From the NCBI GenBank assembly GCA_017961295.1, contig JAGCXL010000005.1:1-46004 (forward strand): a stretch of DNA of 46,004 nucleotides. The letters run 5' to 3'. Under the pieces are notes generated by a model. It ran no database searches and had not been told where the DNA came from. It saw only the letters and a program-made list of their open reading frames with translations. Numbering within the stretch: position 1 is the first letter of the stretch; every line of letters begins with the position of its first letter. Made by a program: the position numbers and the translations under genes. The stretch is from Elusimicrobiaceae bacterium. GTDB taxonomy: Bacteria > Elusimicrobiota > Elusimicrobia > Elusimicrobiales > Elusimicrobiaceae. Shown here in pieces: positions 1 through 46,004 of the stretch.

Positions 1-34
1 CTTAATACTAGTATATATAGAGAAACGTATTTTG

Positions 35-79
35 TCAAGACCTGTTTTCTGTCTATTTTAGGCCCATACTTTGTTGCTC
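35..79. repeat. Direct repeat, first copy (45 bp)
   Basis: This 45-base stretch recurs at 196-240 with a single difference (T at 52, C at 213). It contains the left arm of the palindromic element at 44-170 and the first seven bases of that element's core. The second copy is therefore a truncated left half of the element. Confidence 0.9.
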
Positions 80-170
80 ACTCGGGCGGATACCTCCGCG
101 CTGCCGCGCGCATTTCGACAGTATTCCTTCCTCGTTCGCGCCGCGTCTTGGCCTAAAATCGTTTGAAAAC
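44..170 (+). repeat. Structured dispersed element, copy A
   Basis: This is an imperfect palindrome with nested helices. GTTTTC (44-49) pairs with GAAAAC (165-170). A 5x5 internal loop follows, then ATTTTAGGCC (55-64) pairs with GGCCTAAAAT (150-159). A 70-bp core lies at 73-142, with an inner hairpin CGCGC-TGCC-GCGCG (97-110). The core matches 23465-23534 (minus) at about 54 of 70 positions without gaps. The flanking arms have identical spacing in both copies but different sequence. It may be a non-coding RNA family or a REP/MITE-like element; I do not recognise it. Confidence 0.75.
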
Positions 171-195
171 TCCCCGTAGCATACTTCTCAAAATT

Positions 196-240
196 TCAAG
201 ACCTGTTTTCTGCCTATTTTAGGCCCATACTTTGTTGCTC
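196..240. repeat. Direct repeat, second copy (45 bp)
   Basis: This copy is near-identical to 35-79. Its ATTTTAGGCC (216-225) and GTTTTC (205-210) can also pair with the right arm of copy A (150-159 and 165-170). That right arm therefore has two possible partners, one on each side. Confidence 0.9.
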
Positions 241-249
241 TCTTGAAAC

Positions 250-320
250 TGTCATCCTGAACCACGGCCTTTACCGCTAGGCCGTGCCCTGAAAGGTAAT
301 GGGGCTGGTTTGGAATGACA
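250..320. repeat. Palindromic hairpin element
   Basis: Nested inverted repeats are visible. TGTCAT (250-255) pairs with ATGACA (315-320). After a 4x4 internal loop AACC (260-263) pairs with GGTT (307-310), and CACGGCC (263-269) matches GGCCGTG (280-286), sharing base 263. No T-run follows on either strand, so it is not a typical intrinsic terminator. It is more like a repetitive extragenic palindrome. Confidence 0.6.
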
Positions 321-342
321 AGCTCATAGATGACAAAAAATT

Positions 343-882
343 TTACCGGTTTTCCGGGCGGGCATACGGGGCAGGACGTTCGTTCTTACCCGCGTATTTG
401 ATAACTTGGATACGGGCCCCATTTTCACACAAAAAACTATAGCCCTTTAAACAGTAACGGTCACGGTCACAAACGCGGTCTTTATCGTAATTACACAAAA
501 ATTTGATACGCGGAGCTTTGGTATTGGCGGTAAGGGTGATTTTGGTCCAGTTATTATCAGTATCTATATCCAGTTTAAAACTATTTAAACTTAAAAACTG
601 GCGCATTCCGGGATTATTAAATCCCACTATTTCTTCTACTTTACGTTGGACGTCTTTTTTAAGGAAACGGCGGTCCCATCCTTTTTCGTAATACTCGGTT
701 ACGTGGGATTGCAACTGATAACGACGTGCCGCATAAGTGCCCGCAATCTGCATTTTTTGGTTGAGTACCAATAACCCAAAAATCTTGATAATAAAAAGCA
801 CAAAGATAATAAGCACCGGAAACAAAAGTACCATTTCGGTGGTGGCTTGGCCGCGGCGAGAAAAAATGCAGTGATGTTTCAT
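343..882 (-). CDS. TadE-like pseudopilin (second TadE), cysteine-rich tail
   Basis: A TadE-family minor pseudopilin of the Tad pilus, 179 residues. The prepilin-peptidase motif is visible as RRG-QATTEM (Gly11 then Gln, with Glu at +5). A hydrophobic helix follows at about 17-40, then an extracytoplasmic domain. The tail carries four closely spaced cysteines (C130, C138, C144, C152), which suggests two disulfides and is unusual for TadE. It is the last gene of the minus-strand run; its start lies one base after the stop of the TadG-like gene. It is probably processed by a prepilin peptidase that is not in this window. The family call is firm; the exact role (minor pilin or tip component) is inferred. 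Confidence 0.8.
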   Translation of the reverse strand: MKHHCIFSRRGQATTEMVLLFPVLIIFVLFIIKIFGLLVLNQKMQIAGTYAARRYQLQSHVTEYYEKGWDRRFLKKDVQRKVEEIVGFNNPGMRQFLSLNSFKLDIDTDNNWTKITLTANTKAPRIKFLCNYDKDRVCDRDRYCLKGYSFLCENGARIQVIKYAGKNERPAPYARPENR

Positions 883-883
883 A

Positions 884-2014
884 TCAGGGCCTCAAAATGA
901 CGTTGTACTTGGGCAGCGGATTAGGCCATACACAGTTGTTACTGGTACGCGGACAGCTCATAATCACACGATTGCGCACATAAGGCTTATATTTACCGAC
1001 TAAGTTAATATTAAAATGATTTTTAGGTAAGGGGAAATTTTGCTTGAGTGTAACCCCGCGTTTTAATTGGCGTAAATGTCCCCGGCCCGTACCGTCCGGA
1101 TAAGCAAATAAGAACAAAGGTTCGGCCCCCATTTCGGACATTTTAAGCGGAATTTCAATGGCTCCGCCGGTTCCCCCCGCCATATCAGACGCGGATACAT
1201 AAACAGTTAAATTATCTGCCTCTTGGCGCTTAGTAGGAATTGATAAATAAGGCATCAAGCGGCTCGCACTTTGGCGGGCACAATCCCCTTTTTTACAATC
1301 GTCTACGTTTAGATAATACCCTTCCCGGAAAATGCCGGCGTTTTTAATGAGTTTTTGGTACAAGTCTTTTTGTAAGTTAAAGGTATCGCCTACCTGCACA
1401 TACGTATTGAGGTAAGCCTTGATAGCCGGCAACCCAACCTGCTTGGCGGCCACATAGTGTTTCTCCACAATGTCTTTATTCATTAATACGACGGATTCTT
1501 TAATGGCGGCCGGGGTCTCTTTTTCCCACTCACTGCGGTCATAGTCCTTTTTTTCTTCATCATCCCAATCCCCTCGTTTAACGTAGTGGACGCCCCAATC
1601 GGTAGAGGTGGGTTTAGGAGGTTTGTTTTTTCCCCACTCATAATCGGGGGCTACGGTAGGAACCGCCCCTGCCTGAAAGAACAAATCAAATACCGTTAGG
1701 TTATCTTGGCCGCGATATTTACGACTTTTGTCAACAAGCTGCAAAGGCTCATCATACGTGCGCATAACACGGTAGGGCAACGGCCCGTTTAAAAGGCCTA
1801 CTGCGTTTAAAAAAACGCTCACGGTAGTCATTTGAGAATACGCCGCATTATCTAACGCAAACTGGTGGCGTACCTTGGCAATGGAAACCTTGGTCACTTC
1901 CACCAGTAAATAAATCACTAACACAAAGAGCGGTAACAAGAGAACAGCGGGCAAGAGGAGTTGTGCCCGGCGTTCCTGCAAGGTGCGCAGCACCTGCCGC
2001 TTAAGCGTGTGCAT
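884..2014 (-). CDS. TadG-like pilus assembly protein
   Basis: A 376-residue protein with a TadG-like N-terminus: a short basic segment, one hydrophobic helix (about 19-40) and then the segment where TadG proteins place a non-globular helix leading to the exported domain. It lacks the Gly(-1)/Glu(+5) processing motif of its TadE and Flp neighbours (the stretch reads RRAQLLLPAV), so it is probably a membrane-anchored, unprocessed protein. The exported part has no domain I recognise. It lies between a Flp pilin (1 bp gap upstream) and a TadE gene (1 bp gap downstream), so translational coupling is likely. The stop codon is TGA, which shows that TGA is a normal stop in this genome. Confidence 0.65.
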   Translation of the reverse strand: MHTLKRQVLRTLQERRAQLLLPAVLLLPLFVLVIYLLVEVTKVSIAKVRHQFALDNAAYSQMTTVSVFLNAVGLLNGPLPYRVMRTYDEPLQLVDKSRKYRGQDNLTVFDLFFQAGAVPTVAPDYEWGKNKPPKPTSTDWGVHYVKRGDWDDEEKKDYDRSEWEKETPAAIKESVVLMNKDIVEKHYVAAKQVGLPAIKAYLNTYVQVGDTFNLQKDLYQKLIKNAGIFREGYYLNVDDCKKGDCARQSASRLMPYLSIPTKRQEADNLTVYVSASDMAGGTGGAIEIPLKMSEMGAEPLFLFAYPDGTGRGHLRQLKRGVTLKQNFPLPKNHFNINLVGKYKPYVRNRVIMSCPRTSNNCVWPNPLPKYNVILRP

Positions 2015-2015
2015 A

Positions 2016-2192
2016 TTATTGTCCCTCGGGCAAGAGCTGCCCGATAAACGAGAAAATATAATGCACCATATCCGTATGAAATGTGGTCACAAACGCGGAA
2101 AAAATCACCACGACAGACACCAACATAAGTACATACTCAATGGTGGCTTGCCCGCGGGAGAGTTTCTCTTTTTCCGGTTTGGATACTTTCAT
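2016..2192 (-). CDS. Small Flp-type pilin (third Flp)
   Basis: A 58-residue protein too short for usual ORF cut-offs. It begins MKVSKPEKEKLSRG and continues QATIEYVLMLVSVVVIF. This is the class Flp/type IVb prepilin pattern: Gly(-1), Gln(+1), Glu(+5), Tyr(+6), then a hydrophobic helix. A short tail ends LLPEGQ. The reading frame is intact from ATG at 2192 to TAA at 2016. The gene is flanked by the NarL-type regulator (6 bp upstream) and the TadG-like gene (1 bp downstream), so it belongs to the operon. It is either a second major pilin subunit or a pseudopilin. Confidence 0.85.
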   Translation of the reverse strand: MKVSKPEKEKLSRGQATIEYVLMLVSVVVIFSAFVTTFHTDMVHYIFSFIGQLLPEGQ

Positions 2193-2198
2193 AGGACC

Positions 2199-2888
2199 TT
2201 ATTCTTCTTCTATAATTACGTTGCCTTCCGAGGAAATAAGCCCCTTTTCGATGGCTTTTACCACCGCTTCGGTACGGCTGCTAACCCCTAATTTATGGAA
2301 GGCGCTATTTAAGTGATTTTTAATTGTTTTAACACTACAATTGAGTTCTTTGGCCAGTTCTTTATTGCTTAGCCCTTTGCCTAACAAATCCATAATTTTA
2401 ATTTCTGTTTTGGTAAGCGTGGCTTGGCTGGGGACACCCCCATCTCCCATTTTGCGAAGGCCGTGCAACAGTTTTCCCATTAATTGTTGCGGAATCATAA
2501 GTCCCTCGCTGGTAAAGGTTTTAATAGAATTGACCAACTCCGTTGCCGGTAACATTTTGGATAAATAGCCGTTGGCCCCGGCCTGAATCGCATCTAATAC
2601 ATGGGCTTCATCCTCAAAGCTAGACAAAATAAGCACATTGACTTGCGGGCAAACTTCACGAATTTTGCGCGTAGCGTTGATACCGTCCATCTTGGGTAGT
2701 TTAATATCCATAAGGACCACATCGGGTTTAAGCTTTTTGGCCATGGCTACTGCTTCTAAACCGTCTGAAGCCTCCCCGACTACTTCCACCCACTTCTCGC
2801 CGGTTAAAATATCTTTAATACCTTCCCGGAATAATGTTTGGTCATCTGCAATTAAGACCGTAGTTTTCTTTTTCTTCGTTGTTGGCAT
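2199..2888 (-). CDS. NarL/FixJ-family response regulator
   Basis: A two-component response regulator of 229 residues. The receiver domain (about 9-128) has the acidic pair D15-D16, phospho-acceptor D61 (VLMDIKLP), S89 and K111. The C-terminal LuxR-type helix-turn-helix (about 160-222) contains the typical stretches KEIKIMDLL-like and SVKTIKNHLNSAFHKLG. It is expected to bind DNA when phosphorylated. Two histidine kinases are encoded directly upstream (22 bp gap) and a Flp pilin directly downstream, so regulation of the pilus locus is the natural inference. All catalytic residues are present. Confidence 0.92.
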   Translation of the reverse strand: MPTTKKKKTTVLIADDQTLFREGIKDILTGEKWVEVVGEASDGLEAVAMAKKLKPDVVLMDIKLPKMDGINATRKIREVCPQVNVLILSSFEDEAHVLDAIQAGANGYLSKMLPATELVNSIKTFTSEGLMIPQQLMGKLLHGLRKMGDGGVPSQATLTKTEIKIMDLLGKGLSNKELAKELNCSVKTIKNHLNSAFHKLGVSSRTEAVVKAIEKGLISSEGNVIIEEE

Positions 2889-2910
2889 AATCTCCTCTTA
2901 CTACTTTAAA

Positions 2911-4029
2911 TTAACCGGCAATCGGCAACGTAAAATTAAACGATGCTCCTTTGCCTAAACCTTCACTGTGGGCCCAAATACGTCCCTCGTGATTTAAAAT
3001 AATGTCCTTGGCAATAGACAAGCCTAACCCTAAACGGCCAACCCTGCTTTTATCCCCTACTTGCGTAAAGCTAGTAAATAGATGCGGAGCCATTTCGGGT
3101 TCGATTCCATCTCCAGAATCCGTTACCGATACTTTAGCATTTTTTGCGTCTATTTTACTAACAATGATACAAATTTGCCCATTATCCGGCGTGTGACGGA
3201 TGGCATTTTCCAAAATATTGGAAATTACTTGACGGATACGTTTTTCGTCGGCAACAACAGGGATTTCCCCGGCCGTTTCAAAACTAACGCGAATATTGCG
3301 TTTTTCTGCTTTTGCTTTAAAAATTTCTGCCGTTTTACGCAAGCTGGACGTTAATTCAAAACGGGTTTTTTCAATGCGCAACTTTCCTTTCTCAATAGCG
3401 GCCCAGTCCACCAGGTCTTTGATTAAATGCTCAATTTGCCCAATTGATTCATCCATAAACATCAACTTTTTCTGTTGGTCTTCGTTAGGAGTGAGTTTCT
3501 TTTTTAGCATATCAAAGCTCATTTTTAAGGTCATTAGCGAATTGGACAAATCGTGCGATACAATGGAAAAGAATTTGGACTTCATATTGTTTAAACGATC
3601 CAAATCCGCATTACGAGTTTTAAGCTGGGCAAGCAATTCTTTGTTGCTTTGTTCCAAGAAATATTTTTCCAATGCACGGTTAATCGTGCGTTTTAAGTAA
3701 TCAAAATCTACCGGTTTCATCAGAAAATCATACACGGATTCTTGCATAGCTTCCATAATAGAATTCAAAGAAGCATACGCCGTAATCATAATAATTTGCG
3801 TGTCTTGGTTAAATACGCGAATTTTACGAATTACATCCAGTCCGGTTTCGTCCGGCAGGTTATAGTCCATCAAAATAACATTAAAAAATTCACTGGAACA
3901 AATATCCAAACACTCCGCAGCCGTCCCCGCCTGGTACACTTTATATCCTTCAATTTCAAGTAAGTCTACCAAGGTTTCCCGCAGGTTGTTATCATCATCT
4001 ACTACTAAGATTTTAACTTGCTTCTCCAT
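2911..4029 (-). CDS. Receiver-histidine kinase hybrid (REC-HisKA-HATPase)
   Basis: A 372-residue soluble protein. An N-terminal receiver domain (about 5-120; D11-D13, phospho-acceptor D55, T83, K105) is followed by a coiled linker, a dimerisation/phospho-acceptor domain with H159 (SIVSHDLSNSL), and a HATPase domain (N-box NILENAIRHT, DSGDGIE and GLGLS boxes). The order REC before kinase is the reverse of classic hybrid kinases. It suits a relay in which another kinase phosphorylates this receiver and so controls its own kinase. It overlaps the upstream membrane kinase gene by 17 bp and precedes the NarL regulator. There is no membrane segment, so it is cytoplasmic. Confidence 0.9.
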   Translation of the reverse strand: MEKQVKILVVDDDNNLRETLVDLLEIEGYKVYQAGTAAECLDICSSEFFNVILMDYNLPDETGLDVIRKIRVFNQDTQIIMITAYASLNSIMEAMQESVYDFLMKPVDFDYLKRTINRALEKYFLEQSNKELLAQLKTRNADLDRLNNMKSKFFSIVSHDLSNSLMTLKMSFDMLKKKLTPNEDQQKKLMFMDESIGQIEHLIKDLVDWAAIEKGKLRIEKTRFELTSSLRKTAEIFKAKAEKRNIRVSFETAGEIPVVADEKRIRQVISNILENAIRHTPDNGQICIIVSKIDAKNAKVSVTDSGDGIEPEMAPHLFTSFTQVGDKSRVGRLGLGLSIAKDIILNHEGRIWAHSEGLGKGASFNFTLPIAG

Positions 4030-5908
4030 AACTTGTATCCCCTATGCGACGATAAATTTTAAGATAAATTTGAAAACAGCTCCCCTTCCCCAGTTCGCTC
4101 TTAATAAATAATTTTCCTTTGTGGCGCGTAATCGCTTTACGAACCACCGCCAACCCTAACCCCGTTCCGCGAGCTTTGGTAGTAAAGAAGGGAGAAAAAA
4201 TTTTATGACGGATCTCTTCGCTTACGCCCGGTCCCGTATCGCTCACATAAATACACACTAATTCTTTCCCTACCCTCGTACCTACCGTAACAGTTCCCCC
4301 CGTCGGCATGGCTTCTACAGCATTGGTGATTAGATTACGAATTGCTTGTTTGATTTCTTCCGCATCTACTTTTACACGAACACTTTCTTCGCTCAAATCT
4401 GCTTTTAGCGTAATTCCGGGAGCGGCCGGAAAAGAAAGAAGTAATTCGCGCACGTAACTATTCACCTCAATAGCACTTAAAATCATCTCGCGTGTGCGGG
4501 CATACCCCAGAACTTCACTAATGATACTATTAGCTTGGCGAATTTCCGCCTCAATAATATTAAACTGCTTAGTCACCTTTTGATCTGTCGAACGAACCAG
4601 GGTTTTAATCAAACGAGTGGCATTGCTAATAACTGCAAGTGGGTTGCGGATTTCGTGACTAATAATAGAAGCCATTTGTCCAATAGCTGCCAAACGTTCT
4701 GCTTTTACCAAGTCTTTCGTAGCTTGTTTAAGTTCGCGCGTACGATCTTCCACTCGTTTTTCAAGAGCCTGGTTCATATGCGCCAGTTCATCTTGGGTAT
4801 GTATCAACTCTTGGCGGCGTTTATGTAATGTTTCCGTCATATCCACAAACACACTGGCCAGTTCGCCAATTTCATTATGCGGGATTTCAATATCTTGGCG
4901 ATTGAGAACAAAATCATCATTTTCCCGCAATCTAACAGCTGCCGCACGCAAGCGTTCCAGTGGACGTGTAATAGGAATAATCACTAGATAGCTAACCACC
5001 CCTACAAACAAAAACATCATGCCGGCTACCCATACCACATCCCATAACGAAGAGTGAAAAATGCCCTCCATAAATAATTGCAAAGGTAAACTGGCAGCTT
5101 GAAATACATAAATACGCCAGTCCACCCCCGGCACACGTGCAATAGAAACCAATACATTGTCCTTGCTAACCAACGAAACTTCCCCGTTGTCGTTTCCCAT
5201 TAATTGTTCATCTATTTCACGCAAGGCTTGGGACAATTGATTGGTATCGGATGAAGTTAACCCGCCCGGAGCTCCGTTATAAGAAAGAATATCCCTGTGA
5301 CGAGAAACCAACACAGCATCCATATCCAACGGATAGGCTTGCAACAAAGATTTACTAATATCTTCCACATACAAAGCACTCGCCAATACCCCTGTAACGG
5401 TTGGATCATTCGCCTTGCGGTGCAAAGGAACAGCTAGCCAAATAAAAGGGATATCTCCCTCAAAAAACACATCACTTACAAACTTATTACCGTCCAAACA
5501 AGTTTGCTGCATCTGTTGTAAAACTTGTGAATAGTCCCCCGATTTTGGGCTAGTGCCCGTATCAAATATTTTTTTCCCTTTGGCAGAAAATACCGCAACA
5601 TAAAACAAGGACGGGTGACGAAGGCGTAAATAATCTAAATCTTCTTGGCTAATTAGAGGATAGCTTCCAAAGTCGGTATGTAAATCTGCAAATTCTGCCA
5701 ATAATTGCTCTTTAATAGTTAACGCATTGCGTACGGTAGAAGCTAACTGGACTGCTATCACTTGTTGTTTTTGCAATAATTCATTGGTAAGTAAACGACT
5801 ATTGGTACGCATAATACGGTAACCGATGAACAGTACCGGTACTATAGAAATAAGACTCAGTACTAACACCGCTTTCACAAATAAACCTTGAAAAAATTTT
5901 ATTTTCAT
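4013..5908 (-). CDS. Membrane sensor histidine kinase with Cache-like sensor and HAMP
   Basis: A 631-residue sensor kinase: membrane helix (about 10-30), a large extracytoplasmic Cache-like sensor domain (about 40-275), a second helix (about 280-305), a HAMP domain, a coiled coil, HisKA with the phospho-acceptor near residue 419 (IISHEIRNPLA) and a HATPase domain with DTGPGVS and GTGLGLAVV. All catalytic boxes look intact. It probably starts a phosphorelay through the REC-kinase hybrid and the NarL-type regulator encoded downstream. The ligand is unknown. A terminator-like hairpin separates it from the upstream tad genes, so it may have its own promoter, but I see no convincing -10/-35 pair in the 44 bp between hairpin and start. 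Confidence 0.9.
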   Translation of the reverse strand: MKIKFFQGLFVKAVLVLSLISIVPVLFIGYRIMRTNSRLLTNELLQKQQVIAVQLASTVRNALTIKEQLLAEFADLHTDFGSYPLISQEDLDYLRLRHPSLFYVAVFSAKGKKIFDTGTSPKSGDYSQVLQQMQQTCLDGNKFVSDVFFEGDIPFIWLAVPLHRKANDPTVTGVLASALYVEDISKSLLQAYPLDMDAVLVSRHRDILSYNGAPGGLTSSDTNQLSQALREIDEQLMGNDNGEVSLVSKDNVLVSIARVPGVDWRIYVFQAASLPLQLFMEGIFHSSLWDVVWVAGMMFLFVGVVSYLVIIPITRPLERLRAAAVRLRENDDFVLNRQDIEIPHNEIGELASVFVDMTETLHKRRQELIHTQDELAHMNQALEKRVEDRTRELKQATKDLVKAERLAAIGQMASIISHEIRNPLAVISNATRLIKTLVRSTDQKVTKQFNIIEAEIRQANSIISEVLGYARTREMILSAIEVNSYVRELLLSFPAAPGITLKADLSEESVRVKVDAEEIKQAIRNLITNAVEAMPTGGTVTVGTRVGKELVCIYVSDTGPGVSEEIRHKIFSPFFTTKARGTGLGLAVVRKAITRHKGKLFIKSELGKGSCFQIYLKIYRRIGDTSYGEAS

Positions 5909-5952
5909 TTTGTTTACCGTTTATGCGCAACATTAAAACTTCTTTTTGCAAA

Positions 5953-5983
5953 ATAGGGGCGGAGCTTAAAGCCCAGCCCCTAT
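5953..5983 (-). terminator. Intrinsic terminator after the thioredoxin-fold gene
   Basis: On the minus strand ATAGGGGC pairs with GCCCCTAT around an imperfect inner stem, and TTTT follows. It lies 20 bp after the stop of the DsbA-like gene and before the sensor kinase gene, dividing the tad locus into two transcription units or causing partial termination. The T-run is short, so termination may be incomplete. Confidence 0.6.
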
Positions 5984-6002
5984 ATTTAAGACTCGTTTAT
6001 TA

Positions 6003-6947
6003 TTAACAGCTACCGGTCGGAGCGGGAGCAGCAGAACCGCCACCCAGGGCACGACTCGGATCTAAGAAAGAGAAGCCTTTAATTTGTGCAGCTCCGCCGA
6101 AATCGGTCTGCACTTTACCTTCCCACAAGAAAGTAGGAGAAGCATTGATGCCGTATTGTTTACCATATTCGGCTTCCGCTTTTAAAAGTTCCAATCCTTC
6201 GGTATCAAATTTTTTCATAATTTTGTTCGGGTTGATACCTACTTCCTTCATAGCCTTATCCCAACGGCTGGATTGGTAGTCTTTGTTGCGCACTGCTAAA
6301 TATTGCCAAAACTTGGTAGGATAGTATTTAGCAATGAGCAATTGACGAACGTCTTCTTCCCATTCGGCAGAACCATGCAAGCTGGAAAAACCGTTTTGAG
6401 AATCATAATTTACGATATAACGGACTTTTACCATTTTATCCATGGGGAAATCGCCTCTTTTTTTGGCCTCAATGATAGCGTTTTCCGCCATTACACCGTA
6501 CGGACATTGGGACATAACAAATACTTCCATTAAGTCAGGTTTTGCTTCGGGATTTGTGTATACCCCCATTTGGGTTTGGTGCGCCAGCACAATGTAATCC
6601 GGTGTTTCTTGGATAATACCACGTTGTACATCCGGAGCCATTTTTTCATTAACGGCTTTTGTTTTCTTAAGCAAATAAAGCGGCAAAAAGCTGTAATCTA
6701 AATTAGACATCGTAGGATCTTGCATAGCTTGCATGGGACTAATTTTGGTAACTACTGGTTCCATATCCAAGTAGCCAGCCAAGCCACTGGTTAACCGAGG
6801 ATCCTCTTTCCCGGCATCATATTCCCCAGATTCTACAATAATTATCTCTACTTTCCCTTTTTTAGAGTTACTTTTTTGAGTGGTTTGTGCCATTAAACTA
6901 GGAATAGCCAACAAACCAACTAATATCATGACAACTAGTTTTTTCAT
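6003..6947 (-). CDS. Exported thioredoxin-fold (DsbA/GILT-like) protein with single active-site Cys
   Basis: A 314-residue protein with a cleavable signal peptide (residues 1 to about 20, ending LMAQ). A first domain of about 110 residues is unassigned. A thioredoxin-like domain follows with MSQCPYGV (C148) and a cis-proline loop NASPTFLW near 270. The usual CxxC is CPYG, so the second active-site cysteine is missing; the only other cysteine visible is the last residue (C314). It may be an isomerase-like, chaperone or thiol-sensing protein rather than a dithiol oxidase. Its place at the end of a locus of cysteine-rich pilus proteins suggests help in their folding. The fold call is good; the function is inferred. 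Confidence 0.72.
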   Translation of the reverse strand: MKKLVVMILVGLLAIPSLMAQTTQKSNSKKGKVEIIIVESGEYDAGKEDPRLTSGLAGYLDMEPVVTKISPMQAMQDPTMSNLDYSFLPLYLLKKTKAVNEKMAPDVQRGIIQETPDYIVLAHQTQMGVYTNPEAKPDLMEVFVMSQCPYGVMAENAIIEAKKRGDFPMDKMVKVRYIVNYDSQNGFSSLHGSAEWEEDVRQLLIAKYYPTKFWQYLAVRNKDYQSSRWDKAMKEVGINPNKIMKKFDTEGLELLKAEAEYGKQYGINASPTFLWEGKVQTDFGGAAQIKGFSFLDPSRALGGGSAAPAPTGSC

Positions 6948-6959
6948 TTATTTTCTCCT

Positions 6960-7229
6960 TTATTTATCTTCCAATTCTACACGTACGCCACGAACACCTA
7001 ACGTGCATAGAAAATTATATACAGCCAAAAAGACAACTGTGCTTACTAAAAACAACAGGGTCCCTTGGATAGTAAATAGAACAAGCCCCATCAAATAGGA
7101 AACTGTAAAAGAAGCTTCCGGCTTGAACACTTCTAAACAGGCCGCTACAAACATAACGGCAAATACTGCTAACGGAAACACCGAAAACAGTACATCTTTG
7201 ATAGATACTTTTTTAATTTCTACTTTCAT
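6960..7229 (-). CDS. Small two-helix membrane protein (DUF3566-like)
   Basis: An 89-residue protein with a short cytoplasmic N-terminus, two hydrophobic helices (about 12-32 and 42-70) and the ending VYNFLCTLGVRGVRVELEDK. That ending resembles the YN-x-hydrophobic-x-GG-hydrophobic-x-hydrophobic tail of small DUF3566-type membrane proteins. The role is unknown. It sits 12 bp before the thioredoxin-fold gene and 17 bp after the HAMP protein, in the same operon. The family comparison is from memory of the pattern, not a search. Confidence 0.55.
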   Translation of the reverse strand: MKVEIKKVSIKDVLFSVFPLAVFAVMFVAACLEVFKPEASFTVSYLMGLVLFTIQGTLLFLVSTVVFLAVYNFLCTLGVRGVRVELEDK

Positions 7230-7246
7230 AATACGCTCCTCAAAAA

Positions 7247-8356
7247 CTATTTTTCCGGCTCTAATACCACAATTATACGATTCTTCCCCGCATCATCAGG
7301 CAGTTGCACAACTTTTACCAAACATTTGGTTCCTTGACTCATTACAACCGCGCGCAACACCCGGTTCGGGTTTTCCAAAGCCTCTCCTACTACCTGAATA
7401 ATTTCTTGCTGACGGCCATCAAAAATATCTAACAAATGGACCGTACGTTTTTCAGTAGCTTCAAATTCAAAATTCGTATACAACACATTATTATTTTCAT
7501 CCACCACTAAAGCACGCGTTCCCTTAGGAATCGCTACCGCCAAAATAGCTTTCCACCAGGTTTTTTCTTTTTCCAAAGACATAATTTCGGTATTTTCAAA
7601 ACCTTTTATGTCCTCGTTTATTTTGGCAAGTAGCCCCTTTACCGCCGAAGCTACATCTCCTATTTCGTCTTTGCGTTGCGGAACATCTAACGTTAAATTA
7701 TTAAGAGAAACGGCCTCAATGGAGTCTTTTAAACTTATGAGCGGACGAATAACCTTTAATAATAAGAACAGATAAAGCACGCCGCCAATAAGCAAAATCA
7801 TCACTACGACCCCGGCACAATATTTTATCATAGCAGAACGAATTAATCCACGGGCAGCTACTCGAGAAACGGTCAAATTAACAACACCGGCAACGGTACT
7901 CCCTTTATTAGCCAATAAAGGGATTGCCATATCATAAGAATCCCCCCCGGAAATCAAGATAGCCCGCGGAATTCCATTACGAATCGCTTGTACCGCCGCG
8001 TTACTATCAAAACCCACCGAATTATTATAATCCGTGTAAGACATTCCCATAAACTTTGTATTTTCATGCCAACGAATAGAACCGTCATAATTGAGGTAAA
8101 TGATACTTTTTACGCGGGCATCATTTTGCATCATGTCTTTCATTTGGTTGGCTTCACTAAAAGAAACCTGTTTCGGTTTAGCAGCAAGCCCTTGTACTAA
8201 CTGTGGGGCTCGGTATCGCACCATCTCTATCATTTCATGTTGCAATTTAGTATCAAATGTAGATTTAAATAAATTGTAATAGAACAGACCACCAATTACG
8301 GCGGCATATACCGTAATTAAAACAAACCATAAAAGCCACTTAGAGGTTAATTTCAT
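7247..8356 (-). CDS. Membrane protein with periplasmic sensor, HAMP and PAS-like domain, no kinase
   Basis: A 369-residue protein: helix (about 8-28), extracytoplasmic sensor-like domain (about 35-175), helix (about 180-202), HAMP (about 205-255) and a C-terminal domain of about 100 residues reading like PAS (ALVVDENNNVLYTNFEFE). No kinase, GGDEF or methyl-accepting region follows, so it is a sensor without an output enzyme. It may pass a signal by protein contact, perhaps to the Tad secretion machinery. It is encoded 13 bp after the TPR protein. Confidence 0.7.
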   Translation of the reverse strand: MKLTSKWLLWFVLITVYAAVIGGLFYYNLFKSTFDTKLQHEMIEMVRYRAPQLVQGLAAKPKQVSFSEANQMKDMMQNDARVKSIIYLNYDGSIRWHENTKFMGMSYTDYNNSVGFDSNAAVQAIRNGIPRAILISGGDSYDMAIPLLANKGSTVAGVVNLTVSRVAARGLIRSAMIKYCAGVVVMILLIGGVLYLFLLLKVIRPLISLKDSIEAVSLNNLTLDVPQRKDEIGDVASAVKGLLAKINEDIKGFENTEIMSLEKEKTWWKAILAVAIPKGTRALVVDENNNVLYTNFEFEATEKRTVHLLDIFDGRQQEIIQVVGEALENPNRVLRAVVMSQGTKCLVKVVQLPDDAGKNRIIVVLEPEK

Positions 8357-8369
8357 AAAAAATTTGCTC

Positions 8370-9842
8370 CTACTTAATCATCATGAGTTCGTCTACTTTA
8401 CGCAGCCCGAGTTCTGCATCGGTATTACCCGGATCTAACTGTTTAGCCACAATCCATGCTTGGCGTGCCCGCTCAAAATCATCTTGGTTAAAAGCATCTA
8501 ACCCTTCGATATATTTAGCACGAGAAGCCGCACTGGCCTCGGCTGACACGCGCGTTACCCCGCCCGACAATCCCGGAACCACTTCCGATACTCCCGGAAG
8601 ACCACCTGGAGTGGTAGTTGTGGTCGTAGTGGTAGTAACCGTGGTAGATGTTCCAGGCAGCGCAGGGTTGGGAGCCAAGGTTGGAATCTGGTTATCCACC
8701 GTAATGGTTTCAATAATATCTTGTTGATCCAGTTTCTTCTCTAACTCTTCTGTTTTTTGTTTGGCTTTCTCAGCCGCCTGCTGAGCCGCAAGTTCAGCCT
8801 GTTTGGCTTCCAGCTCTAGCCGTTTGGCCTGTAATTCCTGGTTGCGGATATAGCGCTCTTTTGCATTGCGTGCCTGTTTAATTAAATTGTCCATAGCTAC
8901 GCCATCCGCGCCCCATTTCTTGGCGTTATTCCAATAGGAAACCGCTTTATCAAATTGATAAGCATTGTACGCTTGACAACCTGCCGTATAGTAACCGCCG
9001 GCAATTTCATTTTTAAGTTGGGACATATATTTTTGTACCCGTACGTCCCCAGGCTGGATTTTTTTAATCCGTTCAAATACCGCATAAGCTTCTATGTACT
9101 GACCTTGATTATATAGTTCCAATGCCTGTTTCATATTCTCTTGCAATTGTTGCTGACGTAGCTTGGATTCCGCTTCTGATATTTTGGTCACTAAAGCCGG
9201 GTCATCTTTGCGCATTAAAAGGGAGTTGTACCAAGAATCTAACGCTGCTTGATAGTTCCCCTGCTTGTTAGCAACATCTCCTCGACGGGCATATTCTTGC
9301 GCAATTTCCGCATCAATCTGTTTTTTCCAAGACAAAGCCTTGGAGTTACCCGGACGAATCGTTAAAATTTCGTTTAACTTATCGTTTGCTTCCACCAAGC
9401 GTCCGCTATCGTACAAGGCAGCCGCCTCTTTAAATTTGGCATCTAACACTTGAGACTCGGAAACCGTCCCATAAGTACCCATGTGGTTTGCCTGTTTCGC
9501 TAAAGTTTGGGCTTGTTTGAAATTGGGGTCAATGCTTAAAATGGTTTGTGCAAGCTCTTGAGCACGCTGATAATCCCCTTGCTTATAGAGTTGGTATGCA
9601 TTTTCATACACCATGCGCAATGTATAATTTTGAATCCGTTGCTTTTCCAGCTGGACCGTGGAAAGATATTGTTTCTTTTCTTCCACATCATTAAGCGTAC
9701 CCAGAGAAATTTTCCCTAAATCTAATAACAACCCAGCCTCTTTGCCGTATTGACGAACGGGAACTTCCCGATTGAACGTTGACGCAGAGACCGTTGTAAC
9801 CAGCCCAAACAAAACACTCATCGTTATCAGTTGTTTATTCAT
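8370..9842 (-). CDS. Exported TPR-repeat protein (possible TadD-like role)
   Basis: A 490-residue protein with a signal peptide (about 1-20) and several tetratricopeptide repeats. Repeats at about 75-115, 135-180, 195-220, 238-275 and 445-485 show the pattern YxxGxYxxAxxxxxxILxIDP. A charged coiled coil (about 330-375) follows, then a low-complexity threonine run (eight or more Thr encoded by ACY codons, near 8610-8645). Tad loci usually encode a TPR lipoprotein, TadD, for assembly; this protein lacks a lipobox cysteine but fills the same place, so a TadD-like scaffold role is inferred. The start is ATG at 9842, followed by a normal signal peptide. Confidence 0.75.
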   Translation of the reverse strand: MNKQLITMSVLFGLVTTVSASTFNREVPVRQYGKEAGLLLDLGKISLGTLNDVEEKKQYLSTVQLEKQRIQNYTLRMVYENAYQLYKQGDYQRAQELAQTILSIDPNFKQAQTLAKQANHMGTYGTVSESQVLDAKFKEAAALYDSGRLVEANDKLNEILTIRPGNSKALSWKKQIDAEIAQEYARRGDVANKQGNYQAALDSWYNSLLMRKDDPALVTKISEAESKLRQQQLQENMKQALELYNQGQYIEAYAVFERIKKIQPGDVRVQKYMSQLKNEIAGGYYTAGCQAYNAYQFDKAVSYWNNAKKWGADGVAMDNLIKQARNAKERYIRNQELQAKRLELEAKQAELAAQQAAEKAKQKTEELEKKLDQQDIIETITVDNQIPTLAPNPALPGTSTTVTTTTTTTTTPGGLPGVSEVVPGLSGGVTRVSAEASAASRAKYIEGLDAFNQDDFERARQAWIVAKQLDPGNTDAELGLRKVDELMMIK

Positions 9843-9851
9843 AGTAATTCC

Positions 9852-10739
9852 TCAAAACCCGAGTCCGCCGGAAAAAAGTCCGCTAAGCATCGGTGATAAA
9901 ATTAAAATAAAAATCGTTGGGAAGATGAAAATAAATAAGGGAAATAACATCTTTGTAGAAGCTTGGGCAGCCAACTTTTCAGCCTTGTTTAAACGGCGCG
10001 AACGTAAATCTGCCGAGAAGTTACGCAGCAAATCTACTAAACTGGTACCTAGCTCATCAGACTGAATAATCAATCCCACCAAAGAACGCACTTCCTGCAC
10101 TCCCGTACGGGCAGCAAAACGTTCTAATGCCTCGCGACGAGAATAGCCTAACTTAATTTCTCCAATTGTTTTCTCCAACTCTTCTTCCAAAATCGTTTTT
10201 TCGCGCGCGACCTTAATAATCCTTTCAAAAGCCGTTAAATAATCCAACCCGGATTCAATAATTAACGCCGCTAAATCCACCGTGGTAGAAAAATTACCTA
10301 GAATTTCTTGTTGGCGTTTTTGGATGCGCCCCTTAATGAGCACGTCCGGTAAAATAAACCCTATCGGTAAGAAAATAACCGGCCAAAAAGACTTAAACAA
10401 AAGCATCATTGCCGCCGGTAATAGAACGGCCACAATGATTTTGGTATATAAAATGTCCACAGGTTGGGGCTTTTCCGGGCTACCCAACTGCAAGTACATC
10501 TCTTCTAAAGAATCTTCCAAATGGAAGGTATTTAAACAAAATATAGCTAATTTATCTAAAAGTTTAGCATCCGGATTAAGACGCGCGAAACTGGAAGCTG
10601 ATTTATAGCGGCGAACTGCAATATCCACAATTTCTTCTTTCTCGGCGGAAGGGGCAAATAGACGGAAAATACCCACAAAGGTAGCTCCCGCCCCTATCAA
10701 TAACAACAAATTGAGCCCTACAATCATTAAGTTGCTCAT
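9852..10739 (-). CDS. tadC: Tad secretion inner-membrane protein TadC
   Basis: A 295-residue polytopic protein of the type II secretion F family. An N-terminal helix (about 5-25) and a pair of helices near 105-135 precede the cytoplasmic T2SF domain (about 155-265; FSTTVDLAALIIESGLDYL and RRLNKAEKLAAQAS), and a final hydrophobic helix ends the protein. With TadB it forms the platform on which the TadA ATPase works. Its ATG overlaps the tadB stop by 4 bp (10736-10739), which indicates coupled translation. The stop codon is TGA. Confidence 0.9.
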   Translation of the reverse strand: MSNLMIVGLNLLLLIGAGATFVGIFRLFAPSAEKEEIVDIAVRRYKSASSFARLNPDAKLLDKLAIFCLNTFHLEDSLEEMYLQLGSPEKPQPVDILYTKIIVAVLLPAAMMLLFKSFWPVIFLPIGFILPDVLIKGRIQKRQQEILGNFSTTVDLAALIIESGLDYLTAFERIIKVAREKTILEEELEKTIGEIKLGYSRREALERFAARTGVQEVRSLVGLIIQSDELGTSLVDLLRNFSADLRSRRLNKAEKLAAQASTKMLFPLFIFIFPTIFILILSPMLSGLFSGGLGF

Positions 10740-12358
10740 ACCTTAATGTCCCCCAATTTGTGAAGGACTTGCATCCCGATAAAGATCCACACAATACAAA
10801 ACAAAAGCACCATCATCCCAATAGGACTGGTATAGAAATTAAGCATTTGGGTAGGATTAAATACAAACATAACCATCATCATCACAAAAGGCATAATGCT
10901 GACTACAATGGACTGGATACGTTGTTGTGCCGTCATAGCCTGCAGTTTTTCTTCCAGTTTGCTTTCCTCACGAATATTTTCTACCAATCGAGCAAAAATA
11001 ACTGGTAAGTTACCACCCACTTGCCGTTGGATAATAATAGCCTTTACAATGTAAGAAAGCATACGGCTATCCACACGGTTTACCATACCGTCTAACGCTT
11101 GCTCAAAAGGAGTACCTAACTGATAATTTTTAACTACCAAGCCAAATTCATCCGAAATAGGAGGTAATAGATCTTTGGAAACCATTTCAAACCCCTGTAC
11201 AATATCCATACCTGAGCGAAGTGAGTTAGAGAGCAAAATCAACGCATCCATCAATTGTTTATTTACTTTGATACCGCGACTTCTTTTAAGAGCATCTAAA
11301 ATAGAAGCAGGGATACGAATGCTCACCACACCGCCCAACGCCAAAAACGCCAAAAATACAAATACGCCCAAAAATCCGCCAATCATCCACCCAAAGAAAA
11401 ACCCGATGACCATGAACACCAAAATGGTGCCCATGACAATGTATTTGACATCAATGGTAATAAACTGGCGGTTAAAATCTTCGGCCCACAGTGTACTCTT
11501 TGCCCGATAATCTTCCAACGCGCGATCAATGGTTTCCCGTTTGTTGCTGATTAAGAAATATACAAACATCCCCGCCAACACGGCCCCTATCAAAATGAGA
11601 AGCAAGCTAAATAAACGATCGGCCTGGGTGGTGCGGTACGTTTCAGGGTTGGGTGGAGTTGCCGGAATGGGACTTCCCATAAATTGTGCATACAAATGAT
11701 TGGCCAGTACCACTACCGCCATGACAGATTTACGGTATTTCTCATCACGTTGTGATACCGGACTGGAAAAAGATTCAATCGTACTAAAAATTTCATTATT
11801 AATCAGTTCAAGCGTAGAAAGCATAGAACGAGCTCTGCCGTCCATACTATCTTTCATAACAAGAAGTTGGTCTCCACGTAATAAGTCCTTATTAAGACGG
11901 TCCAAAGTGGCCATGAGGTTCAAACGATTACCCACATAACCACGAGAAAGCTGCTCTAACACAATGGGACGATTGGGGTCTAACGACTGGGCAGCACGGT
12001 CCAAATACAAATATACGTTAGAAAACGCCTGACGCCACAAATCTACTTCGCTATAGGTTTGATTTTCCGTTTTAACAAATACAACCTTATTTTTGTCCAT
12101 GCGGGCCAATTCTTCCGCAAACCAATTGGGCATGGTAACAGGTTTATTAGCAGCGGCACCACACAAATCGGTCAAGGTATAACTGGTTTCTTTAGAATCC
12201 ACATTAAAAAATCCGGCTAAAATACGCATCTTATCTTGCGCACATTGAATCTTACGCAAGTCATTAGCGTCCAACGCACGAGCCTGCGCTACCCCCGATA
12301 TAACCAGGAACAGTCCCATCGCTAAAACCAGTTTTAAAAATATGCCTTGTTTCTTCAT
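10736..12358 (-). CDS. tadB: Tad secretion protein TadB with exported N-terminal extension
   Basis: I place the start at ATG 12358 (MKKQGIFLKLVLAMG), because this gives a clean signal peptide; an upstream in-frame start at 12445 would overlap the tadA tail. The protein is 540 residues: signal peptide (about 1-24), an exported region of about 220 residues without recognised domain, a helix (about 248-270), two more helices (about 305-345), a T2SF domain (about 375-500; LLSNSLRSGMDIVQGF and IIIQRQVGGNLP) and a terminal helix pair. TadB proteins are usually near 300 residues, so the exported half is extra. It is encoded 7 bp after the end of the tadA frame and overlaps tadC by 4 bp. Confidence 0.87.
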   Translation of the reverse strand: MKKQGIFLKLVLAMGLFLVISGVAQARALDANDLRKIQCAQDKMRILAGFFNVDSKETSYTLTDLCGAAANKPVTMPNWFAEELARMDKNKVVFVKTENQTYSEVDLWRQAFSNVYLYLDRAAQSLDPNRPIVLEQLSRGYVGNRLNLMATLDRLNKDLLRGDQLLVMKDSMDGRARSMLSTLELINNEIFSTIESFSSPVSQRDEKYRKSVMAVVVLANHLYAQFMGSPIPATPPNPETYRTTQADRLFSLLLILIGAVLAGMFVYFLISNKRETIDRALEDYRAKSTLWAEDFNRQFITIDVKYIVMGTILVFMVIGFFFGWMIGGFLGVFVFLAFLALGGVVSIRIPASILDALKRSRGIKVNKQLMDALILLSNSLRSGMDIVQGFEMVSKDLLPPISDEFGLVVKNYQLGTPFEQALDGMVNRVDSRMLSYIVKAIIIQRQVGGNLPVIFARLVENIREESKLEEKLQAMTAQQRIQSIVVSIMPFVMMMVMFVFNPTQMLNFYTSPIGMMVLLFCIVWIFIGMQVLHKLGDIKV

Positions 12359-12365
12359 ATTTAAA

Positions 12366-14684
12366 TTAAATTTTGGGTGGAGCCGGCGGCAAAGGAGCTG
12401 GAGGTATATTGGACTGGCCTTCCTGCTCTTTTTGCAGTTGCTCAACCGCTTTTAAATCCGGTTCACCGTTTAAATCTAGAGGAACCGCCCCTTGCATAAA
12501 TACATCCCGTGATACCTGATGCCCTTTAGCAGCAAATTCATCAAAAAAGGTAGGCAAATTCCCCGTGGGAGCAAAAACCCCTTGCACTTTACCGTTTTCA
12601 TCTACTCCAGTTTGTACATAGCGGAATAAATCCGTAGATTGGATAACACCGCCTTTTTGTCCGTGCATTTCAGTAATGTAGGTTACTTTACGGGAACCAT
12701 CCGAAAAACGGGAAAGCTGAACAATTCAGTTGACAGCTGATGCAATCATTTCACGGATTACGTAAACAGGTAGCTCGGCCCCCGTTTGCATACACATGGC
12801 CTCCAAACGGGATAATCCGTCGCGTGGCGTATTGGCGTGAATCGTCGTCAAAGAACCTTCGTGACCGGTGTTCATGGCCTGTAACATATCCAACGCTTCT
12901 CCGCCACGACACTCCCCTACCACAATGCGATCCGGACGCATACGCAAGCAGTTTTTTACCAAATCTTGAATTGTAACCGCCCCTTTGCCTTCCACGTTTG
13001 GCGGACGACTTTCGAGCGACACCCAATGCGGTTGCTGCAAACGCAACTCTGCCGTATCTTCTACGGTGATGATACGCTCATCATCAGCAATATAACCGGA
13101 AATCGCATTTAAGAAAGTAGTTTTACCGGTACCCGTACCGCCACAAACAATAATGTTTTTGCGAATTTTAACACATTGTTCAATAAATTCCATACACGCG
13201 GGCGTAATCGTACCAAAACGGTAGTAATCTTCCGGCCCAAACGGTTTTTGAGAGAAACGACGTATAGTAAGCGTAGGCCCGGAAACCGCTAAAGGCGAAA
13301 TAATGGCGTTCACACGGGAACCGTCTTTCAAACGGGCGTCCACAAGCGGGACCGATTCATCAATACGGCGGCCCAACGGGGCCACAATACGTTTAATTAC
13401 TTGTACCACTTGGTCGTTATTTCTAAATTTATATTTAGTAAGTGTGAGTTTCCCTTTTTGTTCGATAAAAATTTTATCAAAAGCGTTTACCATAATTTCG
13501 GTAACAGCCGGATCTCGCATTAATACTTCCAACGGTCCCAACCCCAAAATTTCATCTAAGAGTTCCGAAGAAAAGCGGGCACGCTGGTCTCGAGAAAATT
13601 GCAAATTGGGTTGCTTTTGCAAAATATCATCCACAATGGCTGCCACCCGCTTGCGCGTTTGGGCACTGGCGGCACTTTCATCACTCACTACAATATGCTC
13701 AATTTCTAAAGTGTGAACTACTTCTTTGTGCACCTTTTGCTTTAAATCATCCCAAAAAGAAAGTTTAGCCAAGCCGGCTTGTTCTTCATCGGCTACATGA
13801 TCTTTGACGTTTTGCGTTTTGGTTTCGTTAAACAACACCGGGCTCCAAATTTCTTGAGCGGCTTGTGTAAATTCGGCATCGGAAACGGAGGCCGTCCAAT
13901 CTTTAGGGGCCGGTTTTAAATCGCGGATTTTAGCAAGCACCAAACGTAAACCTTTTACCCACTCCGCTTGCGGATTGACAATAATTTCCACTTCGCGGCG
14001 GTTAGAGCTGCTCATTACTTCTTCATCCCACGGCAAAAACACATCTATTTCTTGACCGAGTTTTGAGTAAAAATTTTCAATCTCAGCATATCCGATAGAA
14101 CCCGGCATATCATACGCGTTACAAATAACGCTTAAGCGGTCCATCGGATAATGTTGCTCTTTATAGTCGTTAAAAAGTTGTACCGTAGCGTTTAGATGGG
14201 TACGCGTCGCCTGAGAAACCCAAAACACTTTATCGGCAATATCAAACGCAAATGCCTGCATGGGAAAGCTGGAATCTACATCTAAAAAAATATCAAAGGT
14301 TTGAGATAAACGCGATAAAATGGGTATTAAAATTTTAGGACTAATGGAGGCTACTTGCGCACGTGTGTTGCCTAAGGGCAATAACCCTACGCCCCACTGG
14401 GACATAGAAATTTTTCCCCTCAAAAGGCCCCCAACCACTGCAATATTGGTGTTACCTAATGTACGTAGCAAATCAGCTACACTAACCGGTTTTTTGATAT
14501 TTAAGTAAAAGCTATGTTCTTGACGGGCCAATGGGTCCAACGGAACCACCAAAACCGGTCGTTTTTGAATACCCGCCCAACCCAATGCCAAATTAAGAGC
14601 AAGTGTCGTTTTCCCTGCTCCCTCCTTCGGGCCGGAAAATGCAATTATTTTTGCTTCCGATTTGAGGTCTTTTTCATCTGCCAT
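12366..14684 (-). pseudogene. tadA: TadZ-TadA fusion ATPase, interrupted by one in-frame TGA
   Basis: Residues about 1-260 form a ParA/MinD-like ATPase with Walker [11 protein letters not shown] (18-27), the type used by TadZ/CpaE for pilus localisation. Residues about 340-652 form the CpaF/TadA secretion ATPase: Walker [10 protein letters not shown] (about 514-522), Walker B-region [17 protein letters not shown] (about 580-596) and the His box [13 protein letters not shown] (about 608). Codon 653 is TGA (12726-12728). The same frame then continues IVQLSRFSDGSRKV and on through the normal CpaF tail (DLFRYVQTGVDENGKV) to TAA at 12366. The intact frame would encode about 772 residues. CpaF homologues carry a hydrophobic residue at this codon, so one substitution (for example TTA to TGA) explains it. 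It could be a real nonsense mutation, a sequencing error or readthrough. No separate tadZ is seen. Confidence 0.85.
12726..14684 (-). CDS. Truncated product of the TadZ-TadA fusion (652 residues)
   Basis: This is the reading frame as it stands, from ATG 14684 to the TGA at 12726. It keeps both nucleotide-binding sites (Walker A at 18-27 and about 514-522) and the His box. It loses the last roughly 120 codons, including the C-terminal subdomain that follows SAVN in CpaF proteins. If the stop is real and not suppressed, pilus assembly is probably lost, because TadA is the only secretion ATPase seen in the locus. The downstream piece, if started at an internal ATG (12668), would give a 100-residue tail that cannot work alone. 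Confidence 0.7.
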
Positions 14685-14692
14685 AAGTCAAT

Positions 14693-15439
14693 TTATTCTA
14701 CAATTTCCACTGTAATAAACAAGAACAAAGAGCGCTGCTCTTCCGTCGTATCTTTGTTCTTAAATAAAAGGCCAATTAAGGGCAATTTGCCTAAGAACGG
14801 CACACGATCCTCGCTGACGTTGCGGGCACTGCTCTTTAAGCCCCCAATCACAAGAGTTTCTCCGCTGTTGAGCTCTACGTGCGTTTCTACATCACGGTTG
14901 GTAAAGGAAGGAGCAGTAGCTGTTCCAATAACTACCGTACGGGAATAGTCCACTGTGGAAACAGAAAGTTGTACTTGCAAGTCAATGATGTTATTGCGTT
15001 CGGGAACAATCGTCGGCAATACATTAAGCAAAATACCATATTCTTCCAACTGAGAACCGACCCCTTGGTTATTCACAATCGGTATCGGGACTTTACCACC
15101 CACTGTAATCTTGGCCGGGCTACCCGAAGAAGTAACGATTTTAGGGTTAGAAAGCACTTGAGCACGCCCTTCGGTTTCCATTAAACGCAAGCGCGTAGTA
15201 ACCGCCGTTTTACGCTCAAATTCCCCCAAAGACAAAATGCCCGGAATCGTGGCCTCTTCAAAATCAAAAAGCTGGTTCCAAGAAAACCCTTTTACACTTT
15301 GCAAAGTACCGCTGATTTCCACTACATCGGCACTTACTGCCACAAGCCGTGTTTTTTTAGCTTGCGCACAAGACGGAGCGAGCAAGCTAGCTAACAAAAC
15401 TGCAAGTGATACTCCATATACCAATTTTTTATTTGTCAT
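14693..15439 (-). CDS. Short secretin, outer-membrane pore of the Tad system (CpaC/RcpA-like)
   Basis: A 248-residue protein with a signal peptide (1 to about 27) followed almost at once by a secretin core: SNPKIVTSSGSPAKITVGG, a beta-rich segment and the closing signature SGETLVIGGL and VPFLGKLPLIGLLFK. Secretins of Tad systems are usually 400-550 residues and carry N0/N1 or BON domains before the core; these are absent here. It should form the outer-membrane channel for the pilus. The gene lies 8 bp before the tadZ-tadA fusion and 11 bp after cpaB, in the canonical order. Confidence 0.87.
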   Translation of the reverse strand: MTNKKLVYGVSLAVLLASLLAPSCAQAKKTRLVAVSADVVEISGTLQSVKGFSWNQLFDFEEATIPGILSLGEFERKTAVTTRLRLMETEGRAQVLSNPKIVTSSGSPAKITVGGKVPIPIVNNQGVGSQLEEYGILLNVLPTIVPERNNIIDLQVQLSVSTVDYSRTVVIGTATAPSFTNRDVETHVELNSGETLVIGGLKSSARNVSEDRVPFLGKLPLIGLLFKNKDTTEEQRSLFLFITVEIVE

Positions 15440-15450
15440 GACTCATCCCA

Positions 15451-16206
15451 TTAATTAAATAATTTTTCAAAAGTGGCAATTTCCATTAAGTAGTTGGTTA
15501 CATCTCCGTGAGAACGCAAGATGACAGAAATGTCTCCCTCTTTTTGAGCAAGCGCCAAGTACTGTGCATCCCGCGGAGAAAGCGCAAGCGCCAAGGCGGT
15601 ACTATCCGAATAAGCGGAAGCATCTTCGTCTTTATTCTTTAAGGCAGCAGCCGTTTTAGCATCAAGTCCTTGCCCCAAATCATTCCCAACCCCTAGTACT
15701 TTTACATTTTGCAACAAAGTAACCGTTACATTTTGTTGGGTTCCGTTTTTCATTACGGCAGCAAATGTAAGCAAAATATCTACGTTATCGTCCGGTTTAA
15801 TTAAGCTAGCCGTAGTTACAGGCACGTTATTAACTACAAAACCGCGCATCTGCACCGGAATTTTGCTGGAAAGACCCGCTTCCGGAGAGAGAGAGGTAAT
15901 GGCATATTTGGAAATTTGGTTGCCTTTAGGGATTTGAATACGCGCTACCGCATTTTCAATGGCTTTAAAATCGGCATCCGTCGTGTAAGTAAAGGCATCT
16001 TTTTGCAAATAGGCTGCCGGAATCGGAACGGTTTTTACAAAGTCACGTTTAATCACTTCGCGCTCTTTAATATCCCGCGTGGGCACAAAAACGTATTTCA
16101 CATTTTTAGCATCATTTAACTTCTTTTCAGCACGGCTGACAATCATGGCATACACGATAGCTGCCAAAATAGCTAAAAGCAGCGGAAATAAAAAACCTTT
16201 TCTCAT
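15451..16206 (-). CDS. cpaB: Pilus assembly protein CpaB/RcpC
   Basis: A 251-residue protein with an N-terminal membrane anchor (about 5-23), a SAF-like segment (about 38-105; VFVPTRDIKEREVIKRDFV) and the RcpC/CpaB core (about 110-245; VDILLTF, VLGVGNDLGQ and LALSPRDAQYLALAQKEG). CpaB proteins act in the periplasm with the secretin. An AAGGAG ribosome site precedes ATG 16206. Its position directly upstream of the secretin gene is the usual arrangement. Confidence 0.9.
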   Translation of the reverse strand: MRKGFLFPLLLAILAAIVYAMIVSRAEKKLNDAKNVKYVFVPTRDIKEREVIKRDFVKTVPIPAAYLQKDAFTYTTDADFKAIENAVARIQIPKGNQISKYAITSLSPEAGLSSKIPVQMRGFVVNNVPVTTASLIKPDDNVDILLTFAAVMKNGTQQNVTVTLLQNVKVLGVGNDLGQGLDAKTAAALKNKDEDASAYSDSTALALALSPRDAQYLALAQKEGDISVILRSHGDVTNYLMEIATFEKLFN

Positions 16207-16246
16207 TTTTTCTCCTTACAACTTAAATTAACTAGTCAAATCTGGT

Positions 16247-16732
16247 TTAGCGTTGGTCCGAACTTAAATACCCTTTTTCCACGGGCATACGCGCCGTGGC
16301 ATGTATTTTACGAATTCCTTCCCGCCGGGGCTCATCGGCCAAAATATAACTCGTCCCCGGGAAAGCTAACCGCACCGGATAGGTCAGCGTTACAACTACA
16401 TCTTGGTGGCGATGTCTTTTAAACATCGGGTCCATACCGGTTGTTTCCACCTGTATTTGCACACTCAGCCGCTCAGCCTCACGTCCAAATACTTTGCGTT
16501 TCGATTGGTCTATCTTCTGCTGCATGGTAGTCCGGTTTGCCGGACCGCTGGGAGTATCTACCCCCACCAATGCCGCGATACGAGCAAATTCATAGGAAGC
16601 GTGGTTTAAAATAAGCGTACGATAAGCGATGTTGCCGTATTCAAGCACGAAGAAGATCATCAGCATAAATACCGGCAAAATGAGCATTAGCTCTACCGTT
16701 ACCTGGCCGCGCTTCCTACGAAAAATGTTCAT
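16247..16732 (-). CDS. TadE-like pseudopilin (first TadE)
   Basis: A 161-residue protein with basic leader MNIFRRKRG and processed helix QVTVELMLILPV, that is Gly(-1) and Glu(+5). The hydrophobic helix (about 12-35) leads into NHASYEFARIAALVGV, a pattern common in TadE. Unlike the second TadE at 343-882 it has no cysteine cluster. It starts 3 bp after the stop of the Flp pilin gene. It is probably a minor pilin needed for pilus assembly. Confidence 0.85.
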   Translation of the reverse strand: MNIFRRKRGQVTVELMLILPVFMLMIFFVLEYGNIAYRTLILNHASYEFARIAALVGVDTPSGPANRTTMQQKIDQSKRKVFGREAERLSVQIQVETTGMDPMFKRHRHQDVVVTLTYPVRLAFPGTSYILADEPRREGIRKIHATARMPVEKGYLSSDQR

Positions 16733-16735
16733 AGT

Positions 16736-16963
16736 TTAGTTGCCAGAGCTATTGATACCCGAAATAATCTTATTTTTCACGTTCTCATATACTTCCGGCA
16801 TGAAACCTTTTACAGCGGCACCTACGCCCAAAGCAATACCCACTACTACTACGAGCATGAGCACGTATTCTACGGTGTTTTGACCTTCTTTTTTGGTCAA
16901 CGTACCCAAGGCTTTGGCTTTGAGCATATCTACTTTATTTTGTAAGGCTACGATGTATTTCAT
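16736..16963 (-). CDS. flp: Flp-type major pilin
   Basis: A 75-residue prepilin with leader MKYIVALQNKVDMLKAKALGTLTKKEG and mature start QNTVEYVLMLVVVVGIALG. This has the Flp hallmarks Gly(-1), Glu(+5) and Tyr(+6). I choose ATG 16963 over the in-frame GTG at 16975, because GGGAGG sits 5 bases upstream of this ATG, covering the earlier start. The mature subunit of about 48 residues ends INSSGN. Of the three Flp genes in the window it has the most conventional sequence and ribosome site, so it is the best candidate for the major pilin. Confidence 0.9.
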   Translation of the reverse strand: MKYIVALQNKVDMLKAKALGTLTKKEGQNTVEYVLMLVVVVGIALGVGAAVKGFMPEVYENVKNKIISGINSSGN

Positions 16964-16986
16964 AATTCCTCCCACCTTCTAAATTT

Positions 16987-17166
16987 TTAATTTGTATTAT
17001 AATCCGTCAAAATCACTCTTGCACCTTGGTCAAATTGCTGGGGCACCAAGTGCGAATACAACACATAGAAAGATAAGAACGCCCCCATCAGTCCCGCCGC
17101 CACAATGATATATTCTACCGCGCTTTGGCCTTTTTTATTTTTAAGTATCTTTCCTAACTTTAACAT
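16987..17166 (-). CDS. Small Flp-type pilin (second Flp)
   Basis: A 59-residue protein, below usual length cut-offs: leader MLKLGKILKNKKG, then QSAVEYIIVAAGLMGAFLSF, with Gly(-1), Glu(+5) and Tyr(+6). The frame runs from ATG 17166 to TAA 16987. It begins 3 bp after the stop of the PorV-like gene and ends 23 bp before the Flp pilin start. No strong ribosome site is seen, so it is probably translated by coupling. It may be a minor or alternative pilin. Confidence 0.85.
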   Translation of the reverse strand: MLKLGKILKNKKGQSAVEYIIVAAGLMGAFLSFYVLYSHLVPQQFDQGARVILTDYNTN

Positions 17167-17169
17167 ACG

Positions 17170-18147
17170 TTAAAACTGTAAGGAAATCGCAATTTGTTGC
17201 GACGTCCCGAGTGCCCCAAAAGGCGTAACCGCATAGTCAATAGAAGCTCCGTAACCAAAGAGTTCGGCACTATAAATACCAAACCCAAAGGATACGCGGT
17301 TGGTTTCCTCCAACCCGACTTCTTTGACCCAACTATCTTCCGTATTAATACCGGTGTTATCACGCGTATAGTAACCTACACGCAAATCAAACCGAGCCAC
17401 TTGGAGTAAATCCTCGGGGATGTGTACTTCTAACCCCACCCCGTAACGTGCGCGGTCATCGCGGTATTTCATAAATTCACCGGAAATGGTAAAGTAGCGC
17501 GTATTGAGGTCAGCCCCTAAACGGTAACCGCGCGGCATTTCATATTTGTCGCCTAAGTTTACCAAAGCACCGCCTAAACCGAGCCAGTTTACTAACCGGA
17601 GTTTAGCCCCGGCATCAAAGCCGATATTATCGTAATAGTTATGGCCGTTCCCGTTATACAAACGCTCGGAAACGTACTTAGCCGTACCGCCTAATTGCAA
17701 TTTTTGGTTAAAAAACCCACGAGCAATGGATAAACTACCCACAAAGTTTTGCACCGGAACTCCCACTTCCGCATTTTGGTTTCCCCACTCATCGCGGAAG
17801 TCAAAGTTTTTCATATCCATGTAATTGACACTAAGCCCGATAATCGTCTTACCGATAGGTTGCAAATAAGCCAACGTACGCGCTTTGTAACCCTGTAAAT
17901 AGTCCATGTACGTAAACTGCACTTCGCGCGTGGTAGCACTGGCAGCCCCGGCGGGGTTCCAAAACAACGCTTCCGGTCCGTCTGCCACTGAAACAAAGGC
18001 GTTCCCTAACGCTTGTCCACGTGGAGCACCGGCGTCAATCTTTAAGAAAGCTCCGGCACTGGTACCGGCTTCTTTGTGAATAGCCAACGCGTTGGTGCTA
18101 AGCACCCCCACGAGTAAACCTGCAATAACGAATTTTGATAGTTTCAT
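17170..18147 (-). CDS. PorV/UPF0164-type outer-membrane beta-barrel protein
   Basis: A 325-residue protein with a signal peptide (about 1-22, ending NALA). The family signature follows near 37-70: GAPRGQALGNAFVSVADG then PEALFWNPAGAAS. The rest alternates hydrophobic and polar residues like a FadL/PorV barrel and ends in an aromatic residue (ISLQF), as outer-membrane proteins do. In Bacteroidota PorV is the shuttle of type IX secretion. Here it lies directly downstream of a giant protein with a type IX-like C-terminus, so a joint export role is possible. An extended -10 promoter lies at 18170-18178. Confidence 0.82.
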   Translation of the reverse strand: MKLSKFVIAGLLVGVLSTNALAIHKEAGTSAGAFLKIDAGAPRGQALGNAFVSVADGPEALFWNPAGAASATTREVQFTYMDYLQGYKARTLAYLQPIGKTIIGLSVNYMDMKNFDFRDEWGNQNAEVGVPVQNFVGSLSIARGFFNQKLQLGGTAKYVSERLYNGNGHNYYDNIGFDAGAKLRLVNWLGLGGALVNLGDKYEMPRGYRLGADLNTRYFTISGEFMKYRDDRARYGVGLEVHIPEDLLQVARFDLRVGYYTRDNTGINTEDSWVKEVGLEETNRVSFGFGIYSAELFGYGASIDYAVTPFGALGTSQQIAISLQF

Positions 18148-18169
18148 AAAGTTTTCTGTTCCTTACTAT

Positions 18170-18178
18170 ATTATAGCA
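18170..18178 (-). promoter_or_regulatory. Extended -10 promoter before the PorV-like gene
   Basis: On the minus strand the sequence TGC-TATAAT is a perfect extended -10 element. The expected start of transcription is near 18163, about 16 bases before ATG 18147. No clear -35 box exists, as is usual for extended -10 promoters. It would let porV-flp-tad be transcribed apart from the giant gene upstream. Confidence 0.6.
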
Positions 18179-18188
18179 TGAACTCCTT

Positions 18189-21100
18189 CTACGGAATTAA
18201 AATCTTTACCACTTTTTGGCAATGTTCGCGCCCGTTGTAGGCTTTAAAGTCTACCAGGCCAAAGTACACCCCACGCGCTACTTTCTTGCCGTGTTGGTTG
18301 GTACGATCCCATCTGCAGCGCAATGCCGCGTTACGAACGTTTCTAAACGAGCCGACATCCGCATCTAATTCTTCCGGCGTTAAACGCGTGGTACTGACGT
18401 TATTATCCGGTTGGAAGTAGAGGTTTTCGCCCATGGTGGTTTGGTAGTTGTTGGCATCTACACAGGTATAGTCGCTATCGCGCACTAAGTCGCCCGCCAA
18501 GTTAAAGTACTTGATAGATACGGTGCCAGGCACGGGCATCTTGGTAATTTCCAACGTGCCTTTGCTGGCATCGCGCAGCGGGTTGGGATAGAAGAATACC
18601 GTCTTCTTCCAATCGTCGCAGACAAACTGCCCGTCCCCAATGGCAACCGTAGCGCGGTGTAAGTTTTGATACTGGTAAGCATCTGCTACGTAATTCACTC
18701 TCCACTTGGTAGAATCTGTAGCCGTGTCATCTCCAAACAAGATGTCACCTGTCACACTATCAATGGCAGCAGAATCAATAGACGTTACAAAGCGGAACGG
18801 ATAGATACCATCCGGTACTTCTTGTTGGGCATAATCGCGGCCGTCCCATACTTCTTCAATAAGCGTGGTCCCGGGGCGAATACCCACAATGGAGCGTACC
18901 AGCACTTCACGAATATCTTTTACTTCTTTACCCGTGGTAGGATTGCGTAACGTACCTTTGGAGTAATCATAAATGGTGGTACCCGGCTTAAAGATTTGGA
19001 TGGCCACTTTCATCGGTACAGAAACCTGATAACCGATCTTCATATTCTGTCCGCGCAAAGCAATGGCATAGTTATCCGTTTCCAACAAGTCATATACTTT
19101 AAGAACATCTATCACTTGCTTAGATATAGTATATACAGTCGGTTGATATAATGTAGGATCCGGATAATTCCGTGCCGTTAAACGAATATCGTACTCTTCA
19201 CCAGATTTAACGTAATTACCGTTATGATCCGTACCATCCCAGTAAATCTTACGGATAGCGTTGGCATCAAAGTTGCCGTTACCCATAATCGTTGTGGTAG
19301 CCAAGAACTTACAAATATCTCCGGCCACATTGGTACGAGATTCATACACATTGACGGTACTGGAAAGCACATTATCCGTTACCGGGGAACAAACGCCCGG
19401 CTTTCTGGCTACGATAGCTACTTCTACGGTAGCCGGGCGAGAAATAGCAAAATTAATCTCGTACGGCGGAATAAAGGTAAGAGTAGTGGTAGAAGCATTA
19501 AACAATTGCGGTGCATTGGGGAACACGGCTACCGTCCCGTCTAAGAAATACACCGGCCCACGAGAAATGTGGATGCTATTAACCACTTTATCCGAAGAGT
19601 AGAGATAATTCTCTTGTTTTACTTCGGTCTGCTCTTTGAACGGAGAACCCGACTTATTATTATAGGTGGTATTATTACCATCACGCTGATAGTCATAATA
19701 GTAGCGGTTAAACGGTTCATTGGAACGCGCCGAAATGAAGAACGGATACACACCGTCCGGTATCGTTTCATAAGGGCAGTTCGCCTTTTCTTTAGAACCG
19801 GTACATTTGGCAATTTCGGCCGCTGTGTGGCGTTCGGCAGAAGGAGTAGGATTATAGAAAGCTTCCGCATCCCATTCTTCCATCGTAACGGCATAATCCC
19901 CGGGGCTAAGTTTAGAACGATCAAAGGTATGAATCGGCTGTAAACGTACATCCAACACTCCCGCTGAAGCTTGCGCGGTGGTTGGATAGTTGGCAAAGGT
20001 TGTATCATTTACATAAATACACGGCGCTTTATATTCATTGACCTTCGCCGGATTCACGGCACCCTTTTTAATGGTAGTTCCCGAATCGGCCGCATAGAAA
20101 ATAGATTTTGCCTTGCCTGTTCCGTAAGTAGCATCATCCGTCGCACAAATCCGGGGAGGCCAAGCCGCTGTACCCGCCGCAGGAATATCCAACACTTCTT
20201 GCTTTAAGTAGACCGTATAGGTACCGGTAGTCGGCTCATTATTGTGGTGATTCGGGTCACTTCTAGTTGCCGGATCCGCCGGGTTATCGTTCAAGTTTGC
20301 AAGGTTGTCGTTAAGATCCCGATCACCCGTAATGGTGTGGTTGGTAGTACTGGTCCACGTATTGCGACAGGTGTTAGCTCCGCAATCTGTATAATCTACA
20401 TACGAACCGTCCACCGGAATTTTAATTCCCGTGTTGGTTACATCGGTTCCGTTTACGGATACGGTGGCACTTCCTTCGGCTATATATGTCAAACCGCTTT
20501 CTACCGTTGTACCGGAAACTGAATTATTGCTCCCTGAGTAAACAGCCGTAATTTTCGCATTATCATAATCCCCGGTCGTACTATTATAATTGGGAATTAC
20601 CACATCTTTATTATAGATGTTAATTTGAGCAAACATCGGCTTAGACAAATGGTAAGAAATGGTGGCTTTAGCATTGCTATCCCCAAATACACCGGTTGTA
20701 GAAACATCTACCACGCGGTACATATCCACTGGGAACACCACAATAGATTCATTGTTTTGAGCCGGGAACATGCCGTCCATGGCTTTGACGCGGAACATGT
20801 ACGTCCCGGGGTAGACCATACGGCCTTGGTCATCACGCCCATCCCAAGAAAGTTCATTAAGTTGTTGCGCAACGCCCGGTTCGCCTTCTTCTAAGGTAAG
20901 GTGTTTAACCACCAATCCGGCCGTGTTTTCCACTGTGGCAATGACTTGCGCATCACGGTCCAACGCATATTTAAATTTGAACGGATCTAACCCATATACA
21001 TTGGGAGTAGAACCTAACGTAGCATACGCAACCGGCTGCATCGTAATACCAACTAAACCGCGTTCTAACGGAAGTATGCCCGTAGTATATTTTAAGGTTT

Positions 21101-23183
21101 TAACACCGGTAAAACATTGGTTGTTAATTTCCTTACCAGAACCGGAACAAGTAGCATTGGTCGTAAACTTAGGTGTTTTACCATCACTAGACCCAATCGC
21201 ATTTACATATTTACCATTATAAGGTATTTCAGCCCATAACACATAGACATAATTACCGTCAGGCAGTGGGGCTCCGTATGCAAAGGTTTCCGTATCACCT
21301 GCGGCCGCAATTTGCCCGTTGGACTTCTTCTCACCCGCCGCATAGGTGCGCACACAATTGGTGGGATTACCGTCGGCATCTAACGCTTGGCAGGTGCCGT
21401 CCCACCGTTGTGTATAATTCATACGGCCGGATTTTTGTTCGGTACTGCGGTAAACTAACGTACCGTTAGCCGCCGTAGGAGCGGTACCGGTAGGTTTGGA
21501 AGAATCCGTCAAAATTTCCGATACCCCATTAGGGCCGCTAAACGTGGTCCCGGGGGTGTAAACTTCCCAGTAAACGGTGGAAGGTTCCGTAGGTACATAA
21601 GAAATGGTAGCATAGGCCGTAGATTTTTTGTTAAGCCCGGTTACTTGCACATCTGTCAACTTTAAGGGGTCTAAAGATACCTGGCGAGTAACCGCGCGCG
21701 AAAAGTCAATTCCGTCCCACTCGTCTTGAGATTTAGCTTGAATAGAGGCAATGTAGTTGCCGGCTGGGAGTAAGAACCCTTCGTCATGGCGGCCATCCCA
21801 CGAGTCAAAATCCGCAATTTGCGTATCTTTGTCAGTTCCTTTTATGCCTTCGCCGGTGCGGGGTTGCCAGTCCACTAACGTGCGGACAATCACGCCGGTT
21901 GCGGCAGTATAGTCCCCGCCATTGGCAAAGCTGGCTTCGTTGGTGCTATTATTTGTACCAGGCTCATCGTCGTAGGCATAGGAAGCATTATCCGCAGTAG
22001 AAGCATCAAAAATGGCAATGCGCACATCCGCATCTTTACTTAAACGATAGGTAAATGTATAGGGTTGGGCAGACACCGGAGTAATGGTTCCCACCAAACT
22101 GGGCGTGCTACGTACCGTATGCACGTTGGTAACGTCAATTTGTATCGGGATTTGGGTAGCCCCATTGTGTCCCGGATAAACACCCGTTTCTTCAATCTCA
22201 ATACGGTCTGCAATGACTCCGTCCGAAGGGACGTTGGTATAAGCCGTAGCGCGGAAACCAAATTGACCGTTTGTTTTACCAAATTCGCCAGCCATTTCAT
22301 AAGAAGCATCCCACCCGGTACAGAAGTATAAAGTTTCATTAGTTTCGGCACCGTTGTTATCAAACAAGACACAGTCACTATGTCCTACGCCCGTATTACA
22401 TCCTTGATAAATATCGGCGGAACTTGCTTTTACCCCACCATGGTAGTAGTAACATTCACACCCGCTAGTTCCATATGAACAAGGTGTTACACCGTCACAG
22501 GCACTCGATTTAGCCGTAGAACGCCAGCACTTGCTTGAACCTTCATTCGTACCGTCACAAATCCAATGGGAGCCTAAACAATCGGCTAAGTCCGTGTCAT
22601 CATCAGCTCCTGCGTTGGTACAGTGGTAAGAACCACAGGTATATTTCTTATAGTCTGTGCTATTGCCTTTGGGATAAACATCAATGGAACGAATAGTCGG
22701 TAATTCATCCGGATTTTTAGGGTTTTTGCCGTTATAATATTTAAAAATATCAAACGTAATGCGCTGCAAGGGGAACGCAATAGAATAGGTAGATTGACCA
22801 ACGGGCAAGTTGCTGCAGGAAAATTCCGCACACAAACCTAAACATTGGTTTGGATACCCTACGCTGGTAGGGGTTGGATACGGTTGGTCATACTCAATGA
22901 GCGCGGAACTAACCCACGGGTCATTATCCGTACGATTGCTTGCCGGTTTAGGAGTGGTAACAAAACTGCGATCTTGCGCTGTAGCCGTCGGATCTACGGT
23001 ATTACAATAGGCAGCTTTGGTATCACTACCCGTAGTGGGATAATATACCCCGGTACTTTCGGTGTTTACCGTTTGGGCTAGGGCAAGCGGCGTTGTAGCT
23101 GCCACAAATAAGATACTTAAAATAGACGTTTTTACCGTCTGAGATTTAAAAAACGTGCGGATAAAATGTTGAAGTTTTGTCAT
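18189..23183 (-). CDS. Giant exported FlgD-Ig repeat protein with type IX-like C-terminal domain
   Basis: I start it at ATG 23183 (MTKLQHFIRTF) after AAAAGGA; the longer frame would need TTG. It has 1664 residues: signal peptide (about 1-37, ending ALAQ); a cysteine-rich region (about 180-290); and at least six FlgD-Ig-type motifs WDGRDxxGxxVxxGxYxF near 464, 594, 783, 1319, 1448 and 1631. The C-terminus carries FFYPNPLRDASKG, then FNLAGDLVRD and GVYFGLV-...-QKVVKILIP, resembling type A sorting domains of type IX secretion substrates. It is expected at the cell surface, perhaps as a pilus-associated adhesin. It is the first gene of the tad locus. Confidence 0.82.
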   Translation of the reverse strand: MTKLQHFIRTFFKSQTVKTSILSILFVAATTPLALAQTVNTESTGVYYPTTGSDTKAAYCNTVDPTATAQDRSFVTTPKPASNRTDNDPWVSSALIEYDQPYPTPTSVGYPNQCLGLCAEFSCSNLPVGQSTYSIAFPLQRITFDIFKYYNGKNPKNPDELPTIRSIDVYPKGNSTDYKKYTCGSYHCTNAGADDDTDLADCLGSHWICDGTNEGSSKCWRSTAKSSACDGVTPCSYGTSGCECYYYHGGVKASSADIYQGCNTGVGHSDCVLFDNNGAETNETLYFCTGWDASYEMAGEFGKTNGQFGFRATAYTNVPSDGVIADRIEIEETGVYPGHNGATQIPIQIDVTNVHTVRSTPSLVGTITPVSAQPYTFTYRLSKDADVRIAIFDASTADNASYAYDDEPGTNNSTNEASFANGGDYTAATGVIVRTLVDWQPRTGEGIKGTDKDTQIADFDSWDGRHDEGFLLPAGNYIASIQAKSQDEWDGIDFSRAVTRQVSLDPLKLTDVQVTGLNKKSTAYATISYVPTEPSTVYWEVYTPGTTFSGPNGVSEILTDSSKPTGTAPTAANGTLVYRSTEQKSGRMNYTQRWDGTCQALDADGNPTNCVRTYAAGEKKSNGQIAAAGDTETFAYGAPLPDGNYVYVLWAEIPYNGKYVNAIGSSDGKTPKFTTNATCSGSGKEINNQCFTGVKTLKYTTGILPLERGLVGITMQPVAYATLGSTPNVYGLDPFKFKYALDRDAQVIATVENTAGLVVKHLTLEEGEPGVAQQLNELSWDGRDDQGRMVYPGTYMFRVKAMDGMFPAQNNESIVVFPVDMYRVVDVSTTGVFGDSNAKATISYHLSKPMFAQINIYNKDVVIPNYNSTTGDYDNAKITAVYSGSNNSVSGTTVESGLTYIAEGSATVSVNGTDVTNTGIKIPVDGSYVDYTDCGANTCRNTWTSTTNHTITGDRDLNDNLANLNDNPADPATRSDPNHHNNEPTTGTYTVYLKQEVLDIPAAGTAAWPPRICATDDATYGTGKAKSIFYAADSGTTIKKGAVNPAKVNEYKAPCIYVNDTTFANYPTTAQASAGVLDVRLQPIHTFDRSKLSPGDYAVTMEEWDAEAFYNPTPSAERHTAAEIAKCTGSKEKANCPYETIPDGVYPFFISARSNEPFNRYYYDYQRDGNNTTYNNKSGSPFKEQTEVKQENYLYSSDKVVNSIHISRGPVYFLDGTVAVFPNAPQLFNASTTTLTFIPPYEINFAISRPATVEVAIVARKPGVCSPVTDNVLSSTVNVYESRTNVAGDICKFLATTTIMGNGNFDANAIRKIYWDGTDHNGNYVKSGEEYDIRLTARNYPDPTLYQPTVYTISKQVIDVLKVYDLLETDNYAIALRGQNMKIGYQVSVPMKVAIQIFKPGTTIYDYSKGTLRNPTTGKEVKDIREVLVRSIVGIRPGTTLIEEVWDGRDYAQQEVPDGIYPFRFVTSIDSAAIDSVTGDILFGDDTATDSTKWRVNYVADAYQYQNLHRATVAIGDGQFVCDDWKKTVFFYPNPLRDASKGTLEITKMPVPGTVSIKYFNLAGDLVRDSDYTCVDANNYQTTMGENLYFQPDNNVSTTRLTPEELDADVGSFRNVRNAALRCRWDRTNQHGKKVARGVYFGLVDFKAYNGREHCQKVVKILIP

Positions 23184-23347
23184 TTCCTTTTCAGTCCCTT
23201 GCAAGGTTTTTTACTGTTTTAACGCAGCAAAATTTAATATAAAAACTACCTATTTACGACGGAGAATTTCAGCTGTAAACTCTGCGCCGCGTTTTACCCT
23301 TCTTGCGTGTCGGCTTTGCCCGTAATAAAAGGGGTATAAACCTACAC
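23184..23347 (-). promoter_or_regulatory. Long 5' leader of the giant gene, possibly structured
   Basis: The predicted leader contains short helices: ACCC(C)TT with AAGGGT enclosing a GGC-AAA-GCC hairpin, and GTAAA/TTTAC pairs in which one TTTAC can choose between two GTAAA partners. No known riboswitch consensus is recognised. The evidence is limited to these short inverted repeats. Confidence 0.35.
23197..23206. repeat. Perfect 10-bp palindrome in the leader of the giant gene
   Basis: CCTTGCAAGG reads the same on both strands. It is flanked by CAGT (23191-23195 side) and ACTG, which can extend the hairpin across an A/T-rich bulge. It sits 14 bases upstream of ATG 23183, close to the ribosome site, and could be an operator or a translational hairpin. 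Confidence 0.4.
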
Positions 23348-23353
23348 ACATAA

Positions 23354-23382
23354 ATTTTCGCAACTTTTGAGAGGATTGTCAA
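23354..23382 (-). promoter_or_regulatory. Sigma-70-type promoter of the tad locus
   Basis: On the minus strand a perfect -35 TTGACA (23382-23377) is followed, after exactly 17 bases, by GAAAAT (23359-23354) as a -10 with four of six consensus matches. The predicted transcription start is near 23347, leaving a leader of about 164 bases before ATG 23183. Confidence 0.6.
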
Positions 23383-23438
23383 CTGTTTTTTTACGGAGTA
23401 AAAAACAATTTTTTGAGGAACAACATTTTTGTATAAAA

Positions 23439-23561
23439 TTTCAAAGAAAAACGCACTGGTTCTAGGCGCGAAAAAGCGAAGTATACTGACGAAACGCGCG
23501 CACCAGCGCGGAGGTATTCAAGCGTTTGAGCAACAACGAAATAGTGCGTTTTACAAAGAAA
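23439..23561 (-). repeat. Structured dispersed element, copy B
   Basis: On the minus strand: TTTC (23561-23558), a 5-base loop, AAAACGCACT (23552-23543), 8 bases, a 70-base core (23534-23465), 7 bases, AGTGCGTTTT (23457-23448), a 5-base loop and GAAA (23442-23439). Core and spacings match copy A at 44-170. The inner hairpin here is CGCGC-TGGT-GCGCG. The 10-bp arms share only 2 of 10 positions with copy A but remain fully self-complementary. It begins one base after the stop of the GGDEF gene and so would be transcribed as its 3' untranslated region. Confidence 0.75.
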
Positions 23562-23562
23562 G

Positions 23563-25074
23563 TTACTCTTTGGTGTAACCTTGTACTTGGTCAGCCACTT
23601 CCCGGTACACGGCAAAAAAACCGCGTCCGTTTTTCTTGACTACGTAAAGCGCCTGGTCGGCCTTGGATAAAAGTTCTTCTGTGCTGGAAGCATCCGTTGG
23701 GTAAGAGGCAATCCCTTGGCTAATGGAAATATGGATTTCTTCCCCCCCGGTATATTTACTAGGCAACGTAAGCGCGTTGATACGTTCTTTCAAACGCTTG
23801 GCAATAATTTTAGACTCTTCACTATTAGTACTGGGGAGCATAATCACCATTTCATCGCCCCCAAAACGGCAAGGCACATCTGTTTGGCGCAAACTGCTGC
23901 GGATAATGCGACTGACTTCTTGCAAAGCCCAATCCCCGATTTGATGCCCGTAATTGTCATTGATTTGTTTGAAAAAATCAATGTCCATAATGAGCAAAGA
24001 AAGGGTTAACCCAAAACGCTTGGCACGGTAAATTTCTTCGGCAAATTTTTCATTAAAATAACGGCGTACCGGTAGGCGTGTCAGCTCGTCGTAGTTAGAA
24101 AGCTCTTGTACCCGTTCAAACAGGCGTGCGTTGTCAATTGCCAAGGCCATTTGCGAGGCAAACTGTTGCAGTGAAATAAAATCTAAATACCCAATATGCC
24201 GCCGAGAAAGTACGTTATCAAATGCTAAAAAACCTACTTTACTGCGCTGCACTTTTAAGGGGATATAAATAACGCTGCGCGTAGAACGATAAGTGGCAGC
24301 CGAGTCAAATACTTCTTTAAGAAGCCCTTGCTCCTGCTCGCTGATTTCACCTGCGTTGTGGTGCACAACCTGTCCGGAAATGTCCACACAAAGCGCACTT
24401 TTAATACGCCGGGCATACGAATCGGTTAAATACAAACGAACCCGGTCAAAGCGGAAATATTTTTGCACCCCTTGCAAGATAAGCTCCAGGCCATCGTTTA
24501 GGCGTAAAGAAGAAGCAAATACTGTTGAAAGCGCATTTAACGCTGTAGATACGTTTAAGCGCTGATTTTTGGCCTGGTCAATTTCCGTATTGCGTAGATT
24601 GTGTGAAATTTCTTGTCCCAACGCTTTAATAAGTTCTTTTTCTTGCGAAGAAAAGCCGTGCGTTTTTTTAAACCGCTCTAACCGTAACACACCTACTTTT
24701 TCCTGCATATAGGTATGCACTTCGCCCCCTTTTAATTCCATACTGGGGCGTTGCCATTTAACCAGCACATAAATAGCGGGATAACTTAAATCGGTAGAAT
24801 CGGCAATACCTTCACGCAAGAGCTGTTTTAAAAAGGCCGGCTCGCTGATAACGGAAATATCTTCCTGCTTATCCATGCAATATTCTTTTTTGCACATCAT
24901 GCGCAGAGATAAAATGGCCCGCTCTTGTTGCCAATCAAAAAAATAAATACGGTCCAATTTAAATAAATTGCGAAGTACCGGTAAGGCACTTTCCAAAAGT
25001 TCACGCTTGTTTTGAAAAGCTTGGTTTAGTTGTTTATGAAATTTATAAAGGGTATACGATTTTTTATCAAACAT
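23563..25074 (-). CDS. GAF-GAF-GGDEF diguanylate cyclase
   Basis: A 503-residue cytoplasmic protein. Two GAF-like sensor regions (about 15-160 and 180-325) precede a GGDEF domain (about 330-490). The active site reads RFGGDEMVIML (GGDEM, with the catalytic GGDE kept). An RxxD inhibitory site (RQTD) lies five residues before it, so product inhibition by c-di-GMP is expected. There is no membrane segment. It is last in the 12-gene minus-strand run, 2 bp after the solute-binding-fold gene, which suggests the two act together. c-di-GMP often controls pili, and the window encodes two pilus systems. Confidence 0.92.
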   Translation of the reverse strand: MFDKKSYTLYKFHKQLNQAFQNKRELLESALPVLRNLFKLDRIYFFDWQQERAILSLRMMCKKEYCMDKQEDISVISEPAFLKQLLREGIADSTDLSYPAIYVLVKWQRPSMELKGGEVHTYMQEKVGVLRLERFKKTHGFSSQEKELIKALGQEISHNLRNTEIDQAKNQRLNVSTALNALSTVFASSLRLNDGLELILQGVQKYFRFDRVRLYLTDSYARRIKSALCVDISGQVVHHNAGEISEQEQGLLKEVFDSAATYRSTRSVIYIPLKVQRSKVGFLAFDNVLSRRHIGYLDFISLQQFASQMALAIDNARLFERVQELSNYDELTRLPVRRYFNEKFAEEIYRAKRFGLTLSLLIMDIDFFKQINDNYGHQIGDWALQEVSRIIRSSLRQTDVPCRFGGDEMVIMLPSTNSEESKIIAKRLKERINALTLPSKYTGGEEIHISISQGIASYPTDASSTEELLSKADQALYVVKKNGRGFFAVYREVADQVQGYTKE

Positions 25075-25076
25075 AA

Positions 25077-26282
25077 TTAGCCCTCATAAATAGACAGCAA
25101 ATAGGTAATTTCTTTAGCGGCCTGGTCCAGTTCGCGGTCTAGCGATGCTTGGGTAAAACGCCCCTCTACAATTTGCGTAGCGCAAACGGCTAAAATGCGT
25201 TTTAAAATTTCCATAATAGTACCGGTTACCGTCAAATTAGGCAAAGTTCGGGCCGAAGCTAAGATGGTACCGTAATTACGCACACGTCGCCCGGAAGATA
25301 ACATAAATAATTCTAAGGCATCTTCATACGCCGGGAAAACTTCCAATAGCTTGGCATAACGGGTTTGAATATCCGGCCGAGCACAAAATTTAAGGAACGT
25401 CAACGCTTCTTTTTTGTGCTGGCTACGCACATTAATAAATAAATTCATACCCGATAAATACGCCGCGCGCGTTTCCCCGGTAGTGGGGACGGGTACTGTG
25501 CGCACTTGGATTCCCCGCCTAGCGTCAAAGGTACTTAGCCCCAACTTGCGCGAAAGCATTAAACTGGCTTTGCCGGATACCATAGTTCCCAAAGAACCAC
25601 GTTCGCGCAAAATGGGCATAAAATTGTCTAACGCCAACGTAATATAATCGCGGATTCCTTCTTTAAAAGCTTTTGTGGCTACACTGGTACGCTTCAAATC
25701 GTCCGTCAGCAAGTCCACGCCACGCCCCCATACACAGGGCAAGGCGCTGCGCATAGAAAGCGAGCCACGCCAATCCCCGTTTTGTACCGGGTAGTAACCG
25801 GGAATATCTTTAAATTTTTCGCGCAAAAGTTGGCAGATATGCAAAAAACCGGACCAAGTGGATAAATCTTTTTCCGGGTTTTTGGTAACCGCAGACAAGT
25901 GGTCCGCCCGGTAATGCAACGCGCTAATGTCAAACCACCAGGGGTAGGAATAAATATCCTTCGTTCCCGGTTTATAACAATGAGATTTAAGCGGATTTAA
26001 ACAACTGGAAAGCGAAAGCCCCGGGTCTAACTGGGACAAATTTTCCGCGACTCCTTCCCGTACCAACAAAGACGTCCGATAATGCGGAATTTGGATAATA
26101 TCGGGGATTTCTTCCTCGTGCGTGGGGTTTTTAATGGTAAACATGCGCCGCCACAACACGTTACGCGTAAACACCCGTACCGATACGGGGATATTCGGGT
26201 TTTCTTTTTTAAATAAAGCAATAAAGGAAGCGTACGTCTCTTTGCTTTTATCGCCCGCATCGGGCATTGCCCACAAAATCAT
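25077..26282 (-). CDS. Solute-binding-protein fold without signal peptide
   Basis: A 401-residue protein resembling extracellular sugar-binding proteins (SBP_bac_1 type). It starts ILWAMPDAGDKSKETYASFIALFKKENPNI, which is normally the mature N-terminus, and has the usual IPDIIQIP and later ALTFLKFCARPDIQ segments. ATG 26282 has a strong ribosome site (AAGGAG) and there is an in-frame TAA four codons upstream, so no signal peptide can be encoded before it. No permease genes are nearby. It probably works in the cytoplasm, perhaps as a ligand sensor for the GGDEF protein encoded 2 bp downstream. The function is inferred. Confidence 0.8.
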   Translation of the reverse strand: MILWAMPDAGDKSKETYASFIALFKKENPNIPVSVRVFTRNVLWRRMFTIKNPTHEEEIPDIIQIPHYRTSLLVREGVAENLSQLDPGLSLSSCLNPLKSHCYKPGTKDIYSYPWWFDISALHYRADHLSAVTKNPEKDLSTWSGFLHICQLLREKFKDIPGYYPVQNGDWRGSLSMRSALPCVWGRGVDLLTDDLKRTSVATKAFKEGIRDYITLALDNFMPILRERGSLGTMVSGKASLMLSRKLGLSTFDARRGIQVRTVPVPTTGETRAAYLSGMNLFINVRSQHKKEALTFLKFCARPDIQTRYAKLLEVFPAYEDALELFMLSSGRRVRNYGTILASARTLPNLTVTGTIMEILKRILAVCATQIVEGRFTQASLDRELDQAAKEITYLLSIYEG

Positions 26283-26298
26283 GGTTACTCCTTATAAC

Positions 26299-27315
26299 TT
26301 ACCAACTGCGCACCTTCATGTTAGGGTCAATATTAATATTGGGACGAAGTGGTTTGCCGGTGGCTTGGGCATATTCTAACTTTTTATAGGCCGCTAATGC
26401 AATCATAGCCGCATTGTCGGAAGATAATTTGCGGTCTACAAAAAACACCGTTTTGTGTTCTTTACCAGCGCGTTGCTCAAGCGTTTGGCGAAGTAAACTA
26501 TTGGCAGCCACCCCCCCACCTACCGCAATATAATCGGCCTTATATTTGCGCGCGGCTAAAAGTGTTTTGGCAACTAGTGTGTCCACCATAGCTTGTTCAA
26601 AACTTGCGCAAACATCCGAAATGCTAATATCCTTATGGTCACGCAAGTAGTAACTAACCGCCGTTTTAATTCCACTAAAAGAGAACTCCCACGTACCCGG
26701 TAATAACGGACGCGGAAAAGCAATGGCATTGCGCCGTCCCTGCAACGCTTGTTTGGAAACCTGTGGTCCGCCGGGATAAGGCAGCCCTAATAGTTTAGCT
26801 ACCTTATCAAAAGCTTCGCCGGCCGCATCATCCCTGGTTTTGCCTAGCACCTTGTATTGCCCGTATCCTTTTACATACCATAGCTCTGTATGTCCGCCGG
26901 ATACTACCAGCGCAATTAACGGGAACTTAAGCCGATTTTTTACTTCTCCGTTTTCAAAATCACACGCAAAAAGATGCCCCTCTAAATGGTTTACTCCCAT
27001 AAGCGGAACTTGTTTGTAAGTAGCCAATGTTTCTGCCGCCACCCGCCCGACCATAAGCCCACCTGGGAGCCCCGGTCCGCTGGCAAAAGCAACACAATCA
27101 ATAGAATCTTGCTGTAACGCTTCTTTAATAACAGTAGCAATTTTGGCAGCATGAGCACGGCTGGCTAACTCCGGCACGACCCCATGGTATTTTTTATGCT
27201 CCTCAATCTGGGAATAGATAACATTGGAAACAAGAATTTTCCCTCCGCGAAGTAGTGCCGCGGAAGTCTCATCACAGGTAGACTCAATTCCCAAAATTGT
27301 AAAATCTCTTTTCAT
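26299..27315 (-). CDS. tsaD: tRNA N6-threonylcarbamoyladenosine transferase TsaD
   Basis: A 338-residue Kae1/TsaD protein that transfers the threonylcarbamoyl group to A37 of tRNAs reading ANN codons, together with TsaB and TsaE. Visible signatures: ILGIESTCDETSAAL at the N-terminus, the metal-binding GVNHLEGH near 107-114, VVSGGHTEL, GEAFDKVAKLLGLPYPGGP and the final SSDNAAMIALAA. The length is normal. It lies 2 bp after the S41 protease gene and 16 bp before the solute-binding-fold gene. TsaB and TsaE are not in this window. Confidence 0.97.
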   Translation of the reverse strand: MKRDFTILGIESTCDETSAALLRGGKILVSNVIYSQIEEHKKYHGVVPELASRAHAAKIATVIKEALQQDSIDCVAFASGPGLPGGLMVGRVAAETLATYKQVPLMGVNHLEGHLFACDFENGEVKNRLKFPLIALVVSGGHTELWYVKGYGQYKVLGKTRDDAAGEAFDKVAKLLGLPYPGGPQVSKQALQGRRNAIAFPRPLLPGTWEFSFSGIKTAVSYYLRDHKDISISDVCASFEQAMVDTLVAKTLLAARKYKADYIAVGGGVAANSLLRQTLEQRAGKEHKTVFFVDRKLSSDNAAMIALAAYKKLEYAQATGKPLRPNINIDPNMKVRSW

Positions 27316-27317
27316 GT

Positions 27318-28676
27318 CTATTTCTTGGTTCTTGCTACGGTACCTTTATCGTTTTTTGCCTTTGCTTTACGTTCTTCGGCAGCCGTTTGAGCCTTGGCTT
27401 TGGCTTCTTCTAAAGTCATTTTCCCGGTTAAAAGTTCAACCGCTTGGTTTAATACCGGATCCTCTACTTCGAATTTAGGTTGCTCAAACGGCTTGCCCGG
27501 GGTATATACAATCTCGTTATATTGCATAAAAACTTTGGATTCATCTTCCGGCGTAAAAAACACTTCTACGTCCGGAAAAATACCGCCCTCTTCCGCTTTG
27601 GTTTTGTCGCGGTAATCCCGCTGAATTAAGCGTCCCGAAGGAGTATAGTATTTGGCAATCGTTAGGCGAAGCCCGGCCCCACCGGATAATGGCAATACTT
27701 GTTGCACGCTGGCTTTACCGAACGACCGCTGCCCCACAATAATAGCCCGATGATTATCCTGCAAAGCCCCGGACACAATTTCACTAGCGCTGGCAGACCC
27801 TTGGTTAATAAGCACAATTAGAGGAAGATCCGGATATTGGGGCACACCGGAGGTTTTAAATTCCTGATAATACTCCGGCTTGCGTCCTTGCGTATAGACA
27901 ATCATTTCTCCATCGGGTAAAAATAATTTGGATAAATCTACCGCTCCGTTTAAAAGTCCACCGGGGTTAAAGCGCAAATCGAGCACCAAGCTCTTCATTC
28001 CTTGTTTTTGTAGAGTAGCCAACGCCTTTTTCACTTCTTCCACGCTATGCCCCGAAAAATCTACCAGATAAATGTATCCCACTTGTTCGGGTAACATACG
28101 GTAATAAACCACTTCGGGAACAATGGTAGCACGCTTTAAAACGACGTCAGGTAATTTTTCATACTTATCATCTTCCCCTTTTCGGCTCAAAGTAAGTTTC
28201 ACTTTACTGCCTACTTTCCCCCGCATTAAAGCTACCGCCTCGTCCAATTTCATATCGGTAATATCTTTGTCATCTACAAACAAAATGCGGTCCTTAGGCA
28301 TAATCCCTGCTTTGAATGCCGGAGTATTGGGCATGGGAGACATGACCGTTACAAAACCGTCTACTTTCTGCAAACGCATACCTAAACCACCGAACTCTCC
28401 CTTCGTATCATTTTTAAGTTCTTTGTAATCTTTAGGTTCTAAGTAAGAGGAGAAATCGTCCAGCTCTCCCACCACTCCTTTAATTGCGCCCGAAACTAAC
28501 TTATCAGTATCCGTTTGTTCAACGTAGTTTTCTTTTACATATTCCAGTACATCTACTAAGGTACGCAGTTTTTTAAGCGTTCCGTCAGCTGCACCGTACG
28601 CATAAGGAAATAAAGTCCCTACAAAAAACAATACAGCTGCCCACATAATGATTTTATTTAATCTATTCACTTTCAT
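27318..28676 (-). CDS. C-terminal processing peptidase (S41 family, PDZ)
   Basis: A 452-residue protease with an N-terminal membrane anchor or signal (about 7-28), a PDZ domain (about 95-180; GGLGMRLQKVDG and PKDRILFVDDKDI) and the S41 catalytic domain. The domain contains LDLRFNPGGLL, the nucleophile in GSASASEIVSGAL and the lysine in SFGKASVQ, the Ser/Lys dyad of CtpA. A basic, lysine-rich tail ends the protein. It acts in the periplasm on C-termini of exported proteins and peptidoglycan enzymes. It is encoded 8 bp after the EnvC-like gene, which fits a role in envelope turnover. Confidence 0.95.
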   Translation of the reverse strand: MKVNRLNKIIMWAAVLFFVGTLFPYAYGAADGTLKKLRTLVDVLEYVKENYVEQTDTDKLVSGAIKGVVGELDDFSSYLEPKDYKELKNDTKGEFGGLGMRLQKVDGFVTVMSPMPNTPAFKAGIMPKDRILFVDDKDITDMKLDEAVALMRGKVGSKVKLTLSRKGEDDKYEKLPDVVLKRATIVPEVVYYRMLPEQVGYIYLVDFSGHSVEEVKKALATLQKQGMKSLVLDLRFNPGGLLNGAVDLSKLFLPDGEMIVYTQGRKPEYYQEFKTSGVPQYPDLPLIVLINQGSASASEIVSGALQDNHRAIIVGQRSFGKASVQQVLPLSGGAGLRLTIAKYYTPSGRLIQRDYRDKTKAEEGGIFPDVEVFFTPEDESKVFMQYNEIVYTPGKPFEQPKFEVEDPVLNQAVELLTGKMTLEEAKAKAQTAAEERKAKAKNDKGTVARTKK

Positions 28677-28684
28677 AAGTCCTC

Positions 28685-29839
28685 TTATCTTTTAAGCCAA
28701 TCCAACGGATCTACGGCTGTAGTTCCTTGGCGAATTTCAAAATAAACTGCACTCTTACCGGTACCGGAAGAAGCTTGTGTATCTTTTCCCACAGTACCCA
28801 CTTGTCCTTGTACTTCTACGGCATCTCCTACAGAGGCGGTAATGCTTTTTAAAAATCCATAAATTGTAAAAAATCCTTTTCCGTGGTCCATAATTACTAC
28901 ATTACCGTAGGAACGGAAAGGTCCGGCATAAATAACACTGCCTGCCGCGCTAGCACGCACAGGACTCCCCGCCGAAGCAGCTATTTTAATACCATCTCTA
29001 AAAATCCACGTATTTAAATCGGCCCGATATTCCTTCCCGAACTGACTAATTACACTGCCTTGCACCGGCCAGGGAAGTGAATGTGCAGGAACCCCAATTT
29101 TGGGACCTGTTGCCTTACCGGTTGTAGTAGTTGCTTTCGTAGTTTCCTTGCGTTTGCGTTCAAAAGAAGCCAGCAAATTATTAAGTTCCGCAGCTGATTT
29201 TGTTAATTCACTAAGTTCCTTACGCACATTATCGGCTTTCTTTTTAGTTACGTCCAAATCCTGTTGTTTTTGTTGTACCGATTGAGAAATAACCGCTTGC
29301 TCTTTTTTAAGTTTTGAATTTTGGGCCTGTAAATTTTTATTTTGCTCCGTAAAAGCAACTAGCCGCACCTTAGCTTCTTGGTTCTCTTGCTGCATAGCTA
29401 CGGAAAAAACCGCTTTATGGGTAAGCATACGGTTTAAGAAAATATCGGTTTCTAAACGGTCCGACTCAGCACAAAAAGCGCAATCCGGCTCTGCATAATA
29501 CTGCCGAACTTCTTGCCAAGTTAAGCCTTGCCACAGGGGCATACTGCGCTCCAGTGCGCCACGTTTATCTTCGATAGAAACAAGATTTTGTTCTACCATG
29601 GACAAATCCAACTCCACTTTGTTTTTCAAACGATCGGCCTGCGCTTTTTTATGTTGTAGATCGTTCACTTCTTGAGATAATTTTTTTTCTTGTTCTCTAT
29701 ATTTTTTCAATTCTTCTTCTTTTTGTTGGGTTTGGCTTTTTAATTTAGCCAATTCTTGCGCGCGCTGCTGGGCTTCATCTGCATAAACAGAAGAAGCTAG
29801 CAAAATCACGAACAAGAAACTACTTAAAACTTTTGCCAT
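28685..29839 (-). CDS. envC: EnvC-like murein hydrolase activator (degenerate M23/LytM)
   Basis: A 384-residue exported protein: signal peptide (about 1-20), a long coiled coil (about 22-110 and 145-230) and a LytM/M23 domain (about 255-380). The zinc ligands of active M23 enzymes are not kept: the HxxxD site reads FRDGI and the final HxH reads VYFEIRQG. That matches EnvC/NlpD-type proteins, which activate amidases rather than cut peptidoglycan. It overlaps ftsX by 16 bp (29824-29839), the classic FtsEX-EnvC partnership for septal splitting. ftsE itself is not in the window. Confidence 0.9.
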   Translation of the reverse strand: MAKVLSSFLFVILLASSVYADEAQQRAQELAKLKSQTQQKEEELKKYREQEKKLSQEVNDLQHKKAQADRLKNKVELDLSMVEQNLVSIEDKRGALERSMPLWQGLTWQEVRQYYAEPDCAFCAESDRLETDIFLNRMLTHKAVFSVAMQQENQEAKVRLVAFTEQNKNLQAQNSKLKKEQAVISQSVQQKQQDLDVTKKKADNVRKELSELTKSAAELNNLLASFERKRKETTKATTTTGKATGPKIGVPAHSLPWPVQGSVISQFGKEYRADLNTWIFRDGIKIAASAGSPVRASAAGSVIYAGPFRSYGNVVIMDHGKGFFTIYGFLKSITASVGDAVEVQGQVGTVGKDTQASSGTGKSAVYFEIRQGTTAVDPLDWLKR

Positions 29840-30606
29840 TTAGATAAAGTCCACCCTAAAAGTCCACAGAACACCAGCACAAGAACCTGCCTATGCCAAG
29901 TAGTAAATTGTTGTACAGTGTCCCCCAATACACCTGCCGGATAAAGTACCGCTATCACAAGCCCGGCAGAAAGTAATGCCGCCAACAACCCTGCTGCAAC
30001 ACCTCCCCAAGCATGACCATGTTGATGTGCAGCCGCTTCTACCAAAAACATAAACGCCAAAAAGCCCAATAAACTAAGTACCACCAGGGCGCGCAATAAT
30101 TTGCTATATAGCCCCGTATAAGAAGCTAAATGTGCATGCTGGGCATTATAATGCGGAGTTAATTCTTCGTACTGGGCAGCTAAATTATCTACAAACGGCC
30201 GGATATTGCCTAGTGTGCGCGAAGTTACCTCTATTTCAAAGTAAGCGGGCATTTGATTTTTACCCATGAGCAGTAAAGAATCCACTAATTGAGGATTTTT
30301 ATGCCGTACCACTTCCAACGCATCTTCCGGTGAGAATAAACGTACCTCGGTAATATCTTCCTTTTGTTTCAAGGACTGTTCCCAGTTTTCTAATTGGGTA
30401 GAATCAGCTTGTCCGTCTACCGTTAAAATAATTTTAAAACTACTGGCTAATTTTTGATAATAATTACGTAGCCCAGTATCCACTAGCAAAATCCCCTGTC
30501 CCAGTAAAGCAATCGACATGACAAGTAAAAACAACTTACGATACAAGTGACCAATGTGTTTGGGAGCACTTTCTTTTTTTAATTCCGGTTCAAAAAGTTC
30601 GTCCAT
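29824..30606 (-). CDS. ftsX: Cell division protein FtsX
   Basis: A 260-residue membrane protein: cytoplasmic N-terminus, helix (about 27-47), an extracytoplasmic domain (about 50-165; typical TDVRLFSPEDAL-like segment), then three helices (about 170-190, 200-222 and 235-255). FtsX couples FtsE ATP hydrolysis to EnvC-type activators. The gene overlaps the EnvC-like gene by 16 bp. No ftsE neighbour exists here: the preceding gene is an alkaline phosphatase, so ftsE must be elsewhere or absent. Confidence 0.88.
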   Translation of the reverse strand: MDELFEPELKKESAPKHIGHLYRKLFLLVMSIALLGQGILLVDTGLRNYYQKLASSFKIILTVDGQADSTQLENWEQSLKQKEDITEVRLFSPEDALEVVRHKNPQLVDSLLLMGKNQMPAYFEIEVTSRTLGNIRPFVDNLAAQYEELTPHYNAQHAHLASYTGLYSKLLRALVVLSLLGFLAFMFLVEAAAHQHGHAWGGVAAGLLAALLSAGLVIAVLYPAGVLGDTVQQFTTWHRQVLVLVFCGLLGWTLSKWQKF

Positions 30607-30615
30607 AAGATTCCT

Positions 30616-31989
30616 CTATTTTTCTTCCCAACCTAATATACGCATTAGACGGGGCAAAATATCCGTATTATGATACACACCACTAAATTGATTAGCCCCC
30701 GGTCCGTAAGCTAAACTTAATAACGCAGCCGAAGAGTGATTTTTAGTAGCGTATGAGATAGCACGCAAGTCATTAAGTTGCCGGAAAATACCCGGCACAT
30801 CTTCTAAATTTTCAAACTGGGTAATATCCACTTTATACCCCAACGCTTGTGATAATTTCTTTTGGATAAGAGCTGGCGTTCGCTTCTCTGCCGGCAGTTT
30901 TTTTAATTCCTCTTCTAACAAATACAAACTACGCGTTTGTTTGTCAAATAATTCATATGTACGAAAGGAAGCATAATCGGTATCCTTGCCATACAAAACT
31001 TCCCCTTGGGCAGTACGTTTAGCGGCATTTTCTTTACCCACATGCCGATACACAAATCCGCCCAATCCGGTATCGTGATCGGCGTTGATATAAAGCAACG
31101 TATCGGGATGAGCCTGCACATACTGGGTTAAATAGGCAATTAACCGATCAAACTGTTTCATTTCCGCCCAAGTAGCCCCTGGGTCATTCCCATGCGCGGC
31201 CCAGTCAATTTTCCCGGCTTCAATCATCACTATAAACCCATTTTCAGCCGGTTCCAGTAAAGAAATTGCTTTTTGCGCCATAGTAACTAATGAGGGGACT
31301 TTGGGATATTGGTGCAATTCCACCGCCATAGGCAAGGCTTCGTCGGCAAACAAGCCAAGCACTTTCCCGGAAGTTACTTTAGCCAGTTGTTTTTTATTTT
31401 GAACCACCTGGTATCCTTGTTTTTGCGCTTGCCGAAGCAGTTCTTTATTTTCGCCTTTGTTAAAATATTTAAGTCCACCGCCTAAAATTACCTGCGGACC
31501 CAAAGCAATTTGCTGACGAGCAATTTCCTCCCGTTGACGCCGGTTTTCTACGTGCGCGGTAAACGCGGCCGGGGTAGCATCGGTTACGTACGTATCAGTT
31601 ACCACGCCGATAGCTTTGCCATGTTGTAAAGCCCGTTCTAACAATGTATCCACCGAGCGTTTTTCATAATCAAGCCCCACAAAAAGCGGACGTGAAAACT
31701 GACCTGTGGCCATTTGGGTTGCCGAGGCAGCGGAATCGGTTACAATCGTATCATACGTATTATTAAAGTAGAGTCCCCACACCGCCTGGTTCATTAAATT
31801 TTCCGTATGAGAAATATGGGGTGAATCATTTGTAGAGTTAGTATAGCGCACCCCTTGTGCCCAAAAACCCAAAATTTCGGGCCCCATACCGTCTCCAATT
31901 ACCCAAATTACATTTTTGGCAGGTAAAGCGTGTACCCAACCGCATACAACCACCAAAAAGAGGAATACTACCCACTTCTTAAAATTCAT
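30616..31989 (-). CDS. Alkaline phosphatase (PhoA family)
   Basis: A 457-residue exported enzyme with signal peptide (about 1-22, ending VHA). It shows the metal and active-site signatures of the alkaline phosphatase superfamily: VIWVIGDGMGPE near the N-terminus, the nucleophile serine near 86 in TDSAASATQMATG, later GKIDWAAHGNDPG and INADHDTGLGG, and a histidine in ATKNHSSAAL. It hydrolyses phosphate monoesters in the periplasm. Its place between glgA and ftsX is not a known functional grouping. No Pho-box-like repeats are seen. Confidence 0.93.
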   Translation of the reverse strand: MNFKKWVVFLFLVVVCGWVHALPAKNVIWVIGDGMGPEILGFWAQGVRYTNSTNDSPHISHTENLMNQAVWGLYFNNTYDTIVTDSAASATQMATGQFSRPLFVGLDYEKRSVDTLLERALQHGKAIGVVTDTYVTDATPAAFTAHVENRRQREEIARQQIALGPQVILGGGLKYFNKGENKELLRQAQKQGYQVVQNKKQLAKVTSGKVLGLFADEALPMAVELHQYPKVPSLVTMAQKAISLLEPAENGFIVMIEAGKIDWAAHGNDPGATWAEMKQFDRLIAYLTQYVQAHPDTLLYINADHDTGLGGFVYRHVGKENAAKRTAQGEVLYGKDTDYASFRTYELFDKQTRSLYLLEEELKKLPAEKRTPALIQKKLSQALGYKVDITQFENLEDVPGIFRQLNDLRAISYATKNHSSAALLSLAYGPGANQFSGVYHNTDILPRLMRILGWEEK

Positions 31990-31996
31990 AGATATC

Positions 31997-33445
31997 CTAG
32001 GCTATCGTCTTGCGATATAACTCCAAATAAGTTTGTGCCGATTTATCCCAAGACACGTCTTGGCGCATAGCACTACGCACCAAACGGTTAAACAACACAT
32101 GGTTTTTATAAACCTGTAACGCTTTTACCAGCGTATTATAAATCCCCGTTTCTGTAAATTTTTCTATAAAAAACCCCGTAGCGGTATTTTCATTTTTTCC
32201 GTCATATCCTACAACGGTATCCACTAAACCGCCCACTTTAGAAACTACCGGTAACGTACCGTATTTCATGGCAATTAACTGTGAAAGGCCGCACGGCTCA
32301 AAACGCGAAGGCATCAAAAATAAATCCGCTCCGGCATAAATTCTATGAGCCAATTCTTCATCTAGTTTCCCGTTGTAGCTAATGGTGCCGGCATTAGCCC
32401 GAGCCAAGCTTTGATACGCTTTTTCAAGCATCGGGTCCCCCATCCCTAAAATGACAAACTGGGCATGTTTTTTAAGGCGTTCAATCACGCTTAGTGCAGC
32501 ATCCAATCCCTTTTGGTAATCCAAACGGGACACAATCCCAATTAAGGGTTTATCATCTTCTTGCGTCAATTTACAAGCTTGTTGCAAAGCCCGTTTAGCC
32601 GCTAACTTTCCACGTGCCGATTCATTAGCATCATACCCGACCGAAAGCACCGGGTCAATCTCCGGATCCCATACATCCGTATCAATTCCGTTAACAATCC
32701 CGCAGAAATTTTTGCTCCGGGCGCGCAATACCCCGTCTAGGCCAAAGCCCATAGCAGGGTCATTTTGCACTTCGCGCGCGTAATTGGGGCTTACGGTATT
32801 AATGTTATCGGCAAACACGAGTCCGCTTTTTAGAAAGCTCATGCCACCGTAATACTCAAATTTTTCAGGGGTATAATCCACCGGGTGAAAACCTGCCTTG
32901 CGAAACGCCCCGTACGAATAATGCCCTTGGTAGGCAATGTTATGAATGGTGTACAAAGAGCGGGTGCGCGTATAAAAAGCATCTAATTTATAAACTGTTT
33001 TTAAGTAAGCAGGGATAAGCCCGGTTTGCCAATCGTGGCAGTGAATAATATCAGGTCTAAAACCGATAAATTTACATCCTTCCAAAACGGCCCGGTTAAA
33101 GAAAATAAACCGCTCGTCATTATCGGCAAATTCGCCCTCTTTGGTACGGTATAAACCCGGGCGGTCAAAGTATTTACGGTTATTTACAAAAAACACAAGC
33201 ACGTTGCCCCAGTTAATGTAGGAAAGGGAGGCTTGCTCAATTTTGTCACCAACCGGAATTAAATAGACTCCGGGTACAATCTTAAGGGAAGATACCCGTA
33301 CAATGTTGCGGTAATGCGGTAAAAAGAGAAGAACTTTATTGCCCTTGTACCCGGCAAATTGTTGACATAACGCACCGACTACGTCGGCAAGACCTCCGGT
33401 TTTGCAAAACGGGTACGCTTCACTGGCTGCTAAAACGATGTTCAT
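31997..33445 (-). CDS. glgA: Glycogen synthase
   Basis: A 482-residue GT5 enzyme that adds glucose from ADP-glucose to glycogen. It has the N-terminal EAYPFCKTGGLADVVGAL motif binding the nucleotide sugar and the C-terminal GT-B domain with SRLDYQKGLD and PSRFEPCGLSQLIAMKYGTLPVV, including the catalytic glutamate region. The length is normal. Its ATG overlaps the scpB stop by 4 bp, an unusual pairing of glycogen and chromosome genes. No other glycogen genes lie in this window. Confidence 0.96.
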   Translation of the reverse strand: MNIVLAASEAYPFCKTGGLADVVGALCQQFAGYKGNKVLLFLPHYRNIVRVSSLKIVPGVYLIPVGDKIEQASLSYINWGNVLVFFVNNRKYFDRPGLYRTKEGEFADNDERFIFFNRAVLEGCKFIGFRPDIIHCHDWQTGLIPAYLKTVYKLDAFYTRTRSLYTIHNIAYQGHYSYGAFRKAGFHPVDYTPEKFEYYGGMSFLKSGLVFADNINTVSPNYAREVQNDPAMGFGLDGVLRARSKNFCGIVNGIDTDVWDPEIDPVLSVGYDANESARGKLAAKRALQQACKLTQEDDKPLIGIVSRLDYQKGLDAALSVIERLKKHAQFVILGMGDPMLEKAYQSLARANAGTISYNGKLDEELAHRIYAGADLFLMPSRFEPCGLSQLIAMKYGTLPVVSKVGGLVDTVVGYDGKNENTATGFFIEKFTETGIYNTLVKALQVYKNHVLFNRLVRSAMRQDVSWDKSAQTYLELYRKTIA

Positions 33446-34347
33446 TTTTCTTCCTCCTGTGAATTAGTTTTTGGTAGGATGGCAGATTCCTCTAACGGCA
33501 AACCCTCAGCCGGCATTTGTGCCAAGCTGTCCTGTGCCAAGGATAAATCGCCCTGATTGTAACTGTTACGTTTAAAAAATGGGTCCGGGCTAGAAGCATC
33601 TAGTGCTTCAAATTTTTCTTCTCCTTCCAGTTCATCTAGCGGAATAATACGCGGCTGCCCTAACGCAGGCAACGGCTCGCCAAAAGGCAAATCTTCTTGT
33701 TTGTCTTCCAAGTTTTTGGCAGCAAAAACTTGCAAATCCGGTAGTTCGGACACTTTATTTAGGCCAAACAGACGCAAAAATTCGTCAGTCGTTCCATACA
33801 CCATAGGGTGCCCAATCGTATCTTTACGCCCCACTACGCGCACCAAACCGCGGTCTAAAAGCTTCTCTAACGGACCGGCCACATCTACGCCGCGGATGGC
33901 TTCCATTTCCGCGCGCGTAAGCGGCTGCTTATAGGCGATAATTGCCAATGTTTCTAAGGCCGCATTGGAAAGGCGCGTTGTCATTTTTTCGTTATAAAGG
34001 CGACGGACCCAACGGCCATACTCGGGCTTGGTACACATTTGGAACCCGCCCGCAATTTCTAAAATTTGCACGGCACTGCCACGTACGGTGTAATCGTCTT
34101 GCAGTTTGGCGATGGCTTCGCGCACTTCTTTAGCGGTCGTATTTTCAATCACATCTACCAGGCGGGAAACCTTTACCGGCCGATCCGTAATAAAAAGCAA
34201 AGTCTCAATAATTTTTTGCAAATCTTCGCTTTGCAACAAAGGGATTGTTTCTTCTTGTGTGGGGTGCAAAACTTCCGTTTCTGCCGCCTCTTGAGCCGGA
34301 GCTTGTACTGTATCTGTAATGTTTAATTCTTGTGTCTCTTCGCTCAT
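33442..34347 (-). CDS. scpB: Chromosome segregation protein ScpB
   Basis: A 301-residue ScpB, the winged-helix partner of ScpA in the SMC condensin complex. The core (about 38-205) contains LQKIIETLLFITDRPVKV, the conserved LETLAIIAYKQPLTRAEMEAIRGV and LLDRGLVRVVGRKDTIGHP. ScpB is usually about 180-200 residues; this one has an acidic, proline-rich N-terminal extension (about 1-37) and a C-terminal tail of about 95 residues that looks disordered. It is encoded 15 bp after scpA and overlaps glgA by 4 bp. Confidence 0.93.
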   Translation of the reverse strand: MSEETQELNITDTVQAPAQEAAETEVLHPTQEETIPLLQSEDLQKIIETLLFITDRPVKVSRLVDVIENTTAKEVREAIAKLQDDYTVRGSAVQILEIAGGFQMCTKPEYGRWVRRLYNEKMTTRLSNAALETLAIIAYKQPLTRAEMEAIRGVDVAGPLEKLLDRGLVRVVGRKDTIGHPMVYGTTDEFLRLFGLNKVSELPDLQVFAAKNLEDKQEDLPFGEPLPALGQPRIIPLDELEGEEKFEALDASSPDPFFKRNSYNQGDLSLAQDSLAQMPAEGLPLEESAILPKTNSQEEEK

Positions 34348-34362
34348 AAAAATTCTCCTGCC

Positions 34363-35130
34363 TTAAGCTTCTTCGCCATGCATTAAGGTTTTAAAATCTT
34401 TGTCTTTGTTTTCGGGGTTTAGATAAATGCGGATTTGTCCTTCGCGTTCATCTTGCCGGGCAATAATTTTTTTAATTTTCATTAGTTCCAGCACCGCCAT
34501 AAAGCACGTAATTACGCCGCGTTTTTTAGTTTCCCCCATAAAAATATCATCTAACAGCACCCACTCACGTCCTTTAAACAAGTTTACCACCTTTTCCATT
34601 TTGGACTCAATGGGAAACTCCTCCACTTTTAAGAGTTCAATCCGTTTACGTTCGTCCAAACGGTCAAAGGCGCGTTTAACGGCTGAAAGCAAATCAAAAA
34701 GTTGTAAATTAAGTACCTTATCGCCATTGTCAAAAATAGGGGCCGCGCGGTAGAATTTATCTTTATTTTCTTCTAATTTTTCGTTTAAAAACTTACTCGC
34801 TTCTTTGTATTTTTGGTATTCCACCAACTTGGCCACCAACTCTTTCATCGGGTTGGGCCCTTCGTCTTCCGTTGTGGGTGCTTGAGAAGGTAGTAACGTT
34901 TTGGCCTTAATTTGCATCAAGGTACTGGCCATCACCAAAAATTCGCCGGCTACTTCCAAATTTAGCTCCTTCATCACATTGAGGTAATCCAAATATTGCG
35001 TAGTAATCTCGGCGATATTAATGTCGCAAATATCCAGGTTATCCTTTTTGATAAGGTGCAACAACAGGTCCATCGGACCTTCAAAAACATTAATGTGCAC
35101 ATTGATGGGAGTAGGAGTAGCCGTTAACAT
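34363..35130 (-). CDS. scpA: Chromosome segregation protein ScpA
   Basis: A 255-residue kleisin that bridges the SMC heads. Signatures are FEGPMDLLLHLIKKDNLDICDINIAEIT at the N-terminus, EFLVMASTLMQIKAKTLLPS, and a C-terminal winged helix (about 175-250). Its length is normal. The gene starts 2 bp before the trpS region ends, reading on the minus strand, and precedes scpB by 15 bp, the widespread scpAB arrangement. Confidence 0.95.
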   Translation of the reverse strand: MLTATPTPINVHINVFEGPMDLLLHLIKKDNLDICDINIAEITTQYLDYLNVMKELNLEVAGEFLVMASTLMQIKAKTLLPSQAPTTEDEGPNPMKELVAKLVEYQKYKEASKFLNEKLEENKDKFYRAAPIFDNGDKVLNLQLFDLLSAVKRAFDRLDERKRIELLKVEEFPIESKMEKVVNLFKGREWVLLDDIFMGETKKRGVITCFMAVLELMKIKKIIARQDEREGQIRIYLNPENKDKDFKTLMHGEEA

Positions 35131-35132
35131 AG

Positions 35133-36188
35133 TTATTTAATAATCCGCATTACTTTTTTTACTTGGGTTAATGTAGCCGCCGCGTTGGCACGGGCTTTTT
35201 CCCTACCTTGGGCTACAATTTGAGCCAATTGGCCTTTATCTGCTTCTACCGTTTTACGACGTGCATTAAAGGCAGAAAGTTCCGGCTCCATTAGCGCAAA
35301 TAATTCTTTCTTACACGCCACACAACCTAGCGCGCCGGCCTTGCACTCTTCGCAACGTTTTTGCCAGTTGGGGTTATAAATTTTGTGGAACGCAAACACA
35401 ACACATCCTTCCGGGTTGGCCGGATCATGCTGGCCTTTTTTGTTAGGGTCGGTAAACATGGTCATTATTTTCTTGCGTACACTTTCTAAATCTTCCCCCA
35501 GAAAAATAGAGTTGTTGTAAGACTTGGACATTTTACGTCCGTCCAAACCCGGAACGCGCGCCACCGTTGTGTAAAGCGGCTGCGGTTCGGTAAATACCTG
35601 TGTGCCGTAAATCTCGGCAAACCGGCGGGCCAAATCCCGCGCGATTTCCAAATGGGCGGTTTGGTCTTTGCCTACCGGTACAAAACTGGCTTGCTGAATT
35701 AAAATATCGGTAGCCATCAACACCGGGTAACCCAAAAAACCAAAGCAGGAAATCTCATCATCGGCGGCAATGGAAGCTACTTTTTCACCGAGCGTTTTTT
35801 CATCTAATTGCCCCGCATATTTTTGTTTTAACAGCTCTTGGATTTGTTCTTTGTACGTTGGGTTTCTAAGCAGCCACCCTAGCGGCGTAATCATACCTAG
35901 TAGCGTATTTAATTCACTAACTTCGGGTACATCACTTTGAATAAAAATGGTGCATTTTTGCGGGTCTAACCCGGCGGTTAACCAGTCAATAAGCATATCC
36001 TCGCTGTTTTGGGCCAAATTCTCCGTATGTTGGTAAGCCGTCGTGAGTGAGTGTAAATCCGCCACAAAAAAGTAACAATTATATTTATCTTGCAAGGCCA
36101 CCCAGTTTTTTAAAGCCCCATGGAAATTCCCCAAATGCAGTTTACCCGTGGGGCGCATGCCGGAAAGTACAATTTTATTGTCTGCCAT
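35133..36188 (-). CDS. trpS: Tryptophanyl-tRNA synthetase with probable iron-sulfur motif
   Basis: A 351-residue class I aminoacyl-tRNA synthetase. It has the HIGH-type motif PTGKLHLGNFHGALKNW (about 12-28) and the KMSKS loop GRKMSKSYNNS. In the C-terminal half a cysteine pattern C-x19-C-x6-C-x2-C is visible (CVVFAF..., CEEC, GC, VAC), close to the C-x22-C-x6-C-x2-C [4Fe-4S] motif known in Thermotoga TrpRS. The enzyme attaches Trp to its tRNA. The gene lies between the M50 protease (8 bp) and scpA (2 bp). Confidence 0.95.
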   Translation of the reverse strand: MADNKIVLSGMRPTGKLHLGNFHGALKNWVALQDKYNCYFFVADLHSLTTAYQHTENLAQNSEDMLIDWLTAGLDPQKCTIFIQSDVPEVSELNTLLGMITPLGWLLRNPTYKEQIQELLKQKYAGQLDEKTLGEKVASIAADDEISCFGFLGYPVLMATDILIQQASFVPVGKDQTAHLEIARDLARRFAEIYGTQVFTEPQPLYTTVARVPGLDGRKMSKSYNNSIFLGEDLESVRKKIMTMFTDPNKKGQHDPANPEGCVVFAFHKIYNPNWQKRCEECKAGALGCVACKKELFALMEPELSAFNARRKTVEADKGQLAQIVAQGREKARANAAATLTQVKKVMRIIK

Positions 36189-36196
36189 AACTCCCT

Positions 36197-36835
36197 CTAA
36201 ATACCAAATAGTTTGCCTATTGCACTAATGAGCAAAAACGTGGGTGGAAAAATAATGTATTTTACCACGCCCGTTAAAATTAACCCAATCACAATCCACA
36301 TCCCGTAACGACCGATAAAATGCTCATACCAAACCGCTTTTTGCACAGGAAGTAGTGCCGTTAACACCCGGCCGCCGTCCAAAGGCGGAATCGGAATTAA
36401 ATTAAATACGGCCAAGAAAACGTTAATAAATATCCCGTATTGAAAAATGTGGATAAACGCCGTCAATGTTTGTTGGCTCACATGAGCGTGAAACACCAAT
36501 GCCATTTTTAATAAAAATGCACACAGCACCGCTAAAAGTAAATTCACCGCAGGTCCCCCAAAAGCCACTTTGCCCATATCCTTACGCGGGGAAGGCAAGC
36601 GCATGGGATTGACGGGAACCGGCTTGGCCCACCCAAACATCGGCCATCCAAACAACCAACAAATAGCGGGAACGGCAAGTGTACCCACCGGATCTATGTG
36701 TGAAATGGGGTTTAACGTAAGACGACCACTTAAATAAGCAGTATCGTCCCCCATCCGGTAAGCCAACCAACCATGGGCAAACTCGTGCAAAATAATCGAA
36801 AAAAACAATACCGGTAATAAGACAACAATATCCAT
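36197..36835 (-). CDS. Site-2-type membrane protease (M50 family)
   Basis: A 212-residue polytopic membrane protein. Its first helix carries the zinc motif HEFAHGW (about 18-24). A second conserved stretch, NLIPIPPLDGGRVL (about 145-160), supplies the aspartate ligand. It has four to five hydrophobic helices and no PDZ domain, as in short YwhC/Rip-like members. It probably cleaves membrane-embedded substrates. It is the first gene of the 12-gene minus run. The -10 TACAAT lies only 6 bases before ATG 36835, so the mRNA may be leaderless. Confidence 0.9.
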   Translation of the reverse strand: MDIVVLLPVLFFSIILHEFAHGWLAYRMGDDTAYLSGRLTLNPISHIDPVGTLAVPAICWLFGWPMFGWAKPVPVNPMRLPSPRKDMGKVAFGGPAVNLLLAVLCAFLLKMALVFHAHVSQQTLTAFIHIFQYGIFINVFLAVFNLIPIPPLDGGRVLTALLPVQKAVWYEHFIGRYGMWIVIGLILTGVVKYIIFPPTFLLISAIGKLFGI

Positions 36836-36841
36836 ACTAGT

Positions 36842-36847
36842 ATTGTA
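36842..36847 (-). promoter_or_regulatory. Possible -10 box giving a leaderless mRNA
   Basis: TACAAT on the minus strand ends 6 bases before the ATG at 36835. A start of transcription seven bases downstream falls on the A of the start codon, and no ribosome site precedes it. No convincing -35 box is seen at 16-18 bases, so the call is tentative. Confidence 0.35.
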
Positions 36848-36930
36848 CTATTTTACGGCTAATTATGCACGGATTTATGAAGGTCTTTTTCGTACGCGCG
36901 CGAACAGTTCCTGTGAATCAAAAAAAATTA

Positions 36931-36939
36931 TGTTATAAT
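36931..36939 (+). promoter_or_regulatory. Extended -10 promoter of the pilin gene
   Basis: TGT-TATAAT is a perfect extended -10 box. No good -35 box lies 17 bases upstream. The expected start of transcription is near 36946, giving a leader of about 217 bases before ATG 37163. Confidence 0.65.
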
Positions 36940-36945
36940 TGGAGA

Positions 36946-37162
36946 GTAGTAAAGATTACAGATTATTTGCTGGAAGTGCAGGGAAGGCCTGCATTACGCG
37001 AGGCGGAATATTCCGCGGCGCATATTGCCGTCCATCAAATAATCGTCTGCTTTTGTGCCTGCCCCGTAAGGGGTAGGCAGGCGACGATTATTACACGGGT
37101 TACGGCAATAGCTTAGGTAATAAAGCGTCGTCTTTTTTATACCTCCGGCACCAGGAGAAAAT
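36946..37162 (+). promoter_or_regulatory. Attenuator-like structured leader of the pilin gene
   Basis: Four segments form mutually exclusive helices. Helix 1:2 is GATTATTTGCTGG (36961-36973) with CCATCAAATAATC (37032-37044), one mismatch in 13. Helix 2:3 is AATAATCGTC (37038-37047) with GACGATTATT (37083-37092), supported by ATTGCCGT (37024-37031) with ACGGCAAT (37102-37109) and enclosing CCCC-GTAA-GGGG, a GNRA tetraloop. Helix 3:4 is the intrinsic terminator at 37080-37138. Helix 2:3 would be an antiterminator and 1:2 would release the terminator. The gene behind it is a type IV pilin. No known riboswitch consensus is recognised; the ligand or signal is unknown. Confidence 0.7.
37080..37138 (+). 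terminator. Intrinsic terminator inside the pilin leader
   Basis: GGCGACG (37080-37086) pairs with CGTCGTC (37126-37132), with one G-U. TTATTAC (37088-37094) pairs with GTAATAA (37117-37123). A 22-base loop closes it and six Ts follow (37133-37138). It lies 24 bases before the pilin start codon, so readthrough decides pilin expression, unless the upstream transcript is a separate small RNA of about 190 nt. Confidence 0.75.
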
Positions 37163-37780
37163 ATGAACCAAACAACAAAAGCAGGCTTCACACTAATAGA
37201 ACTATTAGTCGTCGTCTTAATTATCAGCATCTTGGCGGCAGTAGCCGTACCGCAGTATAAAAAATCAAAAGACCGTTCTATTATTGCAAAAATGAAAACT
37301 TCCGTAAAACAATTACATGACGCGCAACAAATTTATTTCTTGGAAAATGGAAAGTATACGAAAGATTTGCCGGATTTAGCAATAGGATTTCCAAGCCAAA
37401 CACGGAATTTTACGGTAGTCGACTCTACAGAAATGTGTGGAACGGGTTCCAAGTGTCGTGCTTTCACCGTAGCCGATATGGGCGATTATGAAGTGGGTTT
37501 GGGAATGTGTAGCGGCGGGGGCATAGGCACTTTGCAACAAACTATTACGGCGCAGGCGTGTTTTAAAGATAAGTGTGCCTGTATAGGACGAGTAGCTAAT
37601 CCGGTAGGACAATGGCCGGAATTATATGGACGTACGTATTGTTGGACGGGCAAAGGAGTTCCGGGCTATGGTAGTAGATGGTCGAATGCAGATTGGTGCA
37701 GCAAAACATTTTCTGTAAGCGGGAAGGATCAAGATCGTCAGTTTAACGGAGGATCCTATACGATGATTGCTATTGATTAG
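37163..37780 (+). CDS. Type IV pilin-like major/minor subunit, eight cysteines
   Basis: A 205-residue prepilin with a short leader MNQTTKAG cut before FTLIELLVVVLIISILAAVAV (N-methylated Phe+1, Glu+5). The rest of the N-terminal helix has the form KTSVKQLHDAQQIYFLENGKYTKDLPDL. The globular part holds eight cysteines, enough for four disulfides. A strong ribosome site AGGAG (37153-37157) lies 5 bases before ATG 37163. No pilus machinery genes are adjacent: the gene is alone, convergent with ruvC. This type of pilin is common in multiple copies in gut Elusimicrobia (from memory). Expression is probably gated by the attenuator-like leader. Confidence 0.92.
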   Translation: MNQTTKAGFTLIELLVVVLIISILAAVAVPQYKKSKDRSIIAKMKTSVKQLHDAQQIYFLENGKYTKDLPDLAIGFPSQTRNFTVVDSTEMCGTGSKCRAFTVADMGDYEVGLGMCSGGGIGTLQQTITAQACFKDKCACIGRVANPVGQWPELYGRTYCWTGKGVPGYGSRWSNADWCSKTFSVSGKDQDRQFNGGSYTMIAID

Positions 37781-37809
37781 GGCCAACCCGTACACAAATA
37801 AGTAGAATT

Positions 37810-38373
37810 TTACTTCTTGATTTGTTTTTCCCGGGCCGCTTTTAGTTTTTCTAAAAAAGCGGCCTTCACATTAAGCATACTGTTCAAAGGCGCCGTTTTC
37901 AAATGACATATCCCAATGGCGGCGGCGTCAGCGGTATCATCGGGGCTAATCATTTTGTTCAAATTGAGCGTAAGTTGTACCATGCGTTGGACTTGTTTTT
38001 TATCCGCACTGCCTGTGCCGCAAATTATCATTTTTACGCGCTTGGGAGAATAAAAAGTAATCGGTTTTTGGGCTTGCTGGCACGCTAAAATAATCACACC
38101 GCGCGTCATTACAGTATTAGCCATGGTCTGGGCACGTTTTAAAAAATAGTTCTGCTCCATGGCTACTTGGTCCGGCTGGTATTTTTGCAAAATTTTTTGC
38201 GTTTCTTGGTGGACAAATTCTAAACGCTGCGCAAGTTCTTGCCCGGCCTCGGTATGAATTAAACCGCACGCACTAAGCGAAAGAACGGAACGGGCATCTC
38301 TGGTGAGAATGGCCCATCCCGTTCTGTCTAAACCGGGGTCTATGCCTAAAACGGTGGTCGTTTTAGTGCTCAC
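37810..38373 (-). CDS. ruvC: Holliday junction resolvase RuvC
   Basis: A 187-residue endonuclease that cuts Holliday junctions. It has GIDPGLDRTGWA with the catalytic D12, VAMEQNYF with the catalytic Glu and DTADAAAIGICH with the last acidic pair. The C-terminal tail of about 25 residues is basic. It follows yebC by 8 bp, the common yebC-ruvC pairing, but ruvA and ruvB are not downstream: the pilin gene converges from the other side after 29 bp. Confidence 0.95.
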   Translation of the reverse strand: MSTKTTTVLGIDPGLDRTGWAILTRDARSVLSLSACGLIHTEAGQELAQRLEFVHQETQKILQKYQPDQVAMEQNYFLKRAQTMANTVMTRGVIILACQQAQKPITFYSPKRVKMIICGTGSADKKQVQRMVQLTLNLNKMISPDDTADAAAIGICHLKTAPLNSMLNVKAAFLEKLKAAREKQIKK

Positions 38374-38381
38374 AACACCTC

Positions 38382-39143
38382 TTACTCAACTTCTAATTTA
38401 GCAGCAATATCTTCGGGAATATCGGAATTGTCATAGACGTTTTTGGTGTCGTCATGGTCGTCTAACGCTTCCAACATTTTCATCAAAGTTTCCGCAGTAT
38501 GCTCGTCGCTAATGGTTACGTTTGTGTCGGGGATCATAGTTAAATCGGCTGACACGGGTGTAATGCCTTTGGCTTCAATGGCTTTTTTCACCGCGTCCAG
38601 TTCGGCCATATCCGGGTTGGTGATTACTTCATACACATCTCCCGAACTCTTTACATCTTCGGCACCGGCTTCCAAGGCCAAATTCATCAAATCATCTTCA
38701 CTGATATCGTCTTTTTTAACAATGACCATACCTTTGTTTTTAAACATATAAGACACACAACCCGCCGTACCGATAGAACCGCCATGGCTGGTAAAAATTT
38801 TGCGAATTTCGGAGAAGGTACGGTTTTTATTATCGGTCGTACACTCTACAATGATAGCCACGGAGCCGGGACCGTACCCTTCGTACGTGATTTCTTCGTA
38901 AGAAACACCGGGCAACTGACCGGTACCCTTCATAATGGCGCGTTTTACGTTGTCCGACGGCATGTTAGCCGCGCGGGCATCATCTACCGCTTTACGCAAA
39001 CGCGGGTTTTGGTCCGGGTTGCCGCCGCTCATTTTAGCGGCAATAGTGATTTCTCTTAAAATTTTGGTAAATACTTTACCTTTTTTAGCGTCAACGAGGG
39101 CTTTTTTGTGTTTAATACCAGCCCAGTGTGAATGTCCACCCAT
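38382..39143 (-). CDS. yebC: YebC/PmpR family protein
   Basis: A 253-residue member of the YebC/TACO1 family, implicated in transcriptional regulation and, more recently, in easing ribosome stalling. The start MGGHSHWAGIKHKKALVDAKKGK and the stretches NPRLRKAVDDARAANMPSDN and TYEGYGPGSVAIIVECTTDN are the family hallmarks. A ribosome site AAGGAG lies 7 bases before the ATG. It leads the yebC-ruvC unit and has an extended -10 promoter at 39179-39187. Confidence 0.96.
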   Translation of the reverse strand: MGGHSHWAGIKHKKALVDAKKGKVFTKILREITIAAKMSGGNPDQNPRLRKAVDDARAANMPSDNVKRAIMKGTGQLPGVSYEEITYEGYGPGSVAIIVECTTDNKNRTFSEIRKIFTSHGGSIGTAGCVSYMFKNKGMVIVKKDDISEDDLMNLALEAGAEDVKSSGDVYEVITNPDMAELDAVKKAIEAKGITPVSADLTMIPDTNVTISDEHTAETLMKMLEALDDHDDTKNVYDNSDIPEDIAAKLEVE

Positions 39144-39178
39144 AGGGATCTCCTTGGTTTAGAAAATTAGTTATCTCT

Positions 39179-39187
39179 ATTGTAGCA
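39179..39187 (-). promoter_or_regulatory. Extended -10 promoter of yebC-ruvC
   Basis: On the minus strand TGC-TACAAT is an extended -10 box. The predicted transcription start is near 39172, about 29 bases before ATG 39143. No -35 consensus is seen. Confidence 0.55.
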
Positions 39188-39244
39188 TATTTTAAAGGAA
39201 TCGGTGTACGCAACAAAGTATTGCGTAAAATTTGGAAGAAAAAA

Positions 39245-39317
39245 TGCCCCGTACAAGAGTCGAACTCGTACCACTGGTTCCGAAGACCAGTACTCTATCC
39301 AGTTGAGCTAACGGGGC
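39245..39317 (-). tRNA. tRNA-Arg (anticodon UCG)
   Basis: A 73-base cloverleaf on the minus strand. The acceptor stem is GCCCCGT with ACGGGGC and discriminator A. The D arm has GCTC/GAGT. The anticodon stem CTGGT/ACCAG carries loop CTTCGGA, so T33 is followed by anticodon TCG, which reads CGA (Arg). The T arm is ACGAG-TTCGACT-CTTGT. CCA is not encoded, so the CCA-adding enzyme at 40011-41123 is needed. A T-run follows the 3' end. Confidence 0.97.
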
Positions 39318-39325
39318 ATAGTTTT

Positions 39326-39334
39326 ATTTTAGCA
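39326..39334 (-). promoter_or_regulatory. Extended -10 promoter of tRNA-Arg
   Basis: On the minus strand TGC-TAAAAT is an extended -10 box. The predicted start near 39319 lies two bases before the mature tRNA end, so a very short 5' leader is removed. It overlaps the promoter region of the divergent CpXC gene. Confidence 0.5.
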
Positions 39335-39337
39335 ATT

Positions 39338-39366
39338 TTGACTTGAAAAACCTAGTTCATTTTTAT
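39338..39366 (+). promoter_or_regulatory. Promoter of the CpXC-cca pair
   Basis: TTGACT (39338-39343) and TTTTAT (39361-39366) are spaced by 17 bases. The predicted start near 39373 lies only about 6 bases before ATG 39379, so there is almost no leader and no ribosome site. Confidence 0.45.
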
Positions 39367-39378
39367 TAAAATACTTCC

Positions 39379-40014
39379 ATGAGATCCTTACAAAACGAAG
39401 CCGCAGCCCATTGTCCCAACGAGTGTGAATCGTTTGATGTTACCTATTGGTCCTTGGTGCGCGGCGACGAAAACGAAGACTTAAAAGCAGCCATTTTAGG
39501 GGGTGAGCTCAATTTGGTGCGCTGCCCGGAGTGCGGGACCTACTTTCACCACGACGGGGAGATTATCTATTTTGATGCCACCGCGGAACTTTTAGTGTTT
39601 GTGTTTTCCCCTAAGGACAAACCGCGAGAGCGCGAACTTAAAGAAAAAATTGAGCACGACTACCAAATTATCAAAAATTCCCTGTTAAAAGATGTTCATT
39701 TGAACTATCCCCCGCTGTGTGTATTTGGCCTGGAAGAGCTGCAACACTTGTTACACCACGAGGAAGAAATAGCCGCCGAATCGGAAGTAATTGCTGCGGC
39801 GGCCGCAACGCAAGGCTTTGAAGTAGCCCGGCTTAAACCTTCTTACGCACGCGAAAACCATTTTCCGCTATATGTACCGGCGCGCGGTACTACTGCCAAT
39901 GATTTTGCCGTAGCCGCGGCCCATGTGCTCAAAAGCGGGCTTAACTCCACGCTTCTGCTAAATTTTAAAGACAAAATGAGCGAGGACGGAGCCAAAGCCC
40001 CGGTTTTACTATGA
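39379..40014 (+). CDS. CpXC-domain protein
   Basis: A 211-residue cytoplasmic protein with the cysteine layout of the CpXC domain: CPNEC near residue 13 and VRCPECGTYFHHDGE near 50, giving a likely zinc site. The middle region (about 75-130) is charged and helical; the rest is unassigned. The family has no defined biochemical function. The gene overlaps cca by 4 bp (ATGA at 40011-40014), so the two are translated together. Confidence 0.72.
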   Translation: MRSLQNEAAAHCPNECESFDVTYWSLVRGDENEDLKAAILGGELNLVRCPECGTYFHHDGEIIYFDATAELLVFVFSPKDKPRERELKEKIEHDYQIIKNSLLKDVHLNYPPLCVFGLEELQHLLHHEEEIAAESEVIAAAAATQGFEVARLKPSYARENHFPLYVPARGTTANDFAVAAAHVLKSGLNSTLLLNFKDKMSEDGAKAPVLL

Positions 40015-41123
40015 GCAAAATTATCCCCGAAAAATACCACGATCTGCTCCTTTCCATCGGGACGTATGCCCAAAAACTGGGCCTACGCGCCTGGGTGGTG
40101 GGCGGCGCGGTGCGCGATTTTTATCTTGGACGCGATACCGAGGATATTGACCTTACTTTTGACGGCACACAGGAATCTGTGGCCAATTTTTGTATTAAAA
40201 TGTGGGGCGGAGTAAAGCGCAAATTTTCCAAGTTCGGCACCTATAAAGTTAATTTGGATAACGGCCTACATTTGGATTTGGCGCGCCTACGCCATGAAAC
40301 GTATCCTTTCCCCGGGGCACTACCCGAAGTAACTTTTACCAAAGACATCAAGCAAGATTTATTCCGGCGTGATTTTACGGTAAACGCCTGGGCCTTGTCT
40401 ATTTTACCGGATGAATTTGGTAAAAGCGTGGACCCATACGGGGCCAAAAAAGATATTGATGCGGGGCTGCTTCGCATTTTACATGAAAAAAGTTTTTTTG
40501 ATGATCCTACCCGTATGTACCGCGGGGTACGTTTTGCCGGACGATTTGGTTGGCGGGCCGCCCCGATTACCAAAAAATTATTCTTGGAAGCAGACAAAGA
40601 GCAAGCGCCCCTTTTAATTTCGCGTGAGCGTTTTAGTCAGGAATTTTTGAAAATTTTAGCGGAAGATAAAATTAAAGAAATTTTTGACTTTTTAATTCAG
40701 TATGATTTACTTAAATTTGCCTGGCCCAGTTTGGCTTGGCACGACGGGCTTTTACAATTAAAAGGCCCCTATGAGCGCTTGGGCTTATTGGTGTGTACGC
40801 TGGGAGACAACGGCGAAGGGTTCCTGCGGAGTTTACATTTGCATAAAGATATTTCCCATGTTATTAAAGAAGCTTGGAAAGTGGAACAGGAACGTATGAG
40901 CCCGCTAAGCGAACTGACCGACTTTCAAACCCATGTTTTACGCGCGTTTTTCCCGCATTTACCCCCCATGGCACTACAACCCTGCGTCGTGAAAGGGCTG
41001 GACCTAAAGGAATCCGGCATCTATGGGCGCAATATTGCCAAGTTACTTGTTCAAATCCGCAAAGCACAATGGGAAGGAAAAGTAACTACCCGCCAAGAAG
41101 CATTTGCCCTTATCGGAAAATAA
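40011..41123 (+). CDS. cca: CCA-adding enzyme / poly(A) polymerase family (class II)
   Basis: A 370-residue nucleotidyltransferase. The head domain has WVVGGAVRDFYLGRDTEDIDLTF, with the GG and DxD metal site, and later the RRDFTVNAWAL motif and DDPTRMYRGVRFAGRFG. The C-terminal half is helical. The tRNA-Arg gene next to it lacks an encoded CCA, which fits CCA addition. Whether it adds CCA or poly(A) cannot be settled from sequence alone. A strong terminator follows at 41140. Confidence 0.88.
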   Translation: MSKIIPEKYHDLLLSIGTYAQKLGLRAWVVGGAVRDFYLGRDTEDIDLTFDGTQESVANFCIKMWGGVKRKFSKFGTYKVNLDNGLHLDLARLRHETYPFPGALPEVTFTKDIKQDLFRRDFTVNAWALSILPDEFGKSVDPYGAKKDIDAGLLRILHEKSFFDDPTRMYRGVRFAGRFGWRAAPITKKLFLEADKEQAPLLISRERFSQEFLKILAEDKIKEIFDFLIQYDLLKFAWPSLAWHDGLLQLKGPYERLGLLVCTLGDNGEGFLRSLHLHKDISHVIKEAWKVEQERMSPLSELTDFQTHVLRAFFPHLPPMALQPCVVKGLDLKESGIYGRNIAKLLVQIRKAQWEGKVTTRQEAFALIGK

Positions 41124-41139
41124 TTTAAGCCATAAAAAT

Positions 41140-41170
41140 CCCCGGTACAAACAACGTACCGGGGTGGTTT
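41140..41170 (+). terminator. Intrinsic terminator after cca
   Basis: CCCCGGTAC (41140-41148) pairs perfectly with GTACCGGGG (41156-41164) around a 7-base loop, followed by TGGTTTT. It ends the CpXC-cca unit. An A-run upstream may let it also work on the minus strand. Confidence 0.85.
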
Positions 41171-41279
41171 TGGCTCTAATTATTTTTATTTAGTTGGCAC
41201 TAATTAAAATGAGCTACCTATAGAATAACTAATTTAATCTAATTTGTCAAGTATTTGTATCTGTCTTAAACAAAAAATT
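41171..41279. other. A/T-rich gap between convergent genes
   Basis: About 110 bases of A/T-rich sequence between the two terminators. I see no open frame, promoter or repeat in it. Confidence 0.6.
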
Positions 41280-41302
41280 ACGGGGCTATATAAAAGCCCC
41301 GT
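41280..41302 (-). terminator. Intrinsic terminator of the RDD gene unit
   Basis: ACGGGGCT (41280-41287) pairs with AGCCCCGT (41295-41302). On the minus strand it is followed by a run of six Ts after TAA, the usual layout of an intrinsic terminator. Confidence 0.85.
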
Positions 41303-41326
41303 AGTGTATAGTTAATCCTCATTTAG

Positions 41327-42190
41327 TTACATCTTGTTGGTAAAGTAGACAGGTGTTTGATTTTTGTCTTTGGCCTTGGCGGAAATTTTGTATATTTCGC
41401 CTTCTACTCCAATCCACACCCGGTTCTCTTTCCCTGTAGAAAACACTTTATTCATATCGCGTTGGAACTGCACCGGATCCCCCGATAACAATGCCAAACG
41501 TACCAAATCATTGGTATAGTATCCATAACGGATACGATGCCCTTCTTCCAAAATGGCGATATTGTGCAAAAATTCCTGTGCCTGGCGCACCTTGTATTTG
41601 TTTTGCCAATCACGTCCTCCAAAAGATTGATACAAAGAACTTACAAACAAAATGAGTAGTAGCGCCCCTAAACCGCGCACTGCCCATGTTTCCCAACCGG
41701 CACGTTCCCGTATTTGTACCACCACACTTCCCCCGAAAATATCATGCAAGGAACGTTTCCGGTCATCAACAAGCGCTAACACAAATCCACCAAAAAACAA
41801 AAAAGCACTCACATAATAACCTATAGCCCGCATAAAAGCACGTTGCCAAGAAATGGGGCCGCTTAAATCTTTTTTCACAACGGCAATACCTACTAAATTT
41901 TTACCTAAAGTAACACGCCCCCCTGATGAGAAAATAGTTTCATATAACACAAATACCAGGTTTACTGCCAGCGCCATAGCAACCACTTGCCACATTTCCA
42001 AATGTTGCCCCATAAATTTACAGATAAGCCCCACAATTGCTTTTAACGGCAAAAATATAATTCCGTAGTCAATGGCTAAGGCTACAAAACGTTCGGTAAT
42101 AGAAGCATATTCGACTGTCGGTTGCGGTTTCTCAAATTCCGCAGCAGAAGGTGCATCTTGCATAATATTAATGCGGTTTTCTTCGTTCAT
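41327..42190 (-). CDS. RDD membrane protein with pilin-like C-terminal tail
   Basis: A 287-residue protein. After a polar N-terminus (about 1-28) an RDD domain spans about 29-160, with helices near 38-60, 68-92 and 118-142 and the conserved ending DDRKRSLHDIFGGSVVV. A fourth helix (about 172-190) is followed by YKVRQAQEFLHNIAILEEGHRIRYGYYTNDLVRLA. That stretch resembles the N-terminal helix and first loop of type IV pilins (compare the pilin at 37163). It has no prepilin processing site. RDD function is unknown, perhaps transport. It has its own extended -10 promoter at 42208-42216. Confidence 0.78.
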   Translation of the reverse strand: MNEENRINIMQDAPSAAEFEKPQPTVEYASITERFVALAIDYGIIFLPLKAIVGLICKFMGQHLEMWQVVAMALAVNLVFVLYETIFSSGGRVTLGKNLVGIAVVKKDLSGPISWQRAFMRAIGYYVSAFLFFGGFVLALVDDRKRSLHDIFGGSVVVQIRERAGWETWAVRGLGALLLILFVSSLYQSFGGRDWQNKYKVRQAQEFLHNIAILEEGHRIRYGYYTNDLVRLALLSGDPVQFQRDMNKVFSTGKENRVWIGVEGEIYKISAKAKDKNQTPVYFTNKM

Positions 42191-42207
42191 AGATTCTCCG
42201 TTACTTT

Positions 42208-42216
42208 ATTATAACA
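42208..42216 (-). promoter_or_regulatory. Extended -10 promoter of the RDD gene
   Basis: On the minus strand TGT-TATAAT is a perfect extended -10 box. It sits in the 35-bp gap and the last bases before the M48 stop codon. The start is near 42201, leaving an 11-base leader with a GGAG ribosome site. Confidence 0.6.
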
Positions 42217-42225
42217 AGTTTTTGC

Positions 42226-43224
42226 CTAAAATCCTCGGTCCATTTCTTCCAATGCCGCAATACGTTTCTCAATGGGTGGGTGCGTAGCCGTAAGACCGCT
42301 CCAAGAAGAAAACAAATTTTGTTTTTCAAGCGGATTTTCTATACACATAGCCGCCATACTGGCACGTTTATCCAGCGCTTCCACCCGACTGTCTTGCGAA
42401 ATTTTGCGCAGTGCGTTGGCAAGCGCACGCGGGTTACGCGTCATAAGTGCCCCGGTAGCATCTGCCAAATACTCCCGTTGACGCGACATAGCCAAACGAA
42501 TCAACGGTGCAAACAAAAGGCCATACACCCAACAAATAATCCCCAAAATAATAAAAAGCATGGCCCCGTTATTTTTATTGTTACCACCGGAACGAGAAGA
42601 AAGCCCTATGCGAAAACATATTTCCCCCGCAAACGTAAAAAATGAAATCCCTGCTACCGTAATAAGCATTAAGCGAATATCGCGGTTTTCGATGTGCGCC
42701 AGTTCATGTGAAATAACCCCTTCTAACTCGGCCCGGTCCAACTTTTGAACAATTCCTTTTGTAAGGGCTAAAGAGGCGTGCTGCGGATCGCGCCCGGTAG
42801 CAAAGGCGTTTAAGGACTCATCATCCATAATGTAAATACGGGGCAACGGAAGACCTTGGCTAATGCACAGGTTTTCTACTAGGCGGTAAATTTCGGGTTG
42901 GTCCTGGCGGGAAATCGGAATAGCCTGCGCGCTGTTAAGTAAAATATGGTCCCCACTGAAATAAGAAACAGCCATCCAAATAGAAGCTAATATCCAACAA
43001 ATAGCTACCACTCCCGCCGACACAAAAAATGCTTCTATTCCCGCGGCTTGCGTGGCAGAAAGTACTTGTCCGTTGAGCGTACCCGTCAAAGTGGGTGGTA
43101 CAAAGAAGAACCAAATCCCCCCCAACACAAGCCCCGTAAATACGGCAAACGCCGCCGGGAACAATAATACAAGCATCCACGTGCGGCGTTTGTTATCGGC
43201 AATATGTTGGTAGGTAGTGGCCAT
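42226..43224 (-). CDS. M48-family membrane metallopeptidase (HtpX-like)
   Basis: A 332-residue zinc protease: two membrane helices (about 17-42 and 63-90), a conserved PRIYIMDDESLNAFATGRDP, the zinc motif VISHELAHIENRD (about 170-182), two further helices (about 185-205 and 222-245) and the third ligand region REYLADATGA. It resembles HtpX, which degrades misfolded membrane proteins. It follows lemA by 2 bp, a common pairing of LemA with M48 peptidases. Confidence 0.93.
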   Translation of the reverse strand: MATTYQHIADNKRRTWMLVLLFPAAFAVFTGLVLGGIWFFFVPPTLTGTLNGQVLSATQAAGIEAFFVSAGVVAICWILASIWMAVSYFSGDHILLNSAQAIPISRQDQPEIYRLVENLCISQGLPLPRIYIMDDESLNAFATGRDPQHASLALTKGIVQKLDRAELEGVISHELAHIENRDIRLMLITVAGISFFTFAGEICFRIGLSSRSGGNNKNNGAMLFIILGIICWVYGLLFAPLIRLAMSRQREYLADATGALMTRNPRALANALRKISQDSRVEALDKRASMAAMCIENPLEKQNLFSSWSGLTATHPPIEKRIAALEEMDRGF

Positions 43225-43226
43225 GG

Positions 43227-43793
43227 CTAAAATTCTACTTTAACCGGTTTTTGAGCAGCAGTTTTTTCACTGGCATCCAATTCAAAAAGCGGTTCTTGCG
43301 TAAAGTGGAAATGCCCCGCAATTACGTTGGCCGGGAATTGCTGAATTTTCGTATTAAAAGCCATTACATTTCCATTATAAAAACGGCGGGCAGCTTGAAT
43401 TTTATCCTCGGTATCACGCAGTTCCCGTTGAAGTTCCAAAAAGTTGGTATTGGCTTTTAAATCGGGATAATTTTCACTTAAAGCAAATAGCGATTTTAAA
43501 GCCCCAGTTAATTCTCCTTCCGCCTTGGCTACTTGCTCCACGGTTTGCGGTTGGCTAAAGGTAGAACTACGCGCAGCGATAATTTTTTCCAAAGTTTCGC
43601 TTTCATATTTAGCATACCCTTTGACGGTAGAAAGCAAATTGGGGATTAAATCAAAGCGGCGTTTAAGTTGTACTTCAATATCACTCCACGCCTCTTTGAC
43701 TTGGTTGCGCATACGCACCAAAGAGTTGTACAAACTCATTACGTAAAACCCAATAATCGCTACTACAACTACAACAACTAGAATACCACTCAT
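43227..43793 (-). CDS. lemA: LemA family protein
   Basis: A 188-residue protein: N-terminal membrane anchor (about 3-22), then a long helical bundle with the family pattern YNSLVRMRNQVKEAWSDIEVQLKRR and DLIPNLLSTVKGYAKYE. Its role is unknown; in several genomes lemA travels with M48 peptidases, as here. It overlaps the sulfatase-fold gene by 4 bp, so it is coupled to it. Confidence 0.95.
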   Translation of the reverse strand: MSGILVVVVVVAIIGFYVMSLYNSLVRMRNQVKEAWSDIEVQLKRRFDLIPNLLSTVKGYAKYESETLEKIIAARSSTFSQPQTVEQVAKAEGELTGALKSLFALSENYPDLKANTNFLELQRELRDTEDKIQAARRFYNGNVMAFNTKIQQFPANVIAGHFHFTQEPLFELDASEKTAAQKPVKVEF

Positions 43794-45817
43794 TTTTCTT
43801 CCTCCAGGTTTTGTTTTTGGTTATGATAAAATTCATAACGCGACGCTTCGTAGAGTCCGTGCGCTAATGCTTTCATATGCGCAAAACGTTCCGGCTCTTG
43901 GGCGGATAAATCCTCACGGAAATTTTCCGCCGCATACTTATAAAGTCCTTCCTTTTCCCCTTGGCTATGGTAATAGTACTCCCCTTGCACAAATCCAATA
44001 GGCGAAGGGGTGTCGGCCCAACCGTAAATCAAGGCACCCGGTTCGGCACCCGCGTTGGTAGTAAGCACATCACGCCCAATGGCGCGCGTTTTATACCCGC
44101 GTCCCAACAGACCCATGGCTATCGGAAAAATATCCACTTGGCTGGCTGTTTTGTCAATCTTTTGAGCTTCTTGAATGGGCCCGCCGGCAATAATTAACGG
44201 AATCCAATGGTTAATAAGGTTGAGTTCCACCGTACCGCGCGGCATATTTTCCGATTGGGGAGCTGCCAAACCATGATCCCCAAAGATAAAGAAAATGGTA
44301 TTTTTGTAATAAGGTTCTTTTTCGGCCAACTTGAAAAATTCCCGTAAAGCATGGTCCGAAAACCGTAACGAATTATATTCCGCCACACTTACAAAACTGC
44401 GTTTGTGGGCCAAATCCTCGCCAATATCAATCGTCTGGAACCCGGCGTTATCTTCAGGGATTGTATAAGGACGGTGATATCCGGCCGTTTGGATAATGGC
44501 AAAAAAGGGTTTCTTTTTTTCTTGCTGTTCCTGTGCAAGCACGCGGTTAGCCTCGCGGAATAAATCCAAGTCCGAAATTCCCCACACGTCGTTGCGGTGT
44601 TCATTTTCAAATTGGCCCTCCTCGTACATATGGATATCATCTATGTTATGTTCCAACACACCGCGGATATTACCCCAATTGGCACTGCCCCCGATAAAGT
44701 AATACTTCTCATACTCTTTTAAGGCATTAACAATAACGTGTTGATCCACCACCAGCGGATTACGTGAACTGGTTTTAAAAGAAGTTACGTCCGGGATATT
44801 AGTTACTGTAGCAAACACCGCGCGAGCCGTAGCGGACGTGGGCGAGAAAAAATTCGTAAACAAAATAGATTTGTCTGCTAACTCCCGCACAAACGGAGTC
44901 GGGTCCAAATCCGGGTTGGTAAACGAAATTTTATTCCACGCCAACGATTCCATAAAAATAATTACCACGTTATAATCGTGTTGTTCACTGGCGGGTTTAT
45001 CGGCTACTTCGCGGTCAAAAGAAAGTTTTTCTTTATCGGGATTTTGCACCTGTAAAAACGCAGAAACTTCATCGTAATACACGCGCGTTTTGGCTTCATC
45101 AAAACTATCGGCTTTTACAAAACGGGCCGTATCAAAAAGATTAAGTACCGGGTTCAATGTCAAATTACAGATGAAATGGTTTGTAGAGTGATAAGCATTA
45201 CTCCAACGCAGCGGATACTGGCTAATTTTGCCAAACCCCAACCCACCGGCGATGAGTAAACTTAAAAAGAACCACCCTAATTTCCCCCACCAACGGCGGT
45301 TATCTGGCGTACTAAAAGCTTTTTGCACAAGCCAACCCACAAACCAATATCCTAGCCCCACACATAATAAGAGTGCTAGTACCGCCCATACCAAGGGATA
45401 GGTTTGCCAAGCCATTTGCAGCGAAATCAGCGGATTTTCACTATACTTAAAAATGGAATAGTTAATGCGCATGGCAATGTAGGCATAGTGTGCAAAATCC
45501 GCAAAATACACAAGCACTACGGCAGCTTCCAACACGCCGCACAACGCCGCTATAAATTTGCGAATATAGAGCGCCCCTTTCCAAAATGCGCACAGTGTTA
45601 AATAAACCCCTAACGGAATAGATAAAAACCCGGCCAGGCGGAAATCAAATTTTGCACCGATGTAAAAAGTGGTCCATAACTCATGGTAATGAGCAGAAGT
45701 TAACGCTGCGTGGAAAACACCTAAAAAGATAATTCTAAAAATTCCAAACAAGAGCCAGTTTGCCAGAAAAAACGTAAAATAGGCTTTTACCCATCCCGGC
45801 ACAATTTGCTTTTTCAT
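43790..45817 (-). CDS. LTA-synthase-family membrane phosphatase/transferase
   Basis: A 675-residue protein with five N-terminal helices (about 15-38, 48-75, 85-108, 130-160 and 175-200) and a large extracytoplasmic sulfatase-fold domain (about 270-640). The domain has NVVIIFMESLAWNKIS at its start, a nucleophile threonine region near 327 (SATARAVFATVTN), IFFIFGDHGLAAP and NHWIPLIIAGG. Relatives transfer glycerol- or ethanolamine-phosphate groups to envelope glycans. In a diderm cell it may modify lipid A, periplasmic glycans or a polysaccharide. It is first in a unit with lemA, the M48 peptidase and the RDD protein. Confidence 0.88.
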   Translation of the reverse strand: MKKQIVPGWVKAYFTFFLANWLLFGIFRIIFLGVFHAALTSAHYHELWTTFYIGAKFDFRLAGFLSIPLGVYLTLCAFWKGALYIRKFIAALCGVLEAAVVLVYFADFAHYAYIAMRINYSIFKYSENPLISLQMAWQTYPLVWAVLALLLCVGLGYWFVGWLVQKAFSTPDNRRWWGKLGWFFLSLLIAGGLGFGKISQYPLRWSNAYHSTNHFICNLTLNPVLNLFDTARFVKADSFDEAKTRVYYDEVSAFLQVQNPDKEKLSFDREVADKPASEQHDYNVVIIFMESLAWNKISFTNPDLDPTPFVRELADKSILFTNFFSPTSATARAVFATVTNIPDVTSFKTSSRNPLVVDQHVIVNALKEYEKYYFIGGSANWGNIRGVLEHNIDDIHMYEEGQFENEHRNDVWGISDLDLFREANRVLAQEQQEKKKPFFAIIQTAGYHRPYTIPEDNAGFQTIDIGEDLAHKRSFVSVAEYNSLRFSDHALREFFKLAEKEPYYKNTIFFIFGDHGLAAPQSENMPRGTVELNLINHWIPLIIAGGPIQEAQKIDKTASQVDIFPIAMGLLGRGYKTRAIGRDVLTTNAGAEPGALIYGWADTPSPIGFVQGEYYYHSQGEKEGLYKYAAENFREDLSAQEPERFAHMKALAHGLYEASRYEFYHNQKQNLEEEK

Positions 45818-45906
45818 AAGAACGCCTCAACTAGTAAGATATTTATATTTTACAAAAATAAGTGTAATGCGGGAACCTTGTATATTAAAAAGGCAGGTAA
45901 AAATTC
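45818..45906. other. Upstream region of the LTA-synthase-like gene
   Basis: A/T-rich, with candidate -10-like hexamers (TATAAA, TAAAAT) on the minus strand but no matching -35 or extended -10. The promoter of the unit is probably here but cannot be placed with confidence. Confidence 0.4.
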
Positions 45907-45934
45907 CCCGGGCTTGACGAGGAAAGCCCGGGGG
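45907..45934. terminator. Strong hairpin, probable terminator
   Basis: CCCCGGGCTT (45907-45916) pairs perfectly with AAGCCCGGGG (45925-45934). On the minus strand a run of Ts follows after two bases; on the plus strand GGTTGTTATTTT follows. It probably ends a gene just outside the window. Confidence 0.7.
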
Positions 45935-45942
45935 GTTGTTAT

Positions 45943-45969
45943 TTTGCCGGGCGTTGCACCCGGCAAAAA
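45943..45969. repeat. Second GC-rich hairpin
   Basis: TTTTGCCGGG (45943-45952) pairs with CCCGGCAAAA (45960-45969) around a 7-base loop. The T-run is on the 5' side on both strands, so it is not a canonical terminator. It lies 8 bases from the hairpin at 45907. Confidence 0.6.
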
Positions 45970-46004
45970 GGGAATTAACTACAGTATTGGGAGCCGTGAT
46001 TGCC

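Follow-up and report, generated by a model that had tools for sequence, protein, structure and literature searches.

Two related hairpins with different arms

How can the arms of a hairpin stay complementary while their sequence drifts, and how can the end of a gene be found without the gene being broken? Both questions are raised by a repeat in the stretch of Elusimicrobiaceae DNA analysed here (46,004 nt, hereafter the window), which is contig 19 of an 897-kb genome, 67% complete. A preliminary description of the window had paired two copies, A and B, and read them as a structured RNA or a hairpin mobile element.

Copy A is a complete element on the plus strand at 44–170, with a covariance model match of 127.9 bits (match range 40–174). 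Its ends form the closing pair GTTTTC/GAAAAC, and its left outer arm, ATTTTAGGCC (55–64, plus strand), is the perfect complement of its right outer arm, GGCCTAAAAT (150–159, plus strand). The core (71–142, plus strand) comprises the conserved internal loops GTTGC.../...GCGCC, an inner stem ATAC/GTAT and a GC-rich tip. Copy B, also complete (126.5 bits), occupies 23439–23561 on the minus strand, a strand not given in the preliminary description; its flanks were compared with those in sister genomes. Its outer arms, which read AAAACGCACT (23448–23457) and AGTGCGTTTT (23543–23552) on the plus strand, are likewise complementary. It begins 1 nt past the stop codon of a minus-strand gene (23563–25074) whose product looks, by eye, like a GGDEF-domain protein. 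The two cores are identical at 56 of 72 positions (78%, E = 6e-12, BLAST), and their local score of 41 compares with at most 19 in 1000 shuffles of copy B. Re-alignment returned the 54 of 70 ungapped identities counted earlier, and the arms are as first described, differing between the copies and perfectly paired within each.

Two partial copies had been overlooked. The left part of copy A, together with its 5′ flank TCAAGACCTG (35–82, plus strand), returns as a direct repeat at 196–243 (plus strand, 96% identity), which includes a half-element ending after TTTGTTGCTC. Between copy A and this repeated flank lies a spacer, or tail (171–195, plus strand); a comparable tail is found inside the insert at locus L038. 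The other partial copy is a half-element with only the tRNA-proximal part, TTTTCTTCCAAATTTTACGCAATACTTTGTTGC (39210–39242, minus strand), directly after the gene for tRNA-Arg(TCG) (39244–39318, minus strand; ARAGORN and Rfam), the target of this third, truncated copy. A different palindromic repeat, GTCATCCTGAAC...GGAATGACAAG, stands right behind the first half-element (250–323), and pieces like it appear to recur widely in genome G000 and its relatives (for example, G000:C8 and G000:C19:246-295).

A dispersed family in the Elusimicrobiaceae

Copies A and B are confirmed as members of a real dispersed family. A covariance-model search, proposed in the preliminary description and here based on 33 copies of the element, detected at least 182 copies in 34 of the 66 genomes of the genus (0–19 per genome); G070, a sister species of the element-rich G017 and G066, is free of the element. 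Twelve copies above threshold lie in the 67%-complete genome of the window itself, where BLAST with the full-length consensus found about a dozen. The similarity of A and B is not confined to this one pair, and further copies keep complementary arms. The element consists of a hairpin of ~123–125 bp and a variable tail of ~11–45 nt.

Across the order, 48 of 149 genomes carry the element; they belong to four genera, all of one family, the Elusimicrobiaceae. An exact-pattern scan of 84,980 GTDB species, narrow enough that distant relatives elsewhere could escape it, returned 28 stretches. Every one came from Elusimicrobiota, and Elusimicrobiaceae or Elusimicrobium was the label of nearly all. The element was found neither by the exact-pattern scan of IMG/VR nor in phage and plasmid collections, and database matches of the window's repeat were Elusimicrobiota metagenome-assembled genomes, mostly from rumen and gut. 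As far as searched, it is restricted to the Elusimicrobiaceae. Rfam reported only tRNA in the window at the gathering score and no relevant match at six element loci with E up to 5, and the open-access literature held no account of such repeats in Elusimicrobiota. The element explains the recurrent clutter downstream of tRNA genes in this rumen and gut lineage.

The fold is kept while the arms vary

The base of the hairpin is closed by a helix, TTTTC/GAAAA, above which both sides have a short internal loop. Next come an outer arm of 16 bp whose sequence is free, an asymmetric internal loop that is conserved (GTTGTTGC versus GCGCCTA), an inner stem ending in ATAC/GTAT and a GC-rich tip. In an alignment of 110 copies fitted to its own structure, 87.7% of stem cells are paired and 37 of 41 pairs show double-sided changes. 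Compensatory cells number 888, against 287 after shuffling; the covariation score is 0.498, against 0.140 after shuffling and at most 0.14 with the partner slid by 1–3 columns. The inner stem covaries too. A plain MAFFT alignment of 33 copies, made without structure, agrees (87.1% of cells paired; 225 double changes versus 70 shuffled). Folding of single copies is unremarkable (DNA z of about −2.8 for copy A and −0.8 for copy B); the case for the fold is comparative. At orthologous sites, namely the 3′ end of xer and a terminator locus, the arms differ between species and are still complementary; these pairs are the cleanest evidence for compensatory change.

The preliminary description had held that compensatory change implies selection on the fold. 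This is plausible but falls short of proof, since fold-back correction during replication could also preserve complementarity. Fold-back correction alone would, however, erase the conserved mismatched internal loops within the stem, and recognition of the fold therefore appears to be the better reading. Structural RNAs carry more G-U pairs than are seen here: when the outer arms were folded with RNA energies, G-U accounted for 73 of 2270 pairs (~3%). This rarity favours a DNA hairpin over an RNA, whether it is selection for the hairpin or fold-back correction that maintains it.

Two variations of the inner stem were observed. In the structure-free alignment, one subfamily has symmetric TC/TC mismatches at up to three places, which are partly Watson–Crick pairs in another subfamily. 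Locus L052 (G000:C9:33344-33477) combines the usual arms and loop motifs with an inner stem and a tip of unrelated sequence (GTACTTGCGGCCC/GGGCCGCTTAGTAC).

Elements often stand at the 3′ ends of genes

Among 107 distinct flanked copies, 45 have a tRNA gene directly on their 5′ side, 0–4 nt away (10 nt in two cases). These tRNA-linked copies represent 17 anticodons and share one orientation throughout. Of the 62 copies without an adjoining tRNA, 37 have a same-strand gene on their left, with the stop codon ~1 nt from the border or slightly overlapping it in 13. Several copies lie directly behind an intrinsic terminator (L016, L034, L112, L122 and L026).

In 57 of the 107 copies, 12 nt or more of the 5′ side recur exactly past the 3′ border, usually 11–80 nt beyond it; at tRNAs the repeated segment typically starts near the T-loop and extends to the 3′ end. 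The gene for tRNA-Glu(CTC) captures the event. In seven species (G000, G070, G063, G066, G069, G009 and G073) the site is empty, and GTTCGA-ATCTCGTACGGGACGTTTTTT adjoins the downstream flank without interruption. In G017, 140 bp consisting of the element and an 18-nt tail, TCTCTCTTTACTTGCGTG, are inserted between two copies of that 21-mer, and G026 holds an independent insertion with the same 21-mer, other arms and another tail. Insertion with a 21-bp target duplication leaves the tRNA intact. Tail sequences are not conserved between copies, and those of the two tRNA-Glu insertions had no match elsewhere among the loci compared.

The 3′ end of xer is occupied in G000/G017, G069 and G063 and empty in G066, G009, G070 and G073. 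At this site in G069, the flanking repeat carries that species' own sequence variant, which speaks for a duplication made on the spot rather than for att sites delivered on a circle. The tRNA ends are identical between species, so circle-borne att sites could still account for the repeats at tRNAs. In G063, the core of the element at the xer locus (L172) is interrupted by a GTCAT...ATGAC palindromic repeat. An empty site with a target duplication, a dispersed family and strong covariation bear out the earlier proposal of a hairpin mobile element, and we regard its anatomy, distribution and mobility as well supported. The idea that a T-run serves as a primer was rejected; several targets have no T-run.

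Half-elements and relationships among copies

Copies cut at one end mostly retain the tRNA-proximal half, with the break between arm and hairpin tip; right halves are few (L024, L027, L034, L109 and L141). The loci were picked because they hold the element, and such counts do not give genome-wide frequencies. At many loci the repeat behind the tail runs on into a left half with the same arms. At L101, L110, L114 and L128 this left half has different arms, indicating an older element behind a newer one. Locus L093 (G073:C23) holds two full elements and a left half, head-to-tail, with almost no spacer.

Copies within one genome are diverse, their best matches being mostly 70–89% identical. Across species, by contrast with this diversity, a given tRNA can carry almost identical copies: 97% at tRNA-Cys (G000/G073), 98% at tRNA-Phe (G019/G064) and 100% at tRNA-Ser (G009/G069). 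The nearest relative in another genome has the same anticodon in 18 of 45 cases, compared with 3.0 in shuffles (maximum 11 in 300). This indicates that inheritance or exchange in place accounts for many copies, and that moves to new sites are rarer. Two tRNA-Ser copies, L020 and L089, have outer arms in common and different cores, which shows that the core can be exchanged independently of the arms.

Search for a partner enzyme

The preliminary description had pointed to transposases of the RAYT/IS200 type. Their domain, Y1_Tnp, is missing from most element-rich genomes (G066, G017, G073, G011, G064, G069 and G006), and this partner was dropped. Target-primed reverse transcription was rejected because PF00078 is absent in 28 of the 34 element-bearing genomes, including the near-complete G073, G011 and G064 and most of those with at least eight copies, and a casposase because Cas1 occurs in none of the nine genomes with at least eight copies. 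An extra tyrosine recombinase also seems unlikely: integrase number and copy number are uncorrelated (rho 0.02, p 0.89), and the element-rich G017, G066 and G026 encode only two PF00589 proteins each, the number expected for XerC and XerD alone. In G066 and G017, the two richest genomes with 19 and 15 copies, respectively, no reverse transcriptase, Cas1, RAYT or extra integrase was found. The search covered the Y1, reverse transcriptase, Cas1 and tyrosine recombinase families, and the richest genomes are 72–85% complete; the enzyme could well have escaped it. Within the 4–20 kb of sequence available downstream of 13 tRNA-linked copies, no larger autonomous element was seen between the hairpin and a repeat of the tRNA end.

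Comparison with known elements

Like bacterial miniature inverted-repeat transposable elements (MITEs) such as BOX/RUP of pneumococcus and QMITE2 of Coxiella, which have fold-back ends and target direct repeats, the element occurs as short, non-coding, dispersed copies and duplicates its target site. MITE terminal repeats, however, have a conserved sequence that they share with a parent insertion sequence, whereas the arms of the element vary freely and keep only complementarity, and no parent was seen in the stretches available; its conserved terminal inverted repeats are limited to the 4–6 bp of the TTTTC/GAAAA end. It also differs from MITEs in targeting gene 3′ ends. The repeats of tyrT (rtT) in Escherichia coli, directly downstream of the gene, include the tRNA gene 3′ end and are found at a single locus; they are not known to have variable, covarying arms.

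The target duplication of the present element is about 12–21 bp and variable, compared with 7–9 bp for QMITE2 (PMC10969869). REP sequences and BIMEs, with their RAYT (TnpA-REP), are also imperfect extragenic DNA hairpins and are probably recognised as folded single strands. REPs, however, measure 20–40 bp (PMC3733652), are linked to RAYTs and mostly carry a GTAG- or CGTC-type tag, whereas the present element is 123 bp long and duplicates its target, and most element-rich genomes have no Y1 transposase. Casposons target the extreme 3′ end of tRNA genes and duplicate 14–15 bp there (PMC6977970), and the element shares both the tRNA 3′-end target and the long duplication. By contrast, casposons have conserved terminal repeats and their own Cas1, which element-rich genomes lack. 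Integron attC sites are recombination hairpins read as folded DNA (PMC3053210), a likeness offset by the absence of cassette genes from the element and by its targeting of tRNA ends rather than attI; no core sites of the RYYYAAC/GTTRRRY type (R/L) were seen by eye at the hairpin base in the 33-copy alignment. In its workings the element is MITE-like, and its choice of target recalls casposons; it is assigned to neither because it lacks a defining feature of each (conserved terminal repeats and Cas1, respectively).

A probable fold-recognised DNA element and its alternatives

We consider it probable that the hairpin is a non-autonomous DNA element which an enzyme supplied in trans recognises by its fold, in extruded or single-stranded DNA rather than in RNA, and inserts through a staggered cut around the target gene's 3′ end. 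The staggered cut would duplicate the gene end, leaving the gene functional, and later rearrangements across the hairpin would leave half-elements with the tRNA-proximal half. Against this explanation stand the lack of a mobilising enzyme among the families searched, the non-conserved tails, the many copies that were inherited or transferred in place instead of arriving by new transposition, and the variability of the duplications, which comprise ~7 to 18 nt of tRNA sequence and may continue into the element itself; no standard DDE transposase gives such variable duplications. More tentatively, the family may represent a new class of mobile DNA hairpin, read by its fold and not its end sequence, and placed exactly at a gene's 3′ boundary (tRNA, stop codon or terminator). 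The inserting enzyme would then be neither a relative of RAYT, Cas1 or reverse transcriptase nor an extra integrase. Should that enzyme be new, it would insert DNA by reading its structure, with a natural safe harbour at its disposal. More than 100 alignable copies, empty sites and orthologous pairs make up the comparative case.

The flanking repeats would have another meaning if small circles carrying a tRNA 3′ end recombined via a tyrosine recombinase, as genomic islands do; they would then represent attL/attR identity and not target duplication. Many integrases use the segment from T-loop to 3′ end, the elements group by anticodon across species with near-identical units at the same tRNA (100% for tRNA-Ser in G009 and G069), and a second repeat family (F, below) ends exactly at the T-loop of many tRNAs. 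We nevertheless judge such integration unlikely: where elements stand at stop codons and terminators, the duplicated sequence is that of the site itself, as at the G069-specific xer end, the start of the repeat varies by ~11 nt between events, and the integrase counts given above offer no candidate beyond two PF00589 proteins in G017, G066 and G026. A structured RNA or 3′-UTR element, selected at transcript ends as a processing, termination or stability signal and dispersed only secondarily, would account for the single orientation of copies behind tRNAs and genes, for the strong covariation and for the arms of some copies, which begin with A4 and end with T4–5 like bidirectional terminators. 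This alternative, left open in the preliminary description, has become improbable with the ~3% of G-U pairs, the lack of an Rfam match, the many copies without a T-run, the presence of copies in only about half of the species of the genus and the clean empty sites at essential tRNA genes; insertion polymorphism shows mobility.

Copying by the host alone would dispense with a transposase. Replication stalled at tRNA genes, terminators or hairpins might switch template to another copy and back slightly upstream, which would explain duplications of variable length and would suit G066 and G017, where reverse transcriptase, Cas1, RAYT and extra integrase are all absent. Duplicated left halves, truncations ending before the hairpin tip and random-looking tails also fit. 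Tails should then match the flank of a donor, yet the two tested match no other compared locus, and neither the exact 3′-end preference nor the single orientation would be explained; we hold host-driven copying to be very unlikely.

Other tRNA-linked repeats

At L142, L116, L139, L022, L130 and L108 a second repeat family linked to tRNAs was observed, about 165 bp long. Its end, ...CGAGCCGACTTGTGACC or ...TTTACCGGAAGG, coincides exactly with the T-loop copy of several different tRNAs, and it often stands behind the hairpin element. At L008 (G000:C13) and L108 (G069:C66), cargo genes lie upstream of the element, where the end of tRNA-Ser is expected; by eye they encode an ankyrin-repeat protein and a Sel1-like protein. 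Both loci have AGCACCTTGCTACYCAAACTACAC just ahead of the element, which suggests a third kind of tRNA-integrated unit.

Follow-up and report, generated by a model that had tools for sequence, protein, structure and literature searches.

Structured leader RNAs ahead of pilin, surface and defence genes in gut Elusimicrobiota, a probable class of transcription-attenuation switches

Surface and accessory genes controlled by JUMPstart/ops-RfaH and LoaP carry long structured leaders, and the targets of RfaH or LoaP are surface glycans and pili. In leaders of the pT181 type, a preemptor hairpin competes with a terminator hairpin, and the loop letters are variable. Among riboswitches, a c-di-GMP-II riboswitch controls pilA1 in C. 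difficile (PMC6200980), and G. sulfurreducens carries 17 GEMM-I riboswitches (PMC8835794). By function, c-di-GMP-II and GEMM switches are the nearest counterparts of the RNA described here. No RNA of this type in Elusimicrobia came up in a literature search of incomplete coverage.

The locus lies in the window, by which we mean the whole 46,004-nucleotide stretch of DNA analysed, from an Elusimicrobiaceae genome (0.9 Mb, 67% complete). The initial annotation placed an attenuator- or riboswitch-like leader here, in front of a lone type IV pilin gene, and described an extended −10 promoter, mutually exclusive helices 1:2, 2:3 and 3:4, and a GNRA tetraloop. The promoter and helices could be read directly at their coordinates, the three helices do exclude one another through segments 2 and 3, and the tetraloop is GUAA. 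The features are as follows, with type 1 denoting the version of the leader found in the window:

36931..36939, + strand: extended −10 promoter TGTTATAAT, read from the sequence; TATGTTAnAAT is retained ahead of related leaders
36961..36969, + strand: segment 1, GATTATTTG, partner of segment 2
36969-36974, + strand: 3′ continuation of segment 1, GCTGGA, which can pair with segment 5
36975..36995, + strand: hairpin hp1, from folding, retained in type 1 relatives
36998..37021, + strand: hairpin hp2, from folding, variable among relatives
37023..37031, + strand: strand a, TATTGCCGT, partner of a′, with locus-specific covariation
37036..37047, + strand: segment 2, CAAATAATC (37036-37044) plus GTC, partner of segment 1 or 3
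37038-37047, + strand: the part of segment 2 plus GTC that faces segment 3, pairing with GACGATTATT (37083-37092)
37056..37079, + strand: hairpin hpC with the GUAA tetraloop (37066-37069), from folding, with compensatory changes
37083..37094, + strand: segment 3, GACGATTATTAC, partner of segment 2 or 4
37102..37110, + strand: strand a′, ACGGCAATA, within the loop of the terminator hairpin, partner of a
37117..37132, + strand: segment 4, GTAATAAAGCGTCGTC, 3′ arm of the terminator, partner of segment 3
37133..37138, + strand: six-T tract of the terminator, read from the sequence, retained in relatives
37144..37149, + strand: segment 5, TCCGGC, pairing with GCTGGA at 36969-36974, weakly in the window and more strongly in relatives
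37153..37157, + strand: ribosome-binding site AGGAG, read from the sequence
37163..37780, + strand: pilin gene of 205 amino acids with a prepilin motif (Pfam N_methyl and Pilin_GH)

Helix 3:4 had been annotated as a 14-bp intrinsic terminator. The terminator itself, its six T residues and the 24 nucleotides to the ATG at 37163 held, but the helix is 12 bp long with a 4-nucleotide one-sided bulge. This terminator hairpin and U-tract ahead of the pilin gene (37083-37138) are conserved in relatives; they were absent from the list of a simple terminator scan because the loop is longer than the scan allows. The minimum free energy of the leader was −92 kcal/mol, compared with −61.2 ± 4.2 kcal/mol for shuffled sequences (z = −7.3; 0 of 200 shuffles).

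Relatives of the locus were found with ruvC as the anchor. The gene order M50-pilin-ruvC was shared by two genomes (G053, locus L035; G056, locus L036), whose leaders had 90% mean column identity with that of the window and whose pilins matched the query pilin at 42 to 46%, limited to about 80 residues. At the same locus in G071 (L037), a pilin leader was preceded by the same promoter and had quite different letters. Neither leader nor pilin was present between the two flanking genes in G009 (L038) and G075 (L039), which indicates that the two are acquired or lost together. The stretches compared, which lie between the genes for ruvC and the M50 peptidase, are 1190-1290 in L038 and 2040-2135 in L039, versus 36907-37806 in the window. 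A lack of conservation of the segments upstream of related pilins would have refuted the annotation; the opposite was found, with the leader conserved. A blastn search with the window leader against 41 genomes matched only the window's own genome, because the two closest genomes were not in that sample. With the L036 leader as the query, matches were obtained in 13 of 66 genus genomes, mostly ahead of pilins. The strong matches were of type 1 and nearly all preceded pilins; the weak ones covered only the common promoter and 5′ end and then continued into a different sequence, type 2. Scanning for the layout with a generic descriptor produced too much noise to be useful.

In type 2, segments 1 to 4 are ATCTGTTTTTGGA, TCCAAAAACAGCCG, CGGCTGTTA and TAACAGCCG, the last followed by a T-run, and both types share the order 1 - hp1 - hp2 - a - 2 - hairpin(s) - 3 - a′ - 4 - U-tract. 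A type-2 covariance model (R1), with an alignment of 14 type-2 sequences, scored type 1 weakly (up to 26 bits, with the window leader below threshold); homology between the types therefore rests on the layout, the shared promoter and the shared locus. Hairpin hpC is absent from one locus (L018) and a further hairpin, hpD, from type 1. The U-tract is interrupted in some copies (e.g., TTATTTG and TTCTTAT), and short stretches near the hairpins are conserved (UUUAGG, GAGUGUUU and CUACGG). A subset of type-2 copies (L096, L104, L107, L110, L113 and L120-L123) has a recurring 5′ hairpin, AATAAGCCTT..AACG..GGCTTATA, before segment 1 and immediately upstream of the RNA.

At an E value of 0.01, R1 matched 61 of 66 genus genomes, and a re-search of the low-copy genomes gave matches in all 40. 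Across 295 genomes of the phylum, 85 matched. Beyond the genus itself, these belong to a sister genus and to one family in a different class, probably Endomicrobia; the named records matched are rumen and gut Elusimicrobia MAGs. Copy number was mostly 1 to 7 per genome. High copy numbers at an E value of 1e-5 (G079, 128; G042, 92; G057, 47; G071, 44) are approximate, as a few may be reverse-strand partial matches. To our knowledge, described riboswitch classes fall far short of about 128 copies in one genome. In addition to the window leader, the genome of the window has five type-2 copies, three of them ahead of pilins. Among motif-preselected loci with 16-mer matches in other phyla, the model detected no full copy, and the best score was 28 bits, over 94 nucleotides in Winogradskyella. 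Exact-motif scans of viral contigs, made with phage carriage in mind, gave 67 and 0 matches; a full copy was present in none of the 67, the best scoring 20 bits.

In the R1 alignment, 19 of 38 pairs had double-sided changes, and every measure was above all 500 shuffles; sliding the alignment by 1 to 3 columns reduced the paired cells from 95% to 35 to 52%. The second pairing that had been proposed to back helix 2:3 was found to be that of strands a and a′, whose letters differ at almost every locus and are complementary within it. When 69 distinct type-2 loci were compared, the mean score of the best a:a′ helix (approximately base pairs, with G-U counted as 0.3) was 9.8 within loci versus 4.8 between loci (0 of 2,000 permutations). 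Strand a paired best with its own a′ in 40 of 40 sampled copies from G079, and a:a′ pairing between different copies was at chance (4.62 versus 4.48). Over 84 loci of both types, helices 1:2, 2:3, 3:4 and a:a′ averaged 6.8 to 9.8 within a locus, compared with about 4 to 5 in the shuffled and in the cross-type controls, and the antiterminator 2:3 scored 6 or more in 100% of type 1 and 86% of type 2 loci (3 to 9% when shuffled). The competing helices and a:a′ have therefore persisted in both versions despite their unrelated letters. Conservation is highest in the letters of segments 1 to 4, which have two partners each, and the single-partner hairpins vary freely; this is the pattern that a pairing switch predicts. 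The U-rich tail 3′ of segment 4 is also conserved. Covariation of the helices and retention of the alternative pairings over 84 independent loci bear out the attenuator- or riboswitch-like reading. A search of Rfam 15 with the window leader returned nothing at the gathering score and only 13-bit chance matches (E = 2.8), and in 20 related loci no Rfam family reached or approached its threshold over the RNA. Given covarying helices without an Rfam match, the initial suggestion of an undescribed class stands.

The leader does precede a pilin gene in the window, but its description as the leader of a lone pilin was too narrow, because the regulon behind the RNA takes in further surface genes and defence genes as well as pilins. 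In G079, a pilin was encoded directly 3′ of 40 of 40 sampled copies. Of 121 gut-family loci from many genomes, about one-third were ahead of pilins (40 by motif). Other downstream genes encode glycosyltransferases of families 2, 8 and 9, polysaccharide pyruvyl transferase, sulfatase-domain membrane proteins, beta-barrel outer-membrane proteins and lipoproteins. DNA-defence genes also occur downstream, encoding EcoRI-type and type III methylases, a type I R-subunit-like protein and GmrSD, together with a DrmD-like helicase and an HKD-Snf2 helicase. In the distant family, reading of the translations gave pilins and lipoprotein-like proteins, and again an EcoRI-type-methylase-like protein, whose gene follows two tandem copies of the RNA. 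A same-strand open frame began less than 300 nucleotides downstream in 120 of the 121 gut-family loci, and the distance was typically 30 to 50 nucleotides in the pilin-rich genome.

Several further observations concern these genes. Tandem copies of the RNA, about 50 nucleotides apart, precede an EcoRI-type DNA methylase-like gene in G185 (L344/L355, G185:C15:6737-7159), the segments of the second copy being degenerate. By protein search, pilin-like genes were found in 61 of 61 genus genomes and numbered from 6 to more than 50 per genome (at least 51 at the top). Palindromic repeats resembling Rickettsia palindromic elements are inserted into the N-terminal portion of pilin open reading frames, after the start codon and ahead of the prepilin cleavage motif, and often preserve the frame (e.g., CGTCATTCCCGAAAG...TCGGGAATCC; L064 1743-1880, L037, L083, L089 and L119). 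Other pilin genes (L008, L012, L017, L020, L022 and L032) have a run of about 11 to 12 T residues at the position of the −35/−10 spacer (TTGTTTTTTTTTTTTGATAAATTTTG), just upstream of the ATG, which from its sequence looks like a slippage-prone, phase-variable promoter.

That these RNAs form a real, conserved class of structured leader is, in our view, virtually certain. We also hold it highly probable that the window leader belongs to a large, unnamed class of cis-acting RNA switches of gut Elusimicrobiota that works by transcription attenuation. The best reading of the data is a bistable attenuator, for which the structure, its alternatives, the terminator layout and the regulon were established directly, and control of termination is strongly inferred without transcript data. 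Segment 2 would partner segment 1 or 3, and segment 3 would partner segment 2 or 4. In the OFF state, helix 1:2 would form, so that segment 3 would be free for segment 4, and 3:4 would act as an intrinsic terminator just ahead of the start codon, and strands a and a′ might then meet in a kissing pseudoknot. In the ON state, a:a′ and 2:3, nested around the hairpin junction, would block 3:4, and RNA polymerase would enter the gene. In some members, segment 5, beside the ribosome-binding site, may pair with segment 1 and hold the ON fold, a pairing possible only in read-through RNA. The amount of read-through is thus inferred to be set by the choice between 1:2/3:4 and a:a′/2:3(/1:5). The closeness of the two folds in energy speaks for this reading: forced OFF folds were lower than forced ON folds by a mean of only 1.7 kcal/mol in type 1 and 6.2 kcal/mol in type 2, of about −80 kcal/mol. 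Some evidence counts against an attenuator. The calculated preference for OFF of roughly 6 kcal/mol in type 2 is unfavourable, albeit with the pseudoknot omitted from the comparison. Interrupted U-tracts and the weak R1 scores of type 1 are likewise unfavourable. Segment 5 appears in many members as TTCCAAAAACA-like letters just 5′ of the ribosome-binding site and complementary to segment 1, and it occurs in the distant family too, but it was clearly above shuffles in only about one-quarter of type-2 loci. No invariant ligand pocket is obvious.

As to what sets the attenuator, we think that a shared diffusible signal or RNA-binding factor, acting in a riboswitch-like way, is likelier than no trigger; we would not put any particular trigger at an even chance. 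A riboswitch proper, in which a small molecule such as a cyclic dinucleotide would stabilize one fold at the hpC/hpD junction, is a narrower form of the attenuator explanation and, without binding data, a tenable but tentative one. It draws support from the many copies dispersed over surface genes, the precedents of the c-di-GMP-II riboswitch on a C. difficile pilin gene (PMC6200980) and the 17 GEMM-I riboswitches of G. sulfurreducens (PMC8835794), the one tandem pair before an EcoRI-type methylase, the conserved short stretches near the hairpins, and the GGDEF proteins of every genome tested; the diguanylate cyclase annotated in the window is indeed there (GGDEF at 23623-24096). However, no Rfam class matches, and covariance models of c-di-GMP-I (GEMM) and c-di-GMP-II gave no match, in line with the earlier remark that neither consensus is visible. 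The junction also varies, since L018 lacks hpC and type 1 lacks hpD. GGDEF proteins occurred in all 29 genomes examined, whether or not these carry the RNA, and do not track its presence or copy number; their presence throughout decides nothing, and a c-di-GMP link is neither supported nor excluded. Alternatively, the driver of attenuation might be an RNA-binding protein common to the copies or a specialized elongation factor similar to those of the RfaH, LoaP and JUMPstart systems, whose known targets the gene set resembles. Against this, exactly one NusG was found in 28 of 29 genomes, some carrying the RNA and some lacking it (the 72%-complete G042 gave none), so there is no NusG paralogue. 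Antitermination by such a paralogue was thus unsupported; a NusG-type factor is unlikely, and we give the broader idea of a shared protein only limited credence.

The near-unique letters of a:a′, each self-best in the 40 copies of one genome, would suit antisense or trans-acting RNAs that set each leader as in pT181, with the locus-specific helix keeping copies apart. Drift under the pairing constraint alone would yield unique letters as well, however; between-copy pairing at chance gives no sign of avoidance, no antisense RNA has been shown, and we consider this quite improbable. With no trigger at all, a bistable leader would pass a fixed or random fraction of polymerases and give mixed expression of a large pilin repertoire. 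The near-equal fold energies of type 1 and the genome with about 128 copies, all 40 sampled ahead of pilins, would fit, but the constant two-partner design and the extra conserved hairpins seem beyond the needs of a leaky terminator, which leaves this rather unlikely. A free small RNA that always terminates at 37138 would account for the strong terminator and the self-contained R1 matches. It is very improbable in light of the open frames that follow on the same strand at 120 of 121 gut-family loci and of segment 5, which is located 3′ of the terminator and, in a subset of loci, pairs with segment 1. Joint gain or loss of leader and pilin between conserved flanks, as in L038 and L039 versus the window, could also point to a DNA-level element, a recombination site or the end of a mobile cassette used in pilin shuffling, with the RNA fold incidental. 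The promoter, the constant orientation toward the gene and a U-tract found only 3′ of segment 4 all indicate RNA, and unrelated genes are preceded by the same element; we find a DNA element scarcely credible.

The attenuator reading, if carried furthest, describes a new terminating RNA switch, with private a:a′ helices in almost all copies, that individually gates more than 100 pilin genes in a 1.7-Mb genome, and glycosyltransferase and phage-defence genes in relatives, in response to one shared signal. We judge that full statement to fall just short of an even prospect; if true, one signal shared by all copies would make this a genome-wide surface and defence regulator built of RNA. The leader RNA is present almost throughout a gut genus and links restriction systems with pilins and surface sugars, and such genes determine the phages and hosts that a cell encounters. 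The class offers a handle on why Elusimicrobia have so many scattered pilin genes, and it implies a new ligand or factor to be found.

Compared with known systems, the Elusimicrobia RNA resembles those of JUMPstart/ops-RfaH and LoaP in that surface and accessory genes carry long structured leaders, but it occurs in genomes without a NusG paralogue, and the terminator belongs to the element itself. With pT181-type leaders it shares the choice between preemptor and terminator and the variable loop letters; here, in contrast, the variable letters pair within their own leader, and no antisense RNA has been shown. Like trp-type attenuators, it has the two-step exclusive pairing of 1:2, 2:3 and 3:4 with an intrinsic terminator at the end, whereas it differs in its extra, locus-specific a:a′ helix, its many unrelated targets and the lack of a visible leader peptide (on the question of a short open reading frame, inspection of some loci only revealed nothing conserved 5′ of segment 1). 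The c-di-GMP-I, c-di-GMP-II and cGAMP (GEMM) riboswitches are likewise multicopy leader RNAs controlling pilins and other surface genes; the Elusimicrobia RNA, which their covariance models do not match, is set apart from them by a different layout, by its approximately 128 copies and by its extension to restriction and defence genes.
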